NCBI GenBank assembly: GCA_019454125.1
Contig: CP075365.1
Coordinates: 186,001 to 250,000 of the forward strand
Direction of reading: 5' to 3'
DNA: 64,000 nucleotides
Source: Fimbriimonadaceae bacterium
GTDB lineage: Bacteria > Armatimonadota > Fimbriimonadia > Fimbriimonadales > Fimbriimonadaceae
Part shown: positions 1-64,000 of the stretch, in pieces
Position numbering within the stretch: the first letter of the stretch is position 1
Layout of the letters: each line of letters opens with the position of its first letter
The notes under the pieces: generated by a model
What the model saw: the letters and a program-made list of their open reading frames with translations, nothing else
Databases searched by the model: none
What the model was told of the DNA's origin: nothing
Translations under genes and position numbers: made by a program

Positions 1-213
1 GCCGCCTTCGTTGACTTGGACCCGGGCGAGGCTGGGGTCCGTCCCGAGGCCCACCCTACGGCCGAGGATGTTTCCCGTGACGTTGATGTGGCCGGTCTGG
101 GGCGTGCCGGGCGTCGAGTCCTGCAGGTTGACGAAGCCAGCGGCGATCGCACCGCCGGCCACTGCGCCGGAGACCGTCGCCGAGAAGAAGCTGACCAAGA
201 GATGAGTTTTCAT
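1..213 (-). CDS. Secreted tail-fibre-like protein, N-terminal part only
   Basis: The reading frame starts at the ATG at 213 and runs off the left edge of the window, so only the first 71 codons are visible. Residues 1-25 look like a signal peptide (basic start, hydrophobic Ala/Gly/Val core). The following segment contains TPGTPQTGH and VGLGTDPSLARVQV, which resemble the start of secreted proteins with tail-fibre or beta-helix repeats that are common in Planctomycetes and Armatimonadota; that resemblance is from memory. A weak GAGAG ribosome site lies about 12 nt upstream. It is divergent from the efflux region. Function unknown. Confidence 0.6.
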   Translation of the reverse strand, partial: MKTHLLVSFFSATVSGAVAGGAIAAGFVNLQDSTPGTPQTGHINVTGNILGRRVGLGTDPSLARVQVNEGG

Positions 214-321
214 GGTTGCACCAAAGCTCTCTAAACCGAGCTTGGCAAACCTTACCATTAAGTTTTAGACGCCACTGAACGTTGAATTCTGCGAGGGCGG
301 GGGCGGCCAAGCTCCATCGGG

Positions 322-327
322 CATAAT
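322..327 (+). promoter_or_regulatory. -10 element of the efflux region, leaderless type
   Basis: The hexamer CATAAT lies 10 nt before the GTG at 338 and overlaps the ATG at 326. If it is the -10 box, transcription would begin near 334-338, so the ATG at 326 would be upstream of the RNA and the GTG would be the true start. No clear -35 is visible. Confidence 0.4.
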
Positions 328-337
328 GCCAGGGTTC

Positions 338-760
338 GTGGCCGCGGGCAAACAACGGTTAGGGTTTTGGTTAGGCGCGCTCGTCTTGCTCGTCGTCGCC
401 CAGGCCCACTTGTGCGCCTCCGCCTTCTATTTGCCGGACGGCGGTCTGTGCCAGGCTTGCGAGCAGTTGGCCTGTGGCGAAGGCGGCGCGGGCCCTCTCC
501 GTCCTGCGGCGGACCACAACGACTGCCACGATTGCTGCGAGCTTAAAACTTGCCACGGTGAGGGGCACTCCGGCCAAAAGGCGCTTAAATCGGAGCCGCT
601 CAGCCTCGATGAAGTCCTTCTGCCGCCGGGCGAACTCTTTGTAGAGACCTCTCCGGTGGCCGCTTCACAAATCGGGGCGGCCCTGGTCGGCCATCCGCCT
701 ACCGGCCCACCAAGCCCGACCGCATCCCGCGCCCCTCCCGCAACGCTTCAGACCGCTTAA
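338..760 (+). CDS. Cys/His-rich secreted small protein ahead of metal efflux operon
   Basis: A 140-residue protein of no family that I recognise. Residues about 5-27 form a hydrophobic signal or membrane segment. Next comes a Cys/His cluster (CQACEQLAC, DHNDCHDCCELKTCHGEGH), then a Pro-rich tail ending in SRAPPATLQTA. The cluster could bind a metal in the periplasm. The gene sits 54 nt before the tolC-type gene of a heavy-metal RND system, so a role in metal sensing or handover is a reasonable inference. The GTG start is chosen because the ATG 12 nt upstream overlaps a probable -10 box. Short Cys/His proteins with Pro-rich ends are often seen next to such efflux genes. Confidence 0.6.
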   Translation: MAAGKQRLGFWLGALVLLVVAQAHLCASAFYLPDGGLCQACEQLACGEGGAGPLRPAADHNDCHDCCELKTCHGEGHSGQKALKSEPLSLDEVLLPPGELFVETSPVAASQIGAALVGHPPTGPPSPTASRAPPATLQTA

Positions 761-814
761 CCGACCTGCAGCCGGCGCAACGCCGGTTGCCCAGACCTAA
801 GCCCTGAAGCTGAC

Positions 815-2011
815 ATGAATTCACAACGCCTCGCGGCCGCATGGCTGCTCCTGGCTCCGGCCCTTGCCGGGGCGCAATCGTTGACGTTGGACGACGCCCT
901 GCGCGCCGCCCGCTCGAACCAGACGGCCCTTCAGGCCGCCGAGCTTGCGATCGAGAGGGCACGGGCCACGGCCCGCTCGCTTGGCGCGTATCCAGCGACC
1001 AGGGTCGGCCTTGGTCTCTCGAGCCCTAGCGACCTTGGCCCGACGGACGAAGACCTCTTCCTCGAACAGCCGATCGACGTCTTCGGTAGGGCTGCCGGGC
1101 AGAAACGTCTGGGCCAGGCCAGGGTCAAAGAGGCGGAAGCGGACTACCGGCATGCCCTTCTGAACCTGCAGGCCGAAGTGGTCGAGCTCTTCGCAAGGGC
1201 CAAGGCGGCGCGGGACTTGGCCACGGCGGCCCGCTCGCTGGAAGCCCTTGCCGAGCAGATCCTCGCCGCGACGGAGCGACGGGTCGAAGGAGGCGACCTC
1301 CCCCAAGTGCAAGCCACAAGGGCACGTATCGAGCATGGCCGGGCGCACCAGGAGGCGCGGGCCAGGACGTCGGAATACGAGGCGGCCCTGCGGCGCTTGG
1401 CGGCAGCGATCGGGGCGGCCCAAGTGGAAGCGGTGGAGGGGACGATCGAGCTTCCCTCGACGCGCGACGCGGACCTGGCTCAGCGGCCCGACCTCGAGAA
1501 GGTCCAGGCTCGAATCCAAGTTGCAGGGGCCGAGCGGCGCGCCGCCCAGCTTTCTCGACTGCCGGAGGTGAGTGCCCTTGCGTTCCGCTCTCCTTGGAGC
1601 GACGGCCGGGGCGAGGTCGGGGGACGGCTCCAGGCGACCTGGACGCTCTGGGACGACGGTCGCAGCCGCGCCCAGGAAGATTCGGCCAAAGCGGAGAGGG
1701 CAGCGCTGAAGTCCGAGTACGACGTGAACCTCCGGCGGGCGGAGGCGGAACACGCCGCAGTCGAGCTCGAAGCCACGACGGCGCGGGGGCAAGTGGAAGC
1801 CCTGGCCGGGCTGATCGACCAGAACCGGGCGCTGGTCGAGACGATCCAGCGCGGGCTCGACAACGGGATCGGGACGTTGACCGACGTTCTGGAGGCGACC
1901 CGTTCTCTGAGGGAACTCGAGCAAGCGGCGATCGAGGCCCGACTGCGGCTGGAGCTTGCGGAGGCGGCCCGGTTACGGACGACGGGTGTCGTGCTGGAGG
2001 CCCTGCGGTGA
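815..2011 (+). CDS. TolC-family outer-membrane efflux protein (CzcC/CusC type)
   Basis: Outer-membrane channel of a tripartite metal efflux pump, 398 residues, the usual size for CzcC-like proteins. Residues 1-21 form a signal peptide ending LAGAQS. The rest is Ala/Glu/Arg-rich amphipathic helix, with the two repeated halves expected of the TolC alpha-barrel (first about 25-200, second about 210-395). It is the first of three overlapping genes: its TGA overlaps the GTG of the membrane-fusion gene, so the pump genes are translationally coupled. The metal cannot be told from this subunit. Confidence 0.88.
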   Translation: MNSQRLAAAWLLLAPALAGAQSLTLDDALRAARSNQTALQAAELAIERARATARSLGAYPATRVGLGLSSPSDLGPTDEDLFLEQPIDVFGRAAGQKRLGQARVKEAEADYRHALLNLQAEVVELFARAKAARDLATAARSLEALAEQILAATERRVEGGDLPQVQATRARIEHGRAHQEARARTSEYEAALRRLAAAIGAAQVEAVEGTIELPSTRDADLAQRPDLEKVQARIQVAGAERRAAQLSRLPEVSALAFRSPWSDGRGEVGGRLQATWTLWDDGRSRAQEDSAKAERAALKSEYDVNLRRAEAEHAAVELEATTARGQVEALAGLIDQNRALVETIQRGLDNGIGTLTDVLEATRSLRELEQAAIEARLRLELAEAARLRTTGVVLEALR

Positions 2012-3537
2012 AAGGGGCTTGGGCACTGGGCCTGGTCGTGCTCCCCCTGGCGCTGGGGTGTGGCACGAGCCAGGGCAACGAGCCTCGAGAGGAACACGCC
2101 GCCCACGAAGACGGGACGGTAGCCCTGACCGCCGAACAACTTGAGGGCGCCGGCATCCGAACGGAAGAGGTGCGGGAGCGGGTGTTCGAGGGCAGCTTCA
2201 TTGTCCCGGGCACAGTCTCGCCGACACCGGCGGGCCGGGCAGTGGTGACGCCGCCAGTCGCGGGACGGCTCGTGCGCCTGGACGTCAAGCCAGGCGACCG
2301 GGTTCGGCAGGGCCAGGTGCTGGGCATGGTGGAGTCCACCGAACTGGCCGAGGCATGGTCGAGGACGACAGACGCGGCCCGCGTCCGGGACGAAGCCCAG
2401 GCGAGGCTGCGTGAGGCGGAGGGGAACCTCGCCCTGGCCCGGTCGCGTGTAGAGGCCGCCAATCAGACTTTGGCCCGGCAACGGCAACTGGCAGAGGCGG
2501 GCGCCTTCAGCCAGGCGCCGCTCCAAGCGGCCCAAGGCGAGTGGAACGAAGCGCAGGCGGCCCTTCTCGCAGCCCGGAACGAGCAGGCTTCGCACCGTGA
2601 ATTGCTCCTGCGGCTAGAACGGCTGTTTCGGGACGGGCTTGTTTCGCGGAACGACCTGGACGCCGCGAGACTGGAGCTTGAGCAAGACACCGGGCGGGTG
2701 GCTCTGGCCCAAGCGCGGTTCGACCTGGCGAAGGCGGCCTTTGAACGAGAACGCGGCATCGCCCAGCGAGGGCTGCTCAACGCACGCGAGGTGCAAGCGG
2801 CCGAGAGCGACGTGAGGACGGCGCGACTAGGCATGGAACAAGCCGAACTGGCTGTGCGATTCGCCCGAGGCTTTGTGGCCTCGGCGGAGAAGGGGGTTGG
2901 CAACGCCCGCGCGGCCTACCAGACCTACACAGGTGGAGCCAAGGCAAGCGGCGGCCGGACACCGCTCCTGGCCCCGATCTCCGGCACGGTGGCGGAAGTG
3001 GCCGTGACTCGCGGACAGGCGGTCGACAGGACGCAGGCGCTCTTCGAGATCACGGACCTCTCCGCGGTCTATGCAACGGCGCTCGTCCCGGAACGGAGTG
3101 TCGGGCTGGTGCAGCGGGGGGCAAAAGTGCAGGTGACCGCCCAGGCCCTCTCGGGCAGGGTCTTTGAGGGCACCGTGCAAAGCGTGCCGCCCAGCCTCGA
3201 CGCCAAGACGCGGACGCTGGCGGTGCCTTGCCTTCTGGAGGACACCGGCGGGGTCTTGAAGCCGCACATGTTTGTGCAGGTCAGCCTCTCAAACGGGGCC
3301 CCGCGATCCCTGCCCTCTGTGCCGACGAAAGCGCTTGTAGAGGAGGGCGGCGAGCAGTCTGTCTTTGTGAAGGAGGGCGGGGGCTTTGTGCGGCGCAAGG
3401 TCCGCACAGTCGGCGGGACCGGCGGCTATCGCGCAGTGGAAAGCGGCGTGAAGCCTGGCGAGCTGGTGGTGACGGACGGAGCGTTCATCCTGAAGAGCCA
3501 GCAGAACAGCGACGAGCTGCGGGGACACGAGCACTGA
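2008..3537 (+). CDS. RND efflux periplasmic adaptor lipoprotein (CzcB/CusB type)
   Basis: Periplasmic adaptor that links the inner-membrane RND pump to the TolC-type channel. The start is GTG at 2008, overlapping the upstream stop as GTGA; it yields a 509-residue lipoprotein with lipobox LALGC (Cys18), whereas longer upstream starts would bury the signal peptide. A short His/Glu stretch (EEHAAHEDG) follows the lipid anchor and may bind metal. The two biotinyl-lipoyl halves are near residues 80-115 and 320-345, separated by a long Ala/Arg/Glu coiled-coil hairpin. Beta-barrel and membrane-proximal domains follow. The stop overlaps the RND gene start as TGATG. Confidence 0.88.
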   Translation: MKGAWALGLVVLPLALGCGTSQGNEPREEHAAHEDGTVALTAEQLEGAGIRTEEVRERVFEGSFIVPGTVSPTPAGRAVVTPPVAGRLVRLDVKPGDRVRQGQVLGMVESTELAEAWSRTTDAARVRDEAQARLREAEGNLALARSRVEAANQTLARQRQLAEAGAFSQAPLQAAQGEWNEAQAALLAARNEQASHRELLLRLERLFRDGLVSRNDLDAARLELEQDTGRVALAQARFDLAKAAFERERGIAQRGLLNAREVQAAESDVRTARLGMEQAELAVRFARGFVASAEKGVGNARAAYQTYTGGAKASGGRTPLLAPISGTVAEVAVTRGQAVDRTQALFEITDLSAVYATALVPERSVGLVQRGAKVQVTAQALSGRVFEGTVQSVPPSLDAKTRTLAVPCLLEDTGGVLKPHMFVQVSLSNGAPRSLPSVPTKALVEEGGEQSVFVKEGGGFVRRKVRTVGGTGGYRAVESGVKPGELVVTDGAFILKSQQNSDELRGHEH

Positions 3538-6500
3538 TGCTGGAACGCGTCTTGGCGTTCAGCCTGCGCCAGCGGCTTGTGGTGGTGGTCGGCTCGTTGT
3601 TGCTGGTGGCCCTGGGGATCTGGGCGTGGCCCCGGGTGACGCTGGACGCCGTGCCGGACATCACGACGAACCTCGTGACCGTCAACACCGAGACGGGCGG
3701 ACTTGGGCCGGAAGAGGTCGAGAAGCTCGTGACGTTGCCGATCGAGACGGCGATGGGGGGCGTGCCGGGCGTTGTCCAGGTGCGGAGCTTGAGCCAGTTC
3801 GGGCTTTCGCAGGTGAACGTCACGTTTCGCGACGACGTGGACCTCTACTTTGCCCGGCAGCTGGTGGGAGAGAGGCTTGCGAGCGTGCGAGACAAGGTGC
3901 CGGAAGGAGTCAGCCAGCCGGAGATGGGGCCGGTTTCGACCGGGCTCGGCGACATCTACATGTACGCGCTGGAGAGCGAGCAGCGGTCGCCCATGGACCT
4001 GCGGGAGTTGCAGGACTGGGTGGTGGCGCCGCAACTGCGCACAGTGCCTGGCGTGGCCGAAGTGAACGTGGCCGACGGCACCGTGAAGCAGTACCAAGTC
4101 GTGGTCTCGCCGACCGGGATGCTGGCCTACGGCGTCTCGGTGGCGGAGGTCGTCGCCGCCCTGCGGGAGAACAACGAGAACGCGGGGGGCGGGGTCATCG
4201 AAAGGAACGGTGAGCGGATCCTCGTGCGCTCTGTCGGCCTGGCCCGATCGATTGCGGACCTAGAGCAGATTGTCGTGAGAGCCGAAGACGGGGTTCCGGT
4301 GCTGATACGCGACGTGGCGACGGTGCGGCTTGGGCGGCCCGTGCTCACGGGGGTCTCGACCAAGGACGGCAAGGAGAGCCTGGTCGTGACCGTGATGATG
4401 CTAAAGGGGGCCAACGGGCGGACGGTGGCCACGGCCGTGGACGAGCGCCTCGAACAGGTCCGGCGGCAGCTGCCCGCAGACGTGAGCCTCACCACGACCT
4501 ACAACCGGGCCGAGTTCGTCGACCAGGTGCTTCATACGGTGCAGGAGAGCCTCACCCTGGGGGCGACGCTCGTGATCCTGGTCTTGGTCTTGCTGCTCGG
4601 CAACTTTCGCGGGGCGGTGATCGCGGCCGTGGCCATCCCGCTGGCAATGCTGTTCGCGATCCTGGGGATGGAGCGGTTCGGGATTAGCGGCAACTTGATG
4701 AGCCTGGGCGCGATCGACTTCGGGATCATCGTGGACGGGGCGGTGATCATGGTGGAGAACTGCGTGCGCCGGCTGGGGCAAGCGCGTGAACGTCTGGGCC
4801 GGGCCCTGACCCACAGCGAGCACCTTGAGATCGTCCAAAGGGCGACTTCGGAAGTGCGCAAGGTGACGCAGTTCGGCGAGATGATCATCATCGCCACCTT
4901 TGTCCCGATCCTGGCGCTGGAGGGCACAGAGGGGAAGATGTTCCGTCCCATGGCCCTAGTTTTCATCCTCGCCTTGGTCGGGGCCTTGGTGTTGTCGCTC
5001 ACCCTCGTCCCGACTCTATGCTCACTCTTCCTGAGCCGTGACACCCAGGAGCGGCACAGCCCCGTCTTGCGGTTTGCTTCGCGGCTCTATCAGCCCACGC
5101 TGGGTTTCGCTTTGAAGCGGCAGGGACTTGTCATCGGGGTGGCCCTGGCCTTGCTTGCCTTGGCTGCGGGGTTCTTCACTCGCTTGGGCTCGGAGTTCAT
5201 CCCCCAGCTGGACGAGGGAGCCTTGGTCATCCAGCCGGTCCGGTTGCGGTCCGTCGGTCTGGAGCAAACGCTGGACCTCGTGACGAAATACGAGCGCAAG
5301 GTGCGGGAAGTCCCCGAAGTCGAGACTGTGTTTTCCAGGACGGGGACTCCAGAGATCGCCACCGACCCCATGCCGATCAGCATCACAGACAGCTTTGTCA
5401 TGCTCAAGCCGCGCAAAGAGTGGCGCCCGGGAATGACGAAGGAGCGGCTCCTGGCCGAGCTGCAAGAGAAGGCCGAGCAAGTGCCGGGGCAAGGCTACAG
5501 CTTCACCCAACCGATCGAGCTTCGCTTCTCTGAGATCGTGTCCGGGGTCAAGGCCGACGTTGGGATCAAGGTGTTCGGGGATGACCTCGCCGAACTCAAA
5601 CGACAGGCAGACCGGATCGCGCAACTCATGCGCGAGACTCCTGGTGCGGCGGACGTTGAAGTCGAGCAAGTGGACGCGGTGCCCGTGTTCCAAATCGACT
5701 TGGATCGGGAAGCGATGGCGCGACTGGGAGTGAACGTCGGGGACGTCCAGCACCTCATCTCGGTTGCAATGGGGGGCGAGCCGGTGGGACAGGTCTTGGA
5801 AGGTGAACGAAGGTTCGCACTGACCGTCACTCTGCCGGACGAAGTGAGGGACGACATGGACGCGATCCGGGATTTGAGGATCGCGACGCCAACGGGGGCG
5901 ACGGTGCCCCTCGCGAGCCTGGCGACGATCGGCGAGGTCGAGGCGCCGGCCCAGATCTCGAGGGAGAATGCCAAGCGGCGGGTCGTGGTCCAGTTGAACG
6001 TACGCGGCCGCGACCTAGGATCCTTTGTGGCCGAGGCGCAGCGGAAACTGGCGAAGGAGTTGACGCTTGGCGAGGGCTACTACGTGATCTGGGGCGGGCA
6101 GTTCGAGAACCTTCAACGGGCGTCGCAGCGGCTGGCCGTGGTCGTGCCGCTCGCTTTGGGCCTGATCTTCGTGCTGCTCTTCAGTACGTTCGGCTCCCTT
6201 CGCCAAGCATTGCTGGTCTTCTCGAGCGTCCCCTTGGCCGTCACGGGGGGCGTGGCCGCCCTCGCCTTGAGAGGGATGCCGTTCAGCATCACCGCGGGGG
6301 TCGGATTCGTCGCGCTCTCGGGCGTGGCCGTGTTGAACGGGGTGGTGATGGTCTCCGCGATCAACGCCCTGCGGGGCGAAGGACTGTCGCTTGCCGAAGC
6401 GGTGCGGCGGGGGGCAGAGGAGCGGCTGCGGCCCGTCCTGATGACGGCCCTCGTGGCGGCCCTGGGGTTTGTGCCGATGGCGTTGAGCACAGGCATCGGG

Positions 6501-6641
6501 GCAGAGGTCCAACGTCCGCTGGCGACCGTTGTCATCGGCGGCATCCTCTCCGCCACCTTCCTGACCTTGATCGTCCTGCCCGTGCTCTATATGCGGTTCG
6601 AGGAAGGCTGGCCCTCAGGTGCAGGAAGGAGCGTCCCGTAG
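3537..6641 (+). CDS. Heavy-metal efflux RND transporter (CzcA/CusA family)
   Basis: Inner-membrane proton-driven pump, 1034 residues, the typical length for the HME-RND family. Start at ATG 3537 is set by the overlap with the adaptor stop and by the N-terminus LERVLAFSLRQR, which matches family starts; longer frames run through the adaptor gene. TM1 is at about 10-30. The TM4 proton-relay motif DFGIIVDGAVIMVEN is present at about 394-409 with both Asp residues. The second half begins near residue 530 after two large periplasmic loops. The operon order channel-adaptor-pump is standard. Divalent Zn/Co/Ni/Cd or monovalent Cu/Ag export cannot be separated from the sequence by eye. Confidence 0.93.
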   Translation: MLERVLAFSLRQRLVVVVGSLLLVALGIWAWPRVTLDAVPDITTNLVTVNTETGGLGPEEVEKLVTLPIETAMGGVPGVVQVRSLSQFGLSQVNVTFRDDVDLYFARQLVGERLASVRDKVPEGVSQPEMGPVSTGLGDIYMYALESEQRSPMDLRELQDWVVAPQLRTVPGVAEVNVADGTVKQYQVVVSPTGMLAYGVSVAEVVAALRENNENAGGGVIERNGERILVRSVGLARSIADLEQIVVRAEDGVPVLIRDVATVRLGRPVLTGVSTKDGKESLVVTVMMLKGANGRTVATAVDERLEQVRRQLPADVSLTTTYNRAEFVDQVLHTVQESLTLGATLVILVLVLLLGNFRGAVIAAVAIPLAMLFAILGMERFGISGNLMSLGAIDFGIIVDGAVIMVENCVRRLGQARERLGRALTHSEHLEIVQRATSEVRKVTQFGEMIIIATFVPILALEGTEGKMFRPMALVFILALVGALVLSLTLVPTLCSLFLSRDTQERHSPVLRFASRLYQPTLGFALKRQGLVIGVALALLALAAGFFTRLGSEFIPQLDEGALVIQPVRLRSVGLEQTLDLVTKYERKVREVPEVETVFSRTGTPEIATDPMPISITDSFVMLKPRKEWRPGMTKERLLAELQEKAEQVPGQGYSFTQPIELRFSEIVSGVKADVGIKVFGDDLAELKRQADRIAQLMRETPGAADVEVEQVDAVPVFQIDLDREAMARLGVNVGDVQHLISVAMGGEPVGQVLEGERRFALTVTLPDEVRDDMDAIRDLRIATPTGATVPLASLATIGEVEAPAQISRENAKRRVVVQLNVRGRDLGSFVAEAQRKLAKELTLGEGYYVIWGGQFENLQRASQRLAVVVPLALGLIFVLLFSTFGSLRQALLVFSSVPLAVTGGVAALALRGMPFSITAGVGFVALSGVAVLNGVVMVSAINALRGEGLSLAEAVRRGAEERLRPVLMTALVAALGFVPMALSTGIGAEVQRPLATVVIGGILSATFLTLIVLPVLYMRFEEGWPSGAGRSVP

Positions 6642-6937
6642 CAACCCATAAGAAGTCGGTCTTTACAGGCCCCGCGGACTCGTTACTGCTCAGAAACATA
6701 CCCGGCTATCGGCATCGGAATTGAAATAAACGTCCACAGTTCTTAGGACATTTTGTTCATGCAGAAACGACTGAATCAAGACGCCTAAGAAGTACAATCC
6801 TTTATATCAGCATGCTTATCCGCCGCCTTGCTCAGTTCGAGCACTCTTTGAGGTGGGCTGGCGGCAAGGGGCCCGCTGATCGGAGCGCGACTTGACTGGC
6901 GAAACCTTGGCCCGACCGGTCGCGACCAGGAGATAAA

Positions 6938-9900
6938 ATGACCTATACGCGCGTGGCCCAGATGGCCACACTGTTAACGGCTTTCGCGGCGATCGCAGTC
7001 GCCCAGTCCCCTCTTTCTCCTTTGCCCGGCGACCTGCTGAACGAGTATGCGGCGGGCGACCAAGCGAACCCCCACATCTCCACCGGCACCGGGATCCGGT
7101 TGCTGGTCTGGTCTGACACGCGCAGCAACCCGTACGGGAGCTACGAATACGAGTCCTCCCGCGATATTTACGGGGTCCGGGTCGACGCCGATGGGCATAT
7201 CCTCGATTCGTCCCCCATCCCGATCTGCACCGCGCCAGGCACGCAAGACCGCCCGCAAGCCGTCTGGAACGGGGAGAACTGGCTGGTGGCGTTCGACTCA
7301 GTCGTTCTCGGCGGGACGGGATATTACTACGACACCGGCCTCGCGGCCGTGCGCGTCGCGCCCTCCGGCAACGTCTTGGACAAGGATCCCATCAAGCTGA
7401 CGGGCATGAGACGAGGGGGCGGCGGTTGGTCTATGACCTCCAACGGCTTGAACTGGCTCGTCGTCAACAACGGATCGGGCACCTCGAACGGCATCGTCGC
7501 GATGCGGATCGGGCCGGACGGCAAGATCCTCGACCCCCAGAACCGGATCGTCGTTCCGGAGTCGTACTATATCTACTTCAATCCCCAGGTGGCGTTTGCC
7601 GACGGGGTGAACATGGTGATGTGGTCGGACGTCAACCTTGGGGCGGGCTACGTGCTGCTCGATGCCGACTTAAAGCCGCTCACCCCGACCCCGCGACAGC
7701 TCCAGCCGGAGGGCGTCTTAGCGTTGACGTCAAACGGCGGCCAGTTCTTCGCGACCTGGAACGGCACGCGCCCGAACTTCTCGACCGGCTACTTCGGGCG
7801 GCGCGTCCTGCCGGACGGCACCAAGCTAGACGGTGAAGGCATTGACATCTCGGCGGGGAACGACCCGATCGGGAACACGAAGCCCGCCGCGACGTGGGAC
7901 GGCTTCAACTGGCGCGTGACTTGGGGAACCTTGCCGGGAGTGCGGACAGCTCGGGTCTCGCCGAACGGCGTCTTGCTCGATCCGGGCGGCCGCTTGGTCG
8001 CCGAAGCGCAGACTGGCCCCATCGGCGGCACCGGCCAAGGCGACATCCAGATCGCATGGGTGCCCTACGTCGACGGTAACAACGACGTCGCGACCGCCGT
8101 CATCCGGACAGACGGTGCCAAGACCCCGACTGAGAAAGCGAGCTTCGCGACGACTTTGCAACACCGCCCTGACGCCGCAATCGGCGCGAACGGTTCCATG
8201 GTCGTTTACCTGAGCTCCACCGGCCGCGGCACCCGCGTGCTGGCCCAACCACTGGACCCGAACGGACAGGCGACGACGGCCGAACCGGTGTCCCTCGCAA
8301 CGGGTCCGTCGCTCAACGGGCTCGGCTCGCCGAACGTCGCCTGGAACGGCACGTGCTACCTGGTCGCCTGGGGCGCGAGCAACGGGATCGTGGCGCAGCG
8401 CATAGACCAGACCGGCACGAAGCTCGATCCGCAACCCTTCCTGGTCGGCTTGCAGGCGTTCGGCCCGGCTGACGTCGCCGCGCTTGGCGGGATCTTCCTC
8501 GTGACGGGCCGCAAGTACGGCTCGACTCCCCAAATCATCACCGCCCTGGGATGGCGCGTCAACGGCTCGGGGCAGGTGCTCGACCCCAGCGCCATCCAAC
8601 TCGGCGGCGGGTACTTGCGGTCCGCGCCTGCGGTGTGCCGCTTCGGCAGCGAGTGGCTGGTGGGCTACAGCAGCAACTGGACGCACAACAACTCGAACGC
8701 GGACACCGCGGCCGTGTTCGTCCGCTCGAACGGCACGGTCGCCTTTTCGACCAAAGTGGGCAACACGTTCTCGACCGCAGGGGGCAACGGCATTTTTGAG
8801 GTGGCGGTCGCCGCCAGCGAGGACGTCGCGTTCCTCTTCCAATCGGCCGAGCTCACATCCGGGGTCGAGACCGACCTCAAGTGCCACCGCATCTTGCCGT
8901 CCGGCGTGGTGGGGCCACAGATCAACCTGACGCCCTGGACCGAGGATCAGTACCGCCCCCGCGCCGCTTGGGACGGACGCTACTTCACGGTGGTCTTCCA
9001 AGACCAGCGCAACGCAGGGGCCGTCCAGTCGCTTGAGCAGCTCGACGCCCGTAGCGACCTTTTCGGCATGCGGATCCGCGAGAACGGCACCGTGGTCGAC
9101 CCGGTCGGCTTCCTGATCTCGGCCAACCGGGTGGGGGACACCGACCCGAACATCGCGGCCCTGACGGGCCAGAACCTTCTCCTGGCCTCCACTATGGAGT
9201 TGGATTCGGTCCGGTCGTCCTACCGAGTGTCGGTCAAGCAAACCGTCACCGCAGATAACGAACCGCCAGTGGCCTATGCCGAAGCGACCCCGAACGCAGG
9301 CGTGACGCCTCTGACCGTGACCTTCAACTCGGCAGGAAGCTTCGACACCGACGGCACCCTTACCGGATACAGCTGGGACTTCGGCGACGGCAGCGCCTTC
9401 TCCGCCCAAGCCAACCCGGTCCACGTCTACACGCAGGGCGGACCGTTCGCAGCCAAGCTCACCGTGACCGACGACGGGGGCGGCCAGACCACCACGACCG
9501 TGCGCGTTTGGCCTCGCCTGCCGAACCAAAGGCCGGTAGCGATCGGCCGGGCCGTTCCCGAGGCGGGGCCAGTTGGGATGAACGGGACATTCTACAGCGA
9601 CCGCTCGTTCGACCCAGACGGCCTGATCGGCAACGTCGAGTGGCTCTTCCCCGGCAACACGCTCTATTACGGCGCGACTGCGTACGAGCAGTTCAACTCC
9701 CGCGGGATCTGGCCGGTCGACCTGACCACGATCGACAGCGATAACGAGCGCGGCACCACTCGTCTGCACGTGGCCGTCGGAAACGCGGCGGCCCTGGCCC
9801 CGTCCTCCGCGCGCGTCTTGATCGGCCAGTTGCTGGGCGGGAACCTGGGCAGCCTCGAGAAATCGGACCAGGACGACTTCGTCCTGCGCGACTTCATCCG

Positions 9901-10261
9901 GCCAAACCCGGCGTCGCCGTGGATCCAGGTGGAGTGCGAGTTCGCGCTCGCGCAAGCCACAGTGGACAAACTGTTCTTCAGGATCGAGTCCACGTCCGAC
10001 GCAGTTCCGACCTCCAGTGTGGGTTTGACCTTGTCCGCGTTCGACGTGGTCGCGAACGCCTGGGTCGACCTCGACACGCGCCCGAGCCTGGGCATCGACC
10101 AGCCCTACGAGGTGTTGCTCTCCAGCAACGTCTCGCGGTTCGTCGACCCGGCGACGAGGAAGGCGCTGGTGCGGCTGAGTTGGAGACCGACAGGCCCGCT
10201 GGCGCGGAAGTCGTTCAGCACGGCGACGGACCAGTTGCGGCTCGTCGTCCTCTACCCGTAA
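6938..10261 (+). CDS. Large secreted protein with propeller-like repeats and PKD domains
   Basis: An 1107-residue exported protein with signal peptide 1-22 (ending AVAQS). Residues about 40-770 carry at least eight repeats of the form W-(N/D)-G-x-x-(W/Y/F)-L-V, near residues 107, 165, 272, 318, 467, 511, 566 and 676, each followed by a strand and often by G-x-VLD or KLD; this suggests a beta-propeller or stacked beta-repeat fold. A PKD domain follows at about 778-860 with the signature YSWDFGDGS, then a degenerate PKD-like domain at 865-955. The C-terminal 150 residues are unassigned. The start has a good AGGAGAT ribosome site. Probably an extracellular adhesin or surface structural protein; no enzymatic motif seen. 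Confidence 0.75.
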   Translation: MTYTRVAQMATLLTAFAAIAVAQSPLSPLPGDLLNEYAAGDQANPHISTGTGIRLLVWSDTRSNPYGSYEYESSRDIYGVRVDADGHILDSSPIPICTAPGTQDRPQAVWNGENWLVAFDSVVLGGTGYYYDTGLAAVRVAPSGNVLDKDPIKLTGMRRGGGGWSMTSNGLNWLVVNNGSGTSNGIVAMRIGPDGKILDPQNRIVVPESYYIYFNPQVAFADGVNMVMWSDVNLGAGYVLLDADLKPLTPTPRQLQPEGVLALTSNGGQFFATWNGTRPNFSTGYFGRRVLPDGTKLDGEGIDISAGNDPIGNTKPAATWDGFNWRVTWGTLPGVRTARVSPNGVLLDPGGRLVAEAQTGPIGGTGQGDIQIAWVPYVDGNNDVATAVIRTDGAKTPTEKASFATTLQHRPDAAIGANGSMVVYLSSTGRGTRVLAQPLDPNGQATTAEPVSLATGPSLNGLGSPNVAWNGTCYLVAWGASNGIVAQRIDQTGTKLDPQPFLVGLQAFGPADVAALGGIFLVTGRKYGSTPQIITALGWRVNGSGQVLDPSAIQLGGGYLRSAPAVCRFGSEWLVGYSSNWTHNNSNADTAAVFVRSNGTVAFSTKVGNTFSTAGGNGIFEVAVAASEDVAFLFQSAELTSGVETDLKCHRILPSGVVGPQINLTPWTEDQYRPRAAWDGRYFTVVFQDQRNAGAVQSLEQLDARSDLFGMRIRENGTVVDPVGFLISANRVGDTDPNIAALTGQNLLLASTMELDSVRSSYRVSVKQTVTADNEPPVAYAEATPNAGVTPLTVTFNSAGSFDTDGTLTGYSWDFGDGSAFSAQANPVHVYTQGGPFAAKLTVTDDGGGQTTTTVRVWPRLPNQRPVAIGRAVPEAGPVGMNGTFYSDRSFDPDGLIGNVEWLFPGNTLYYGATAYEQFNSRGIWPVDLTTIDSDNERGTTRLHVAVGNAAALAPSSARVLIGQLLGGNLGSLEKSDQDDFVLRDFIRPNPASPWIQVECEFALAQATVDKLFFRIESTSDAVPTSSVGLTLSAFDVVANAWVDLDTRPSLGIDQPYEVLLSSNVSRFVDPATRKALVRLSWRPTGPLARKSFSTATDQLRLVVLYP

Positions 10262-10291
10262 CCCATCCGTAACATAACCTCACTGCCCGCG

Positions 10292-10330
10292 CAGGGATCG
10301 GCCCATTCGGTAGCAATGGACCGATCCCTG
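10292..10330 (+). terminator. Strong hairpin downstream of the PKD protein gene
   Basis: CAGGGATCGG (10292-10301) pairs perfectly with CCGATCCCTG (10321-10330). After one mismatch, CCATT (10303-10307) pairs with AATGG (10315-10319) around a 7-nt loop. It lies 30 nt after the stop codon. No T-tract follows, so it could act as an RNA-stabilising or factor-assisted terminator, or be part of a leader for the next gene. Confidence 0.55.
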
Positions 10331-10539
10331 GGTGGGACGCCGCGCGGCAGCGACGGAGGATTGCCGGACTCAGGTTCCAGGTCGGCAAACGCCGCCCTGG
10401 AATAGCCTTCGGCTACGGCCGTTGCGTGTAACTCCTTGTGCATTCCTTAACGGTCTGTCGCCTCTCACCCGGAGGGGAGTACACCTGTTAGCTTCACCGG
10501 CAACTGCCAAAGTGTTCGCTTTACAGATAGATCCAGGGG

Positions 10540-10545
10540 TATGGT
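10540..10545 (+). promoter_or_regulatory. -10 element, leaderless type
   Basis: TATGGT followed by 8 nt and then the ATG at 10554; no Shine-Dalgarno sequence is present before that ATG. No recognisable -35 box. Confidence 0.35.
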
Positions 10546-10553
10546 CTTCTTAG

Positions 10554-12185
10554 ATGAGACCTTTCGCGACCCGTCTCGCGATGCTTGGCTTCGCCGCTTG
10601 CATCTTCAGTCCTGCATATGCGGACGAATTCCGCTTCCGCGCGGACATGTTTGACCTTGACCAGAGGCGGTCAGGCCTGCCCAATAACGGGAACATGTAC
10701 TGCGTGCCGACCAGTTTCGTCAACTGCTGCGCTTACTTTCAGAAGTACGGCATGCCGAACATGCTGGCCGGGTATAGCCCGAGCAGCCATGGCGAAATGA
10801 CAGCCCTCATCTTCCTCGTGGGCTTCCTGATGGGGACGCACCCGCAGGACGGGACTAAAAAGGCCTGGCCCGCCGAGTTCGCCTGGATCGATGCTCACAC
10901 AAGCAAGCTGGTGATCATGGGCGCGTGGGGGCCGTCCAGCACCTGGGGCTATAACTCGATCATGAACCAGTTCCGGGCCGGAGCACTCGTCCGGATAGCC
11001 TATGGCCGCTATGCGAACGTGAACGGCACGTGGTTCCGCACAGGCGGGCACAGCGTGACCATTGGTGGCTTTGGGATCCAAGGTTCGCAACGTTACTTCT
11101 TGGTCACCGACCCGGCACAGGACGATGGCGACAACACCAAGCAGAGTCCCTTCATATTCCAGCAGAAGGACACGCAGAACTTCACCTTGAACACGAACGA
11201 TCACGGACCTATCACCCACGCTCGCTATACGTTCTGGACAGGGGACAACGGGAACAACCGGGCGATGGTCGACAGCATGAGCGCCTTTATGCCGGTCTAC
11301 GCGGGCTGGCCCGCCCCGAACCTGGACGGGACGAACATCAACATCCGCTTCCAGTACATGCCGCAAGACCCCACGCAGGGCCAGTTCCCCTCAACCTACA
11401 CCGTGACCACGACGGACACCATCCAGGATTGGTGCTTCGACCCGAGCGAGTTTGGAATCTGCATGCTGAACTCGGCGGGGCAGGTGAAGATGATCGACAT
11501 AGCGACCCAAGCCGCGACGACGGTGCTGACAAGCGCAGCCGCGAGGCAGGTGGCAGTCGGTGGTCCGGACCAGGACGTCTATGTCCTGCGCGCGGGCGCG
11601 TTTTTCGACTCGGTGACCCGAGTGCGGCGAAACGGCGACCGAACGACCTCGATCAACTTGCCGGGCAAGGCCGCCGCGATCGAGGTCGACGACCAGACAG
11701 GCGGCGTGGTCGCCCTCGATAGCGACCTCGAGGGCATAAGCACCTTCGACGCCGACTTCACCACGCTTCGCCGCGAGCCGTTGCTCCGCATCGCCCCGGC
11801 CAAGCCGGACGTCCGGGTCGCGACAGGCGAAGGCCTCTTTGCCATCGATTCGCAAAGCGGCAACTATATGGTCTCGGAGCCTGGACAGCAGGGATGGACG
11901 GTCTACGTCCGCCAGGGCAACAAGCGCATCGGCATTCCCGTCAAGGCCAAGGTGACGGGCGGTATCCAAAGGCTGATGGCAGGGCCACAGAACACGGTCT
12001 TCGTCCAGACCGGTGGGAACCGGATCATGACCTACAGCCCCAACGGAACCCTCAAGCTAACCGAGTTCACCAACATGGTGGTGGCTGGCACGGTGCGCAT
12101 CCCGAAGACCTTTACGGCCGTGAGAGCGGGCGAGATGACCGGCCCTGGTTGGATCAACGTCTTGCCTGTAGGCGACAATCCGTAA
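10554..12185 (+). CDS. Secreted papain-like (C39-type) protein with C-terminal propeller-like region
   Basis: A 543-residue exported protein with signal peptide 1-23 (ending SPAYA). Residues about 35-195 show a papain-like C39 peptidase pattern: Cys50 in MYCVPTSFVN, His166 in GGHSVTIGGF and Asp186 in VTDPAQDDG, in the Cys-His-Asp order and spacing of that fold. The region from about 270 to 540 is a run of beta-strand repeats with alternating short hydrophobic strands, like a six-bladed propeller. It may be a secreted cysteine peptidase or a catalytically retired relative. It follows the PKD protein gene but has its own -10 box. Function is inferred from residue pattern only. Confidence 0.6.
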   Translation: MRPFATRLAMLGFAACIFSPAYADEFRFRADMFDLDQRRSGLPNNGNMYCVPTSFVNCCAYFQKYGMPNMLAGYSPSSHGEMTALIFLVGFLMGTHPQDGTKKAWPAEFAWIDAHTSKLVIMGAWGPSSTWGYNSIMNQFRAGALVRIAYGRYANVNGTWFRTGGHSVTIGGFGIQGSQRYFLVTDPAQDDGDNTKQSPFIFQQKDTQNFTLNTNDHGPITHARYTFWTGDNGNNRAMVDSMSAFMPVYAGWPAPNLDGTNINIRFQYMPQDPTQGQFPSTYTVTTTDTIQDWCFDPSEFGICMLNSAGQVKMIDIATQAATTVLTSAAARQVAVGGPDQDVYVLRAGAFFDSVTRVRRNGDRTTSINLPGKAAAIEVDDQTGGVVALDSDLEGISTFDADFTTLRREPLLRIAPAKPDVRVATGEGLFAIDSQSGNYMVSEPGQQGWTVYVRQGNKRIGIPVKAKVTGGIQRLMAGPQNTVFVQTGGNRIMTYSPNGTLKLTEFTNMVVAGTVRIPKTFTAVRAGEMTGPGWINVLPVGDNP

Positions 12186-12219
12186 CCCGCCAAGGGACCG
12201 CGGAAGTCTAGGCTTGTGG

Positions 12220-12261
12220 GCAGGGTTCTGAGGTCGGCGAGAGCCGGCCTTAGAACCCTGC
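12220..12261. terminator. Bidirectional terminator between convergent genes
   Basis: A 19-bp stem (12220-12238 with 12243-12261, including two G-T pairs) is closed by a GAGA tetraloop. It lies between the converging C39-like gene and the DEAD-box helicase gene. A second smaller hairpin, GTGCGG-CTGT-CCGCAC at 12274-12289, follows. No T-tract is present on either strand. Confidence 0.7.
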
Positions 12262-12303
12262 GGTTCCTTCCCTGTGCGGCTGTCCGCACTGGGAGAAGGA
12301 TCG

Positions 12304-13518
12304 TTAGCGCACGGTCGCGCGCTTGCGCGGACGGTGGGCGTGGACGCCGGAGGCGTGTTGGGGCCTGCGGCTACGCTGAGCGAAGGGCGCGGCGCCCTTG
12401 TGGCCCGGGTCGCGCGGGGCCGAATGGTCCGCGTCGAAAGCCTTGCCGAGCAGGCGCTCGATGTCCCTGACCCCACCCTTCTGTTCGGGCGTGGCGAGCG
12501 TGATGGCCTTGCCCGTTGCGCCGGCGCGGCCCGTGCGGCCGATCCGGTGGATGTAGTCCTCGGGGTTGTCGGGGAGGTCGTAATTCACGACGAGGCCGAT
12601 CTCGTGCACGTCGATGCCTCGGGCGGCAATGTCGGTGGCCACCAAGATACGGTGCTCACCCGACTTGAACCCTTCGAGCGCGGCCCGTCGTTGGGGCGGG
12701 GTGCGGTCGGAATGGATCTCGGCGGCGCTGTGCCCAAAGCCGCGCACGACCTTGGCGAGCTTGCGCGCGCCGTGGCGAGTCCGGGCGAAGACGAGGACGG
12801 TCCCGGTGTGGTCGTCCAGGATTTTTCCGAGCGCCGCCTGCTTCTCCGGGTGAAGCACCATCAGTAGCTTCTGGGAGACCAGTTCGGCAGCCGTTCCGGC
12901 AGGGGCGACCTCGACCCGGGCGGGATTGATAAGGAACTCCGCGGCCAATTCGGCGATGGCCCTCGGCATGGTCGCCGAGAAGAGCATCGTCTGGCGCTCG
13001 CGAGGCGTCATGCCCAGGATCCGCTTGATCGTCGGCGCGAAGCCCATGTCGAGCATTCGGTCGGCCTCGTCAAGCACGACGGCATGGACACGGCGCAGGT
13101 CGATCGTGCGCTGTTCGACGTGGTCGAGCAGTCGGCCCGGGGTGGCGACGACGATCTCGGGCCGTCCCCGCAAGGCAGAGACCTGGCGGTTCATCGACGC
13201 CCCGCCGACGAGCACGGCCGTGCGGATGTCGAGCTTGCGAAGGTTGGCCTCGATCTGTTCGGCCAGCTCCCGGGTGGGAGCGAGCACGAGCGCGAAGCAG
13301 CCCTTCTGAGACCGCATCGCGAGGGGGAGGCCGAAAGCGAAAGTTTTGCCGGTGCCCGTCTGGGCGAGTCCGACAACGTCCCGTCCCTCCAGCACCAGCG
13401 GGATCGCCGCGGCTTGGATCGGGGTCGGGGTGGTGATGCCTTGCCGCGAGAGCTTCGTGAGAAGCCCAGGCGCGAGGCCGAGGGCGGCAAATCCGCCCAT
13501 GTTCTGAGGTTCAGGCAT
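12304..13518 (-). CDS. DEAD-box ATP-dependent RNA helicase (RhlE-like)
   Basis: Cytoplasmic RNA helicase of 404 residues, used in RNA decay or ribosome assembly in homologues. Motifs in order: Q motif (GLAPGLLTKLSRQG and TPTPIQ), Walker A AQTGTGKT, PTRELAEQI, TPGRLLD, DEAD box, SAT, ATDIAARGID and HRIGRTGRAG. The start at ATG 13518 (PEPQNMGG) places the Q motif at the usual distance from the N-terminus; a longer frame exists but adds low-quality sequence, and the internal ATG six codons later is also possible. The C-terminal tail of about 35 residues is Arg/His-rich, as in many RhlE-type enzymes. It is divergent from rnpB. Confidence 0.93.
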   Translation of the reverse strand: MPEPQNMGGFAALGLAPGLLTKLSRQGITTPTPIQAAAIPLVLEGRDVVGLAQTGTGKTFAFGLPLAMRSQKGCFALVLAPTRELAEQIEANLRKLDIRTAVLVGGASMNRQVSALRGRPEIVVATPGRLLDHVEQRTIDLRRVHAVVLDEADRMLDMGFAPTIKRILGMTPRERQTMLFSATMPRAIAELAAEFLINPARVEVAPAGTAAELVSQKLLMVLHPEKQAALGKILDDHTGTVLVFARTRHGARKLAKVVRGFGHSAAEIHSDRTPPQRRAALEGFKSGEHRILVATDIAARGIDVHEIGLVVNYDLPDNPEDYIHRIGRTGRAGATGKAITLATPEQKGGVRDIERLLGKAFDADHSAPRDPGHKGAAPFAQRSRRPQHASGVHAHRPRKRATVR

Positions 13519-13668
13519 ACAAATAGCCGAGCAGAGAGTCTCCACCCGGCTCCGGACATTATGACGCGTCCCGTAGACAAACGTTCGGCAAGACCCGGCC
13601 GACAGGCTCAGACCCTCCGGGCCAGGCCGCTTGGTGGACTCTGCCTCTGGGGCCACGGCCATTCACGC

Positions 13669-13674
13669 CATAAT
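13669..13674 (+). promoter_or_regulatory. rnpB: Probable -10 box of rnpB
   Basis: CATAAT ends 7 nt before the predicted 5' end of the RNase P RNA at 13682, the expected spacing for a -10 element. No clear -35 is visible 17 nt further upstream. Confidence 0.5.
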
Positions 13675-13681
13675 TGCCCTT

Positions 13682-13993
<312 letters not shown>

Positions 13994-14041
13994 GCCTCTC
14001 TCAAGGATTCTTGGCCTCCGTCCGAAGCAACAACCCTCCGT

Positions 14042-14058
14042 GCGACCCGCAGGGTCGC
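14042..14058. terminator. Hairpin between rnpB and the GspE-type gene
   Basis: GCGACCC-GCA-GGGTCGC, a perfect 7-bp stem, lies between the 3' end of rnpB and the converging stop codon of the ATPase gene, so it could serve both. Confidence 0.5.
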
Positions 14059-14062
14059 TGGG

Positions 14063-15799
14063 TCAGGCGGCGAGGTCGAGTGGCGGCGCGGTGGGCTGGC
14101 CCGACCCGGCGATTTTCAGCGCCTCCTCCAACGACGTCTCCCCTCGGGTGACGTGCAGCGCAAGGGTCTCGCGGAGCCGGTTGTAGCCGTAGTTCGAAGC
14201 CGTCTCGGCGATCTCTTCCACCGGTCTGCGACCGGAGACCAACCGCGCCACCGCCTCGGGCATGGGCAGAAGCTCGTGGACCGCGAAGCGGCCCGAATAC
14301 CCCGTGCCAAAGCAGGAGGCGCACCCGCCCGGGCGAAGCACGCGGCTCGAACCAGGCGCCCCGAGCGCCGCGAGGACGGCCGATTCAGCGCGGTCCGGTT
14401 CGCCCGCGACCGCGCACTTCGGGCAAAGCCGCCGCGCAAGGCGCTGGGCCGTGACCCCGGTCAGACAGGTGCCGAGCAAGTACGGGTCGACCCCGATGTC
14501 CAGGAGGCGGGGCACGGCGGAGGGCGCGTCATTGGTGTGGAGCGTGCTCAGCACCAAGTGCCCGGTCATCGCCGCGCGAAGGGCCGTCTCGGCGGTCTCG
14601 GAGTCGCGGATCTCGCCGACCAGGATCACGTCGGGGTCTTGGCGCAAGACGGCGCGGAGTTGCGCGGCGAACGTCAGCCCGACCTTCTCGTTCACCTGGG
14701 ACTGGTTCACCCCGTCAAGGTCGTATTCGATCGGGTCCTCACAGGTCATGATGTTCCGGCGGCCGTCGTTGAGCTCCTGCAGGGCGGCATAGAGCGTCGT
14801 CGTCTTGCCGCTGCCCGTTGGCCCGGTCACGAGGACGAGGCCGTGCGGCCGCTGGAAGAAACTTCTGAAGAGGTCGAGCTCTTGGATCGAGAAGCCGAGT
14901 TCCTCCAAGGGTCGAAGGCTGAGCCGCCTGTCCAGCACCCGCAGGACGATGCGTTGCCCGTACTTGGTCGGCAGGACGCTCACGCGCAAATCCACCTGCC
15001 GGCCCTGGTGCTCGACCGTGATCTGACCGTCCTGCGGCAAGCGGTACTCGACGATGTCGAGCTCTGACATGATCTTCACGCGGGTCGCGAGCGCGGGGCC
15101 GATGCCGACCGGCACCTCCATGGCCTCCACAAGCTCGCCGTCCAAGCGGAAGCGCACCTCGACCCGGTCGTAGCGCGGTTCGATGTGGACGTCGCTCGCG
15201 TGGCGGTCGATGGCCGTCGAGATGATCTGGTTCACCAGTTCCACGACAGGACGGCTGTCCGCCTCGCTCAGGTTCTCACGGACAGGGGCCGGACTGCCCC
15301 GCTCCGAATGCTGGTTGACCGCCTCAATGACGAGGTGGCCCACTTCGAGCGCGCGGTGCCGGTGGTTGGCACGCGCCGTGTCTTCGATCGCCTCCGCAAG
15401 GAGGGTCTCGTCGGCCAGCACGGGTTCGATCCTGAGCCGGGTCAGGTTCCGGGCAAGCTCGATCGCTTCGATGTCCGAAGGGTTCACCATCGCGAGGAGG
15501 AGCAAGTCTCCGCGACGACGGACGGGCAGGATGCGGTGCTCCCGGCAGGCTTCGACCGCCAGCAAGCGGGTCGCGGCGGGGTCGGGCTTATCGACTTCGA
15601 GGTGCCAGGCCGAAACCCCACGGTGGGCGGCCAGGGCCTGGAGCCACCTTTTCTTGCTGACCCACCCCTTCTCGACCAAGATTTCGCCGAGAGGCTGCAG
15701 GGTGCGATGCTGTTCCCCTTCTGCAAGCCGCAATTGCTCTTCCGTGAGCAACCGGTTCGCGACCAGGATCCAGCCAAGACTCGCGGCGTCCCGTCGCAT
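14063..15799 (-). CDS. Type II secretion / type IV pilus assembly ATPase (GspE/PilB)
   Basis: Cytoplasmic hexameric ATPase that powers pilus or pseudopilus assembly, 578 residues. An MshEN-type N-terminal domain (about 5-160) is followed by the ATPase core: Walker A GPTGSGKTTTLYA near 322, Asp-box LVGEIRDSETAETALRAAM and the His box STLHTND. A zinc-binding CxxC...CxxC loop (CPKC ... CASC) is typical of GspE/PilB and absent from the PilT retraction type. The start ATG 15799 was chosen over the in-frame ATG at 15853 because GGGAGGGG lies 5 nt upstream. No other pilus gene adjoins it; a prepilin-like gene is at 62-63 kb. Confidence 0.93.
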   Translation of the reverse strand: MRRDAASLGWILVANRLLTEEQLRLAEGEQHRTLQPLGEILVEKGWVSKKRWLQALAAHRGVSAWHLEVDKPDPAATRLLAVEACREHRILPVRRRGDLLLLAMVNPSDIEAIELARNLTRLRIEPVLADETLLAEAIEDTARANHRHRALEVGHLVIEAVNQHSERGSPAPVRENLSEADSRPVVELVNQIISTAIDRHASDVHIEPRYDRVEVRFRLDGELVEAMEVPVGIGPALATRVKIMSELDIVEYRLPQDGQITVEHQGRQVDLRVSVLPTKYGQRIVLRVLDRRLSLRPLEELGFSIQELDLFRSFFQRPHGLVLVTGPTGSGKTTTLYAALQELNDGRRNIMTCEDPIEYDLDGVNQSQVNEKVGLTFAAQLRAVLRQDPDVILVGEIRDSETAETALRAAMTGHLVLSTLHTNDAPSAVPRLLDIGVDPYLLGTCLTGVTAQRLARRLCPKCAVAGEPDRAESAVLAALGAPGSSRVLRPGGCASCFGTGYSGRFAVHELLPMPEAVARLVSGRRPVEEIAETASNYGYNRLRETLALHVTRGETSLEEALKIAGSGQPTAPPLDLAA

Positions 15800-15873
15800 G
15801 CGCACCCCTCCCGACACGTGGGAATCATCGGCAGAACCCGGGGGGCCGGGCACCGAAGAATTACGGGACAGAA

Positions 15874-15903
15874 GGCCCCGGAGTTCAGAACCACTCCGGG
15901 GCC
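15874..15903 (-). terminator. Terminator-like hairpin after the tricorn gene
   Basis: GGCCCCGGAGT (15874-15884) and ACTCCGGGGCC (15893-15903) form a perfect 11-bp stem with an 8-nt loop, 7 nt after the tricorn stop codon; on the minus strand TTCTGT follows. It separates tricorn from the downstream ATPase gene. Confidence 0.65.
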
Positions 15904-15910
15904 GGGGCGG

Positions 15911-18900
15911 CTAACCTCCGCCGCCGATGCGGGGGAAGTCAGGCCGCTGCGGGTCTCGCCGCGGGTTCTTGGCGAGCTCGCTGTTCAGGTACTCGAGGGC
16001 CCGGTCCAGGATCGGATCCTTGCCCTGGGCGATGAGATCCGGCCTGGCGTCCACGGGGATGTCCGGGTCGACCCCGGTGTTCTCCGCGATCCAGCGGGTC
16101 TTATCGAGGTCATAGATGCCGAACGCGGGGGCCGTGACGCCGCCACCATCGACCAACTGCACCGAGCCCTGGATGCCGACCAGGCCGCCCCAAGTGCGGA
16201 CGCCGATCAGCGGGCCCATGTTGTTCCGCTTGAAGAGCCAGGGCAACATGTCCCCGCCCGAACCGGCGAACTGGTTGATCAGCATCGCCATGGGCCCGTT
16301 CAGGGTCTGCGAGGGCAGCGGAGTCTGGGGCCCGTATCGGGGGGCGAAGACCGTCTGTGGCCTGCGCATCAGAAAGTCGATGAAGAAGGTCGGGATGAAC
16401 CCGCCGCCGTTGTACCGCTCGTCGATGACGAACGCCTCGGCGCCAGAGTTCGAGTAGTACCCCTTCATGAACTCAATGATCCCTTGGAAGTTCGTGTCCG
16501 GCACGTGCATATAGCCGATGCGGCCGTTCGAGACCTTCTTGACGTAAGCCCGGTTGGTCTCCACCCAGTCGATATAGCGAAGCCCGGACTCGCTGGCGAT
16601 CGGCCGGACCGTGACCTTCCTCGCCCCGCTTTCGCTGGGCGTGCTGCTCACGGTGAGCGTCACGGGGACGTCGACCTTGTTGATCAAGAGCTTGTGCAGG
16701 TCTTCGTTCGCGGCAACCGGCTGGCCGTCGATGGCAAGCAGGTAGTCGCCGTCCCTGACGTCAACCCCAGGGGCGCCCAGGGGCCCTCGGCGAGACGCCT
16801 CGAAGTTCTGGCCGCGATAGATCTTGGCGATGCGGACCTTGCCGCCGGTGGGTTCGTAGTCGGCGCCGAGAAGTCCCACGGGGACGTTCGGGGCGTCAAA
16901 GCCCAGTTCGCCGCCTTGGACATAGGCGTGGCCCGTGCCGAGCTCGCCGACCATCAACCCGAGCAGGTAGCTCAGGTCAGACCGGTTCGAGACGTAGGGA
17001 AGGAGGGCGGCGTACTTGTCGCCGATCGCCTTCCAATTCAGCCCCAGCATCTTCGGGTCGTAGAAGTTGTCGCGCTGGTGCCGCCACGCTTCCCAGAACA
17101 TCTGGCGCCACTCGTCACGGGGCTGCCATTCGAAGGCGACGCCGTCCGTGCTCACCCGACCCTGGTTGGGGTCGGCGCCCGGCTTGACGTCCGCGATCGA
17201 AATGGCCCCGCCCACCCGGTACGCCATCTTATCGCGCTTCGGCGTGAAAGAGAACCCGGTCGCGCCCTGCACGATCGTCTGCGGCTGGCGCGAACCCATG
17301 TCGAACTTAACTAAGGCGCCGTTCGCAATGGTCAGCACGCCGTTGTCGACGCCGACTAGGAACTGGTAGGTGGCCGGAGGCCAGGGAAGCGGGATGATAC
17401 GGTCTGCCAGGCCGTCAAGGTCTACCTTGATGGGCTTCGGGCCATCTTGCTTGGGCTCCTCCTTCTTGGGTTCGCCCTCCGGCTTGGCCGCTTCGACCTT
17501 CACCGGCTCCTCGTCGCTGTCGGCGATGAGCGGGTCGGTCGCGTCTTTTGCGAGGGTCAAGGCATAGACGCGTTGGACGTTTTGCTGGTGGAGACCGATC
17601 TCAAACTCGCCTATGTTCACGCCGTAAGTGCGGGCGGAGACGAGGTAAAGGTACTTCCCGTTCAGGTCGAAGGACACCGCGCTGTCGTTGTAGTAGCCCT
17701 CGGTCACCTGGGTGCTCGTCCCGGTCTGCACGTTGTACAAGTGCACCGCGGAGAAGAGGTTCGGGCCGTACTTCGTGTAGGCGATCCAGTTCCCGTCCGG
17801 AGACCAGTCGAACTGGACGCCGGCACCCGGGTTCTCGAAGATCATCTTGGTCTGTCTCGACGCCAGGTCGTAGATGTAGACCTTGGAACCCAGGGTCTGC
17901 ACCGTGAGCTTTTTGCCGTCCGGAGACCAGTCGAAGCTCGTGATCGTGGCGTCGACGGCGGGATCCAGCATCGTGGCGTCGCCACCCATCTGCGGCCGGG
18001 TCCAGATCTTCCACTCGCCGGTCTGGTCACTCAGGAAGGCGATCGTCTGGCCGTCCGGCGCCCAGCTCGGGCTCTTCTCGCGCCAGGCCGGCGTGCTCGT
18101 CAGCTGCCGGGTCGGGCCGTTCTTCGCGGGGACCGTGAAGAGCTCTCCACGGGCCTCGACCGCCACGCGCTTCGCGCTCGGCGAGATCGAGAATTCCCCG
18201 ACGCTGTTACCAAAGCGCCGGAAGCGCGACCGGGAGCTCCCTTCGTCGAAGACCAGCGAGACCTTGATGGGGGACGTCCGCTTCGACGCAATGTCGTAGC
18301 GGAACAGGTCGCCGTTCCGCTCGAAGACGATCGTCTTGTCGTCGGAGCTCGGGTTCTTGATGTCCCCGTCCGCGAACTTCGTGAGCTGCTCGAACTTCTT
18401 CGAAGCCGGCTCGAAGGACCACAGGTTCAGGTTTTTGTCCGCGCTCCGGTCCGAGAGGAAGTAGACCTTGCTGCCGATCCACATCGGCCAGTAGTTCTGC
18501 TCCCGGTCGGAGGGTGCCTCCCAGTACGCCTTCTTCTCGAAGTCCCAGAAGCTCAGACGGCCCTGGGTGCCGCCGCGATAGTAGCGCCAGTTGTAAAGGT
18601 ACGAGTTGGCGCGGTTATAGACGACCTGCTTCCCGTCCGGGCTGAACGTGCCGTTCGTGTACTCGCTCAGGTCGGTGCGTTGGGGCATGCCGCCCTTCGG
18701 GTCGACGATCCAGAGCCGTTGGGTGAAGGGGGCGCCGTACGAGGAGGCGAAGGAGACACGGCCGTCGCGGGTCCAGGCCGTCGGCACGCTGCTCACGGGC
18801 TGATAGGTGAGCCTGCGGGGCGAACCGCCGTCGACCGGCATGACGTAGACCGAAGTCACGGCACTGTCGTACTGTCCGCCGAACGAGACCATCGAACCGT

Positions 18901-19102
18901 CCGGCGAGAACCGCGGCATCACTTCGGAGCCGTTACTTGTGGTCAGGCGGCGGGCCGGGGCGGAGCCGTCGAGCGGAGCCGTCCAGATGTCACCGGCGTA
19001 CACGAAGGCGACCGTGTCGCCGTGGACGGCCGGGTAGCGAAGGAGCTTGCCTTCCATCGGCGCAAGGCCGAGAAGGGTCGCGACCAAAGAAGTGGCCAGC
19101 AT
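15911..19102 (-). CDS. Tricorn-type protease (propeller, PDZ and S41 domains), exported
   Basis: Large serine protease of 1063 residues that trims peptides. The N-terminal two thirds are TolB/WD-like propeller blades with repeated FSPDG and WSPDG motifs. A PDZ domain is near residues 760-805 (DVRDGDYLLAIDGQPV). The S41 core has GTGHAYV with His725, matching the tricorn catalytic His, and NQFAGSGGDMLP with Ser948 at the nucleophile position. Start ATG 19102 gives a short signal peptide (LATSLVATLLGLA), so the enzyme is probably periplasmic or secreted, unlike archaeal cytosolic tricorn; the GTG at 19138 is an alternative. Residues about 560-590 are Lys/Glu-rich and likely disordered. Confidence 0.9.
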   Translation of the reverse strand: MLATSLVATLLGLAPMEGKLLRYPAVHGDTVAFVYAGDIWTAPLDGSAPARRLTTSNGSEVMPRFSPDGSMVSFGGQYDSAVTSVYVMPVDGGSPRRLTYQPVSSVPTAWTRDGRVSFASSYGAPFTQRLWIVDPKGGMPQRTDLSEYTNGTFSPDGKQVVYNRANSYLYNWRYYRGGTQGRLSFWDFEKKAYWEAPSDREQNYWPMWIGSKVYFLSDRSADKNLNLWSFEPASKKFEQLTKFADGDIKNPSSDDKTIVFERNGDLFRYDIASKRTSPIKVSLVFDEGSSRSRFRRFGNSVGEFSISPSAKRVAVEARGELFTVPAKNGPTRQLTSTPAWREKSPSWAPDGQTIAFLSDQTGEWKIWTRPQMGGDATMLDPAVDATITSFDWSPDGKKLTVQTLGSKVYIYDLASRQTKMIFENPGAGVQFDWSPDGNWIAYTKYGPNLFSAVHLYNVQTGTSTQVTEGYYNDSAVSFDLNGKYLYLVSARTYGVNIGEFEIGLHQQNVQRVYALTLAKDATDPLIADSDEEPVKVEAAKPEGEPKKEEPKQDGPKPIKVDLDGLADRIIPLPWPPATYQFLVGVDNGVLTIANGALVKFDMGSRQPQTIVQGATGFSFTPKRDKMAYRVGGAISIADVKPGADPNQGRVSTDGVAFEWQPRDEWRQMFWEAWRHQRDNFYDPKMLGLNWKAIGDKYAALLPYVSNRSDLSYLLGLMVGELGTGHAYVQGGELGFDAPNVPVGLLGADYEPTGGKVRIAKIYRGQNFEASRRGPLGAPGVDVRDGDYLLAIDGQPVAANEDLHKLLINKVDVPVTLTVSSTPSESGARKVTVRPIASESGLRYIDWVETNRAYVKKVSNGRIGYMHVPDTNFQGIIEFMKGYYSNSGAEAFVIDERYNGGGFIPTFFIDFLMRRPQTVFAPRYGPQTPLPSQTLNGPMAMLINQFAGSGGDMLPWLFKRNNMGPLIGVRTWGGLVGIQGSVQLVDGGGVTAPAFGIYDLDKTRWIAENTGVDPDIPVDARPDLIAQGKDPILDRALEYLNSELAKNPRRDPQRPDFPRIGGGG

Positions 19103-19173
19103 AAAGAGTTCTATTCCTACGGAGCCCGCGCCAGGCACAGGGCCCTATGAACCTTACCTGTCCGTCAAAATGC

Positions 19174-20547
19174 CTACTTGGACTCGACCGTGACGGTCAG
19201 GCTGAAGACGCGCCCACCGACCCACGCTTGGACTTCCGCCCGGCCAGGCTTCAGCCCCCGCAAGCGGCCGCCCTGGTCGATCCAACCTTGCCCTTGGGCG
19301 GCCCAGACGACGTTCGAATTCGGTACGGCCCTTCCTGCGCTGTCCACGACCCGGTACTCGGCGGCGCCGCCCTCGGCCACCTTGGCCGAGCCCGCGATCA
19401 CCATGTCCCCGGCGTACTGGGGCGAGGGCTTGGCAAAGAGCAGCAGGCAGTCCGCGATCGGCCTCTCGGCCCCGTCGCTCGGGCGGTTGAGGGTGAGGCC
19501 GCTCAGGGCAATCTGGCTGCTGCCGCCGCCGTCCAAGTTCACTGCTTCCTTGCACCCGAACCGCACCATGATATCGGCCAGCTCGACCAACGTGGCGCCT
19601 TCGCTCATGGCCTGGCGGCCCTCCACCACGACGAGCCAGACGTCGCCACCCTCTGTCACGCCCACCGCCGTGCGCGGGTGGCGCTTCGTCGCGAAGTCGT
19701 CTTGGAAGTCCTCAGACGACCAGGCTTGCAGGGGCTTGCCGCCGGAAACGATGGCGGGCCCACCGCTCACGACGTTCTTGACCTTCTCCCAATCGGCCCC
19801 TTCCGTGCGGACGCGGACCGTCACTTTGTCGCCTCTTGCCAGCTTCTCGAGCAGGGGGACCTTGTTTCCGCGTGCCGTCACGGCCACCTGGTCGCGGCCC
19901 ACGGGCGCTTCCTTCGCGTCGTCGACGGTCGTGACGACCGTTCCGCTCCAAGTCGTGTCCGGAGTCAAGACGCCCTCGCCCTGGAGGTAAACCGTCTTGG
20001 ACGGTTTCTCTGCCAGGACAAACCCGCCCGTCCCGGTCGTCAGCGAGACGGCGTTGTCGCCCACTTCCTCGTTCAGCCCGTCGACCGGGATCGGGTCGCC
20101 CTCGGCGGGCACCACCGTCGCAGACCACTTTAGCCGCGTGACGGTCGCGAAGTTCGGCCCCCAGGCAAAGACGGAGCGTCCCCGGAAGGGACGGCTCACC
20201 ATCTCGCCGTCGCGGACCATGGCGCCCAAGGGATCGCCCGTCCAGGGAAAGAAGTCACCGTTGATGCCGACCAGCGCCTGGGTCTCCGCCATCGTCTTGG
20301 AAAGCGGCTCGCGACCCTTGTCGTCGCTGCCGGGCAGGAACACGCGCTCGCCCGTAAGTTCCGCCCTCGACGTCACGTTTGTGGCGGCCAGCGAGAAACG
20401 CACCGCGTGGATCATGCGAGGCACGTTCGCGGTGTACTCCATGCGGTAGACGACCCCGGGCGCGATCGGCTTTTCCCAGCGCTGCGCACTACTGCAACCT
20501 GCCAGTGAAAGCAGGGCGAGGACGAACGCGTTCGCGTTCCTTGGCAT
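19174..20547 (-). CDS. Phosphodiester glycosidase family (NAGPA/DUF2233) lipoprotein with Ig-like C-terminus
   Basis: A 457-residue exported lipoprotein with lipobox LSLAGC (Cys18). Residues about 90-360 match the NAGPA fold of phosphodiester glycosidases: VGINGDFFPW, RTAVGVTEGGDVWLVVVEGR and the hallmark NLDGGGSSQI. The last 80 residues look like a bacterial Ig-like domain. Family members act on GlcNAc-1-P diesters or related cell-surface phosphodiesters; the substrate here is unknown. Transcription probably starts at a TATCCT hexamer (20555-20560) only 7 nt before the ATG, with no ribosome site, so the mRNA is probably leaderless. The LD-carboxypeptidase gene lies just downstream. Confidence 0.85.
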   Translation of the reverse strand: MPRNANAFVLALLSLAGCSSAQRWEKPIAPGVVYRMEYTANVPRMIHAVRFSLAATNVTSRAELTGERVFLPGSDDKGREPLSKTMAETQALVGINGDFFPWTGDPLGAMVRDGEMVSRPFRGRSVFAWGPNFATVTRLKWSATVVPAEGDPIPVDGLNEEVGDNAVSLTTGTGGFVLAEKPSKTVYLQGEGVLTPDTTWSGTVVTTVDDAKEAPVGRDQVAVTARGNKVPLLEKLARGDKVTVRVRTEGADWEKVKNVVSGGPAIVSGGKPLQAWSSEDFQDDFATKRHPRTAVGVTEGGDVWLVVVEGRQAMSEGATLVELADIMVRFGCKEAVNLDGGGSSQIALSGLTLNRPSDGAERPIADCLLLFAKPSPQYAGDMVIAGSAKVAEGGAAEYRVVDSAGRAVPNSNVVWAAQGQGWIDQGGRLRGLKPGRAEVQAWVGGRVFSLTVTVESK

Positions 20548-20554
20548 GGGTAAG

Positions 20555-20560
20555 AGGATA
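20555..20560 (-). promoter_or_regulatory. -10 element, leaderless type (NAGPA gene)
   Basis: TATCCT on the minus strand, 7 nt before the ATG at 20547, with no Shine-Dalgarno between them. Confidence 0.45.
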
Positions 20561-20586
20561 GCCCAGTCGGCCGTTCAGGCCCGTGG

Positions 20587-21489
20587 CTACGCGTACAAAA
20601 GCGTTCCCTTTTCGGCATCGAGAGTGGCGGGGACCCCGAGCGGCAGGGTCAGGATGTGCATCGCATGGCCGAAGGGGAAGTCGAAGACGGCGGGCACGCC
20701 GAGGTCCCCCACCCGGTCTTGCACGATCCGCCGCCAGTCCCAATGGCCGATGCCGTCTTTCGGCTGGTCGTCTGTACCCGTCATCTCCCCGACGACGATG
20801 CCGGCGGCGCGTTGCAGGAACCCCCCGTTGCGGAGCTGGGTCAGCATCGAATCGACGCGGTGGGCTGGCTCGTCGACGTCCTCCAACAGGAGGATCTTGC
20901 CCTCGGTCTCGATGGCCTCGGGCGTCGCCAGGCTCGAAGCGATGAGGCAGACACAGCCTCCTGTGACCACGCCTTGGGCGCGGCCGGGCACGAGCGTCTT
21001 GCCCGCCGGGGCCTCCGTCACGATCGAGTCTTCGCCGCGCATCGCTCGCAAGAGGCTCTGCGTGACCCATGGGGCGCGGTCGCTGCCCAGGGTCAGCAGC
21101 ATCGGGCCATAGAGGGTCGGCAACCCTCGCCGGTTCAAAGCGGTGTGGAGCGCGGTGACGTCGCTGAAGCCGACCAGGAGCTTCCCGCTCGCCGCCATGC
21201 GGTCGAGATCCAGCAGAGGCAGCAGGCGCGCGCAACCATAGCCGCCGCGCGAGCAGAAGACGCAGTCCACCCCAGGGTCGGCGAAGGCGTCTTGGAGATC
21301 GGCCGCGCGCGCCCCGTCGGTGCCGGCCAAGTAGCCGTCCCGCTCGAAAACGTTGGCGCCGAGCGTGACCCGATAGCCCTCGGCCTCCAAGACCGCCACG
21401 CCCTTCTCGATCTTCGCGGGCTCGATCGAGGAGGCAGGCGAGACCACACGGATGTGGGCGCCAGGCTCGAGCCGAGGCAGCTTGGTCAT
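20587..21489 (-). CDS. ldcA: LD-carboxypeptidase (peptidase family S66, LdcA/MccF)
   Basis: Cytoplasmic serine peptidase of 300 residues that removes the terminal D-Ala from murein tetrapeptides during recycling. S66 motifs are all present: VVSPAS at the N-terminus, RGGYG, the nucleophile in VGFSDVTALH, the Glu in LLLEDVDEPAHRVD and the His in FPFGHAMH. MccF-like self-immunity proteins share this fold, so the exact substrate is not certain. Its ATG overlaps the jag stop by 4 nt, suggesting co-translation with the yidC-jag operon; in many genomes mnmE or rsmG is found at this place. Confidence 0.9.
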   Translation of the reverse strand: MTKLPRLEPGAHIRVVSPASSIEPAKIEKGVAVLEAEGYRVTLGANVFERDGYLAGTDGARAADLQDAFADPGVDCVFCSRGGYGCARLLPLLDLDRMAASGKLLVGFSDVTALHTALNRRGLPTLYGPMLLTLGSDRAPWVTQSLLRAMRGEDSIVTEAPAGKTLVPGRAQGVVTGGCVCLIASSLATPEAIETEGKILLLEDVDEPAHRVDSMLTQLRNGGFLQRAAGIVVGEMTGTDDQPKDGIGHWDWRRIVQDRVGDLGVPAVFDFPFGHAMHILTLPLGVPATLDAEKGTLLYA

Positions 21490-22271
21490 TCAGCCGGCGC
21501 GATCACGACGCGGCGGTTGGGCTCTTCGCCTTCGCTGTAGGTCGTGACCCCGGCGAAGTCGGAAAGCGCCTGGTGGATCACGCGCCGCTCAAAAGCGGGG
21601 AGCGCGTCCAAGACGGCCTCCTCGCCCCGATCCCGAACCTGCTCCGCGATGTCCATCGCTTGGCGGGTGAGGACCTCGGCCCTCCGCTCTCGGAAGTCGT
21701 CGCCGTCCAGCACGACACGGACCCCGTTCCCAAGCTGGCGGGCGGAGATCACGTTCATGATGTACTGCAGAGCGTTGAGGACTTCACCTCGGCGACCGAC
21801 CAGATAGCTTGTATCGCGTCCTTTCAGCTTGACGTGGATGTACTTCCCGTTGAGCTCGGCGACGGTGGCGTCCACGTCCAAGTTCGAGAGCTCGACGAGT
21901 TCGGCAAGGTAGCCCACGAGCTTGTCCGCGTCCTGCTGGCTCGCGACGACGTCTTCGGCCGCGTCCCCGGCCTCCTCGACTTCCTCGGGTTCGATCTCGG
22001 CGTCCTCAACCGCGGCGGGCGGTTCGGCCACGGCCACGGCGGCCGTGCTCGACTCTTCCTTCTTCGCGCGGGTGCTGGTCCGCTTACGCTTCGGCGCGGC
22101 CTCTTCCTCTTCCGCGACGGTCGCCCGGATCCGAACCTGGCCACGACCGAAAAGGCCCTTGGTTTCATCCAAGACCTCGGCCTTTACTTTCGCGCGGTCG
22201 ACGCCTAGCTCGGCCGCTGCCTTCCCGACCGCGTCTTCAAGTGTCGATCCGGCGACTTCTATGCTGTTCAT
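21486..22271 (-). CDS. jag: Jag/KhpB RNA-binding protein
   Basis: Cytoplasmic RNA-binding protein of 261 residues. Domain order is classical: Jag-N (1-50, with ETKGLFGRGQVRIR), an acidic Ala/Glu linker (55-110), a KH domain with the loop YLVGRRGEVLNALQY (about 150-180) and an R3H domain with ERRVIHQAL (about 225-235). In other bacteria KhpB pairs with KhpA and binds many RNAs, and its gene follows yidC as here. A TEV-like regulatory site was not seen. It overlaps ldcA by 4 nt. Confidence 0.93.
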   Translation of the reverse strand: MNSIEVAGSTLEDAVGKAAAELGVDRAKVKAEVLDETKGLFGRGQVRIRATVAEEEEAAPKRKRTSTRAKKEESSTAAVAVAEPPAAVEDAEIEPEEVEEAGDAAEDVVASQQDADKLVGYLAELVELSNLDVDATVAELNGKYIHVKLKGRDTSYLVGRRGEVLNALQYIMNVISARQLGNGVRVVLDGDDFRERRAEVLTRQAMDIAEQVRDRGEEAVLDALPAFERRVIHQALSDFAGVTTYSEGEEPNRRVVIAPAE

Positions 22272-22304
22272 GTGTTGTCTCGCAAGCGCCCTTAGGGCGA
22301 AACT

Positions 22305-23681
22305 TTACTTCTTTTTCCTGGATTTGCGCGGCCCACCGGTCTTACCGAAAAAGCCGGCGTCCACGTGGCCGTTCGACTTGCCGTTCTTCGGCGTGGCCTG
22401 GACCGGGATCACGCCGCCCGTCGCCGTGGCGACCTTCTGCAGCGGTTCCAGCGGAATCCGGTAGATGACCAGCGACTGGATCATCGTCAAGATGTTCGTG
22501 AAGACCCAGTAGAGCACGAACGCGCTCGGAATCGGGAAGAAGAACATGCCGACGCCGACGATGATCGGCATCAGAATCCCGAGCATCCGCTGTTGCCTCT
22601 GCGTGGCTGGGTCGCTCACCGGCATCATCATCGTGCTGGCGAGCATCGTCAGCGCGTAGAGGATGATCATCGGGTGGTCCACTTGGCCGAGGTTCGGCGC
22701 CAGCTGCATGCCCAAGAAGTTGTGCGCGCCAGGTCGGATCCAAAGGAACGTGCCCGCTGTGAACTCGAACTTGTACAGCAGCATGCACTGGTAGATGCCA
22801 AGGAAGAAAGGGATTTGGACGGCGGCGGTGCCACACCCGGCGAGCGGGTTCAGGCCGTACTCCTTGTAGAGCGCCATCATTTCCGCCTGGGCCGCCTGCT
22901 GGCGCTCCATCGGGATCTGCCCCGTCTTCTTGTCCTTGAACTTCTCCTGGATCTCCTTCGTGTACGGCTGCAGCTGCATCATCTTGCGGCCGTGCATCAT
23001 CTGCTTGTTCGAAAGGGGCAGGACGGCGGCGCGGACGACGATGGCCAAGAGGAGGGCCGCGAACCAGTAGCTGAAGCTCGGCACGGCACCGGTCAGCTGC
23101 ACGAGAAAGTCGATCAGGTACCAGCCAGGGAAGAGATAGAAGACGAGCTGGCTCTTGTTGCGGACCTTTAGGTCGTCGACAAGCGTGCCGTAGAGCGCCC
23201 CTGGCGTGACCGAAGTCTCGGTCAAGGTGAGCTGTGGAGTGACGGGGACGGGCGATTCCCACAAGGGGCTATCGTGGAAAGCCGTGTACTTGGGCTGCAG
23301 CAGCGTATAGCCCGCCATGATCTTCTGCTGCGCGCCGGCTTGGTCGCCTTTGACTTTGTCCCAATAAAGACCGGCCTTGAGCTTGGTGTGCGCGGCCAGC
23401 GTGTGCGCCGCGAGCACGCGCTTATCGAGCTCTGCCTGGTCGATGGTGCCGTCGCTCTTCAGCTTCTCCACCGCGCGGGTATAGGCCGGCAGCTCCTTCG
23501 CCAGGGAGACGTCCTTGCCTTCTGCGGCCAGATCCTGCATCCGGCCCAGGATCTCGCCCGCCGACCGGGTGTCCGGTTGCTGCGGCGGGAAGAGGAGCTG
23601 CATGCCCAGGAACACGACGGCGAACAGAAGCAGCGTCGTCATGAGTTGCTGGCGCGGGTGTTGGGCTTGCGGAGCGGCCAT
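22305..23681 (-). CDS. yidC: Membrane protein insertase YidC
   Basis: Inserts proteins into the inner membrane, 458 residues. TM1 is at about 12-32 (TTLLLFAVVFLGMQLL). A soluble region of about 150 residues follows, shorter than the E. coli periplasmic domain. The conserved insertase core has PLSNKQMMHGRKMMQLQPYTKEI and GLNPLAGCGTAAVQIPFFLG, then four more TM helices. The C-terminal tail is basic (PRKSRKKK), a feature associated with ribosome binding. It sits in the standard rpmH-rnpA-yidD-yidC-jag order, 19 nt after yidD. Confidence 0.95.
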   Translation of the reverse strand: MAAPQAQHPRQQLMTTLLLFAVVFLGMQLLFPPQQPDTRSAGEILGRMQDLAAEGKDVSLAKELPAYTRAVEKLKSDGTIDQAELDKRVLAAHTLAAHTKLKAGLYWDKVKGDQAGAQQKIMAGYTLLQPKYTAFHDSPLWESPVPVTPQLTLTETSVTPGALYGTLVDDLKVRNKSQLVFYLFPGWYLIDFLVQLTGAVPSFSYWFAALLLAIVVRAAVLPLSNKQMMHGRKMMQLQPYTKEIQEKFKDKKTGQIPMERQQAAQAEMMALYKEYGLNPLAGCGTAAVQIPFFLGIYQCMLLYKFEFTAGTFLWIRPGAHNFLGMQLAPNLGQVDHPMIILYALTMLASTMMMPVSDPATQRQQRMLGILMPIIVGVGMFFFPIPSAFVLYWVFTNILTMIQSLVIYRIPLEPLQKVATATGGVIPVQATPKNGKSNGHVDAGFFGKTGGPRKSRKKK

Positions 23682-23700
23682 AAGGTCGGTTTGTCTTGGT

Positions 23701-23886
23701 CTACGGAACGGGATCGTGGCCGCCAGGGTGGAACGGGTTACAGCGCATGATCCTGAGCGCCCCCATCCACGAACCCTTCAGCAGCCCGTATTTCTCGACC
23801 GCCTCCAGAGTGTACTGGGAACAGGAAGGCGTGAAGCGGCAAGTCGGGGGCACCCATCGCGTCGTCCTCTGGTAAAGCCGGATCAA
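23701..23886 (-). CDS. yidD: Membrane protein insertion efficiency factor YidD
   Basis: Small membrane-associated protein of 61 residues beginning at TTG 23886, which overlaps the rnpA stop as TTGA. The family signature is intact: [50 protein letters not shown] tract lies 6 nt before the TTG. The family alignment would allow two or three more residues (VAL) upstream, so a slightly earlier non-standard start is possible. Homologues help YidC-dependent insertion. Confidence 0.9.
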
Positions 23887-24353
23887 CGCGACCCCCGTTT
23901 TCCTTCCCAGCGATCGCGCGTCTCGTCTAAGAGTCGTCCCAGTTCCTCCTTCATTGTGCCCATGCCCGCCCGGTCGGCCTCGGAGCGGACGAAAACGGCG
24001 ATGTCCAAGTCTACGTCCCTCCGGCCCGTGAGGATGAGGGCGGCCCGGGCCCTTCGTTTTGCTCGGTTCCGCCGAGCGTGAGAGCCGATCTTTCGGGCGG
24101 TCGCAAAGCCGACAAGGCCCGCTCCCGGAAGCGAAAAGACCCGGAAAAGACTCCCGCTGACCCTTTGGCCCTGGTTGAAGACCTCGTCGAAGCGCGCTGC
24201 GTTCGGGCCCTTTAAGCGCCCAGACGGCGCCGACCCCGGAGACGACGGCGCTTGAGCACGTTCTGGCCGTCCGTCGTGCGCATCCGGACACGGAAGCCGT
24301 GGGTCTTGCTTCGCTTCCGGTTGTTCGGCTGAAAAGTGCGTTTCATGGTTCAC
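23883..24353 (-). CDS. rnpA: RNase P protein component with N-terminal extension overlapping rpmH
   Basis: Protein subunit of RNase P, 156 residues. The conserved part starts near residue 52 ([15 protein letters not shown]) and includes the RNR signature [14 protein letters not shown]. No ATG, GTG, TTG or CTG occurs in frame between codon 1 and that core, so the only usable standard start is GTG 24353, seven nt upstream of the rpmH ATG. The first 45 or so residues are therefore encoded by the same DNA as ribosomal protein L34 in another frame; they are Pro/Ala/Glu-rich and unlike any RnpA domain. This is the arrangement reported for Thermus species. The stop overlaps yidD. Confidence 0.88.
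24212..24346 (-). CDS. rpmH: 50S ribosomal protein L34
   Basis: Ribosomal protein of 44 residues: [20 protein letters not shown] start and a basic end [12 protein letters not shown]. It is entirely nested within rnpA in another frame. The ATG at 24346 has AGGTG 5-6 nt upstream, and the same AAGGCAGG tract can serve the rnpA GTG 7 nt earlier. It heads the minus-strand operon rpmH/rnpA-yidD-yidC-jag-ldcA. dnaA, the usual upstream neighbour, is absent, and no DnaA-box cluster was seen in the 68 nt upstream. Confidence 0.96.
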
Positions 24354-24414
24354 CTGCCTTCTGGACGTCGGGCGCAGATGGTACCCGGCTCCCGCCCACC
24401 TGATGGGACTGGCC

Positions 24415-25281
24415 TCAAACGACCTGCTCCGGGCGGGGGTGGAGGCGCGTCGCTCCGGGCAGATCGGCTTCGCGGATGACCCCGATCAACTCGTCGAAGC
24501 CCGGGGGGACCGTCATCTCGCCCGCCATCGTCTCGATGAACTCCAGGATGGGGTCGACCGGGGTCAAGTCGGGCAAAGTCACGTTCATAGAGACCTGCGA
24601 GGCCTCGCGCGAGGCGAGCGGAAAGCCGAGGGCCCGGACTCCGAGGAACCTCGGGTCCCCCTCGGAACGGAGACGCCGGATCGAAGCGGCGATCGTCTTG
24701 GCCGCGACCGGCTCCGAAGACTTCAGGTTCGCGTTCATTGCGATAAGGAAGTCGCGCCAACCCACGACCGTCGCGCCCAAGAGGGGGTGTGCCCTGCTCG
24801 GGCCATAGTCCGGGCGGAGCTCCCGCTCCAGCAACCCGCCAAAGCCGCCCTTCCTGAGCCCGGGGAGGTCGGCCTCGTGCCTCCCCTTCTCAGACTTCTC
24901 ATAGAGGAAGACGGGCAGGTCGAACTTCTCGGCCAGGCCCGAGGCGACCGACTCTACCCACTGCAGGAACCTGCTCCGGCCGTCCTCGCCCCCGATCGGC
25001 TCCAAGGGCGTGAAGGGGCAGACGTCCAAACCCCCGATGCGGGGATGGACGCCGACGTGGCGGTTTAGGTCAATGGTCGGAAGGACGAGGTGGGCGAGGT
25101 CGTAGAGCACCGCCTCGACCACCTCCTGCTCGCCGGAAAAGGCGGTCACCGTGCGGTTGTGGTCGACGTCGCTCTCGCAATAGTGGACCTTCACCTGCCA
25201 GGAGTCGAGCGCCTCTCGGCAGGCCCATAGCAACCGCCGGTCTCGGCCGAACGACCAGTTCGGCACCGTGAGGACCCTCAT
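24415..25281 (-). CDS. Glutamate formimidoyltransferase (FTCD N-terminal type)
   Basis: Cytoplasmic enzyme of 288 residues that moves a formimino group between N-formimino-glutamate and tetrahydrofolate in histidine degradation. Diagnostic stretches are VPNWSFGRD at the N-terminus, HVGVHPRIGGLDVCPF, and SMNVTLPDLTP. The cyclodeaminase domain of animal FTCD is absent, as usual for bacterial stand-alone forms. ATG 25281 is preferred over ATG 25302 because the family begins directly before the VPN motif. The fabI gene is 35 nt upstream on the same strand. No other hut genes are nearby, so its pathway role is from family knowledge. Confidence 0.85.
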   Translation of the reverse strand: MRVLTVPNWSFGRDRRLLWACREALDSWQVKVHYCESDVDHNRTVTAFSGEQEVVEAVLYDLAHLVLPTIDLNRHVGVHPRIGGLDVCPFTPLEPIGGEDGRSRFLQWVESVASGLAEKFDLPVFLYEKSEKGRHEADLPGLRKGGFGGLLERELRPDYGPSRAHPLLGATVVGWRDFLIAMNANLKSSEPVAAKTIAASIRRLRSEGDPRFLGVRALGFPLASREASQVSMNVTLPDLTPVDPILEFIETMAGEMTVPPGFDELIGVIREADLPGATRLHPRPEQVV

Positions 25282-25316
25282 GCGGGCGGCCCAAACCCCC
25301 ATTGCGGATGGGACAT

Positions 25317-26084
25317 CTAACCGATACCAACGACGTTGTAGCCGTTATCGATGAAGACGATTTGCCCGCTCACTCCCCGGCTCAGGTCGCTCATGAGCCA
25401 GACACAAGTGCCCGCCACCTCTTCTTGGCCAAAGGGTCGCTTGAGGGGGGCGTGGGTATGGACGTGGTCGATCATTTCGGTCAGACCCTTCACCCCGCGG
25501 GCGGCGACCGTATTGATCGGCCCAGGGCTCACCGTGTTCACCCGGATCCCCCGCCCACCCAGGTCGACCGCCAGGTACCGGACGCAGGACTCCAACGCCG
25601 CTTTCGCGACGCCCATGACGTTGTAGTTGCCGACCGCGCGGGTCGACCCCAGGTAGCTCATCGCCATGATGCTCGCGTCGTCGGCAAGGACCGGCTCGAG
25701 CGCGCTGCAAAGGCCGACAAAGGAGTAGGCGGAAATCTCGAGCGCGAGCTTGAAACCGTCACGGCTCGTCTCAATGAAGCGTCCGGCCAGGTCCTCCCGT
25801 TTGGCATAGGCAGCCGAGTGGACGAGGAAGTCGATCTTGCCATAGTGCTCGGCGACCTCGGTCGCCAGAGCGGCAAGCTGGTCGTCATAGGCGAAGTCGA
25901 CCGTCAGGAGCTTCATCCGCTCGTGACCCTCGACGAGTTCGGCGACCTTCTCGCTCATCCGCGAGTCCTGCGCACCGACCCCGACCTGGGCCCCGTGTTC
26001 GTGCGCCATCCGAGCAACGGACCAGCCAATGCTGTTCTTATTGGTGACGTTGAGCACGAGCCCCTTCTTGCCTGCAAGAAGCAT
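25317..26084 (-). CDS. fabI: Enoyl-[acyl-carrier-protein] reductase FabI
   Basis: NADH-dependent last step of fatty-acid elongation, a short-chain dehydrogenase of 255 residues. The Rossmann start reads LVLNVTNKNSIGWSVA. The catalytic Tyr-x6-Lys is in YNVMGVAKAALE, preceded by MSYLGSTRAV. VSPGPINTVAARGV is the substrate-loop signature of FabI. A CATAAT hexamer (26092-26097) lies 7 nt before the ATG without a ribosome site, so the transcript is probably leaderless. Single gene or first in a pair with the formimidoyltransferase gene. Confidence 0.95.
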   Translation of the reverse strand: MLLAGKKGLVLNVTNKNSIGWSVARMAHEHGAQVGVGAQDSRMSEKVAELVEGHERMKLLTVDFAYDDQLAALATEVAEHYGKIDFLVHSAAYAKREDLAGRFIETSRDGFKLALEISAYSFVGLCSALEPVLADDASIMAMSYLGSTRAVGNYNVMGVAKAALESCVRYLAVDLGGRGIRVNTVSPGPINTVAARGVKGLTEMIDHVHTHAPLKRPFGQEEVAGTCVWLMSDLSRGVSGQIVFIDNGYNVVGIG

Positions 26085-26091
26085 GGGGACG

Positions 26092-26097
26092 ATTATG
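26092..26097 (-). promoter_or_regulatory. -10 element, leaderless type (fabI)
   Basis: CATAAT on the minus strand, 7 nt before the fabI ATG; no Shine-Dalgarno is present. Confidence 0.5.
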
Positions 26098-26146
26098 GGC
26101 GGTTAATTGCGTTCCACGCGGGGGGCGCCGTCTTCCAAGCGGCTTT

Positions 26147-27370
26147 TCAGACCACCGGCAACGGCTTGAAGTGCTCGCCGAGGACGATTCCCGAGTCTGA
26201 ACCCATCCACTCGTCAAGCGCGGTCGCATAAACCTGGCGAAAGTCCGTCGAGAACGCCAAGTCGCCGTCGTCTAGGTTCACGAGGTCGGGCTTTTGCCCG
26301 TGGAAGCCGCCTTTGACGTTCTTGCCGATCAGCATCATCGGGCCCGCCTTTCCGTGGTCGGTGCCGAGGCTGCCGTTCTCATAGGAACGCCGTCCGAACT
26401 CGCTGAAGGCCATCACCATCACCCGGTCGGCGCGGCCACAAGCCTCCATCTCGCGCTGGAAGGCGAGCACGGCGTCGGAAAAATTCTTGAGGAGCCGCGC
26501 GTGGCTGTCGGGCTGCCGGGAGTGGGTGTCGAAGCCGCCCGCGCTGAAATAGACCACGCGGGTCACCGGAGAAGAGGCGACCAACTGGCTGATCTGCCTG
26601 AAGCCCCGGCCGAAAGGATCGTCGCCATAGGTCTCTTTCGTCGCGAAACCGTTGAGTCGCAGCTTGAGGTCGGCCATCGCGTCGAGGGCGGAGGTGTTCG
26701 CTTGCTGGATGGCGCGGGTCGCCGAGCCCGATTCGGCCGCTTGGCCCTGGATGGCGCGGAGCCTCCGCTCGGAGTCCAAATCGCCGACCATCGCCTGGAT
26801 GTCCGCAAGGCTCGCAAAGCACGGGATGCTCGACTTCTCGGACGCCAGCGCCATCGGCTTCTCCACTGAAAGGCCGATCCCCGCGACGGAATCGAGCGGC
26901 CCTTGGGCCAGGGAAAGGTCGAAATAGCGGCCCAACCAGCCGTTCTTCAGCCTCCCGTCGGGAGAGGCCGAGTGCCAGATGTCCATGCTCTTGAAGTGCG
27001 AGCGGTTTGGGTTGGGATAGCCGACCCCGTTGACCACCGCGACCTTCCCTTCCTTGAAGAGCTGGTGGATGCCCTCCATTGAGGGATGGAAGCCCAACTC
27101 GGCGCTCACCTTGAGCACCGCGTCCTCTTTCACCGCGAGGGTGGGGCGAAGCCGGTAATAGGCCGACTCGGTGTACGGGATGACCGTGTTGAGACCATCG
27201 TTCCCGCCCGAGAGCTGGCAAACGACCAGGACGTTGTCCGGGTTCTTCCCGCCTCGCGCTGCCTTGACCAGGTCCGCCCGAGCGATCGCCGAGAGCCACG
27301 GCGGCGTCATCAACCCGACGGCGAGCACACCGCTCTGTCGGAAAAGTTCTCGTCTGGTGATGTCGTTCAT
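26147..27370 (-). CDS. DUF1501 family protein with Tat-type signal
   Basis: A 407-residue exported protein of the DUF1501 family, which belongs to the alkaline-phosphatase/sulfatase-like superfamily. The N-terminus has TRRELFRQSG followed by a hydrophobic stretch, a twin-arginine signal. Family motifs QLSGGNDGLNTVIPY, GVGYPNPNRSHF, MDIWHSA and, near the C-terminus, FSEFGRR and TDHGKAGPMMLIG are present. In planctomycete-type genomes DUF1501 genes normally pair with DUF1800 or DUF1553 partners; none is adjacent here. Enzymatic role not established. Confidence 0.88.
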   Translation of the reverse strand: MNDITRRELFRQSGVLAVGLMTPPWLSAIARADLVKAARGGKNPDNVLVVCQLSGGNDGLNTVIPYTESAYYRLRPTLAVKEDAVLKVSAELGFHPSMEGIHQLFKEGKVAVVNGVGYPNPNRSHFKSMDIWHSASPDGRLKNGWLGRYFDLSLAQGPLDSVAGIGLSVEKPMALASEKSSIPCFASLADIQAMVGDLDSERRLRAIQGQAAESGSATRAIQQANTSALDAMADLKLRLNGFATKETYGDDPFGRGFRQISQLVASSPVTRVVYFSAGGFDTHSRQPDSHARLLKNFSDAVLAFQREMEACGRADRVMVMAFSEFGRRSYENGSLGTDHGKAGPMMLIGKNVKGGFHGQKPDLVNLDDGDLAFSTDFRQVYATALDEWMGSDSGIVLGEHFKPLPVV

Positions 27371-27453
27371 CGGGTCAGCCCTGGGCGTTCGCCTTTCCCT
27401 TGGTAAGACGTCGGAAACCGACCGCCGTTCAACCAGAGGTAACCTTTGTCTCG

Positions 27454-27864
27454 GTGAGGAAGGTTACCACTAGCACTCTTTCCGTGGTCGCTTCGGTCGT
27501 CCTTGCCGTCCTGACCCTGGGCGTTTTCAGCATCGCCCGGGACAAGGGCCCCGCCAGCACAGTCGTCCGGTATCTGGAGGCGGTCGCCCGGCAAGATATC
27601 AACGCCCAGGCCGACCTGACCCTGCAGCCCGCCGACCACCCTTCGACCCAGAACTTGCGCCGCATGCTGACCGAGGCGCTCAGCGTCGGCGACGGCGCGG
27701 GCGTCCAGGTGAAGTCCCAACGCGGCCGCGAGGCGCTCGTGATGGTCACCATCAAATACCGCCAGGGATTCTTCTCGCTCGCCTTCCATCTGACCAAGCC
27801 GCGCTACTCCTGGAAGATCGATGCCCAGTCCATGATGGCCCCGACCCCGGCAAGCCCGTATTAG
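27454..27864 (+). CDS. Membrane-anchored NTF2-like hypothetical protein
   Basis: A 136-residue protein with an N-terminal TM helix (about 7-27, VVASVVLAVLTLGVFS) and a small soluble domain of NTF2/DUF4878-like layout (helices, then VQVKSQRGREALVMVTIKY strands and a final YSWKID). The start is uncertain: GTG 27454 puts the membrane anchor at the N-terminus, while TTG 27400 would add 18 residues. The next gene has the same architecture, suggesting an old duplication. Function unknown. Confidence 0.6.
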   Translation: MRKVTTSTLSVVASVVLAVLTLGVFSIARDKGPASTVVRYLEAVARQDINAQADLTLQPADHPSTQNLRRMLTEALSVGDGAGVQVKSQRGREALVMVTIKYRQGFFSLAFHLTKPRYSWKIDAQSMMAPTPASPY

Positions 27865-27872
27865 AGTCGGGC

Positions 27873-27878
27873 TAAAAT
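27873..27878 (+). promoter_or_regulatory. -10 element, leaderless type
   Basis: TAAAAT, 7 nt before the ATG at 27886, no ribosome site between. Confidence 0.45.
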
Positions 27879-27885
27879 CGTCGGG

Positions 27886-28323
27886 ATGCTTCGAACGGGC
27901 CGTACGAACTGGATCGTCGTTGCCCTCACCGCCCTGATTGTCGTCATTGTTGGCCTCCTCTTCTTTGTGGGCGAATCTCCCACGACCACGACAAACCGAT
28001 TTTTCATCGCCCTTGCCAAGGGCGATTCGGCCGAACTGGCGGAAGTGACCGTCTTTTCGCCGCCAAAGTCGAAGGAGGAAGCCAAGGCGGCTTGGGACAA
28101 AACCTTTGAATATTCGAGGCACTACCGCTTCGTCTGGAAGATCACCGGCCACACGAACCCCGCCCCAGACCGGGCGACCGTCCGGTTCAAGTTCGTGAAG
28201 AACGCGCTGCGCGGCAGCGCCTACGAGGAAAACTACGACATCGACCTGCTGAAGGTGGACGGCAAGTGGAAGGTCGCGGTGGACTCAGTGGACAGGGAGA
28301 TCTTCCCGGCCCTGCCGCGATAG
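27886..28323 (+). CDS. Membrane-anchored NTF2-like hypothetical protein (second copy)
   Basis: A 145-residue protein with TM helix 9-28 (IVVALTALIVVIVGLLFFV) followed by a 110-residue domain that begins with a helix (TTTTNRFFIALAKGD) and ends with strands (YDIDLLKVDGKWKVAVDSV), the pattern of DUF4878 or SnoaL-like lumazine-binding folds that cap extracytoplasmic proteins. It shares layout with the upstream gene (anchor, short linker, small alpha+beta domain). It has its own leaderless-type -10 box. Function unknown. Confidence 0.65.
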   Translation: MLRTGRTNWIVVALTALIVVIVGLLFFVGESPTTTTNRFFIALAKGDSAELAEVTVFSPPKSKEEAKAAWDKTFEYSRHYRFVWKITGHTNPAPDRATVRFKFVKNALRGSAYEENYDIDLLKVDGKWKVAVDSVDREIFPALPR

Positions 28324-28330
28324 ACCCCAG

Positions 28331-28336
28331 TATCCT
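28331..28336 (+). promoter_or_regulatory. -10 element, leaderless type
   Basis: TATCCT, 6 nt before the ATG at 28343; no Shine-Dalgarno is present. Confidence 0.4.
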
Positions 28337-28342
28337 ATTGCA

Positions 28343-29104
28343 ATGCTATGCACATTGCTTTCGCTTCTGGCCCTCGGCCAAGACCAACCGGTCGTGGTGG
28401 CAGTCGACCAACTCGCGGTCGTCCGTAGGGACGGCGAAGGATGGGAGCGCGTCGAACCCGAATGGGCCGAGAAGCACAAGGAACTCTCCTTCGCCCGCGT
28501 CACCGTCGGAGGAACCGGCGCCACCAGCGTGATCGCCCTCTGGAGCGGGGGGGAAGGCGAAGGCGGTGAAGGAAACGAGGGACTCGTCTTCTGCGGCGAG
28601 GGCCCGCGCGAGGAGACGGCAGAGGTCTACGTCTCCGGCGGCAAGGTCGGCGTCCCCCGACCGGTGGTCTCGGGCACGGGCAACCGCGACGGCGCGACGG
28701 CCGACGTCGTGCGGTACCTTGCCGCGAAGGGCCTGAAGCCCGCCAAAGTCGCCTCCCGGAAGGGGTGGCAGGCGGACTTGGACGGAGACGGCTTCATGGA
28801 TAAGGTCGTCGTGCTCTCTACCCAGAAGAAAGGGGAGGACCGCCCTCCCACCGACGACGACTTCACGATCGCTTTGCTCGTCTGGGGGAAGTCCAACAAG
28901 ATCGAGACCCTCGCCCTCGAGAACAAGTTTGAGGAAAGGCGAGGGATGCCCGTCCTTGATATCCCCGCGATCGCTGACTTCGACGGCGACGGCGTGATGG
29001 AGCTCGCGGTGAGCATCCGTGACCGCCAGATGAACCGCGCGACGGTCTGGGGCTGGGTGGACGGCAAGCCGGAGCAACTTGGCGAAGCCGGGGTCGGTGA
29101 ATAA
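28343..29104 (+). CDS. Secreted protein with two EF-hand/VCBS-like DxDxDG calcium motifs
   Basis: A 253-residue protein beginning with a short signal-like segment ([12 protein letters not shown]). Two Asp-rich loops, [14 protein letters not shown] (about 148) and [13 protein letters not shown] (about 212), match the calcium-binding loops of FG-GAP/VCBS propeller blades, each followed by a beta strand. The N-terminal half is Gly/Glu-rich with no recognised domain. It precedes typA but typA has its own promoter. Probably an exported or surface protein of unknown role. Confidence 0.6.
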
Positions 29105-29136
29105 GCCGGGCTGATCGGACTCGAAGCGGCCGCCGG

Positions 29137-29142
29137 TACAAT
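29137..29142 (+). promoter_or_regulatory. -10 element, leaderless type (typA)
   Basis: TACAAT, 10 nt before the typA ATG, without a ribosome site, giving an mRNA with an almost absent leader. Confidence 0.45.
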
Positions 29143-29152
29143 CACGCCTCCC

Positions 29153-30982
29153 ATGGAAGACTCGGGCATTAGAAACCTTGGCATCATTGCCCACGTCGAC
29201 CACGGAAAGACGACGCTGGTCGACGCGATCTTTCGGCAGTCCGGCCTGTTCCGGTCGAACGAGACCGTCACCGACCGCGTGATGGACTCAAGCGACTTGG
29301 AACGGGAACGGGGCATCACGATCCTTTCCAAGGTCGCGAGCTGCCGCTACCAAGGCACAAAGATCAACATCGTCGACACCCCCGGCCACGCCGATTTCGG
29401 GGGCGAAGTCGAGCGCGTGCTCAGTATGGTGGACGGCGTCCTGCTCGTCGTGGACGCCTTCGAGGGCCCGATGCCGCAGACGCGGTTCGTGCTGAAAAAG
29501 GCGTTTGACAACGGACTGCGGCCCATCGTCTGCATCAACAAAGTGGACCGGGAGAACGCCCGGCCGACCGAAGCCTACGACAAGACGCTGGACCTCTTCA
29601 TCGACCTTGGCTGCAGCGAGGACGACCTCTTCTTCCCCCACCTGTACACGAGCGGTTCCGCCGGGTTTGCCCGGGCCGAACCGAACGGCACCGAGGACGA
29701 CATGAAGCTCCTCTTCGAGGCCATCGTGAAGCACGTGCCCGCCCCGAGGGTCCAGGTGGAAGGGCCGGTGCGGCTGCAGATCAACAACCTCGACTACAGC
29801 GACTACCTTGGCCGAATGTTCGGGGGGAAGCTGCTGCGCGGCACCGTCTATGTCGGGGACCGGCTCACGCGCATCGGCGAGAGCAAACAGGACAGCTTCA
29901 ACTGCACGAAGCTCTGGATCTACGAGGGCCTAAAACTTGTGGAAGTGGAGAGCGTGAAAGCCGGCGACATCGTGATGATGTCCGGCCTGGACGAGGTGCT
30001 GATCGGGGACAGCGTCTGCGACGCCCAGTTCGTCGAGCCCCTCCCGAGGATCGAAGTCGAGCCCTCCACCCTGACGATGAACTTCTACGCCAACAACAGT
30101 CCGATGGCGGGCAAGGACGGCGGCAAGTTCCTGACGATCCACAAGATCCGCGAGCGGCTTGAAAAAGAAGAGAAGGTGAGCGTCAGCCTGAAGATCGACC
30201 GGGAGGCGCCGGCCGACACGGTGAAAGTCGCCGCCCGCGGCGAGATGCAGCTCTCGGTCCTGATCGAGACCATGAGGCGCGAGGGATACGAACTCGCGAT
30301 TGCGCGCCCGCAAGTCATCTTCAAAGAAAACGACCTTGGAAAGAAGCTTGAGCCCGTCGAGCAACTCACCCTGGAGTTCGAGGACGAGGCCATGGGCGGG
30401 GTCATGGAAGAGCTGGCCAGGCGCAAGGCCGAGATCCAAGACATGGCCAGCCTCGGAAACGGCCGGTCCAAGATCGTGGCCTCGATCCCGACGCGGGGCC
30501 TCATCGGTTTCCGCACCGTTTACCTCACCCTGACCCGCGGTTCCGGCCTCATGGGCTCGATCTTCGAGGGGTACGAGGTGCACCGGGGAGAGGTCCAGAG
30601 CCGCGTTCAAGGCTCGCTGATCGCCAAGGATCCAGGGAAAATGACGCGCTACGCCTACGAGCACGTCCAAGAACGCGGCACGTTCTTCTACCCGGTCGGA
30701 ACCGAAGTCTATGGCGGCATGATCATTGGAGCGTGCAGCCGGGACGAGGACATGGTCGTCAACGCGACCCTGCAGAAGGCGGCCACCAACATGCGGTCCG
30801 CCACCTCGGACACGACGACCGTGCTCGACGCGCACCGCGAGTTCTCGCTCGAACAAGCGCTCTCCTGGCTGCGCGACGACGAGCTTCTCGAAGTGACGCC
30901 GAAGCAGCTCCGGTTCCGCAAGAAGATCCTCGACCACAGCGAGCGCCGGGTCGCCGAACGCCGGGCTACCACGGTCGGCTAA
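29153..30982 (+). CDS. typA: Ribosome-associated GTPase TypA/BipA
   Basis: Translational GTPase of 609 residues, the family length, involved in ribosome assembly and stress adaptation. G-domain motifs are AHVDHGKTT (G1), RGITI (G2), DTPGHADF (G3) and NKVDR (G4). EF-G-like domains II, III and V follow, then the TypA-specific C-terminal domain with [19 protein letters not shown]. The gene appears to be transcribed alone from a leaderless-type promoter. Its TAA abuts the stop codon of the convergent membrane protein gene with no base between. Confidence 0.97.
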
Positions 30983-32488
30983 TCACGGCGAATCGGGCGT
31001 GACCCGGTATAGGGTCACATCGCCCGTCGGAGTGGAACTTAGGGGCTCGACCCGGAAGCCGCCCGGTTCGATCTCCGGCCGCTTTTGGCCGGTGTGGACC
31101 AGCAACAAGTAAGCCTCCGAAAATCCTAGGCGCGGCTCGAAAAACTTGGTCAGCACGGAGTCCAACCCCGCTGTCGAGATGAAGATGAGCGGATCGTTCC
31201 CCTGCACGGGCTTGAGCCGGTCGTAGCCGGGAAGGAACTTCAGCGGTTGCTGCCGCTCCTTCAAGAACAGCTGCGGCACGAACTGAGCGGAGTCGATCGT
31301 TCCCCAATCCGCTGCATGGCGGTAGATGTCGCTCGAAGAGGGCACCGGCTCATAGAACCGCGCCGTGACCACCATTGCCTCTCGTCCCGCCGAACGCTGG
31401 AGCGCCCGGAAGTCGTCGACGGCCTTTGCGGCGGGGAACCAGTGCAGGCCCGCCACTAGGGCGAACCGGATCGCCACCGCCGTCACCACCGCTCGCGAAA
31501 CCTGCCCCGCCCGGGACTCCCAGGTGAGCCCCGCCGCCAAGACCGCCACCAGGGCGAGCGAGACGCGCTCGGAGGTGTAGGCCGTGCCCGCAAAGAAGCC
31601 CGGGCCGACCAGCGTCAAGACCAGCGCGACCGCCGCCGGACACTGCGCGATGGGCGCCAGGCGCACCTGTCCCCGGAACACGAACACGGCGAGGGCGATC
31701 GCCAGGATCCACCCGATGACCAGGGCGCCGCCCGCGGCCGGGGCCCAAAGCTGCGCCCACGTCCAGAGCCGGGTCGGCCAGCTGAGCGGCTCGCGCCCCA
31801 TGAGCGCCAGCGCCCCCAGGGCCAGCGCGCCAAGGGGGATGCCAGCGGCCAGGATCGTTTTCGCCACCCGGGCATGTCCCCAGCGACGCCCCGCCAACAT
31901 CGAGACGCCCAGGGCAGTCGTGACGAGGAACGCCATGAGGTGCACGACCGCAAGCAGGGCGCCGACCGGGAGGAGCCAAAGCCATGGCGGCCGGAACGCC
32001 CCTTTCTCCGGCGGCGACGCCAACGCCAACACCCAGAGCCCGAGCCCTATCCCGAAGAGGAAGTTGACGAACCCCATCAAATACCACTGGTCGAAGACCA
32101 CGAGCCCCGCCAGGGCCACGGACGGCACCCAGCCTCCGTGCCACTTCTTGGAAAGGGCGAGCGTCCCCGTCACGAGGAGCACCGTCACAAACGCGAGGAA
32201 CAGGCGGGAGCCGACGTCCAAGGGCAGCACTCTCAAGAGGGAGGCCATCAACAGGTCCATTCCAAGGTTCGGAATGGGGATCCAATCGGGCGCATAGAAG
32301 CGGTTCGCCCCATGGGCCAGGATCTGCACCCGGGCGATGTGGAGCGGGTAGTCCACCATGGGAGGGCTACCGACCAACAATGCCGGAGCCGATGCAAGCG
32401 CCACCGCCGCCGCCATTGGCCAGCCGGGGACGCCAGCACGCCCACCCATTTCGGGAACCGGGGCCATCCGGCTCGGGATTCTACTCAC
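30983..32488 (-). CDS. Polytopic membrane protein, possible glycosyltransferase-like
   Basis: A 501-residue integral membrane protein with about 10-11 hydrophobic helices between residues 25 and 350, then a soluble C-terminal domain of about 150 residues. A conserved-looking luminal motif MVDYPLHIARVQIL follows TM1, the place where GT-C glycosyltransferases carry an acidic catalytic motif; I could not match it to a specific family. The GTG at 32488 is the longest start; ATG at 32467 is also possible. Function not assigned. Confidence 0.65.
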   Translation of the reverse strand: MSRIPSRMAPVPEMGGRAGVPGWPMAAAVALASAPALLVGSPPMVDYPLHIARVQILAHGANRFYAPDWIPIPNLGMDLLMASLLRVLPLDVGSRLFLAFVTVLLVTGTLALSKKWHGGWVPSVALAGLVVFDQWYLMGFVNFLFGIGLGLWVLALASPPEKGAFRPPWLWLLPVGALLAVVHLMAFLVTTALGVSMLAGRRWGHARVAKTILAAGIPLGALALGALALMGREPLSWPTRLWTWAQLWAPAAGGALVIGWILAIALAVFVFRGQVRLAPIAQCPAAVALVLTLVGPGFFAGTAYTSERVSLALVAVLAAGLTWESRAGQVSRAVVTAVAIRFALVAGLHWFPAAKAVDDFRALQRSAGREAMVVTARFYEPVPSSSDIYRHAADWGTIDSAQFVPQLFLKERQQPLKFLPGYDRLKPVQGNDPLIFISTAGLDSVLTKFFEPRLGFSEAYLLLVHTGQKRPEIEPGGFRVEPLSSTPTGDVTLYRVTPDSP

Positions 32489-32621
32489 CGGACTAAAAGA
32501 ATTGGCGCGGGCATCTGCCCACGCCAGAGACTGCTTGTCGATTTGATCGCTGGAATACTTTTCGTACGGGGAGTGCGTCCCTCTGAGGAGACTATGGTTC
32601 GAGCTTGTTAAGAACAGGTAA

Positions 32622-32647
32622 AGGGGGCGCGACGTGCGGGACCCCCT
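32622..32647 (+). terminator. Hairpin upstream of the amidotransferase gene
   Basis: AGGGGG (32622-32627) and CCCCCT (32642-32647) form a 6-bp GC stem with a 14-nt loop, followed by CTATAC. A five-codon reading frame (MVRAC) with a GAGGAG site immediately precedes it at 32594. This is reminiscent of attenuation but the peptide has no Trp, so no claim is made. Confidence 0.25.
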
Positions 32648-32712
32648 CTATACGTTCGAGTCGTTAGTCCCAGCAAGAAGAGACAGGAGCAAGGCCAAAC
32701 TGCACGTGGACC

Positions 32713-33315
32713 GTGGCCCCTTTCGTCTTCGTCGTCGACAACTACGACAGCTTCACCTATAACCTCGTGCAATACCTCGGCATGTGTGGCGCCCGGTTCG
32801 AGGTGCGGCGGAACGACGAGGTCGACGTGGAGACGATCGCCGCCGCCGAACCCGACGGGATTTTCATGTCGCCAGGGCCGTGCCGTCCAACCGAGTCCGG
32901 CGTCTGCCTGGACCTCTCGCGCGCGGCGGCCACACCAGGCTCGCCCGTCTTCGGGATCCCACTTTTCGGCGTCTGCCTCGGGATGCAGGCCATGGGGCAC
33001 ATGGGCGGCGGGAGGGTCAGCCGCTCCAAGACGATCCGCCACGGTAAGACCTCATTGATCCAGCACGACGGCGAGGGGGTCTTCACTGGGCTGCCAAGCC
33101 CGTTCCTTGGCGTCCGCTACCACTCCCTCTCGATCGAAAGCGGGGCCGTGCCGCCCGGCTACGTCGTCACGGCCAGGAGCCTCGACGACGACGAGATCAT
33201 GGGCGTCCGGCACGAAAGCCTCCCTATCGAAGGGGTGCAGTTCCACCCCGAATCGGTGCTCTCCGAGCACGGGCTTCAACTGATCGACAACTACGTTTCT
33301 AGATTAAGACCTTAA
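32713..33315 (+). CDS. Glutamine amidotransferase, PabA/TrpG type
   Basis: Glutaminase subunit of 200 residues that supplies ammonia for anthranilate or aminodeoxychorismate synthesis. N-terminus VFVVDNYDSFTYNLVQYLG, oxyanion loop MSPGPCRPTESG, nucleophile GVCLGMQAMGH and the His/Glu pair in VQFHPESVLSEHG are all present. The synthase partner (TrpE or PabB) is not adjacent, so amphibolic use in both pathways is possible. Start is GTG 32713. The 3' end overlaps the convergent LuxR-type gene by 12 nt. Confidence 0.92.
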   Translation: MAPFVFVVDNYDSFTYNLVQYLGMCGARFEVRRNDEVDVETIAAAEPDGIFMSPGPCRPTESGVCLDLSRAAATPGSPVFGIPLFGVCLGMQAMGHMGGGRVSRSKTIRHGKTSLIQHDGEGVFTGLPSPFLGVRYHSLSIESGAVPPGYVVTARSLDDDEIMGVRHESLPIEGVQFHPESVLSEHGLQLIDNYVSRLRP

Positions 33316-33684
33316 CTCGACGGCGGCTTTCTCGCTCACAGTTTCTTCAGACAGCTTCCCGTTCGCCCTTCCTAGCTGGCTTCGAAGGGAGTCGAGCTCG
33401 GCGCGTGCCTCGGCAAGCTCTCTCTCAAGCTTGTCGACGGTCTCGCTCAAGGAGCGCGACACTATAAACACCCGACTCGAGGATCCAAACCGGTCCCTCA
33501 ACCGCTTCCAGTGGGACTCAACCGTCTGATGGCTGATCATCAGTTCGGACGCGATCTCTTTGTCGGTCTTCCCTTCGGCCGCCAAATGCAGGATTTGGCT
33601 GAGCCTGGGAGTCAAGACGTGCGTTGAGGGGTCGGTCTCGCTGCGGGCTCTTGGGACGTGGTCCCCGTCTTTAGAAACGGCCAT
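33304..33684 (-). CDS. Orphan LuxR-type HTH regulator with coiled-coil tail
   Basis: A 126-residue DNA-binding protein. A GerE/LuxR helix-turn-helix spans about 24-75 (LTPRLSQILHLAAEGKTDKE, ISHQTVESHWKRLRDRFG). A long charged helix at about 78-112 (ETVDKLERELAEARAELDSL) is probably a dimerising coiled coil. There is no receiver or ligand domain. The start is supported by GGGAGAGG 6 nt upstream. The intergenic region ahead is AT-rich and holds a perfect 10-bp palindrome that may be an operator. Confidence 0.85.
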   Translation of the reverse strand: MAVSKDGDHVPRARSETDPSTHVLTPRLSQILHLAAEGKTDKEIASELMISHQTVESHWKRLRDRFGSSSRVFIVSRSLSETVDKLERELAEARAELDSLRSQLGRANGKLSEETVSEKAAVELRS

Positions 33685-33721
33685 AGGCTACCTCTCCCTA
33701 CATTATTACCGCGAACTATGC

Positions 33722-33731
33722 CTTAACGTTA
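33722..33731. promoter_or_regulatory. Palindrome in AT-rich LuxR upstream region
   Basis: TTAACGTTAA is a perfect 10-nt palindrome 38 nt upstream of the LuxR-type start, next to AT-rich hexamers such as TATATT that could be promoter elements. It may be an autoregulatory or divergent-promoter operator; this is inference. Confidence 0.3.
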
Positions 33732-33888
33732 ATATAGTGCCTTTACATATGACGGTATTTCTTGGAATTACCTGAAAACGGGTAGCGGCCTGGATTGAAT
33801 CCATCTCTTCAAGTCCGTTCCGCAACCGTCCCAGGCGCCGGTGAACGTTCCTTCAGAACGACGCGTGCCATATGCCACACTCCAGGCC

Positions 33889-34872
33889 ATGGTCGGAGTC
33901 GTCGGAGCAGGCAACTGGGGAAAGAACATCGTGCGGACTTTGCACGAGATGGGGCAGCTGGCGGGGGTCGCGGAGCCTGGCGACGCCCTTCGCGCTGGGC
34001 TTGCGGAAACCTATCCGGACGTGCCCGTTGCGGCCAGCCTGACCAAACTCCTGGAGACGGCCCGGCCCGGCGCGGTCGCGATCGCCACCCCGGCAGAGAC
34101 GCACGCCCCGCTCGCAAGGGAGGCGCTAGAAGCCGGGTGCCACGTCTTCATCGAGAAACCGATGACGCTCTCCTCGGAAGACGCCGAGGAGTTGGTCGCC
34201 CGCGCCGACGCGGCCGGCAAGGTCTTGATGGTCGGCCACCTCCTGCTCTACCAACCCGCCGTCCAATTCATCAAGGAGGCGATCGATGGCGGAAAGATCG
34301 GCAAGGTCCACCTGCTCCATCATGAGCGGCTGAACCTTGGCCGCGCCCGAAACGTGGAGAACGTGCTCTGGTCGCTGGGGGTCCACGACGTCGCTGTCTG
34401 CCTCTATCTGGCAGGTGAGGCGCCGAGCGACGTGCAGTTCGTAGGGCACAAGATGCTCGGAACCGGGGTTGAAGACGACACCCGCCTCTTCCTCGACTTC
34501 CCTTCGGGGCAGCGCGGCTACGTCCACAACTCGTGGCTGTGGCCCGAGCTGCGCCGACGGCTTACGGTGGTCGGCGAGAAAGGGATGCTGGTCTACGACG
34601 AACTCGAGCAGAAGGTCTACTTCCACGACAAAGGCGTGACCGAAACCCTCCAGAACCGCGACGAGGGCGTGCACCTCGTCTATGAAGGCGCGGGCCAACC
34701 CCTGACGCTGGAGATGCAGCACTTCCTAGACTGCATTGAACAAGGCACCAACCCCCACAGTGACGGCCGGAGCGGGCTCGAAGTCGTCCGCGTCCTGGAG
34801 CGGGCGTGCGGGAAGGCCGGACCAGCAGCGGGCCTGCCAGAAACTCGAAAGGCCGTCGGATCGAAGAGCTGA
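33889..34872 (+). CDS. wbpB: Gfo/Idh/MocA dehydrogenase, WlbA/WbpB-like
   Basis: NAD-dependent oxidoreductase of 327 residues. In the WbpB/WlbA branch it oxidises UDP-GlcNAcA at C3 to the 3-keto sugar. Rossmann start [16 protein letters not shown], then EKPM at about 101-104 and the WlbA-like block [39 protein letters not shown] with the catalytic Asp/His. ATG 33889 fits the family N-terminus; GTG 33841 would add 16 residues. It is followed 19 nt later by the WbpD-like acetyltransferase, and all other enzymes of the same pathway are in this window. Confidence 0.85.
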
Positions 34873-34891
34873 GCCAACCGACCAAGAACCC

Positions 34892-35521
34892 ATGAGCACT
34901 CTCCCCGACTCCCCGAGCGCCCAATCCGCCCAACGAGGCTTCTTCGCCCACGAGTCTGCCTACATCGACGAAGGGGCGCAGATCGGCGAAGGCTCGAAGA
35001 TTTGGCACTTCAGCCACGTTCTTCCGAAGGCCGTTATCGGCAAGAACTGCGTTATCGGCCAGAACTGCGTGGTGATGAACAATGTTCGCGTGGGCGACTA
35101 CTGCAAGGTTCAGAACAACGTCAGCCTTTACGAAGGAGTTGTCCTAGAGGACTACGTGTTCTGCGGCCCGAGCATGGTCTTCACGAACGTGCTGATTCCG
35201 CGGTGCGAATTCCCGAGGAACACCAGCGCGGACTATCACGAGACTTTGGTGAAGAGGGGCGCGAGCATCGGCGCCAATGCGACCATCGTTTGCGGGGTCA
35301 CCCTGGGCGAACGCTGCCTCATCGGCGCGGGGGCCGTCGTGACCAAGGACGTCCCTGCCTATGCTCTCATGCTGGGCGTACCCGCGAGACAGGTGGGCTG
35401 GGCCTGCCGCGACGGGCAACCCGTATTTTTCCACGAACTCGAGACCCCGGAAAAAGTCCAAGAGATGCTAGAACGCACCGGAGATATGGGCCGCGAACTG
35501 CTCGCGCTTATCGAGAAGTGA
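34892..35521 (+). CDS. wbpD: Left-handed beta-helix N-acetyltransferase, WbpD/WlbB-like
   Basis: Hexapeptide-repeat acetyltransferase of 209 residues predicted to acetylate the 3-amino group of UDP-GlcNAc(3NH2)A with acetyl-CoA. Repeats run from about residue 25 to 165 ([56 protein letters not shown]), and IPRCEFPRN with the following Tyr-His is typical of WbpD/WlbB. ATG 34892 is chosen because earlier in-frame starts overlap the dehydrogenase gene and add unrelated sequence. Probably co-transcribed with the wbpB-like gene. Confidence 0.9.
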
Positions 35522-35749
35522 CAGTTGTCGTTTGCGCTCCTTCGACCGCGATAGGCGAAGGAATGGTTCTTTATCCGGCAGACCGCGGTAAGCCCTTTGG
35601 AGTTGTTGGAAACGGCAAGCGGCAAATCGGCAATCCTGGAATGTAGGTCGCAAATCCTTTCGCCCGTTTCGTCCGTCCCATCCTTTGCCAAGGGAATGGC
35701 GGGCGAACGGCTAGGGACGGCCGAAAACCCTCTCGGGGCCTAGCGTGCC

Positions 35750-36274
35750 GTGAAGACCATCCGGGGCAAGACCCCGCTCCGCAACCTCTTCCGAGAGCAC
35801 AGCCGCCTGAACCCGCCCCGTCGCGAACTCGCTTTCTTGCTCCAGGATTGGGACGACGGCTACAACGTCGGCGGCCTTTTTCGCACCGCTGAGGCGCTCG
35901 GCGCGGTCGAGGTCGTCATGAGCGGCCACACCCCGACCCCGCCAGACCCGCTCATCGAGCGGACCAGCATGGGCCAGCACCGCCGCGTCCCCTGGCGCCA
36001 CTTCGCTGGCCACGAGGAGGCCGCGCTCGCCCTCTTGGCATCGGGCTGGACCCTTGTCGCGGTCGAGATCGCAGAGGACGCCGTCAGTTACCGCGACTTC
36101 GCCTTCCCTCCCCGCACCGCCCTCGTCCTCGGCAATGAGGCGAACGGAGTCTACGGCAACGTGTTGAAGCACTGTGCGGGGGCGGTCTTCATCCCGATGT
36201 ACGGCAAGGGCCGCAGCCTGAACGTTCAGGTCGCCGCCGCCGTGGTCGGATACCATGCGTTGCTCTCTGACTAG
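35750..36274 (+). CDS. SpoU/TrmH-family RNA methyltransferase
   Basis: SPOUT-fold 2'-O-methyltransferase of 174 residues without a substrate-binding N-terminal domain, like TrmL-sized enzymes. Motif 1 is NVGGLFRTAEALG, motif 2 ALVLGNEANGVYGNVLKHC and motif 3 VFIPMYGKGRSLNVQVAAAV; the usual motif-3 Asn is present. Start GTG 35750. The RNA target, tRNA or rRNA, cannot be inferred. It lies between polysaccharide genes without obvious link to them. The 228 nt before it hold no visible gene. Confidence 0.88.
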   Translation: MKTIRGKTPLRNLFREHSRLNPPRRELAFLLQDWDDGYNVGGLFRTAEALGAVEVVMSGHTPTPPDPLIERTSMGQHRRVPWRHFAGHEEAALALLASGWTLVAVEIAEDAVSYRDFAFPPRTALVLGNEANGVYGNVLKHCAGAVFIPMYGKGRSLNVQVAAAVVGYHALLSD

Positions 36275-36358
36275 CCCCCCTAAGCCGCAGGCGGTTGCGC
36301 CCGGCAATCTTGTCGCGGCCGCACGGTGCCTGATGCCGCATGGCCCGACAGCCTGCGC

Positions 36359-37135
36359 CTACGGGGTCGGGGCGGGCTCGGAGATGGGGGTGACGACCGC
36401 GTGGCGCGGCGTCAAGGACGTCACCACCTCGTCGCTCCCAGGGGGCGGGGTGGGCAAGAGGGGCTGGCTGCGGGCGGCGACCTCGACGAGCGCCGCGTCA
36501 GCGCCCTTCTTGCGCAGCAGGCGTTGCACGCCGGCCCGGGCGGCGGGCTTGTTCAGCACCGCCATCGCCGTCAGCCAGATGACGCGGAAGTAGACGTCCA
36601 CCGTGCGGTGGCGCAGGGTGAAGAGGGCGAGGCGGCTCTTCCAGGGACGGATGAGCTGGTTGTAGGCGAGGTCGGGGTCGGACTGGCCAGCCAGAATCTC
36701 GCCCTCGTCGCTAAACGTGATGCTGGCGAGGTCGGTGATGCCCGGCAGCACGGTGAGCATCTCCCGCTCGGCATCGGTGTAAAGGTCGACGTCCGCGCGG
36801 ACTTGGGGGCGCGGCCCCACCAGGCTCATCTCGCCGACGAGCACGTTCCATAGCTGGGTCAGTTCGTCCAGCTTGAACTTGCGGATCAACTGGCCGATCG
36901 GCGTGATGCGCCGGTCACCGCTCGCGGTGGAATTCACCCCGGACTTGTCCGCGTTCACGACCATGCTGCGAAGCTTCACCATCGTGAACGTGCCCCCGCC
37001 CCGCGCCACCCGCGGCGCCAAGTAAAACGGCGACTTGCGGTCTTGTGCCCAGACCAGCACCATAAAAACGAGCAAGACCGGGCTGAGCAAGACCAACCCG
37101 ATGGCGGCGAGGAGAAAGTCGATGAGGCGCAACAT
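36359..37135 (-). CDS. Undecaprenyl-phosphate sugar phosphotransferase (WcaJ/PglC type)
   Basis: Initiating enzyme of surface glycan assembly, transferring a sugar-1-phosphate to undecaprenyl phosphate; 258 residues, the single-TM PglC-like size. An N-terminal hydrophobic helix (3-26) is followed by the bacterial sugar-transferase core: KLRSM, KFKLDELTQLWNVLVGEMSL and the family signature SLVGPRPQ. The C-terminal 60 residues are Pro/Arg-rich and disordered. ATG 37135 begins at the hydrophobic helix (LRLIDFLLAAIG), and earlier in-frame codons overlap the transketolase gene. It probably starts repeat-unit synthesis for the whole locus. Confidence 0.92.
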   Translation of the reverse strand: MLRLIDFLLAAIGLVLLSPVLLVFMVLVWAQDRKSPFYLAPRVARGGGTFTMVKLRSMVVNADKSGVNSTASGDRRITPIGQLIRKFKLDELTQLWNVLVGEMSLVGPRPQVRADVDLYTDAEREMLTVLPGITDLASITFSDEGEILAGQSDPDLAYNQLIRPWKSRLALFTLRHRTVDVYFRVIWLTAMAVLNKPAARAGVQRLLRKKGADAALVEVAARSQPLLPTPPPGSDEVVTSLTPRHAVVTPISEPAPTP

Positions 37136-37151
37136 GGGCTGTTTACGAATG

Positions 37152-38096
37152 CTAGACGCTTGCCGCCTCCCTCTTGCCTCTCGCCAAGGCATGGCGGGCC
37201 GCCGCGACGATTGCCTCCGCGTCCATCTGATAGTACTTGCGCAGGTAGGTTTGGGAGCCGACCACGCTGCTATAGCCCGCCCGGAGGGCGACCCGGCCAA
37301 AGGCCCGGGGGGAGCAGCCTTCGTCCAAAAGGACTTCGGCGACAGCGCCGCCTAAGCCGCCCGCCAGGCCGTGCTCTTCGACCGTCACCACGCCGCCCGT
37401 CTCGCGCGCAGCCCGCACAAGGGCCTCGCGGTCGATCGGGACCAGTGTGTGGAGGCTCAAGACCCGGCATTGGACGCCCTGCCCGGCCAGCGTCTCCGCC
37501 GCGACTAAGACCTCCTCCATAATCCCCCCGCACGTCACAAGGGTCAGGTCCGCGCCCTCTCGGAAGACGCGCGCCTTGCCCAGTTCGAACGCCGGTGCGG
37601 CAGCAGGCTCGGGGGCGGCAGACTTGTCCAGTCGCAGGTAGCAGGTGCCGGGAGCGGCGACAATCGCCTTCGTAGCGGCGGCCGTCTCGTGAAGCGTGCA
37701 GGGGGCGACCACGGTGACGCCCGGAAGGGCGCGCATGATGGCGAGGTCCTCGGTCGCGTGGTGGCTCATCCCTAGCGAACCGTAACTGAAGCCGCCACCG
37801 ATGCTCACGACCTTGACGTTCGCCTCGTGATAGGCGGCGTCGTTGCGGATCATCTCCAGGCAGCGCAGGATCGGAAAGTTGGCGATGGAGTAGGTGAAGA
37901 CGACCCTGCCCTCAAGGGCGAGGCCCGCGGCCAGCATCGTCATGTTCTGTTCGGCCACGCCGGCGTTCAAGAACTGGCGCGGACGCTCCTCGGCGAACTT
38001 TGTCAGCACTCCGAAGCCGAGGTCGCCCGTGATCAGCATAATGCGGTCGTCCTGCTCGGCCGCAGCCGTGAGGGCGGCGATAAAGGTGTCACGCAT
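37152..38096 (-). CDS. Split transketolase, C-terminal (pyrimidine-binding) subunit
   Basis: Thiamine-diphosphate enzyme subunit of 314 residues. The pyrimidine domain begins TFIAALTAAAEQDDRI and has NAGVAEQNMTMLAAGLAL with the conserved Glu that activates the cofactor. A transketolase C-terminal domain covers about 190-300. The start overlaps the N-terminal subunit gene by 8 nt. Split transketolases inside polysaccharide clusters are thought to make or transfer two-carbon units for unusual sugars, but here that is only inferred from context. Confidence 0.9.
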   Translation of the reverse strand: MRDTFIAALTAAAEQDDRIMLITGDLGFGVLTKFAEERPRQFLNAGVAEQNMTMLAAGLALEGRVVFTYSIANFPILRCLEMIRNDAAYHEANVKVVSIGGGFSYGSLGMSHHATEDLAIMRALPGVTVVAPCTLHETAAATKAIVAAPGTCYLRLDKSAAPEPAAAPAFELGKARVFREGADLTLVTCGGIMEEVLVAAETLAGQGVQCRVLSLHTLVPIDREALVRAARETGGVVTVEEHGLAGGLGGAVAEVLLDEGCSPRAFGRVALRAGYSSVVGSQTYLRKYYQMDAEAIVAAARHALARGKREAASV

Positions 38097-38925
38097 GGGC
38101 GCCCAGCTCCTTGAGGGCTGCCTCGTATTCCTCGCCTTGGGGCGTGCGGTAATGCCAGAGAACCGTGTTCTCCATGAAGCTCACACCCTTGCCCTTTATG
38201 GTGTGGGCGATGACGACCTTCGGCCTTTCGCTCTCGACGGCGAACGCCCTCTTCAGGGCGTCGTGGTCGTGGCCGTCGCATTCCACGACTTCCCAGTGGA
38301 AGGCACGCCACTTGTCGGCGAACGGTTCGAGTTCGAGGGTCTCGCTCACCGGCTTCAGCGACTGGATCTTGTTGTAGTCGATGACGGCGACGAGGTTCGA
38401 CAGGCGATGGTGGCCGGCAAAAAGGATCGCCTCCCAGTTAGACCCCTCGTCGCACTCACCGTCGCTCAGCAAGGCGAACGTCCGCCACGCCAGGGAGTCC
38501 AGCTTAGCGCCATAGGCCATGCCAGCCGCTACCCCGAGCCCGTGGCCAAGCGAGCCGGTCGAGAGCTCGACCCCCGGTATGCCTTTGTGGCTGACGTGGC
38601 CAGAAAGGATGCTCCCATCCTGGTAGTGGGTGGCGAGCGTCTCGAGAGGGAAGAAGCCGGTCTCGGCCAACGCGGCGTAAACGCAGGCGCCTGCGTGGCC
38701 TTTGCTGAGGATAAACCGGTCGCGGCCCGCCCACTTCGGCTCGTCCGGCTTGAGGCGAAGCACCTCGCCATAAAGCACCGCGACAATGTCCGCCATGGAA
38801 AGGCACGCCCCCACGTGGGACGACTTTCCCAGGTGGGTCATGCGCACGACATGACGCCGCAAGCGAAGGGCAAGCTCTTCGGTGGTGGCGGCACGGTCGG
38901 GTGCGGCGAAGCGGCTGCCGGGCAC
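38089..38925 (-). CDS. Split transketolase, N-terminal (ThDP-binding) subunit
   Basis: ThDP-binding half of a two-gene transketolase, 278 residues. His-containing HLGKSSHVGACLSM, GHAGACVYAAL, STGSLGHGLGVAAGMAYG and the ThDP motif GDGE-like DGECDEGSNWE with Asn of NKIQS follow the family order. GTG 38925 is chosen because a perfect TATAAT lies 8 nt upstream, while the TTG at 38931 would fall 2 nt after the -10 box. The 3' end overlaps the C-subunit gene, so both form one enzyme. It lies between wbpE and the sugar phosphotransferase gene. Confidence 0.9.
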   Translation of the reverse strand: MPGSRFAAPDRAATTEELALRLRRHVVRMTHLGKSSHVGACLSMADIVAVLYGEVLRLKPDEPKWAGRDRFILSKGHAGACVYAALAETGFFPLETLATHYQDGSILSGHVSHKGIPGVELSTGSLGHGLGVAAGMAYGAKLDSLAWRTFALLSDGECDEGSNWEAILFAGHHRLSNLVAVIDYNKIQSLKPVSETLELEPFADKWRAFHWEVVECDGHDHDALKRAFAVESERPKVVIAHTIKGKGVSFMENTVLWHYRTPQGEEYEAALKELGAHA

Positions 38926-38933
38926 GATCAAGG

Positions 38934-38939
38934 ATTATA
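38934..38939 (-). promoter_or_regulatory. Consensus -10 box, leaderless type (split transketolase)
   Basis: TATAAT on the minus strand, 8 nt before the GTG at 38925. It is the best -10 match in the window and sets the start codon. No convincing -35. Confidence 0.55.
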
Positions 38940-39001
38940 ACGGTCCAGCGCCCGGCAACGGGAGTCCCCAGGTCGCAAACTTCCCAGTCTGGGGTTCACT
39001 G

Positions 39002-39236
39002 GGCCCTCCCCCTGACCCCCTCCCCAAGCCTGGGGAGGGGGTTTGCTTTCGCCACGTGCAACTCACTTGGCGCAACTCCACACCTGTGGAGCGGAAGCCC
39101 CTCCCCCTGACCCCCTCCCCAAGCTTGGGGAGGGGATTGCTTTCGCCACGGAACGTACAAGTCACTTGGCGCACCGCCACACCTGGAGCCGGGGGCCCCT
39201 CCCCCTGACCCCCTCCCCAAGCTTGGGGAGGGGGGA
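39002..39236. repeat. Three-unit tandem array of GC-rich palindromic repeat (family 1)
   Basis: Three hairpins of consensus CCCTCCCCCTGACCCCCTCC followed by CCAAGC(T/C)TGGGGAGGGG occur at about 39003-39041, 39098-39135 and 39196-39236. The linkers share TGCTTTCGCCACG, CACTTGGCGCA and CCACACCTG, giving a unit of about 95 nt. The array lies between wbpE and the transketolase gene, both transcribed leftward. Other copies of the hairpin are at 42311-42352 and 55037-55078. Confidence 0.85.
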
Positions 39237-39262
39237 TTCGATGCGGCGCCCGGTGGCTAACT

Positions 39263-40390
39263 TTACCGACCGTAAAACTCGCGGACCTTCGCGACGACGT
39301 AACGCACATCGTCGTCGCTGACGAAGAGGTTGCAGGGAAGCAACAGGCAGCGCTCGAAAAGACGCTCGGTCCGAGGAAGGGAGACGTCGAAACCGAGGCC
39401 TTGGAACTGGTGCACGGGCTTGCCCCCCCATTGCACCAGGGTGCCGATGCCTTGCTCCTTCAGGAAGATGCGGAGATCGTCGCGCCGCTCCGCCTCGACC
39501 TCGTAGTTCTGGTACACGTCGAAGTGGTCGGGGTCGCTATCCGGTGCTGGCGGGAGAGCCACCTCGGCGAGGTCGCCAAGGCCCTCTTGGTAGAGCGCGG
39601 CGACCTCGCGCCGGCGGGCGACGGTCTTGTCGTAGTCGCGGAACTGAAGGTGCAGAATCGCGGCCTGGACGTTGTCCAAGCGAAAGTTGAAGCCCCACTG
39701 GACGACCTCGCCTGTCTTCTCGTCGCGGCCGTGGTCGCGGAAGAGGCGCGCCTTGCGGGCGACGGCGTCGTCGTCCGTCACGATCGCACCGCCGTCGCCA
39801 AAACAGCCGAGGATCTTCGCGGGATAAAAACTGAAGGTGCCGGCCACGCCGAACGTGCCCGCATGCTTGCCCTTATACTTCGAACCCAGCGCCTGGGCGC
39901 TGTCTTCGACGATGGCGAGGCCGTGCTCGGCCGCGATTTCCAGGATCGGGTCGAACGCGCAAGTCCGACCGTTCAGCGAGACAGGCATGATCGCCTTGGT
40001 GCGCTTGGTGACGGCCGCGCGGACCGCCTCGGCGTCGATCAAGTGGTCGACGCCACATTCGACCGGCACCGGCGTCGCCCCACACCAATGGATCGAAGAA
40101 GGCGAGGCCACGAAGGTGTGCGACGGGAAGATCACCTCGTCGCCGGGGCCGACGCCCGCGCACTTAAGCGCCACAATCAGCGCGTCGGTACAGTTCGACA
40201 TACCGATCGCGTGCTTCACGCCGAGGTAGTCGGCCAGCGCCCGCTCAAACTCGGTGACGTCCTTTTGCAGGATGAACGCCCCGCGGCGCAGCACCTCCAC
40301 GATCGCCTCCGTGTACTCCTGCTCGCGGTCCGTAAAGAAGCGGTTGTAGGCGAAGAAGGGGACGGTGCGCGTGGCGCTCAGCGTGCTCAT
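39263..40390 (-). CDS. wbpE: PLP-dependent sugar aminotransferase, WbpE/DegT-like
   Basis: Aminotransferase of the DegT/DnrJ/EryC1 family, 375 residues, predicted to aminate the 3-keto sugar made by the WbpB-like enzyme. PLP-site features: NCTDALIVALKCAG, the Asp/His in IVEDSAQALGSKYKGK, and the Schiff-base Lys in TFSFYPAKILGCFGDGG. The N-terminus TVPFFAYNRFFTDRE supports ATG 40390; TATCCT 12 nt upstream is a plausible -10 box. Longer frames upstream run antisense through the next gene. A repeat array follows downstream. Confidence 0.88.
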   Translation of the reverse strand: MSTLSATRTVPFFAYNRFFTDREQEYTEAIVEVLRRGAFILQKDVTEFERALADYLGVKHAIGMSNCTDALIVALKCAGVGPGDEVIFPSHTFVASPSSIHWCGATPVPVECGVDHLIDAEAVRAAVTKRTKAIMPVSLNGRTCAFDPILEIAAEHGLAIVEDSAQALGSKYKGKHAGTFGVAGTFSFYPAKILGCFGDGGAIVTDDDAVARKARLFRDHGRDEKTGEVVQWGFNFRLDNVQAAILHLQFRDYDKTVARRREVAALYQEGLGDLAEVALPPAPDSDPDHFDVYQNYEVEAERRDDLRIFLKEQGIGTLVQWGGKPVHQFQGLGFDVSLPRTERLFERCLLLPCNLFVSDDDVRYVVAKVREFYGR

Positions 40391-40427
40391 AGCGGTCTTC
40401 CCAGGATACCTTTGGCCGGCTCGGCGC

Positions 40428-40988
40428 TCAGACGCCGTGCATGTCGTTCGTGACGCAGACCAGGCGCCACGCTCCATACTGGTCGCGCTTCCAGACCAGC
40501 ACGAGAGTCCACCAGTCCAAGTTGCCGTACTGCTCGGACCCCGCGTAGTGGTACTCCACGAACTGGCGGCCCGGATAGACCGAGGCCCAGTTGCTCGTGT
40601 GGTGGGCGGTGCGCAAGCGGATGTTCTCGCCGACCGTGATGTCCGCCGCGCTGAAGTCCCGCTTCCAGACGAACTGCGGGAAGTAGTCCCGGAAGGTGCC
40701 CCGGATCGGGTCGCCCGTGCCGTCAAACCTGCCCCACGTCCTCACCGTTTGGTTAGCCAAGAGGCTGCGGGTCTGGTCTGGACTGAAGACATGATCCGCC
40801 GAAGTGAGATAGGGATAGGGCGCGAACCGCAGACCGAGCGACGGGTGGGCGAAGAACGCGACCGTCGCCATGTCCCTTTCGCGGAGCGCGCGAACGACGG
40901 CGTCCGAACAAGAACGGACGATGCTGGCCGGCACGGCGGGCCCCTCTTGGGCTTGCGCCATGCCACAGAAAGCGACCAATGACACCAT
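40428..40988 (-). CDS. Secreted hypothetical protein
   Basis: A 186-residue protein with signal peptide about 1-14 (SLVAFCGMAQAQ). Motifs LRFAPYPYLTSADHVFSPDQ, WGRFDGTGDP and LDWWTLVLVWKRD resemble a small extracytoplasmic domain found in Bacillus-type lipoproteins (consensus like VRFSPY, D-x-VF, W-x-x-L-x-LVFE). I do not know its function. It lies between wbpE and the DUF2142-like gene and has no clear ribosome site. Confidence 0.6.
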   Translation of the reverse strand: MVSLVAFCGMAQAQEGPAVPASIVRSCSDAVVRALRERDMATVAFFAHPSLGLRFAPYPYLTSADHVFSPDQTRSLLANQTVRTWGRFDGTGDPIRGTFRDYFPQFVWKRDFSAADITVGENIRLRTAHHTSNWASVYPGRQFVEYHYAGSEQYGNLDWWTLVLVWKRDQYGAWRLVCVTNDMHGV

Positions 40989-41024
40989 AACCGCGATTCT
41001 GGCACGCCGACCACGGCCCCGGAG

Positions 41025-41030
41025 TAATCT
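41025..41030 (+). promoter_or_regulatory. -10 element, leaderless type (membrane protein)
   Basis: TAATCT, 9 nt before the GTG at 41040; no ribosome site is present. Confidence 0.4.
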
Positions 41031-41039
41031 CTCCCCTTA

Positions 41040-42293
41040 GTGAGGGGAAGGAACTGGGAGGCGGCGACCCTGGCCGCCCTGGGCGCGCTCATGGCCCTCG
41101 CCTATGCCTTCACCAACCCCCCGTTCGAGGCGCCCGACGAACCTGGCCACGTCGCCTATGTCAACTTTGTCGCACGGACGGGCCGCTGGCCCGATCTGAA
41201 CAAAGAGTCGGGGAGGGTCGACATGGGGCACCACCATCCCCTTGCCTACTTCCTCTATGCGGGGGCGTTGCGACTGGTGGAACCCGACGGGCAGATCGAC
41301 TTCCACCTCCTTCCCCGTCAGAACCCGCTTCCTCGACGGTTCGTGAACCCGGGCGAAAGCTTCGCCACTGCGAGCGACCTACGCGCGTTCCTCGTGCTTC
41401 GCGCCCTCGGCGCGGTGGCAATGGGACTAACCATTTGGTTGACATATTTGGCCGCGCGGCTCTGGTCGGGACGGCGGGCAGCCCTTCTTGCAGCGAGCCT
41501 GGTTGCGTTTCTGCCCCAGTTCGAGTTCGTCTGCGGGGCCGTCAGCAACGACCCGTGGGTCGCGCTCGCGGGGGCGGGGGCGACCTATGGCGCCCTGCGA
41601 TGGTCGCGGGGCAAGCCCCACCACTGGGGCTGGTGGGCGGCCGCGGCCGTTCTCGTGAAAAAATCTGCCTTTGTCCTTCTGCCCGTAGGGCTCCTCGCCG
41701 CGTTGCTCGCGCCAAGTCGGGGCCGGAGCGGGGCATGGCGGGCGTTCGTGCCCGCGGGCCTCGCCGCCGCCCTCGTCCTCACCCGCAACGCCGTGCTCTA
41801 TCGCGACCCCAGCGCCAACGCGGTGGAGGCTTCGCTTTACGCCGAGCTTGTCAAGCCGAAGACGCTCTTCGAACCCTACTTCCGCGAGGAGTTCCCACGC
41901 ATCACCGCCAACTCGTTCTTCGGACACTTCGGCTGGATGTCGCTGGAACTGCCAGGGCGGCTGATCGCGCTCGTTGCCCTGCCCTGGATGGTGGGGCTGC
42001 TCGCCAGCCTCGTGACCGCGGTTCTCCCGAAGAGGCGGCGGATTCGCCGCGGGGTCTTGCTGCTCGCGGCGAGTTTCCTCTTCATGGTCGGCGGGGTGCT
42101 CTATTACAACCTCTCCTACACCCAGCCTCAGGGGAGGCTGCTTTTCCCCGCCCTCTCGGCCCTGGCCGTCCTCTCGGGAATCGGCTGGGCGAGCCTCGCC
42201 AGGTTCCTTCCAAAGTCGCTCGTGTGGCTCGTGCCCCTCGCCTCCGCGGCCACGGCATTGGCCGCGCTCTTCTTCAACCTCCGCGCGAGTTAA
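41040..42293 (+). CDS. Polytopic membrane protein, DUF2142 / GT-C glycosyltransferase-like
   Basis: A 417-residue integral membrane protein with about 10 helices. After TM1 the loop has NPPFEAPDEPGHVAYVNFV, with an acidic pair on the periplasmic side as in DUF2142 and other GT-C enzymes, followed by HHHPLAYFL. GT-C proteins use lipid-linked sugars as donors. A role in decorating or ligating the surface glycan is inferred from context. It starts at GTG 41040 behind a leaderless-type -10. The convergent GNAT gene is about 100 nt downstream with a hairpin between. Confidence 0.75.
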   Translation: MRGRNWEAATLAALGALMALAYAFTNPPFEAPDEPGHVAYVNFVARTGRWPDLNKESGRVDMGHHHPLAYFLYAGALRLVEPDGQIDFHLLPRQNPLPRRFVNPGESFATASDLRAFLVLRALGAVAMGLTIWLTYLAARLWSGRRAALLAASLVAFLPQFEFVCGAVSNDPWVALAGAGATYGALRWSRGKPHHWGWWAAAAVLVKKSAFVLLPVGLLAALLAPSRGRSGAWRAFVPAGLAAALVLTRNAVLYRDPSANAVEASLYAELVKPKTLFEPYFREEFPRITANSFFGHFGWMSLELPGRLIALVALPWMVGLLASLVTAVLPKRRRIRRGVLLLAASFLFMVGGVLYYNLSYTQPQGRLLFPALSALAVLSGIGWASLARFLPKSLVWLVPLASAATALAALFFNLRAS

Positions 42294-42310
42294 AGCCGGG
42301 AGGACTGGCA

Positions 42311-42352
42311 CTCCCCCCTCCCCAGGCTTGGGGAGGGGGCAAGGGGGAGGGG
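42311..42352. repeat. Family 1 palindromic repeat, single copy
   Basis: On the minus strand this reads CCCCCTCCCCCTTGCCCCCT, CCCCAAGCCTGGGGAGGGGG, the same hairpin as in the 39.0-39.2 kb array in the other orientation. It lies between convergent genes and may end transcription from both. Confidence 0.75.
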
Positions 42353-42394
42353 GCGGCGAAGCCGCCGCGTCGGCGTCTCTCCCAATTCACGGGC

Positions 42395-43015
42395 CTAATC
42401 CAGGCCGAAGACGTAGACCCGGCTCGGGGTGCCCTTGTGGACCTCGATCGTGCGAGCCAGGATCGCGCCTCGCTTTTCATAGAACCGCTGGGCAGAGACT
42501 TGCGATTCGCCCGTGACGATGCGGATCTTCGTGACGTCGCGCCTCCGGAACTCCGCGCACAGTTCTTCGAAGAGCCGCCCGCCGACGCCCGTGCCCTGCG
42601 CGCTTGCGCGCACGCAGAAGTTGAGGATCTCCGGTTCCGGCAGGTCGTCGGACTGCTTCTTGCTGGGGTAGAGGAGGGTCTCGACCACGCGCTTCATCCG
42701 CTGAGGGGACAGCAGCTTTGGCGCCAGCGCGACGATCGCGGAAGGGCCCGCCCGACGCGCGAACTCCCTATAGACCGCGCCCGTGTCGATCGCCCCCGCG
42801 ATGAACCCGGCCACCTGGCCCCCCGAAGTGGCCGCAACGACGAACGAACTCGCGGAAGCCGAGAGGGACCGGTACAGGGTGACGAGAAAGCGGTCGCCCA
42901 GCGTGCTCAAGAAGCCCTCGTGGATGGCCTCGCGGTGGATCTCCGCGAGCTGCAAGAAGGTCTCCTCGTTCTCAGAGCCGTCCAGCCGTACCAGCAGCAA
43001 GTCGGTCGAAGTCAT
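42395..43015 (-). CDS. GNAT-family acetyltransferase
   Basis: N-acetyltransferase of 206 residues with the acetyl-CoA loop NFCVRASAQGTGVGGRLFEE (motif A, about 130-150) and a motif B near SAQRFYEKRGA. Its ATG overlaps the stop of the DegT-type aminotransferase gene by 4 nt, so the two are coupled; together they could make an N-acylated amino sugar distinct from the WbpE/WbpD product. It is the last gene of a four-gene leftward operon headed by wbpI. Substrate unknown. Confidence 0.85.
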   Translation of the reverse strand: MTSTDLLLVRLDGSENEETFLQLAEIHREAIHEGFLSTLGDRFLVTLYRSLSASASSFVVAATSGGQVAGFIAGAIDTGAVYREFARRAGPSAIVALAPKLLSPQRMKRVVETLLYPSKKQSDDLPEPEILNFCVRASAQGTGVGGRLFEELCAEFRRRDVTKIRIVTGESQVSAQRFYEKRGAILARTIEVHKGTPSRVYVFGLD

Positions 43016-44100
43016 AGCGAATTGAGCAGGCGAACGACGGCGTCGATGTCTCGGTCGGTGGTCTTCTTGTTCACGGGCAGCGACACGATCTGCCGCGAGA
43101 GTTCTTCCGCGCGCGGGCAGGAACCGGCCTCATAGTGGACCGCAGGCCACGACTCCGGGCCGGCCGGGTGGATCGGCGTCTTGTACCAATCGGCCACCTC
43201 GACCTTCGCCTCCTCAGCCTTGGCGAGCAGCGCTTCTTTGTCCTTCGCGAGCAACGGATAGCGGGCGAACGCGATCTCGCTTTGCTCCGGGAGGCACACC
43301 TGCCCGACCGCGCCGGACTGAATCTCCGCCCGGTAGCGGCCGGCGACGTGGTTGCTGTGGACCAAGACCTCGCCCGCCTCACGGATCTTGCCCAAGAGCC
43401 GCCTGCGGAGCGACCCCGCCATACGGAGGGAGAAGTCCTCCGCCACCTCGCCGGTCGGGTTGTAGTTTCCTTCGGCCGCGCCCGCCCGCGCCAGCTTTTG
43501 GAACGCGCGACGGACCTTCCAGTACGAGGACGGTCGGTAGAGCGCCTCGAACGCGAAGTACTGGAGCTGGATCTTCAGCAGCGACTTGAGAGACGCCTCC
43601 TTCAAGGTCTTATGGTGCTGCGTCAACTTCGCGCGAAGGTCCGCATCGTCAGTCGTGACCGCGCCGCCGATCCCCGCGACGAGCGGCTTGCCCCATTCGA
43701 ACGAATAGAACGAGGCCACCCCGAAGTCTCCGACCGTGCGGCCTTCCAGACGGGAGGCAAACGTGTGGCAGCAATCTTCGATGAGGGGCAGGCCGCCCAT
43801 GACTGCGGCGATCGCGGGAACCCGGGCAGGAATGCCGAAGGTGTGTTGGACGACGACCGCTTTCACTCCGGGGAGTCTCCGGGCGAGGTCTTCGGCGTCC
43901 ATGTTCACCCCGCCAGGCTCGGTATCGATCCAGACCGGGACCGCGCCGGTGGCCATGATGCCTTCCGGCACGGCCAGACAGGTGAAGGCTTGGGTCGCGA
44001 CCCGGTCGCCCGGCCCGATGTCGAGCGCCTTCAAGATCGCGGCGAGGCCCACCCGCCCCCGGTAGTACGTAAGTTCGGCAAGCGATTCGAGCCGGGTCAC
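43012..44100 (-). CDS. DegT/DnrJ/EryC1 aminotransferase, second copy
   Basis: PLP-dependent sugar aminotransferase of 362 residues. The catalytic Lys is in SFYSFEWGKPLVAGIGGAVT; the cofactor-contact motif appears as LIEDCCHTFASRLEGRTVGD. It is diverged from the WbpE-like protein and lacks the classical SGT near the N-terminus (reads RGRVGLAAILKA), so it likely handles a different sugar. It overlaps both the GT4 gene upstream (4 nt) and the GNAT gene downstream (4 nt). Paired with GNAT, a 4-amino or 3-amino acylated sugar is a plausible product. Confidence 0.85.
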   Translation of the reverse strand: MTRLESLAELTYYRGRVGLAAILKALDIGPGDRVATQAFTCLAVPEGIMATGAVPVWIDTEPGGVNMDAEDLARRLPGVKAVVVQHTFGIPARVPAIAAVMGGLPLIEDCCHTFASRLEGRTVGDFGVASFYSFEWGKPLVAGIGGAVTTDDADLRAKLTQHHKTLKEASLKSLLKIQLQYFAFEALYRPSSYWKVRRAFQKLARAGAAEGNYNPTGEVAEDFSLRMAGSLRRRLLGKIREAGEVLVHSNHVAGRYRAEIQSGAVGQVCLPEQSEIAFARYPLLAKDKEALLAKAEEAKVEVADWYKTPIHPAGPESWPAVHYEAGSCPRAEELSRQIVSLPVNKKTTDRDIDAVVRLLNSL

Positions 44101-45323
44101 TGCGCCCTCTCCGCCGCGCGCTTCACGGCCGCTTCCAGCACCCGCCCGAGCTTCGCCAGGTCGTGGTGCTCTTCTACGTAGCGCCGACCGTTGAGGCCCA
44201 TCTGCCTGCGCTCTTCGAATGGCGCCTCGCTCAGTCTCAGGACGCCCTCCGCCAGCGAGCGGGCGTCCTCCGGAACGACCGTGATTCCGGCCTCCGCGTC
44301 ACGCACAGGGTTGTTCGAGGCTTCCACCGAATAGACCACCGGGCGGCCGGCGCCGAAGTAGTCGAACAGCTTGTTCGGGCTCACGCCCCAGCGAAACACC
44401 GGGGACGACTTCAGGATCATCAGGCCCGCGTCGGCCTCGGCGATCTCGTCCGACACCTTGGCCTTTGGCACCGACGGACGGAACTCGACGTTCGTCAACC
44501 CCATCTCGGTGGCTCGCTTAACGAGCCGGTCCTTCTCGCCGCCGTCTCCGACGAAGCGGAACCGGATCCGGTTCGCCATCCCCGCCTCGGTCAGGATCTG
44601 GGCCGCGTCGAGCACGGTATCAAGGCCGTTCGCGACCCCATGGATGCCTGCGAAGACGACGGTGAACTCATCGCGCTGAGGGAGCTCCCGAACGGGCGGA
44701 AGGTCGGGCAGGTAGACGCCGTTCGGCAGCCACATCACGCCATCGGGGTCGGCGCCCTTTTCGACGAAGTACTTCTTGGAATCGGGGAGCAGGGTCAAGA
44801 CCGCGCCTGCGCGCCGCACCAGGTGCCGCTCGATGGCCGACATCACGAGGATGGCCGGATGGCTCGGGGAGAGACGGCCGTAGTCGATCAGCGATTGCGG
44901 CCAGATATCGCGGACTTCGAAGACGAAACCGGCTCCGTTGCGCTCTGCTTGCCGCTCCGCGGCGAGCGCGGCGAAGAGGTGCGGGTTCGAGCCGACCACA
45001 GCGTCGGGCGGCTCCAAGTTCGCGAGGATGGCCGAGGTCGCGACGCGCCGCGCGAACGCGACCATGCTGAAGAAGCGCCGCACGGTCGAGCCCGGGTAAG
45101 GCGGGACCCGGATCCAGACGAACCGGACGCCGTCGATGAACTCTTCGAGCTCGTCCTGGCCCTCTTTCAAGCGGGATTCCCTTCGGGTCCAGTGGTTGAA
45201 GCTGCCGAGGACGAGGGTCACGTCGTGGCCCGAGAGGGCCAGTTCTTTCGCCAGGGCAAAGGGGCGCAGCCCACCGGGTTGGTCCGGCGGCACCGCATAT
45301 TGGTTGACGATCCAAACTCGCAT
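44097..45323 (-). CDS. GT4 glycosyltransferase, WbuB-like
   Basis: Retaining GT-B glycosyltransferase of 408 residues for cytoplasmic repeat-unit assembly. The N-terminal domain has NQYAVPPDQPGGLRPFALA and EVRDIWPQSL, a WbuB-like signature. The C-terminal donor site has SPNKLFDYFGAGRPVVYSV with the GT4 E-x7-E motif shifted to Asp. ATG 45323 (RVWIVNQY) is the family-like start; longer frames overlap wbpI. It sits 7 nt after wbpI in one operon. Confidence 0.9.
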   Translation of the reverse strand: MRVWIVNQYAVPPDQPGGLRPFALAKELALSGHDVTLVLGSFNHWTRRESRLKEGQDELEEFIDGVRFVWIRVPPYPGSTVRRFFSMVAFARRVATSAILANLEPPDAVVGSNPHLFAALAAERQAERNGAGFVFEVRDIWPQSLIDYGRLSPSHPAILVMSAIERHLVRRAGAVLTLLPDSKKYFVEKGADPDGVMWLPNGVYLPDLPPVRELPQRDEFTVVFAGIHGVANGLDTVLDAAQILTEAGMANRIRFRFVGDGGEKDRLVKRATEMGLTNVEFRPSVPKAKVSDEIAEADAGLMILKSSPVFRWGVSPNKLFDYFGAGRPVVYSVEASNNPVRDAEAGITVVPEDARSLAEGVLRLSEAPFEERRQMGLNGRRYVEEHHDLAKLGRVLEAAVKRAAERAQ

Positions 45324-45330
45324 CAGGGAG

Positions 45331-46437
45331 TCAAACCGAGCCGGACGTCGCGGAGCGCGCCAACAACCCTTCGACGATAAGTTCAGACGCGCGACCCTCG
45401 CCGTAGGGTGTGCCCTCCGCGCCTTTGCGGCCAATGGCCCCGAGCACGGCCTCCGCGACCGCCGCGGGAGAATTCGGCGGGCACAGGGTGTTCCATCCCA
45501 TCTGCACGAGCTCGACCCACTCCGTCTCGTCCCGCAAGGTGACGCAAGGGCGCCCGTGGAAATACGCCTCCTTCTGGACCCCGCCGGAATCGGTCGCGAC
45601 CACCGCCGCCTCGCTTTCGAGCGCGGCCATTTCGATATAGCCGACGGGCTCGGTCACGACGACGCCCGCGTGTGCGCCAAGGTCCAGACCGCTGGCTTCG
45701 GCCGAAGCGCGCGTGCGAGGATGTAGCGGCATCACCACCGGCAATTGGCGGGCGACGATGGCGAAGCCGTGCACCAGATTCCGCAGGCGTTCGGGGTCGT
45801 CCGTGTTCTCGGCCCGGTGGACCGTGGCGAGCACGAAACCGCCCGGCTTGACGCCGAACCGGTGCAGCGCGTCGCCCATGCGGGCCGCGTCCTCGCGCGA
45901 TGCAAGGGCAACGTCGTACATCACGTCGCCGCAATTCACCACCTTCTCGCCCGTGAGGCCCTCATCGGCCAGGTTTTTCACCGCGGTCTCGGTCGGGGCG
46001 AAGAGCAGGTCGGCCGCGTGGTCGGTCAGGACGCGGTTGATCTCCTCCGGCATGCGCCGGTTGAAGGAGCGCAGGCCCGCTTCCACATGGGCGACCGGGA
46101 TGTGGAGCTTGACCGAGGCGAGCGCGCCCGCCAAGGTCGAGTTCGTGTCGCCATAGACCAGCACCCAGTCCGGCCTCGCCTCCAGGAGCACGGCCTCGAT
46201 CTGCTCAAGCATGCGCCCCGTTTGGGCGCCGTGGCTCGAACTGCCTACGCCCAGGTTCCAGCAGGGGGTCGGGATCTTGAGCTCGCGGAAGAATTGCTCG
46301 GACATCGCATCGTCGTAATGCTGCCCGGTGTGCAGGATCGATTCTTCGACCCCGGTCGCTTTGGCGAACGCGCGGGAGACCGCAGCCGCCTTTATGAACT
46401 GCGGCCGCGCTCCGACGACCGTCAGTACTCTTAGCAC
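45331..46437 (-). CDS. wbpI: UDP-N-acetylglucosamine 2-epimerase family, WbpI-like
   Basis: C2 epimerase of 368 residues. GARPQFIKAAAVSRAF, LHTGQHYDDAMSEQFFREL, YGDTNSTLAGALASVKL, HVEAGLRSFNRRMPEEINR and VATDSGGVQKEAYF are all present. The overall wording is closest to WbpI, which turns UDP-GlcNAc3NAcA into UDP-ManNAc3NAcA, rather than to WecB. The start is GTG 46437 and TAAACT (46446-46451) lies 8 nt upstream, so the mRNA is probably leaderless. It heads the operon wbpI-GT4-aminotransferase-GNAT and is divergent from the wzy-like gene. Confidence 0.9.
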   Translation of the reverse strand: MLRVLTVVGARPQFIKAAAVSRAFAKATGVEESILHTGQHYDDAMSEQFFRELKIPTPCWNLGVGSSSHGAQTGRMLEQIEAVLLEARPDWVLVYGDTNSTLAGALASVKLHIPVAHVEAGLRSFNRRMPEEINRVLTDHAADLLFAPTETAVKNLADEGLTGEKVVNCGDVMYDVALASREDAARMGDALHRFGVKPGGFVLATVHRAENTDDPERLRNLVHGFAIVARQLPVVMPLHPRTRASAEASGLDLGAHAGVVVTEPVGYIEMAALESEAAVVATDSGGVQKEAYFHGRPCVTLRDETEWVELVQMGWNTLCPPNSPAAVAEAVLGAIGRKGAEGTPYGEGRASELIVEGLLARSATSGSV

Positions 46438-46445
46438 GATGGCGG

Positions 46446-46451
46446 AGTTTA
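46446..46451 (-). promoter_or_regulatory. -10 element, leaderless type (wbpI operon)
   Basis: TAAACT on the minus strand, 8 nt before the wbpI GTG, within a 24-nt divergent gap; the wbpI promoter must overlap the start of the wzy-like gene. Confidence 0.4.
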
Positions 46452-46461
46452 GCAGAGCACG

Positions 46462-47820
46462 GTGCCTGGTACGATGACGCGGCCCGGCATGGCGAGGTGG
46501 CCCTTACCCCAGGAGATCTCTAAGCGGCTTTTTCTCGTCGCGCTTTGCGCCGGGTTCGTCTGGTCCCTCCAGTGGTCGTACGAGGTCATGGACTCTCGTC
46601 TCTTCAGCTTCCTCGGGCTTGTCTACAACCCGCCTCCGATGCCCTATCCGCTCTTGGGATGGGCGATGGCGCTGGCCCCACCCCTCTGGCTGCCGATCCG
46701 CCTGCGCAGGCCCTCCGAGGTGGGCATCTGGATCCTTTACCTCACGGTGATCGCGCCGGTCATGTGGATCCCGTACCACGTGCTGGACCGCGACCCGGCG
46801 GACCTGGCCGTGTTCCTCGGCGCGATGCTGCTCTGTTTCTTCGGGCTGTGCGCGGCCTTGCGCCTCAAGCGGTGGCGTTTTCGGAGGCCAGCCGTCCACC
46901 CCACCGAGTTTGAGTACGTCCTCGCGGGGTTGGTCGTCATGCTGTCGGTCGTAACCTGGTCCAGCGTCGGGTTCGCCCTCGATCTGAGCTTTCAGACCCT
47001 TTACGCAAGGCGCCACGCGGCGCGCGAGGTCATCAGCCAGCAGTCCTTCATGGCTTATCTGAAAGGCAACCTGGCGAGCGCCCTCCAGCCTTTCGCGTTC
47101 GCGCTCGGGATGGTGCGCCGCAACACGTTCCTGATCGGCGCCTCCATCTTCGCGGGTGTCGTGGTGTTCTCGGTAGAGGGGAGCAAGACCTCGGCCGCGA
47201 TCCCCTTGTTCCTTGTCCTGCTGTACCCGATCATGACGTACTTCCGGCGCTCCTTTGGCCTCGTCCTCGCGGGGACCTCGTTTGCAGGCGTGGCGTCGGC
47301 CGTCCTTCTCTGGCAGAAGACGAACCTCGTGGTCATCCCCGTGCTCACCACGTGGCGGCTCTTTCAGGTGAAGGGGCTTCTGAGCGCCTACTACTGGGAT
47401 TTCTTCAGCAAGAACCCGCTCACGCTCCTCGGCGACGGCATCCTCGCGCCTTTGGTCGGCAGGCAGTACGAGCTCGCCACCCCCCGGCTCATCGGGCTCC
47501 AGTATTTCAACAATGTCGAGACAAACTCGAACGCCAACGTCTTCGCGGCCGCTTTCGGCGATTTCGGATACCCGGGCATGGTCGTGGCGACGATCGTCCT
47601 TGCCGCCATCTTGCGCCTCGTCGACTCTCTCGCCGTAAACCGCGGGTTCCTCGTGGCCGCGTTCCTCGTCGCCTTCATGGCGATGAAGTGGAGCGACGTC
47701 GCGCTCGACACGTCGATCCTTTCCCATGGCGTCCTCGCGGGCCTCGCGCTGCTTTACGTCATGCCGCCCAAGCGCGGCGAGCTCGACCCGCTCCCTCAGA
47801 CGAAGGCGGTGCCCGCGTGA
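46462..47820 (+). CDS. O-antigen polymerase-like membrane protein (Wzy-like)
   Basis: A 452-residue protein with about 11-12 TM helices and a large loop near residues 290-345 (FFSKNPLTLLGDGILAPLVG, YFNNVETNSNANVFAAAFGD), the layout of Wzy-type polymerases and O-antigen ligases. There is no sharp sequence signature in this family, so the call rests on topology and on neighbours (Wzx-like flippase, glycosyltransferases). The start is unsure: GTG 46462, ATG 46474 or ATG 46489; the last begins ARWPLPQEISKRLF. Its stop overlaps the next GT4 gene as GTGA. Confidence 0.7.
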   Translation: MPGTMTRPGMARWPLPQEISKRLFLVALCAGFVWSLQWSYEVMDSRLFSFLGLVYNPPPMPYPLLGWAMALAPPLWLPIRLRRPSEVGIWILYLTVIAPVMWIPYHVLDRDPADLAVFLGAMLLCFFGLCAALRLKRWRFRRPAVHPTEFEYVLAGLVVMLSVVTWSSVGFALDLSFQTLYARRHAAREVISQQSFMAYLKGNLASALQPFAFALGMVRRNTFLIGASIFAGVVVFSVEGSKTSAAIPLFLVLLYPIMTYFRRSFGLVLAGTSFAGVASAVLLWQKTNLVVIPVLTTWRLFQVKGLLSAYYWDFFSKNPLTLLGDGILAPLVGRQYELATPRLIGLQYFNNVETNSNANVFAAAFGDFGYPGMVVATIVLAAILRLVDSLAVNRGFLVAAFLVAFMAMKWSDVALDTSILSHGVLAGLALLYVMPPKRGELDPLPQTKAVPA

Positions 47821-48929
47821 AGAGGGTCTGCCACATCACCACCGTCCACCAGCCCTTCGACGTGCGCATCTTCCAGAAGATGGCCCGCGGCCTGGCGAAG
47901 GCAGGCTATGACGTCGTGCTCCTTGCCCCGCACACTCAGAACGAGACCGTGGACGGGGTCCGGATCGAAGCGCTGCCAAAGGCGCGCCACCGCATCGAGC
48001 GTTGGCTCTCCTCCCGCAAGCAGGCGCTCTACCAAGCCCTGGGCGTGGGGGCCGACCTTTACCATTTCCACGACCCAGAGTTGATCCCCGTCGGCCTCGC
48101 CCTCAAGGCGCAGGGCAAGACGGTCGTCTACGACGTCCACGAGAGCCACGCCGAATCGATCCTCGACCGTGCATACATCCCCGCACCCCTTCGCCGGTTC
48201 GTCTCCGCCAACGTGGCACGGCTGGAACGACAGGCCGATCGCAAGCTGGACGCGATCGTCGCGGCGACCCCGAAGATCGGCCGCGCCTTCACCAACCTCC
48301 GCACCGTGCTCGTCCAGAACTATCCGCTGGCGGGGGAGCTCGAGGCCCCGATCGAGGCGCCTTTCGCGGACCGCGAGCGCGCCGTGGTCTTCGTAGGCGG
48401 CGTCTCAGCAGCGCGTGGAGCGAGAGAAATGGTGCGCGCGATGGACCAGACAAGGGACGTGCGCCTGATCTTGGTCGGCCCCTTCACGCCCGCCGCGCTC
48501 GAAGCCGAGCTCCGCCAGGAGCCGGGCTGGCGGAACGTGGAAGCCCTCGGCTGGCAAGACCGGCCCGCGGTCGCCGCCGCCATGGCGCGCGCCCGCACCG
48601 GGCTCGTCCTCTTCCATCCCATGCGGAACCACGTCGAATCCCAGCCGAACAAGCTCTTCGAATACATGTCAGCCGGGCTCCCGGTGATCGGATCTGACTT
48701 CCCCTATTGGCGCGAACTGCTGACACCCGAAGGTGGCGAGCCAGTCGGCGTCCCTGTCGATCCCCTTGACCCGACCAAGGTGGCGGAGGCCGTGCAACGG
48801 CTCGTCGACGACCCGGGCTTCGCCGAGAGCCTTGGTCAAAACGGCCGCCGCGCGGTGGCGGAGAAGTTCAATTGGGCGACCCAGGAGCAAGTGCTCCTCA
48901 ACCTCTATCGCGACCTTCTGCCGCGTTAG
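47817..48929 (+). CDS. GT4 family glycosyltransferase
   Basis: Retaining GT-B glycosyltransferase of 370 residues. N-terminus HITTVHQPFDVRIFQKMARG and YHFHDPELIPVGLALK are characteristic of bacterial GT4 enzymes in capsule or O-antigen clusters. The donor-binding C-terminal domain has QPNKLFEYMSAGLPVIGSD, with the E-x7-E pattern degenerate. It starts at GTG 47817, overlapping the Wzy-like stop, and its 3' end overlaps the convergent flippase gene by 32 nt. Confidence 0.92.
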   Translation: MKRVCHITTVHQPFDVRIFQKMARGLAKAGYDVVLLAPHTQNETVDGVRIEALPKARHRIERWLSSRKQALYQALGVGADLYHFHDPELIPVGLALKAQGKTVVYDVHESHAESILDRAYIPAPLRRFVSANVARLERQADRKLDAIVAATPKIGRAFTNLRTVLVQNYPLAGELEAPIEAPFADRERAVVFVGGVSAARGAREMVRAMDQTRDVRLILVGPFTPAALEAELRQEPGWRNVEALGWQDRPAVAAAMARARTGLVLFHPMRNHVESQPNKLFEYMSAGLPVIGSDFPYWRELLTPEGGEPVGVPVDPLDPTKVAEAVQRLVDDPGFAESLGQNGRRAVAEKFNWATQEQVLLNLYRDLLPR

Positions 48930-50223
48930 GCTGGTGCCGCGAGATGGCCTGGCGGCACGCATAGAGCAACGCGCCGTACATGAGCGTGATCGCGACCGAA
49001 TAGAAGCCCACCGAGAACAGCGCAGGCCAACCGTAAGTCCGCGCCATCCAAAGCCCGGCCGCCATCACGGCAAGGCCCGCCCCGTCTATCCAGAGCTGCC
49101 ACCTTTGCCGCTCGAGGATTGCGAGGGCGGGGAGCACCGGCCCCACCACAAACATGGCGAACCAGGAGGGCGCTTGCACCTGGACGTACTCGCCGGCCGT
49201 GCGCCATGGTTCGCCGAAGACCAGCGCGACCAGCGGGCCGCCTGCGAACGTCAAGATCGCGAAGGGCACGCTGCCGAGCACCATCAGGCGCCGGACGATC
49301 GAGCGGAACGCCGCCCGCAACCGGGCCGGGTCCTCGCGCGACAATCGGCTGGCCTCCCCGACGAAGACCTGCGCCATCGCCTGGCCCACGAGCGAGACAG
49401 GCGCCCACACGAAACGGATGCCGAAGAAATACGCCCCCCAGACCTGCGGCGTATAGACCACCGTCAGCAACAGGGGGATCGCGGTCGTCGCCGTATGGAT
49501 CAAGGCGGCAGGGCCGCCGAACTTGGGGAAGGAGGAATAGCGGCGGGCCATTGCCAGCGCGCCCTCCCGCGTCACCGACCGGATCTTCTCCCCCGACCGC
49601 TTCCAAGCGAGGGTCGCGATGGTGCCGCTGCCCGCCACCCGCCCGAGGACCTCGCCAAAGACCAGGCCGGGCCCGCCCCAGTTCAGGACGCCCGCAACGA
49701 TCTGGGCGGCCGTGCCGGTGAGGCCCTGGCTGAGCTTCGTGCGCGCCGTGACTTGGTAGAGCCGGTGCCGAACTGCCCAATAGTTGAACGCCTGGTAGAC
49801 GCCGACCCCGGCAAGGCTCAAAGGGACGAACGGGAGCAGCCGGACGAGGCCCGGCTGTTTGAACGCGGCGGCGAGCAAGTCTCGCGAGAGCATCACGGCG
49901 ACGAATGCGGCCAGTGAAACGAGTAGGGTCGAGACCAGGCAGACGACCAGCAGTTCGGACGCGTGCTGCTCGTCCTCGGGAAGGCTGAGGGCGGACTCAT
50001 AGCGCAAGCACGCGATCGGGGCGAGGAAGGAGAGCAAGGTCGCAAAGGTCGCGAGCGCGGCCACGTCCGCTTGGTCGAAAAGGCGCGAGATGACGGGGCC
50101 GGTCAGGACCACCACCGCTTGCGCGGCTGCCGTGCCCCCCGCCAGCCACGCGGTCCCGCGCACGAACGCGCCCCGGTCAGAGTCGCCGGCGACGAGGTCC
50201 TTCAGTCGAGCCAGGCGCTTCAT
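48898..50223 (-). CDS. Polysaccharide flippase (Wzx/MVF-type)
   Basis: Integral membrane protein of 441 residues with about 12-14 TM helices, predicted to flip the undecaprenyl-linked repeat unit. The N-terminal RGTAWLAGGTAAAQAVVVLT and GPVISRLFDQADVAAL match the start of Wzx proteins. ATG 50223 overlaps the stop of the upstream toroid gene by 4 nt. Being in one operon with the phosphatase-like and toroid proteins suggests coordinated processing and export. Confidence 0.88.
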   Translation of the reverse strand: MKRLARLKDLVAGDSDRGAFVRGTAWLAGGTAAAQAVVVLTGPVISRLFDQADVAALATFATLLSFLAPIACLRYESALSLPEDEQHASELLVVCLVSTLLVSLAAFVAVMLSRDLLAAAFKQPGLVRLLPFVPLSLAGVGVYQAFNYWAVRHRLYQVTARTKLSQGLTGTAAQIVAGVLNWGGPGLVFGEVLGRVAGSGTIATLAWKRSGEKIRSVTREGALAMARRYSSFPKFGGPAALIHTATTAIPLLLTVVYTPQVWGAYFFGIRFVWAPVSLVGQAMAQVFVGEASRLSREDPARLRAAFRSIVRRLMVLGSVPFAILTFAGGPLVALVFGEPWRTAGEYVQVQAPSWFAMFVVGPVLPALAILERQRWQLWIDGAGLAVMAAGLWMARTYGWPALFSVGFYSVAITLMYGALLYACRQAISRHQPNAAEGRDRG

Positions 50224-51485
50224 GGGGCAGGGGCCAGCGCGTCCGCCCCACGCGCCAGGCAGTACTCCGCGAGCCCCTGGCACAGCAAAGCCTGAGCCCA
50301 GCGCATCGAATCAATCCGCATTGCGTTCAACGGCCACCGGCGGTAGATAAAGCCCCCGTCACCGTACATCATATCCCGCACGATGTAGCCTACAAGACGG
50401 TGCAGCGTATCCACGGCCCGCGCCCGCAACTTTGCCTCGACCCACGGCGAGCGCACGGCGCGGACCAGAGTGAGGACGCTTTCTCCCGCGCTGTAGGCGT
50501 CGATCGGCCAGCGCGTGTGCGGACGCATCTTCGGGCACCCGTCCTTTTCGAAGTGGAACCCCAGGTGGAAAGAAAGGCCGAGGTTGAGCGCCCGCACGAC
50601 GTTCTGGTCGTCGAGCGTCCCGACCGTTTCCAGCAATGCGGTGAGGATCATGCCCGTGTGGTAGTGGTCTATCACCTGCCGCCCCTCGCCCGCGTCTGGG
50701 GCCGAGTAGAACCAGCTGCCGCCCTCGTTCTGGGTCTCCAGCACGAACTGGGTCAGGCGCTGGGCCAGGTCGAAGTGGGCCGGATCCCCGTTCCGGAGCA
50801 ACAGCGCCGCGATCTCGGCGTTGGTGTTCATCACCTGCGACCAATCCAGCGGCGTATAGCTCAGTGCGACCGACCCGGACGGGCGCTCCGTCTGGTTCAG
50901 GCCTTCGGTCAAGAAGCGGCACGCCTCTTCCGCCTCGGCCTTTGCCCACGCCTCTCCGGTCGCGTCGTGGAAATCCAGGAGGGCGTTCGCGACCGCCATC
51001 GTCGTGTGCCCGATGGCGGTGCCCGCGGGAACGACCACGAAGGCCTGCCACTCGAAGGGCAGTCCCCAGCCCTTGCCGACGCCCGCCGTCCCCGGGTTTT
51101 GGGCGAGCCACTGGAGCAACCCCCGCGCGGCGTCCAAATGCCGGCTCTCGCGCGTGAGGGCGTAGCGGGCTAAGTGGGCCTGGGAGAACCGCGCCACCCC
51201 TCCCGCGCTCCGACGCTTCTCGCAGCGCAGGAGCTGGCGGACTCCGATGGGGGCGAAGAGCTCCAGCCCGAAGACGGCCTTGCGCAGCAGGGTGTGGAGG
51301 GGGGTGCGGGACCGGTACGTCCACATCACGAACTGCGACCCCTTCGTGTCGAACGGGTCGTAGGTGTCCACGCCGATCTCCTCGGCGAACTCGAACGCGA
51401 CGTCCGCCGCCGCCCGCGCCTCGTTCAGGGTCAAGCCGAGCCCTCGCGCCGGGCGATAATCGCCGCGGGGCTCCGGAGAAGTCAC
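50220..51485 (-). CDS. Predicted (alpha/alpha)-toroid protein in polysaccharide operon
   Basis: A 421-residue protein made of repeated helical hairpins (HLARYALTRESRHLDAARGL, AVANALLDFHDATGEAWAKA, QRLTQFVLETQNEGGSWFYS, DHYHTGMILTALLE), an alpha/alpha-toroid layout shared by D-glucuronyl C5-epimerase C-domains, VpsJ-like proteins and glycan lyases/hydrolases. No signal peptide is visible. GTG 51485 overlaps the phosphatase stop as GTGA, supporting this start and excluding the longer frame. A conserved aromatic/acidic face (WFYSAPDAGEGRQVIDHYHT) suggests a glycan-binding or catalytic site. Enzymatic activity unknown; a sugar-modifying role is inferred from context. Confidence 0.65.
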   Translation of the reverse strand: MTSPEPRGDYRPARGLGLTLNEARAAADVAFEFAEEIGVDTYDPFDTKGSQFVMWTYRSRTPLHTLLRKAVFGLELFAPIGVRQLLRCEKRRSAGGVARFSQAHLARYALTRESRHLDAARGLLQWLAQNPGTAGVGKGWGLPFEWQAFVVVPAGTAIGHTTMAVANALLDFHDATGEAWAKAEAEEACRFLTEGLNQTERPSGSVALSYTPLDWSQVMNTNAEIAALLLRNGDPAHFDLAQRLTQFVLETQNEGGSWFYSAPDAGEGRQVIDHYHTGMILTALLETVGTLDDQNVVRALNLGLSFHLGFHFEKDGCPKMRPHTRWPIDAYSAGESVLTLVRAVRSPWVEAKLRARAVDTLHRLVGYIVRDMMYGDGGFIYRRWPLNAMRIDSMRWAQALLCQGLAEYCLARGADALAPAP

Positions 51486-52834
51486 CTGCTGAGCGCCCAC
51501 CGGTCGATTTCCTTGCCCGCCCCGTCGATCTGGCTGAACTCGACCCGGCCCTTGCCGACCTTGATCCAGCCAAAGCTGTTCCCGGCCAGGTAGTTCAGCG
51601 TGTAAGGCTTCCAGGCTGCCGGCTTTTGCGCCAAGTCTTGGTCGTAGAGCGCGGCCCCGCCGGCGCCCTGCACGACGTACACGACCCCGTCCGCCTTCGT
51701 CGCCTTCTTGCCGTCGAACGCGCGGTCGAAGGCGCCCCCTGCCTGCATCGGCGCGGACCGCTGATAGTTGTGCACGTGGCCGCAGAAGACGACGTCGACT
51801 TTGTGCTTCAAAAAGAGGTCGTGAACGGCCAGCATCCAGTCCTGGCCCGCGTTCTTCCGCGAGCTGTGGTAGGGCGGGTGGTGCATGGCGACGAAGCGCC
51901 ACGCCTTCGATGCACCCCGCGCAAGCTCTTTGTCCAGCCAATCGCGCATTTGCGGGTCTTTCCAGTTCACGTAGACGTTCGAGTCGAGCACGGTCCAGTG
52001 CGAGTCGCCATAGTCAAATCCAAAATTGGCCGAGCGGGGATAGGTGGAACCCGCCGAGCGGATGAGGCGCGCCCCGCCTGCTCCGGCGGGGATCGGCGCG
52101 TTCTTCTCGCCCGTCCGGGTCGGCCCCTGGGGCGGCTGCCGCCAATAGACGAACCAAGCGAGACCGTCGGGATAGGCGTTCATGTCGCGATAGCCCGTGT
52201 CGTGGTTGCCGGCGGCGGAGACGGCAAGGCACTCGGTGAAGAGCGGAGAGCCGCGCCGCACGCCCGGGTCTTGGTTCAGGTACTGCGGGAAAAATCGCCG
52301 CGCGTACTCGCTCGCCCGACCCCGGTCGTAGACGACGTCCCCGACGATCATCGTCATGGACGGCTTCTTCAGCCAGGCTTGGTAGCCCACGGCGGCCTGG
52401 CCCGGCGTGGCCCCCCCGCAATCGCCGAAGACAGCCATTTCATAGCCCTGGCCCGGGGCTGGCGGCGTCGCGGCCAGGGCCGAGAACTGCACCCGCCCCT
52501 CAGCCGTCACCCGGTAAGGCACGCGCGCCCGGGAAGGAAGCCCCTCCGCGTCGAACGTGAGCACGTCATGGGGAGCGACCCCGCCCAAGTCCACATGGAC
52601 ACGCTCAGACTCTCTTGTCGCGCGCCACTCGCCCCCGACCTTGACTTCCAGTTTCGGCGTGGCCCTCGGTGGCGTCTGCAGCATGAAGCTGAGCTTCCCC
52701 GGCCCAGGGTCCGCGCCGAGCTCCACCATGGGCGGGTGCAACAAGACCCGCGAATCCGGGCGTGGCGCGGCCACCTCCAGGGCCCAGAGGATGGGAACCA
52801 CGCAGACAACGGGGACCCGCCGCACGGAAGCCAT
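51482..52834 (-). CDS. Secreted purple-acid-phosphatase-like metallophosphoesterase
   Basis: A 450-residue exported metallophosphoesterase. After a signal peptide (about 1-20) and an N-terminal beta domain (about 25-125), the catalytic domain shows the PAP set: GDCGG, GDVVYDRG (GDxxY), AAGNHDTGY, VAMHHPPYHSS and GHVHNYQR. The Tyr of GDxxY is the charge-transfer ligand of purple acid phosphatases. ATG 52834 starts with SVRRVPVVCVVPILWAL. The gene is coupled to the toroid and flippase genes, so a periplasmic role on a phosphorylated glycan or lipid carrier is possible; this is inference. Confidence 0.88.
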   Translation of the reverse strand: MASVRRVPVVCVVPILWALEVAAPRPDSRVLLHPPMVELGADPGPGKLSFMLQTPPRATPKLEVKVGGEWRATRESERVHVDLGGVAPHDVLTFDAEGLPSRARVPYRVTAEGRVQFSALAATPPAPGQGYEMAVFGDCGGATPGQAAVGYQAWLKKPSMTMIVGDVVYDRGRASEYARRFFPQYLNQDPGVRRGSPLFTECLAVSAAGNHDTGYRDMNAYPDGLAWFVYWRQPPQGPTRTGEKNAPIPAGAGGARLIRSAGSTYPRSANFGFDYGDSHWTVLDSNVYVNWKDPQMRDWLDKELARGASKAWRFVAMHHPPYHSSRKNAGQDWMLAVHDLFLKHKVDVVFCGHVHNYQRSAPMQAGGAFDRAFDGKKATKADGVVYVVQGAGGAALYDQDLAQKPAAWKPYTLNYLAGNSFGWIKVGKGRVEFSQIDGAGKEIDRWALSR

Positions 52835-52862
52835 TGTGGCCCAGCGCGCCGCCGCTGGCCCG

Positions 52863-53774
52863 TTAAGGCCTGAGGCGGCTGATCTCTTCGCCCGCAATGA
52901 CCTGGTTCGGGTCGTGGGCGAGCGCGGTCTTGAATGCCTCGCGGGCTTCGTCGTCGCGGTTCAGGCGGCGCAAGGTCACGCCCAAGAGCGCGTGCGCCTC
53001 GGCATATCCCTCGTTGATGGCGATCGCCTGCCGGAATTCGTCTTCGGCCCGGTTCACCTGGTCGACCTCCAACAGCGCCTGGCCATAGCGCACGTGCAGG
53101 TCGGCGAAGCCCGGTTGCAGTTCGATCGCCGTCCGGTAGGCCTGCTCGGCGTCCGCGTAGCGGCCGTGGGCCATCATCCGGTCGCCCAACATGGCGAGCG
53201 CGTCGGGGTCTTGCTGTTCGGCGCGGACCTGTCGCAGCTTCAGGGCGGCCGCGTCCCACTCGTCCCGGTCTGCCATGGCAATGGCCTCTCGGAAGGTGTC
53301 GGTCTCCAGCCGGCGGTCGAGGGAGACCGCTTGGACCGCGCGGGCGAGCCCGTTGCCGTGGTCCCCGCTCGCGATCATGAGGCTCGCCTGCCAGAGCACG
53401 GCGAAGCCGTACTTGGGATTGATCCGCAGGGCCGCGTCCACTTCCTCGTTCCGCTTGCCGTGCTCGCCCAGGGCCTCGTGGGCCATTGCGAGGGCCATGT
53501 GCAAGTCGGCGTAGCGCGGGCGCATTGCGACCGCGTCGCCCAGGAGTTGGATCGCCCCGGTCACGTCGCCGCGCTCCATCGCCAGCCGCCCCAGCCGGCC
53601 CAGCGCCCCCGCCAGGTACGACTTTGCGCGCTGGCGCAGGGCGAGGTCCGTGGTGGCGCTCGCCGCTCGGAACTCCTCTACGGCCTCTTCGAAGCGGCCC
53701 GCCTCATAGGCGCGGACCCCTGCGTCGAACGAAGCGTTCCTCCCAAAGCCGAACCATTTGCCAACGTGCGCCAT
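52863..53774 (-). CDS. TPR-repeat protein
   Basis: A 303-residue protein with about seven tetratricopeptide repeats, two weak ones at about 15-85 and strong ones later (ADLHMALAMAHEALGEHGKR, ADAEQAYRTAIELQPGFADL, NRAEDEFRQAIAINEGYAEA, DEAREAFKTALAHDPNQ). There is no signal peptide, so it is cytoplasmic. The start ATG 53774 has GAGAGG 8 nt upstream. It is the first gene of the leftward operon with the phosphatase, toroid and flippase, and may scaffold their assembly. The upstream region carries no good -10. Confidence 0.85.
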   Translation of the reverse strand: MAHVGKWFGFGRNASFDAGVRAYEAGRFEEAVEEFRAASATTDLALRQRAKSYLAGALGRLGRLAMERGDVTGAIQLLGDAVAMRPRYADLHMALAMAHEALGEHGKRNEEVDAALRINPKYGFAVLWQASLMIASGDHGNGLARAVQAVSLDRRLETDTFREAIAMADRDEWDAAALKLRQVRAEQQDPDALAMLGDRMMAHGRYADAEQAYRTAIELQPGFADLHVRYGQALLEVDQVNRAEDEFRQAIAINEGYAEAHALLGVTLRRLNRDDEAREAFKTALAHDPNQVIAGEEISRLRP

Positions 53775-53963
53775 CGTAAAACCTCTCATTCTCGCCCGCG
53801 AGCCCCTTTCCGCTCGGGACCCCGGTATCTCTGTCACAGCCCGAGAGGGCGGCAGAAAGAGTCTGAGTGTTCCTACGAAGGCGCACCGTGAGGCCTGAGT
53901 CTTCCGGAAGGGGAGGCTGCCCGGGACGCCCTCCGCGCCTACCGGGAACCTTTTGGGGGCCGG

Positions 53964-53969
53964 TACCCT
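53964..53969 (+). promoter_or_regulatory. -10 element, leaderless type (cysS)
   Basis: TACCCT, 10 nt before the cysS ATG at 53980; TAGAGT at 53969-53974 is an alternative, 5 nt before it. No Shine-Dalgarno. Confidence 0.35.
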
Positions 53970-53979
53970 AGAGTCTGCA

Positions 53980-55578
53980 ATGGCCGACCGAGAGTTCCTT
54001 CTCTATGACTCCCTCAGCCGACAGGTCAAGCCGCTGGAAACCCTCGAACAGGGGCACCTGAGGTTCTATACCTGCGGGCCGACGGTCTACAGTTACGCCC
54101 ACATCGGCAACTTCCGCTCCTTTCTCGCGGCAGACCTTGTGGTGCGGACGGCACGGGCACTGGGTTGGCGCGTCACTTGGGTGAGCAACATCACCGACGT
54201 GGGGCACCTCACCCAAGACGACGTCGCGGACGCGGGCGGGGAAGACCGCATGGAGAAGGCGCTGCATTCAAAGGAAGGCGAGCAGTTCGCCAACGTCTGG
54301 CAGCTCGCGGAGTTCTACGCCGACAAGTACATCGAGGACTGGCGGCGGCTGAACCTCACCGAGCCGACCGTCCGGCCCAAAGCCACGCAACACGTGCGCG
54401 AACAGATCCTCATGACGGTCGGCCTGATCGAGAAGGGCAACGCGTACGAGACCCCCACCGGCGTCTACTTTGACGTGGAGAGCGACCCGAACTATGGCAA
54501 GCTCAGCGGCAACACGCGGGAGAAGCTGCAAGAGGCCGTGCGCGACGTGGTGCTGGACGGGAACAAGCGCCGTCAAGCCGATTTCGCGCTCTGGAAGAAG
54601 GACGACAAGCATCTGATGCAGTGGTATTCCCCCTGGGGATGGGGCTTCCCCGGCTGGCACATAGAATGCTCGGCGATGGCGCGGGCTTATCTGGGAGACA
54701 CGATCGACCTGCACAGCGGCGGTGAGGACAACGCCTTCCCCCACCACGAATGCGAGATCGCCCAGAGCGAAGCCTACTCCGGCAAGACGTTCAGCAACCA
54801 CTGGATGCACGTGCGGTTCTTGCAGGTCGAGGGCGAGAAAATGGCCAAGAGGGGGGGCAACTTTTACACCGTGCGCGACCTGGTCGAGGAAGGCTACGAC
54901 CCGCTCGCCTTGCGGCTGGCCCTGATCAGCGTGCCCTATGGCAAGCCGATGAACTTCACCTTGCAGTCGCTGCGCGACGCCCAAGGGCACATCGAGCGCT
55001 TTCGCGAGTGCGAACGCCGCGTGGAAGCGTCCGGAGCCCCTCGCCCCTCCGCGGGAGAGGGGCCAGGGGGTGAGGGGGCGCCGGGCGCACGGCCCGGATC
55101 TCCCCCCCCAACCCCCCCCTCAGTTTCGCCGGGCACGAACCATCCCGGCAAAGCCGAGGGGGGGGCTCTCGGAGCCGACCTGGCGCGGCTCTACAACGAG
55201 GCCCTCGACGCCATGGCCAACGACCTCAACACCTCCGTCGCCATCGCCAAGGCCTTGGAAGGCACCCGCGTCATCTTGAGGGAGGCCTCGCTGACCTCGG
55301 AGCAAGGACAGGCGGCAAGGACTTTCCTGGACCAGGTGAACGCCCTGCTCGGCATTGTGCGCACCGACTATCCCAACGGCTGCCCGGAAGCCGCCGCCCA
55401 ATCCACGCCGGAGATCGACGGCCGCCCAATCGACGACTGGGTGGCCGAGCGAGACGTCGCGAAGAAGGCCAAGGACTTTGCCCGCGCCGATGCGATCCGC
55501 AACCGGCTGAATGAGGAAGGCATCGAACTCCGCGACAGCCCAGAAGGCACGACCTGGGCAAAGAGAATCGGTGCCTGA
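53980..55578 (+). CDS. cysS: Cysteine-tRNA ligase with repeat-derived insertion
   Basis: Class I aminoacyl-tRNA synthetase of 532 residues charging tRNA-Cys. The HIGH-type motif lies in YTCGPTVYSYAHIGNFRSF, the KMSKS equivalent is KMAKRGG, and the zinc ligands are in CGPTVY, WHIECSAM and HHECEIAQ. Residues about 352-398 are a Pro/Gly/Glu-rich insert absent from the family at this point (loop before the DALR helix DLARLYNEALDAMANDLNT); it is encoded by GC palindromic repeats and explains the length above the usual 460-490. ATG 53980 (ADREFLLYDS) is the family-like start. Expected to be functional because the insert is in a loop and in frame. Confidence 0.95.
   Translation: MADREFLLYDSLSRQVKPLETLEQGHLRFYTCGPTVYSYAHIGNFRSFLAADLVVRTARALGWRVTWVSNITDVGHLTQDDVADAGGEDRMEKALHSKEGEQFANVWQLAEFYADKYIEDWRRLNLTEPTVRPKATQHVREQILMTVGLIEKGNAYETPTGVYFDVESDPNYGKLSGNTREKLQEAVRDVVLDGNKRRQADFALWKKDDKHLMQWYSPWGWGFPGWHIECSAMARAYLGDTIDLHSGGEDNAFPHHECEIAQSEAYSGKTFSNHWMHVRFLQVEGEKMAKRGGNFYTVRDLVEEGYDPLALRLALISVPYGKPMNFTLQSLRDAQGHIERFRECERRVEASGAPRPSAGEGPGGEGAPGARPGSPPPTPPSVSPGTNHPGKAEGGALGADLARLYNEALDAMANDLNTSVAIAKALEGTRVILREASLTSEQGQAARTFLDQVNALLGIVRTDYPNGCPEAAAQSTPEIDGRPIDDWVAERDVAKKAKDFARADAIRNRLNEEGIELRDSPEGTTWAKRIGA
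55033..55173. repeat. Two palindromic repeats inserted in frame in cysS
   Basis: A family 1 hairpin (55037-55078, CCCCTC with GCGGGAGAGGGG, related to the 39.0 kb array) and a family 2 element (about 55100-55168, minus orientation, loop GATGGTTCGTGC) stand side by side. Their combined 141 nt are a multiple of three and contain no stop in the cysS frame, so they are translated as a 47-residue linker. Confidence 0.8.
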
Positions 55579-55628
55579 GACGGTCGGAACTTGCTCTCAA
55601 CACGGCAACCGGCACAATCACTTTGGTG

Positions 55629-55775
55629 ATGGCGTGCAACGAACCTGGTCGTAGCATCTGGAACCCGTTCGAATCTCGTCGAGGTATCGGACTCCTGCTT
55701 TCCGGACAGCTCGTAAAGAAAGTGTCCAAGGGCAACTTTGCAGATCCAGCCTGGTGGGCAAACCCCGAATTGTAA
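55629..55775 (+). CDS. Possible small protein (48 residues)
   Basis: An ATG-to-TAA frame of 48 codons in the low-GC stretch after cysS. CACAAT lies 10 nt before the ATG, so a leaderless message is conceivable. The product begins ACNEPGRSIWNPFESRRG and ends FADPAWWANPEL; two consecutive Trp and two Pro near the end are unusual for random sequence. No family recognised. Could be chance. Confidence 0.3.
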   Translation: MACNEPGRSIWNPFESRRGIGLLLSGQLVKKVSKGNFADPAWWANPEL

Positions 55776-55815
55776 CTCAAGATCGTGACCGCATCGCTTC
55801 CAGAGGAAACACTCC

Positions 55816-55986
55816 ATGAATAAACAGAGAAACCTTCGTGTTTCGACGATTGTCGCCACGGTCGCACTGAGCACGACACACTCCGCGATTGCTGACGAAC
55901 CCTGGTGCATCGTCAAAAAACGTAACGAGGTTCAAATTCTTCTTCAGGAGGGTTGGGTCTGCCTTGTCGAAACCGACTGCTATTGA
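55816..55986 (+). CDS. Small secreted cysteine-containing protein
   Basis: A 56-residue protein with a clear signal peptide (NKQRNLRVSTIVATVALSTT, cleavage likely after HSAIA) and a mature part of about 30 residues with three Cys (PWCIVKK, GWVCLVETDCY). GAGGA lies 8-9 nt before the ATG. The base composition is lower in GC than the neighbours. No family is recognised. Overlaps the next frame by 23 nt. Confidence 0.6.
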   Translation: MNKQRNLRVSTIVATVALSTTHSAIADEPWCIVKKRNEVQILLQEGWVCLVETDCY

Positions 55987-56627
55987 GGCAAGACCTGCGA
56001 AGTGGGTTCCTTACCTGGTCTTAACCGTTCTCGCTGCGGCTGGCGCCCTTTGGTTGTTCCGTCCGCAGGCGAGCTTGGAGGACGTCTGCTACACGGCCCT
56101 GGACTGCATCCGAAGGAGTGACCTTGAATGCGTCTTTTCACTTAGCCGGGTTGGAAGACCGTGTCGCCTATAACCTTACTCCGGACAGCGTGAGGGCCCT
56201 GATGCGGGATTACGCAGAGCCACGACTCGCAGGAAGCGTCTTCGGCGAGAAATCAAGCGAGATTCAACTCCAATTCGGCCGTGGTACTTGCACTCAGAGT
56301 ATGGTGACCGCGCAAGGTAAACGCAGTGGTCTTGAGGTCCAAGTCGTACGGACTGACGAGGGGATTCGCGCCCTTCGCCTTGTCACCTCCATCTTGTTAA
56401 CCGTCGCACACGCGCGGTACGAGAATGTCGGCGGCAATTCCACCGTGGACAAGCTAAAGGCTTGGCAAAAGCAGGCGACCGAAGATAGTAAGTTGCTGGA
56501 AAGGATCGGCATCAACGGGATCTTTCGATCCGACGAAGAAGGTTTAATAGCTTGGGATCGGTGGCGACTCCTGAACGAGGAACGTTTGGCGCGCGTCACG
56601 GCGCAATCTGTGGGGCAGTCCAGTTAG
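55964..56627 (+). pseudogene. Membrane-anchored hypothetical gene with probable frameshift
   Basis: Two overlapping frames fit one broken gene. Frame A (TTG 55964 to 56173) encodes a TM helix (VPYLVLTVLAAAGALWLF), then SLEDVCYTALDCIRRSDLECVF. Frame B (56118-56627) begins before the overlap and continues with HLAGLEDRVAYNLTPDSVRA to the end. Joining them at the TTTT run near 56132-56135 gives a smooth protein of about 220 residues with one anchor and a soluble domain (about 60-220). Alternatively, frame B is an independent gene starting at GTG 56118 or TTG 56124, behind GAAGGAG. Composition is lower in GC than the flanks. No family recognised. Confidence 0.5.
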
Positions 56628-56657
56628 GGCCTAACCGCCGGGACTAGCGATTGACGG

Positions 56658-57506
56658 CTAACCGATCTCGAGTAGGGCCCGCTCTAGGTCGGCGTCCCAA
56701 GCGCCCGGCCGCGCGATCCGTGCCAGGTCGTCGCCGAACCGCGACTCGCGCAGGGCGCGGAGGGTGACCGACTTGTCGCGCTTCGCCAGCCGCTGGCCAT
56801 CGCGGCCGAGTAGGAGACGATGGTGCCAGTATTCGGGCTCTGGACAGCCGAGCAACGCCTGCAGCAGACGCTGGTGGGGCGTGGATTCGGCGAGGTCGAT
56901 CCCCCGCGTGACCAGCGTCACCCCTTGCAGCGCGTCGTCCACGACTACGCTGAGGTGGTAGCTGGTCGGGGTCTCCCGACGGGCCACGACGAAGTCGTCG
57001 CTTGCGGTCAGTGCGACCGGGTGGACCCCCGTCGCACGGTCGGACCAGGAAAGGCTTCCCGTCAGGCCCGTTGCCATGACGACATCGAGCCTCCACGCGA
57101 AGGGGGCCCCCGCTTCCGCCCTGCGCTCCGAATCCTCGGCGGGCAGGTCGCGGCAGGTGCCGGGATAGCCCGTGGCCGGCGTGCCGTGCGCGGCCGAAGC
57201 CGCTTCGGCGATGTCGCGCCGGGTACAGAAGCACCGGTAGACGGTTCCAAGCTCCTGGAGCCGCCCAAGCGCCGCACGATAGTCGTCAAGATGCTCGCTC
57301 TGGACCCGTGCCGGTGTCTCCCAGGTGAACCCTAGCCAGGCGAGGTCTTCGTAGATGGCGTCCGTGAACTCCGGTCGGCAGCGGGTCGGGTCAATGTCCT
57401 CGATCCGTAGGAGGAACTGGTCGCCATGCTCCCGGGCGAACCACGCGGAGTACGCGTGGCCCAGGTGGAGCAGGCCGGTCGGCGAAGGGGCGAAGCGAGA
57501 CCTCAA
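56658..57506 (-). CDS. gluQ: Glutamyl-Q tRNA(Asp) synthetase
   Basis: Truncated class I synthetase, 282 residues, that glutamylates queuosine in tRNA-Asp. It has FAPSPTGLLHLGHAYSA (HIGH-type), the zinc site CFCTRRD with YPGTC, and RLAKRDKS (KMSKS-type), but lacks an anticodon-binding domain, as expected of GluQRS. Start is TTG 57506, with TTTAAT (57516-57521) 9 nt upstream; GTG/ATG alternatives are absent near the family N-terminus. Confidence 0.93.
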   Translation of the reverse strand: MRSRFAPSPTGLLHLGHAYSAWFAREHGDQFLLRIEDIDPTRCRPEFTDAIYEDLAWLGFTWETPARVQSEHLDDYRAALGRLQELGTVYRCFCTRRDIAEAASAAHGTPATGYPGTCRDLPAEDSERRAEAGAPFAWRLDVVMATGLTGSLSWSDRATGVHPVALTASDDFVVARRETPTSYHLSVVVDDALQGVTLVTRGIDLAESTPHQRLLQALLGCPEPEYWHHRLLLGRDGQRLAKRDKSVTLRALRESRFGDDLARIARPGAWDADLERALLEIG

Positions 57507-57540
57507 TGTGGCCCCATTAAAGGCTCCGAGCCGCCTTGCC

Positions 57541-58362
57541 TTAGAACCCCACGTTCAGCGACCAATAGGCGAACTCTCCGCGCATGACCCCTGCGAAGGC
57601 GTACACCCGCACGCCGCGGTCGCGCACCGTGCCGACCTGGCCAAAGTCATAGCCCAGCCCTGCGTTCCAGTTGTAGCCGTCGTGTTCGGCGACCGCCTTC
57701 AAGCGGGGCGTCAGGTTGTGCGAGGCGCTGGCGAAGCCGCGTCGGAAGCGCGTGTCGCCAAACCCGGCGGAGACGTGCGTCCCCGGGCGCACCTCGTAAG
57801 TCGCGGCAAGGAAATAGGAGCGGCTTTCGCCCGGGTCGGTTCCGTCCGGCTGCTCCCCGGCGGTGCCCCCCTGGCCGCTCACGTCCTGGACGCCGATCAC
57901 GTAGCGCAACGCGCCCTTCTGCCCGGGGGGCGCCCAAACGAAGTTTTGCGCGTTGTCCAGCTTGTTGCTGAGGATCATGTGCGTCGCCGTCAGCGACCCG
58001 TACTTGCCAAGCGAAACGCCGAGAAGGATCTGGCCCGTGCCGTTGCCGCCAAGGTCGCGCTCGCGGCCCCGGAAGAAGGTGGGGGCCAAGTCGGCGCTGA
58101 GGTTCCCGAGCCCGAAGACCGCGTGCCAATCGCTCAAGGAGTAGCCGATGGGCGAGGAGATCGACATTGCGCCGTCCATGCCGATCGACCCGTCCGCGCG
58201 GACCCCATAACCCGAACCAGGGAGGCCGGACATCGAGCGGTATTGGGGGTATTGGCCCGGGCCGCCAAGCTGGGCGAGGCACAAGGCGGGGAACAGCGCG
58301 GTGGCAAGGGCGAACGGACGCACGGGCAGATTATGGGCCAGGCAGACGGCGCGCTTTGCCAT
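57541..58362 (-). CDS. Predicted outer-membrane beta-barrel protein (YjbH-like)
   Basis: A 273-residue exported protein with signal peptide about 1-31 (ending LCLAQ). The mature part is rich in alternating strands with aromatic girdles (RADGSIGMDGAMSISSP, TGQILLGVSLGKYGSLTATH, GLGYDFGQVGTVRDRGVRVY) and ends in F (WSLNVGF), the usual C-terminal signature of an outer-membrane barrel. YjbH-type proteins are often linked to exopolysaccharide export; that link is inferred. It faces away from the wbpA-like gene (divergent). Confidence 0.65.
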   Translation of the reverse strand: MAKRAVCLAHNLPVRPFALATALFPALCLAQLGGPGQYPQYRSMSGLPGSGYGVRADGSIGMDGAMSISSPIGYSLSDWHAVFGLGNLSADLAPTFFRGRERDLGGNGTGQILLGVSLGKYGSLTATHMILSNKLDNAQNFVWAPPGQKGALRYVIGVQDVSGQGGTAGEQPDGTDPGESRSYFLAATYEVRPGTHVSAGFGDTRFRRGFASASHNLTPRLKAVAEHDGYNWNAGLGYDFGQVGTVRDRGVRVYAFAGVMRGEFAYWSLNVGF

Positions 58363-58427
58363 GGGCCGCCTTGCGCGGCGCGGGACCCTGGTTCTAGGTC
58401 GCCGAGTACACTGCCGAAACTTCTGCT

Positions 58428-59762
58428 ATGGCTGAGACCCTCGCCCCCGCCGCCGCCCTGCACCAGAGCCTGGTGCAAAAAATCCAGGACAAGACCGCGA
58501 TCGTCGGCGTCGTCGGGTTGGGCTATGTCGGCTTGCCGTTCGCGGTCGAGAAGGCGAAAGTCGGGTTCCGCGTCGTCGGAATCGAGCAGAACCCCGCCCG
58601 CGCGGACAAGGTGAACCGCGGCGAGAACTACATCGGCGACGTGCACGACCACGAGCTGACCGAGTGCGTCGAAAAGGGGCTCATCACCGCGACGACCGAC
58701 TTCAGCGGCGTCGCCGAGATGGACGTGGTGGTCGTCTGCGTCCCGACTCCGCTCAACAAGAACTTGGCACCGGACCTGCAGTACGTCGAGAGCGTCACGC
58801 GCGAGATCGCCAAGCACCTGCGCCCGGGCCAGCTCGTCAGCCTGGAGTCCACCACCTACCCCGGCACCTGCGAGGAGGTCATGCTCCCGATCCTCGAGCA
58901 AAGCGGGTTGAAGGTCGAGGAAGACTTCTACCTCGCCCACTCGCCCGAGCGCGTCGACCCCGGCAACAAGCGCTACACCACAAAGAACACGCACAAGGTG
59001 GTCGGTGGAGTCGGCCCGCGCTCGCTGGAGGTCGCGATGGCGTTCTACGGCATGACGATCCTCAACGTGATCCCGGTCAGCAGCGCGAAGGCGGCCGAGC
59101 TGACCAAGGTCTTCGAGAACACGTTCCGCGCCGTGAACATCGCGCTCGTGAACGAACTCACCCTCCTTTGCGACCGCATGGAGCTGAACGTCTGGGAGGT
59201 GTTGGACGCGGCCTTCACGAAGCCGTTCGGCATCATGCCGTTCTATCCCGGCCCCGGCGTCGGCGGACACTGCATCCCGCTCGACCCGCACTACCTGGAA
59301 TGGAAGGCGAAGGAGCACAACTTCGCCACCCGCTTCATCGCACTCGCGGGCGAGATCAACCGCGCCATGCCCCGCTTCGTGCGGCACAAAGCGTGGAGGT
59401 GCCTGAACGAGATGGGCATCGCCCCCTCGCGATCCTCGATCCTCGTCATCGGCGCGGCCTATAAAAAGGACATCGACGACTGGCGCGAGTCGCCCGCCAT
59501 CGAGGTGATGGCGCTGCTCGTCGAAGACGGCGCCAAGGTGAGCTACCACGATCCCCACGTGCCCGCCTTCCGCGACCACGGCCTTGACCTCGTCTCGGTT
59601 CCGCTGACTCCGGAAAGCCTTGCGGCTGCGGATCTCGTGATGATCCTAACCGACCACACCGCCGTCGACTACGACTTCGTCGTGAACCACGCCCGCCACG
59701 TCCTTGACACCCGCCATGCGACTCGTGGCCGTTCCGGTTCGGCTGTCGTGACGTTGCTGTAA
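58428..59762 (+). CDS. wbpA: UDP-N-acetylglucosamine 6-dehydrogenase, WbpA-like
   Basis: NAD-dependent nucleotide-sugar dehydrogenase of 444 residues making the C6 carboxylate, the first step to UDP-GlcNAc3NAcA. Rossmann start VGLGYVGLPFAVEKAKVGF, then VCVPTPLNKNLAPDL, STTYPGT and the catalytic Cys in PGPGVGGHCIPLDPHYL; GAAYKKDIDDWRESP follows. The WbpA/WbpO group is favoured over UDP-Glc dehydrogenase because of GGHCIPLDP and the pathway genes present, but specificity needs assay. TACACT is 15 nt before the ATG, giving a short leader. It is 12 kb from the nearest other pathway gene. Confidence 0.88.
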   Translation: MAETLAPAAALHQSLVQKIQDKTAIVGVVGLGYVGLPFAVEKAKVGFRVVGIEQNPARADKVNRGENYIGDVHDHELTECVEKGLITATTDFSGVAEMDVVVVCVPTPLNKNLAPDLQYVESVTREIAKHLRPGQLVSLESTTYPGTCEEVMLPILEQSGLKVEEDFYLAHSPERVDPGNKRYTTKNTHKVVGGVGPRSLEVAMAFYGMTILNVIPVSSAKAAELTKVFENTFRAVNIALVNELTLLCDRMELNVWEVLDAAFTKPFGIMPFYPGPGVGGHCIPLDPHYLEWKAKEHNFATRFIALAGEINRAMPRFVRHKAWRCLNEMGIAPSRSSILVIGAAYKKDIDDWRESPAIEVMALLVEDGAKVSYHDPHVPAFRDHGLDLVSVPLTPESLAAADLVMILTDHTAVDYDFVVNHARHVLDTRHATRGRSGSAVVTLL

Positions 59763-59768
59763 GTTCCG

Positions 59769-59838
59769 GAGCCCCCTCCTCGTTTCTCGCCCGATGGTTC
59801 GTGCGGGTGGGAAATGAGGAGGGGGTTGGGGGTGGAGA
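59769..59838. repeat. Family 2 palindromic repeat (loop GATGGTTCGTGC)
   Basis: A long imperfect hairpin GAGCCCCCTCCTCG ... GATGGTTCGTGC ... TGAGGAGGGGGTTGGGGG between the convergent wbpA-like gene and a hypothetical gene. The same element, in the other orientation and with compensatory stem changes, is inside cysS at 55100-55168. It may end transcription here. Confidence 0.8.
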
Positions 59839-60426
59839 CTAGGGCGTTATGGTCAGCGAAGTTTCGGCTTCAAGCCTTCCCTTGAACGATCGGTCGAACA
59901 TCTTCTTCGCCGTGGGCGTGAACTCGTAAGTGTCGTTCGGGCCGCCCATCCCGGTCGTCAGGGGTCGGTCGAACTGGTACCACCCTTTCACCGTGTAAGT
60001 CCCCGGCGGCAGCGGTTCCTGTATGACAACCCACTCTTCGAAGTCTTTCTTCAAGGAAGGTCTCGGCTTTCCACCCCCGACCATCATGCTAAAGGTTCCT
60101 TGCCAAAAATTGGCTTGGTACCCCTTATAGAGGTCTTGAAAGCGGTGGCTCGTCACCTGGTTGTCGACCATCACCTGATACATGCTGGGAGAGTCTCCCC
60201 CGCCAACTTCGATGGGCGTCCCGCCACGGAAAACGCGAAAGCCGGCCCCCGCCCCCATCCCGCCATCGTGCCTCGTGGTGCAGACGCTCACCAGCGAGTC
60301 CGTCTCGTTCCGAACCACAAGGTTAACCTCCACCATCTGGCCAGGGTGCGCGACTGCAGGAGTTAGAACGACCTCCAGAGTCAAGCTTGGAGCGGCCATC
60401 GCGATTGCGGCTAGTAGGGAGACCAT
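59839..60426 (-). CDS. Secreted hypothetical protein
   Basis: A 195-residue exported protein with a short signal peptide (VSLLAAIAMAAPS). The mature part begins with an Ig-like strand pattern (TLEVVLTPAVAHPGQMVEVN, LVVRNETDSLVSVC) and has PLPPGTYTVKGWYQFDRPLT, a pattern seen in intracellular proteinase inhibitor (BsuPI) type and similar beta-sandwich domains. ATG 60426 has AGAGA 6 nt upstream; a longer frame to 60522 is less likely. Function unknown. Confidence 0.6.
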   Translation of the reverse strand: MVSLLAAIAMAAPSLTLEVVLTPAVAHPGQMVEVNLVVRNETDSLVSVCTTRHDGGMGAGAGFRVFRGGTPIEVGGGDSPSMYQVMVDNQVTSHRFQDLYKGYQANFWQGTFSMMVGGGKPRPSLKKDFEEWVVIQEPLPPGTYTVKGWYQFDRPLTTGMGGPNDTYEFTPTAKKMFDRSFKGRLEAETSLTITP

Positions 60427-60505
60427 CGAGTCTCTGTACGCCGCTCCCCGACCGTTTGCTTCCAGCTGGGAGATCTTTTCCAGGTGGGGTCGGCCGGGGC
60501 CAAAG

Positions 60506-60511
60506 TAGACT
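60506..60511 (+). promoter_or_regulatory. -10 element, leaderless type
   Basis: TAGACT, 9 nt before the ATG at 60521, no ribosome site. Confidence 0.35.
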
Positions 60512-60520
60512 CCGCTCGTC

Positions 60521-61102
60521 ATGGCTAGTCTGGACCTTGTGGTCGTCTATGGTTCTGTCCGCACAGAGCGGCTGGGGATTCGCCTCGCGCGAGGGGTCGT
60601 CAAGGCGTTGGAAGAGCGCGGGCACAAGGTAACGCTCATCGACCCCCTTGAATACCGCCTCCCGTTGCTGGACAAGATGTGGAAGCAGTACGGCGAGGGC
60701 GAGGCGCCCGAGGACTTGCAGCGGATGCACGACGTGATCGTCCCTGCCGACGGCTTTCTCATCGTCACCGGCGAGTACAACAAGGCGGTCCCGCCCGCGC
60801 TGAAGAACCTGCTCGACCACTTTCTTGAGACCTGGTTCTGGCGGCCCTCGGGCATCTGCAGCTACTCCTATGGCAGATTCGGAGGCGTGCGCGCGGCCTC
60901 GACGCTCCGCCAAATCCTAGCCGAACTGGGCATGCCCGCCGTCCCCTCGGAGATCAACGTGCCGGCAGTCCACAAGGCCTTCGACGAAGACGGAAACCCC
61001 ACCGACCCCGACTTCGCCAAGTGGACCAAGCGCTTCTTCGAGGAGTTCGAGTGGTACGCGGAAGCGTTCAAGGCGCAGCGGGCAAAGGGTACGCCCTACT
61101 AA
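60521..61102 (+). CDS. NADPH-dependent FMN reductase family protein
   Basis: Flavodoxin-fold oxidoreductase of 193 residues. FMN-phosphate loop VYGSVRTERLGIRLARG, second loop VTGEYNKAVPPALKNLLDH and SYGRFGGVRAASTLRQIL are present in the family order. Such proteins reduce quinones, azo compounds or chromate, or supply FMNH2. It precedes an SDR-type epimerase gene by 5 nt, forming an operon. Confidence 0.9.
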   Translation: MASLDLVVVYGSVRTERLGIRLARGVVKALEERGHKVTLIDPLEYRLPLLDKMWKQYGEGEAPEDLQRMHDVIVPADGFLIVTGEYNKAVPPALKNLLDHFLETWFWRPSGICSYSYGRFGGVRAASTLRQILAELGMPAVPSEINVPAVHKAFDEDGNPTDPDFAKWTKRFFEEFEWYAEAFKAQRAKGTPY

Positions 61103-61107
61103 CGTAG

Positions 61108-61986
61108 ATGCGTGTCTTCCTCACCGGTGGGACGGGCTACATCGGCGGCCATCTCTTGAAGCAGTTGCTGGAATCCGGGCATCAAGTGGCGGTGCTCGCG
61201 CGGAGCGAAGTGGCGCTGCCGCCGGGAGCGGAGCTGGTGCAGGGCGACCTGGAATCGCCCGAGACTTACCGGACCGCCCTTGAGGGGCAAGATGCCCTGG
61301 TCCACAACGCGGTCGTGTGGCCGGAAGAGCCCGGGGAGTGGGGGGCTCCGGACGTCTGCGCAGGCGCGGCGCTCTTCCATGCCGCGGCCGAAGCCGGCGT
61401 CCGGCGGATGGTCTTCACCTCGTCCACCGCCGTCCACCGCCCCTTCCAAGAGCGGATGAGCGAGGCGGACGTGCTGCGACCCCAGGACGCCTACGGAGCG
61501 ACCAAGGCGGCAGGCGAGGCGTTCCTCTGGGCGGTGGCCGCGACCTACGGCGTCTCCGCCACGGTCGTGCGACCTGGCCCCACGGTCGGACCTCCCGCGA
61601 CCCCTGGCGCGCGCTTCCATTGCGACCGGCGGCTTGTCGCCATCGCCCAGGGCGCCCGCCAGGGAGACGAGATCGTGGTCGAACCGGGCGCGCGGCAATT
61701 CACGTGCGTCCAGCAACTCGCCTCGGTCTACGGCAAACTCCTCGAGGGCGAGCCCAGGCCGGGCACCTTCCTCGCGGTCGACCCCGAACCCGCCACCTGG
61801 GAGGAGGTCGCCCAGGAAGCCGCTTTTCTAGCGGGGACGCGGCCGACCGTGCGGGTCGACGGCGCCCCAGAGCCTGAACACCGCTTTGACGTCTCGCGGC
61901 TCGCGACGAAGTTGGGCGTCGAGATCGATTCCCGGCCCGCCCTGCGCGCGCACCTGGCCTACCTTCTGAAGGAAGCCTGCGCCTAG
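61108..61986 (+). CDS. NAD-dependent epimerase/dehydratase (extended SDR)
   Basis: Extended SDR of 292 residues with Rossmann motif GGTGYIGGHL, the FTSSTAVHRPF serine and the catalytic Tyr/Lys in DAYGATKAAGE. The C-terminal part (RHFLAV-like substrate lobe) is short. Nucleotide-sugar or other ketone/alcohol substrates are possible. Start ATG 61108, 5 nt after the FMN reductase stop. Substrate unknown. Confidence 0.88.
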   Translation: MRVFLTGGTGYIGGHLLKQLLESGHQVAVLARSEVALPPGAELVQGDLESPETYRTALEGQDALVHNAVVWPEEPGEWGAPDVCAGAALFHAAAEAGVRRMVFTSSTAVHRPFQERMSEADVLRPQDAYGATKAAGEAFLWAVAATYGVSATVVRPGPTVGPPATPGARFHCDRRLVAIAQGARQGDEIVVEPGARQFTCVQQLASVYGKLLEGEPRPGTFLAVDPEPATWEEVAQEAAFLAGTRPTVRVDGAPEPEHRFDVSRLATKLGVEIDSRPALRAHLAYLLKEACA

Positions 61987-62034
61987 CGGCGCGCAAGTGA
62001 GGTCAGTAGCCGACCCGCTCAGAGACTGCTGGGC

Positions 62035-62078
62035 TAGGGGCGCCCGCTTTGAGGACGGCGGGTCTGGAATCGCCCCTA
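62035..62078. terminator. Bulged hairpin between convergent genes
   Basis: TAGGGGCG (62035-62042) pairs with CGCCCCTA (62071-62078), and CCCGC (62043-62047) with GCGGG (62058-62062), leaving an 8-nt bulge. It separates the epimerase gene from the convergent prepilin-like gene. Confidence 0.4.
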
Positions 62079-62181
62079 CCCTCGCGCCCCTGCCGAGCGT
62101 GGCCGCAGGAACACCCCTCCGCCGGTCAAAGACTAGGTTAGACTTGGGGCGTGACTTTGGCCGGCGCCGAGAGTTGACGCC

Positions 62182-63036
62182 TCAGGTGTTCGCGACCCCG
62201 CCGATGATGCCGGAGAGGTCGGTCGGTAGCGTGTAGGTGTCGCACTCGCTTTGGCCGTTCGGGCAGTCCTTGATCGACTTGCCCTCGATCTTGCCTTTTC
62301 TCTGGTACCGCTTGGCGTGCCCATCGGCGAACGAAATGTTGAACCCGTCGGCGTGGCGCGGCGCACCCGGGAAGATTATGCCGCCGAAAAAGCCGTCCCG
62401 AAGCAGCTCTTGCAGGGTGGGGCGCTTGAAGCCTTCCATCATGTCGCCTTCGGGCGTGTACGGCAACAAGAGGAACGAGTCGTAGAACGCGGTGGTCTTC
62501 GACGGTTCTTCGAGCTGGCTGCTGTTTATGGTGGGGTCGTCCCCGCCGAGCGAGGCGATGCCGGGGTCTTGGAAGAGGGCCCAATTGAAGCCGTAAGAAC
62601 TCCGCCGGGTGAACTCGGTGAAGCGGACGTTGGGCGGCGTGGGAATCTGGAACGTCCACGGGAAGAGGTTGTCCAAGTTCACCGTCGCCTGGCGAGACGT
62701 GCAGACCTGCACCTCTTTCGACTTCGTGTAAGGCTGATGCGCGTCGTAGACGGTGAAAAAGTCGTTGTCGGTCGTGATGATCAACGTCAGGACGTCGAGC
62801 CCGCTACCGCCCATCTCACGCTGTTTGCTATAAAGGCTCTGGGCGAAAAAGTCGTCGTTGTCGCCCAGGTAAAGCTGGATCGCCGTGGCCAACTGCTTGT
62901 TGTTGGAGAGGCAACTCGAGGCTTTTCCCGCCTCCTTGGCCTGCGAGAAGACAGGGAAGAGAATGGCGGCAAGGATGGCGATGATCGCGATAACGACCAG
63001 AAGCTCAATTAGAGTAAAGGCGGCGAGTCGACGCAT
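62182..63036 (-). CDS. Prepilin-type N-terminal methylation protein, DUF1559-like
   Basis: A 284-residue pilin-like protein. The N-terminus is [20 protein letters not shown], a type IV prepilin signal with Ala rather than Gly before the conserved Phe. [20 protein letters not shown] and the later FADGHA motif are characteristic of DUF1559-type proteins in Armatimonadota and Planctomycetes. GGAGGATC lies 5-6 nt before the ATG, the best Shine-Dalgarno in the window. It could be assembled by a GspE/PilB-type ATPase such as the one at 14-16 kb. Confidence 0.9.
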
Positions 63037-63113
63037 TAGGTGATCCTCCGGTTCTAGGCCCGCTACGACCGGGTTAATTGTGACCCCTGGAGCCGGGTAA
63101 AGTCCACCGCGTC

Positions 63114-63275
63114 GTGTCTTGGCTCCGCGTGATCGCCTGTATCCTGATGCCGCCCCTGGCCGTGATCGACCGAGGGATCCGCCCCCTTATCCTCACCACC
63201 ATCCTCACGTTCTTCGGCTGGATCCCGGGCGTCGTGAGCGCCCTGGTGCACTCTTCAATGGTGCGCCGGGCCTAG
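63114..63275 (+). CDS. YqaE/Pmp3-family small membrane protein
   Basis: A 53-residue protein with two hydrophobic helices and the family core [13 protein letters not shown] and [15 protein letters not shown]. Pmp3/YqaE proteins are stress-related membrane peptides affecting membrane potential. It starts at GTG 63114 with no clear ribosome site. The stop codon overlaps the uvrC stop on the opposite strand. Confidence 0.75.
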
Positions 63276-64000
63276 TCTCGCCGCAAAAACTCCCGCACCG
63301 TCTCAGCCTGCCGCAGGGTGAGGGTCGGCACCGCCGCGATCTCCTCCACCGTTGCCCGGCGGATCGCCTCGATCGAGCCGAACGTGCGCAACAAAAGCCG
63401 CCGCTTCTTCGGCCCGATGCCGGGGACCTCGTCCAACACCGAACCCTGGAACCGCTTGTCGCGGACCTTGCGGTGGTAGCCCAGCGCGAAGCGGTGCGCC
63501 TCGTCCCGGAGCCGCTTCAGCAACTCCAAACCCGGCGATCCCATCGGCAGAACGACCTCGCGGTACCCCTTGGCCGATTCGGCCTCCCCGTCCACCAACA
63601 CGGAGCACGGCTGCTCCAGCGGCAGATAAAGGATCTCCTGCTTCTTCGCCAACCCCACCATCGGCACCGTCAACCCGAGCTCGTTGCGCGCCTTCAGGGC
63701 CGCGCCGAGCTGCCCCTTGCCGCCGTCGATCATGATCAGGTCGGGCAGGCGCGAGAACTTCTCGTCACCGTCGCGGTACGCCTTCAACCTTCGATAGAGC
63801 ACTTCGTGCATCATCGCGAAGTCGTCCGGGCTCTCCGGGCTCCATTTCACCTTGAACCGCCGGTACTCGCCCTTGGCCGCCTCCCCCGCCTCCGCGACCA
63901 CCATCGAGCCCACCGGCGCCGTGCCCTGCACGTTCGAGATGTCGTAGCCCTCGATCCTGACGGGCGGGGTCGGCAGGTCGAGCGCTTCCGCCAGTTCTTC
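63272..64000 (-). CDS. uvrC: Excinuclease ABC subunit C, C-terminal part
   Basis: The 3' portion (about 242 codons) of the nucleotide-excision-repair endonuclease; the 5' part lies beyond the right edge. The RNase H-like endonuclease domain is shown by RIEGYDISNVQG, APVGSMVV, YRRFKVKW, PDLIMIDGGKGQLGAAL and DEAHRFALGYHRK; the C-terminal tandem HhH region has VPGIGPKKRRLLLRTFGS. The stop overlaps the convergent YqaE-like gene by a few nt. Confidence 0.95.
   Translation of the reverse strand, partial: EELAEALDLPTPPVRIEGYDISNVQGTAPVGSMVVAEAGEAAKGEYRRFKVKWSPESPDDFAMMHEVLYRRLKAYRDGDEKFSRLPDLIMIDGGKGQLGAALKARNELGLTVPMVGLAKKQEILYLPLEQPCSVLVDGEAESAKGYREVVLPMGSPGLELLKRLRDEAHRFALGYHRKVRDKRFQGSVLDEVPGIGPKKRRLLLRTFGSIEAIRRATVEEIAAVPTLTLRQAETVREFLRRD

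Follow-up and report, generated by a model that had tools for sequence, protein, structure and literature searches.

The cysteinyl-tRNA synthetase gene (cysS) of a Fimbriimonadaceae bacterium contains two adjacent, short palindromic elements that belong to two distinct repeat families, A and B. Members of these families lie in frame within about 20 distinct host genes, in five genomes from four genera, and the case is therefore stronger than stated in an earlier note on this DNA, which took cysS as the lone intragenic example. Judged from the sequences, it is very probable that A and B constitute a non-autonomous REP/MITE-like family that is spreading in the Fimbriimonadaceae and is tolerated in proteins in the form of linkers. 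The core idea of that note, of copied or mobile palindromes tolerated in an essential enzyme, is upheld by the range of host genes; that the copying is active we infer.

The DNA analysed (the window) is a stretch of 64,000 nucleotides, comprising bases 186001–250000 of a one-contig genome of 2,652,248 bases (2.65 Mb), here called G000. The sister species is denoted G001, and G008 represents a second genus. A second intact cysS, considered earlier as a possible functional gene, is absent from G000 (copy number 1). The closest records of the gene are from Fimbriimonadaceae of the Armatimonadota, and the near ones are metagenome-assembled. The gene and its insert comprise the following features:

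53980..55578, plus strand: cysS, cysteinyl-tRNA synthetase, the host gene (open reading frame and translation, 532 amino acids; Pfam tRNA-synt_1e, E = 4.1e-90)
55030..55035, no strand: TCCGGA end motif to the left of A (sequence; other copies have it at their ends too)
55030..55080, plus strand: family A palindromic element, read as SGAPRPSAGEGPGGEGA (covariance model R2, 57.6 bits, E = 3.4e-10 in the window)
55081..55093, plus strand: spacer between A and B, contributing to a small hairpin together with the first bases of B (sequence and RNA fold)
55094..55175, plus strand: family B palindromic element, read as GSPPPTPPSVSPGTNHPGKAEGGALG (covariance model R1, 88.2 bits, E = 1.7e-19 in the window)

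The cysS reading frame stays open across 55033–55173 in the translated ORF. The covariance models confirm the two side-by-side hairpins from two families that had been noted there, and place the limits of the insert slightly wider, at about 55030–55175. Its ends are TCCGGA-like, with CCCGGA before B (in the 55091–55096 region) and CTCGGA after it. The composite of A and B has 31 genomic matches at E ≤ 0.01. The RNA of 55030–55177 is predicted to fold with a free energy of -100.6 kcal/mol (z = -3.55), and none of 200 shuffled sequences was equally stable. The corresponding linker in the protein is 47 residues long in G000 compared with 5–18 (median 12) in 70 relatives, and 24 residues in both G001 and G008. 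In the AlphaFold model of CysRS (mean pLDDT 83, pTM 0.81) residues 359–390 have pLDDT <50, located between helices 328–350 and 395–413, and the blocks 331–350 and 401–460 average 96–98. The insert is thus modelled as a disordered loop, within the helical region behind the catalytic domain. Placement by a structural model covers CysRS alone among the host proteins.

A covariance model search of G000 gave 24 strong copies of B, which is about 80 nt in length (A is about 52 nt). The repeats had been thought to occur elsewhere only between genes. This is incorrect, as 11 of the 24 B copies lie in frame within six conserved core genes and at least three A copies are in frame in conserved genes. For B the hosts are leuS (five copies), ispG (two, arranged head to head), and metG, ahcY, uvrA and cysS with one each; genic status was assigned from a codon-usage test of the flanking sequence together with ORF inspection, and the hosts were confirmed by Pfam. 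Family A is found in cysS, era, an HI0933-type gene and one hypothetical ORF. The leuS, metG, era, ahcY and ispG genes each have one close match in G000. The window contains a second strong copy of B, outside genes:

59762..59843, minus strand: family B element (covariance model R1, 87.0 bits), beginning right after a TAA that we take to be the stop codon of a gene

Elsewhere in G000 three B copies are arranged in series with a spacing of 153 bp and common flanking sequence (1166882–1167265, L208). The HI0933-type gene (L218, 1899729–1901174) has a tandem insert AESSLRTPAESSLRTPAESSVHTPG besides its A copy. Further inserts that resemble decayed repeats are present in UvrA (AAAPPPVAGEGAGGGGAS, L202) and ArgRS (SPSPSLGRGSGGGD, L276).

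The genic copies of B are read predominantly in one frame for each orientation. Forward copies read SPPPTPPSVSxGTNHPxKTEGGA (12 of 13) and reverse copies APPSVLxDDRAPETEGGVGGGD (11 of 11), with metG as the exception. The combined probability of this preference is about 5e-8, or 1.5e-6 when each gene and orientation is counted once, from a tally made by hand over accepted hosts in which the leuS copies are not fully independent; the reverse component is based on the observed share of open frames (20/45). Two copies, in purB of G084 and at C8:149968 of G016, were left out because the ORF is interrupted or unverified. Every forward frame is open in 22–23 of the 24 B copies, so that the forward preference is not due to stop codons. 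The forward frame in use is the most hydrophilic, with the highest content of P, G, S, T, E, N, K, D and Q (75%) and the lowest of hydrophobic residues plus Cys and Trp (8%), and the reverse frame in use is the one most often open. Moreover, 10 of 11 genic copies have a core whose length is divisible by three, compared with 5 of 13 other B copies (p = 0.013). That one frame is favoured though others are often open argues that the repeats are translated.

We read the bias in frame and length as selection acting on the translated peptide, which would speak against splicing or bypass. Removal of the insert before or during expression, by RNA splicing, ribosomal bypassing or protein splicing, such that it never appears in the protein, is very unlikely. 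Strong mRNA hairpins could in principle promote bypassing, but a sequence that is removed has no need of a preferred frame, of cores in multiples of three or of remnants that stay in frame; inteins, introns and bypass elements are free in their frame, whereas here both frame and core length are constrained. In addition, no intein or intron features were seen on reading the 148-nt stretch, and the insert had no match in Rfam above a family cut-off, the sub-threshold matches having the appearance of chance.

Within the Armatimonadota searched, family B is largely confined to the Fimbriimonadaceae, where 30 of 85 genomes have matches at E ≤ 1e-5. Among 291 Armatimonadota genomes 21 match B at E ≤ 1e-6, all but one of them being Fimbriimonadaceae. 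In G016, G044 and G084, from three further genera, most of the B copies examined are outside genes. Genic copies in these genomes are found in genes for a class II ribonucleotide reductase, GH38 and GH2 proteins, and in lysS, pheT and glnS, and the frame rule holds for them. The class II ribonucleotide reductase of G016 (L305) contains two B-like inserts in series, APSSFAGEGSCPENEEGVGGG and then AENEEGVGGG. The purB gene of G084 (L346) has an in-frame TGA immediately 5′ of its B copy and looks interrupted at that point.

Comparison of orthologues reveals presence, absence and decay. The intact inserts of metG and era, and both leuS inserts with a clean alignment, are missing from the orthologues in G001, G008, G015 and G016; at the sites in the editing domain of leuS the length varies and the alignment is poorer. 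No element is present in ahcY of G001, the one genome with which that gene was compared. In turn, G001 has B in nadA, dxs, argS (two sites), an S9 peptidase, a glycosyltransferase and an amidohydrolase. The nadA (PTPANGTNRPVVAEKGA) and argS (APPLSPAGHDP) sequences of G000 look, on our reading of the alignment, like decayed copies at places where G001 has intact ones. At ispG, uvrA and cysS the two species have B at the same sites, ispG having one copy in G001 compared with two in opposite orientation in G000.

Aligned across relatives, as had been proposed, cysS lacks the linker in most of them. The B element at this site is not private to G000: G001 retains a remnant there (E = 2e-4), which includes a run of 30 bases identical to the G000 copy, and there is a weak B-like remnant in G008 (E = 0.0055), again at the same site. 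No B remnant was found there in the other 14 loci searched. On the basis of these matches the B element of cysS appears to predate the split between G000 and G001. Possibly it also predates the split from G008, or else the site is a hot spot that was struck twice. An A element at the cysS site was found in G000 alone, and is missing from cysS of G001; A would thus have been added beside B later in the G000 lineage, or lost from the sister species.

It is scarcely credible that the repeats arose through faulty assembly or misplacement of repeat sequence. The genomes of near relatives were assembled from metagenomes, and assembly may join repeats wrongly, but every verified genic copy preserves the frame and the sister genome, which was separately assembled, has elements at the ispG, uvrA and cysS sites. 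Furthermore the G000 assembly is a single contig that is 97% complete with 0.06% contamination.

The mechanism that we propose is that the short GC-rich palindromes of A and B are copied within Fimbriimonadaceae genomes. In essential genes the survivors would be those insertions that are a multiple of three in length and are read in the most harmless of the stop-free frames. The translated element would form a disordered linker within a loop, composed mostly of Pro, Ser, Gly, Thr, Glu and Asn, probably with a near-neutral effect on the enzyme, and the linker would then decay in frame.

It is improbable that the elements have been recruited to serve the host gene, for example by affecting mRNA stability, by pausing translation or by supplying aminoacyl-tRNA synthetases with a useful linker. 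Seven of the 20 distinct host genes encode aminoacyl-tRNA synthetases, an excess that is improbable by chance on an assumed background of 2–3%, but the category was picked after the data had been seen and detection favours conserved genes, so a preference for synthetases is no more than possible. Covariation of the arms might also indicate function. In the B stem 7 of 17 pairs have two-sided changes that preserve the pairing (18 copies), as would be the case for conserved hairpins; recombination among the copies could, however, produce the same pattern. The insertions in ispG and uvrA that are common to both species also speak for recruitment. Elsewhere, however, presence differs between the sister species and copies decay, and since both orientations occur the peptide is not conserved.

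The closest parallel is provided by the Rickettsia palindromic elements (RPEs), palindromes of 100–150 bp that are inserted into ORFs in exposed regions of the protein leaving the frame undestroyed (PMC3767692, PMC10969869). Like the RPEs, especially RPE-1 to RPE-3, A and B comprise several families of hairpin-forming palindromes that occur in frame in unrelated genes and are also intergenic. The exposed positions of RPEs may have a counterpart in the disordered loop modelled for CysRS. A and B differ in belonging to Armatimonadota rather than Rickettsiales, in being shorter (about 80 and 52 nt), GC-rich and bounded by TCCGGA-like ends, and in occurring in both orientations with one frame for each. 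The resemblance to RPEs that was suggested earlier is one of behaviour rather than of established homology in sequence. The observation is real and larger than first noted, and A and B would be a separate family of coding palindromes, functional analogues that work like RPEs.

Stand-alone in-frame insertions in housekeeping genes are also described for the Wolbachia palindromic elements and the coding palindromes of Methanocaldococcus jannaschii (PMC2996958); as presented in that citing paper they resemble A and B in their choice of genes, in other organisms. MITEs, as small non-autonomous repeats that are able to sit in ORFs, are similar, with genic examples in Coxiella (PMC5896051) and among enterobacterial repeat units (PMC2759123). 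A frame rule in essential conserved genes of the kind described here was not encountered for MITEs in the titles, abstracts and review consulted. Open-literature titles and abstracts, with coverage of few subscription papers, contained no report of in-gene palindromes in Armatimonadota. In-frame palindromes in essential enzymes are known chiefly from Rickettsia and Wolbachia, and those described here are from environmental Armatimonadota. Their presence in this phylum, with five insertions in leuS and a frame rule that extends over four genera, suggests that such behaviour can arise under different conditions. The families offer a comparative system for selfish repeats becoming protein, in which the choice of frame, the choice of loop and the decay are measurable.

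Family B also resembles the REP elements mobilized by RAYT (Y1) enzymes, in that it is short, palindromic and repeated and its stem is preceded on the 5′ side by a conserved unpaired stretch. Across genera this stretch comprises TCTCC, a C-rich segment and AA (TCTCC..CCCCAA); neither a GTAG nor a CGTC tag of the REP type was seen in B. In contrast to REP elements B is genic in nearly half of its copies. CCGG, mostly within TCCGGA, is present at both ends of 11 of the 24 B copies in G000, and also in other genera. CCGG as a general simple target duplication was rejected, because the distance between the two CCGGs in some genic copies is not divisible by three. G000 has a Y1 gene:

G000 1376029–1376322 (L210 2284–2946): Y1/IS200-like transposase gene (Y1_Tnp; Pfam)

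It is 429 bp from an A copy, and adjoins a 232-amino-acid ORF that contains an in-frame A copy. Y1 genes are commoner in genomes with B (26 of 30 compared with 26 of 55, p = 0.0004), a statistical link that ignores phylogeny and genome size. The Y1 transposase is a candidate for the mobilising enzyme of A and B, as a lead only. A more extended proposal, which we regard as doubtful, is that these are unrelated, still-mobile coding palindromes convergent with RPEs, favouring aminoacyl-tRNA synthetase genes and moved by a Y1/RAYT-type enzyme at TCCGGA, so that their spread would keep adding linkers to essential proteins.

The window contains a third family of GC-rich palindromes (CCCCTCCCCAAGCTTGGGGAGGGG). 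Three copies at 38997–39233, at intervals of 95 and 98 bp, are followed after 3.1 kb by a fourth at 42314–42339.
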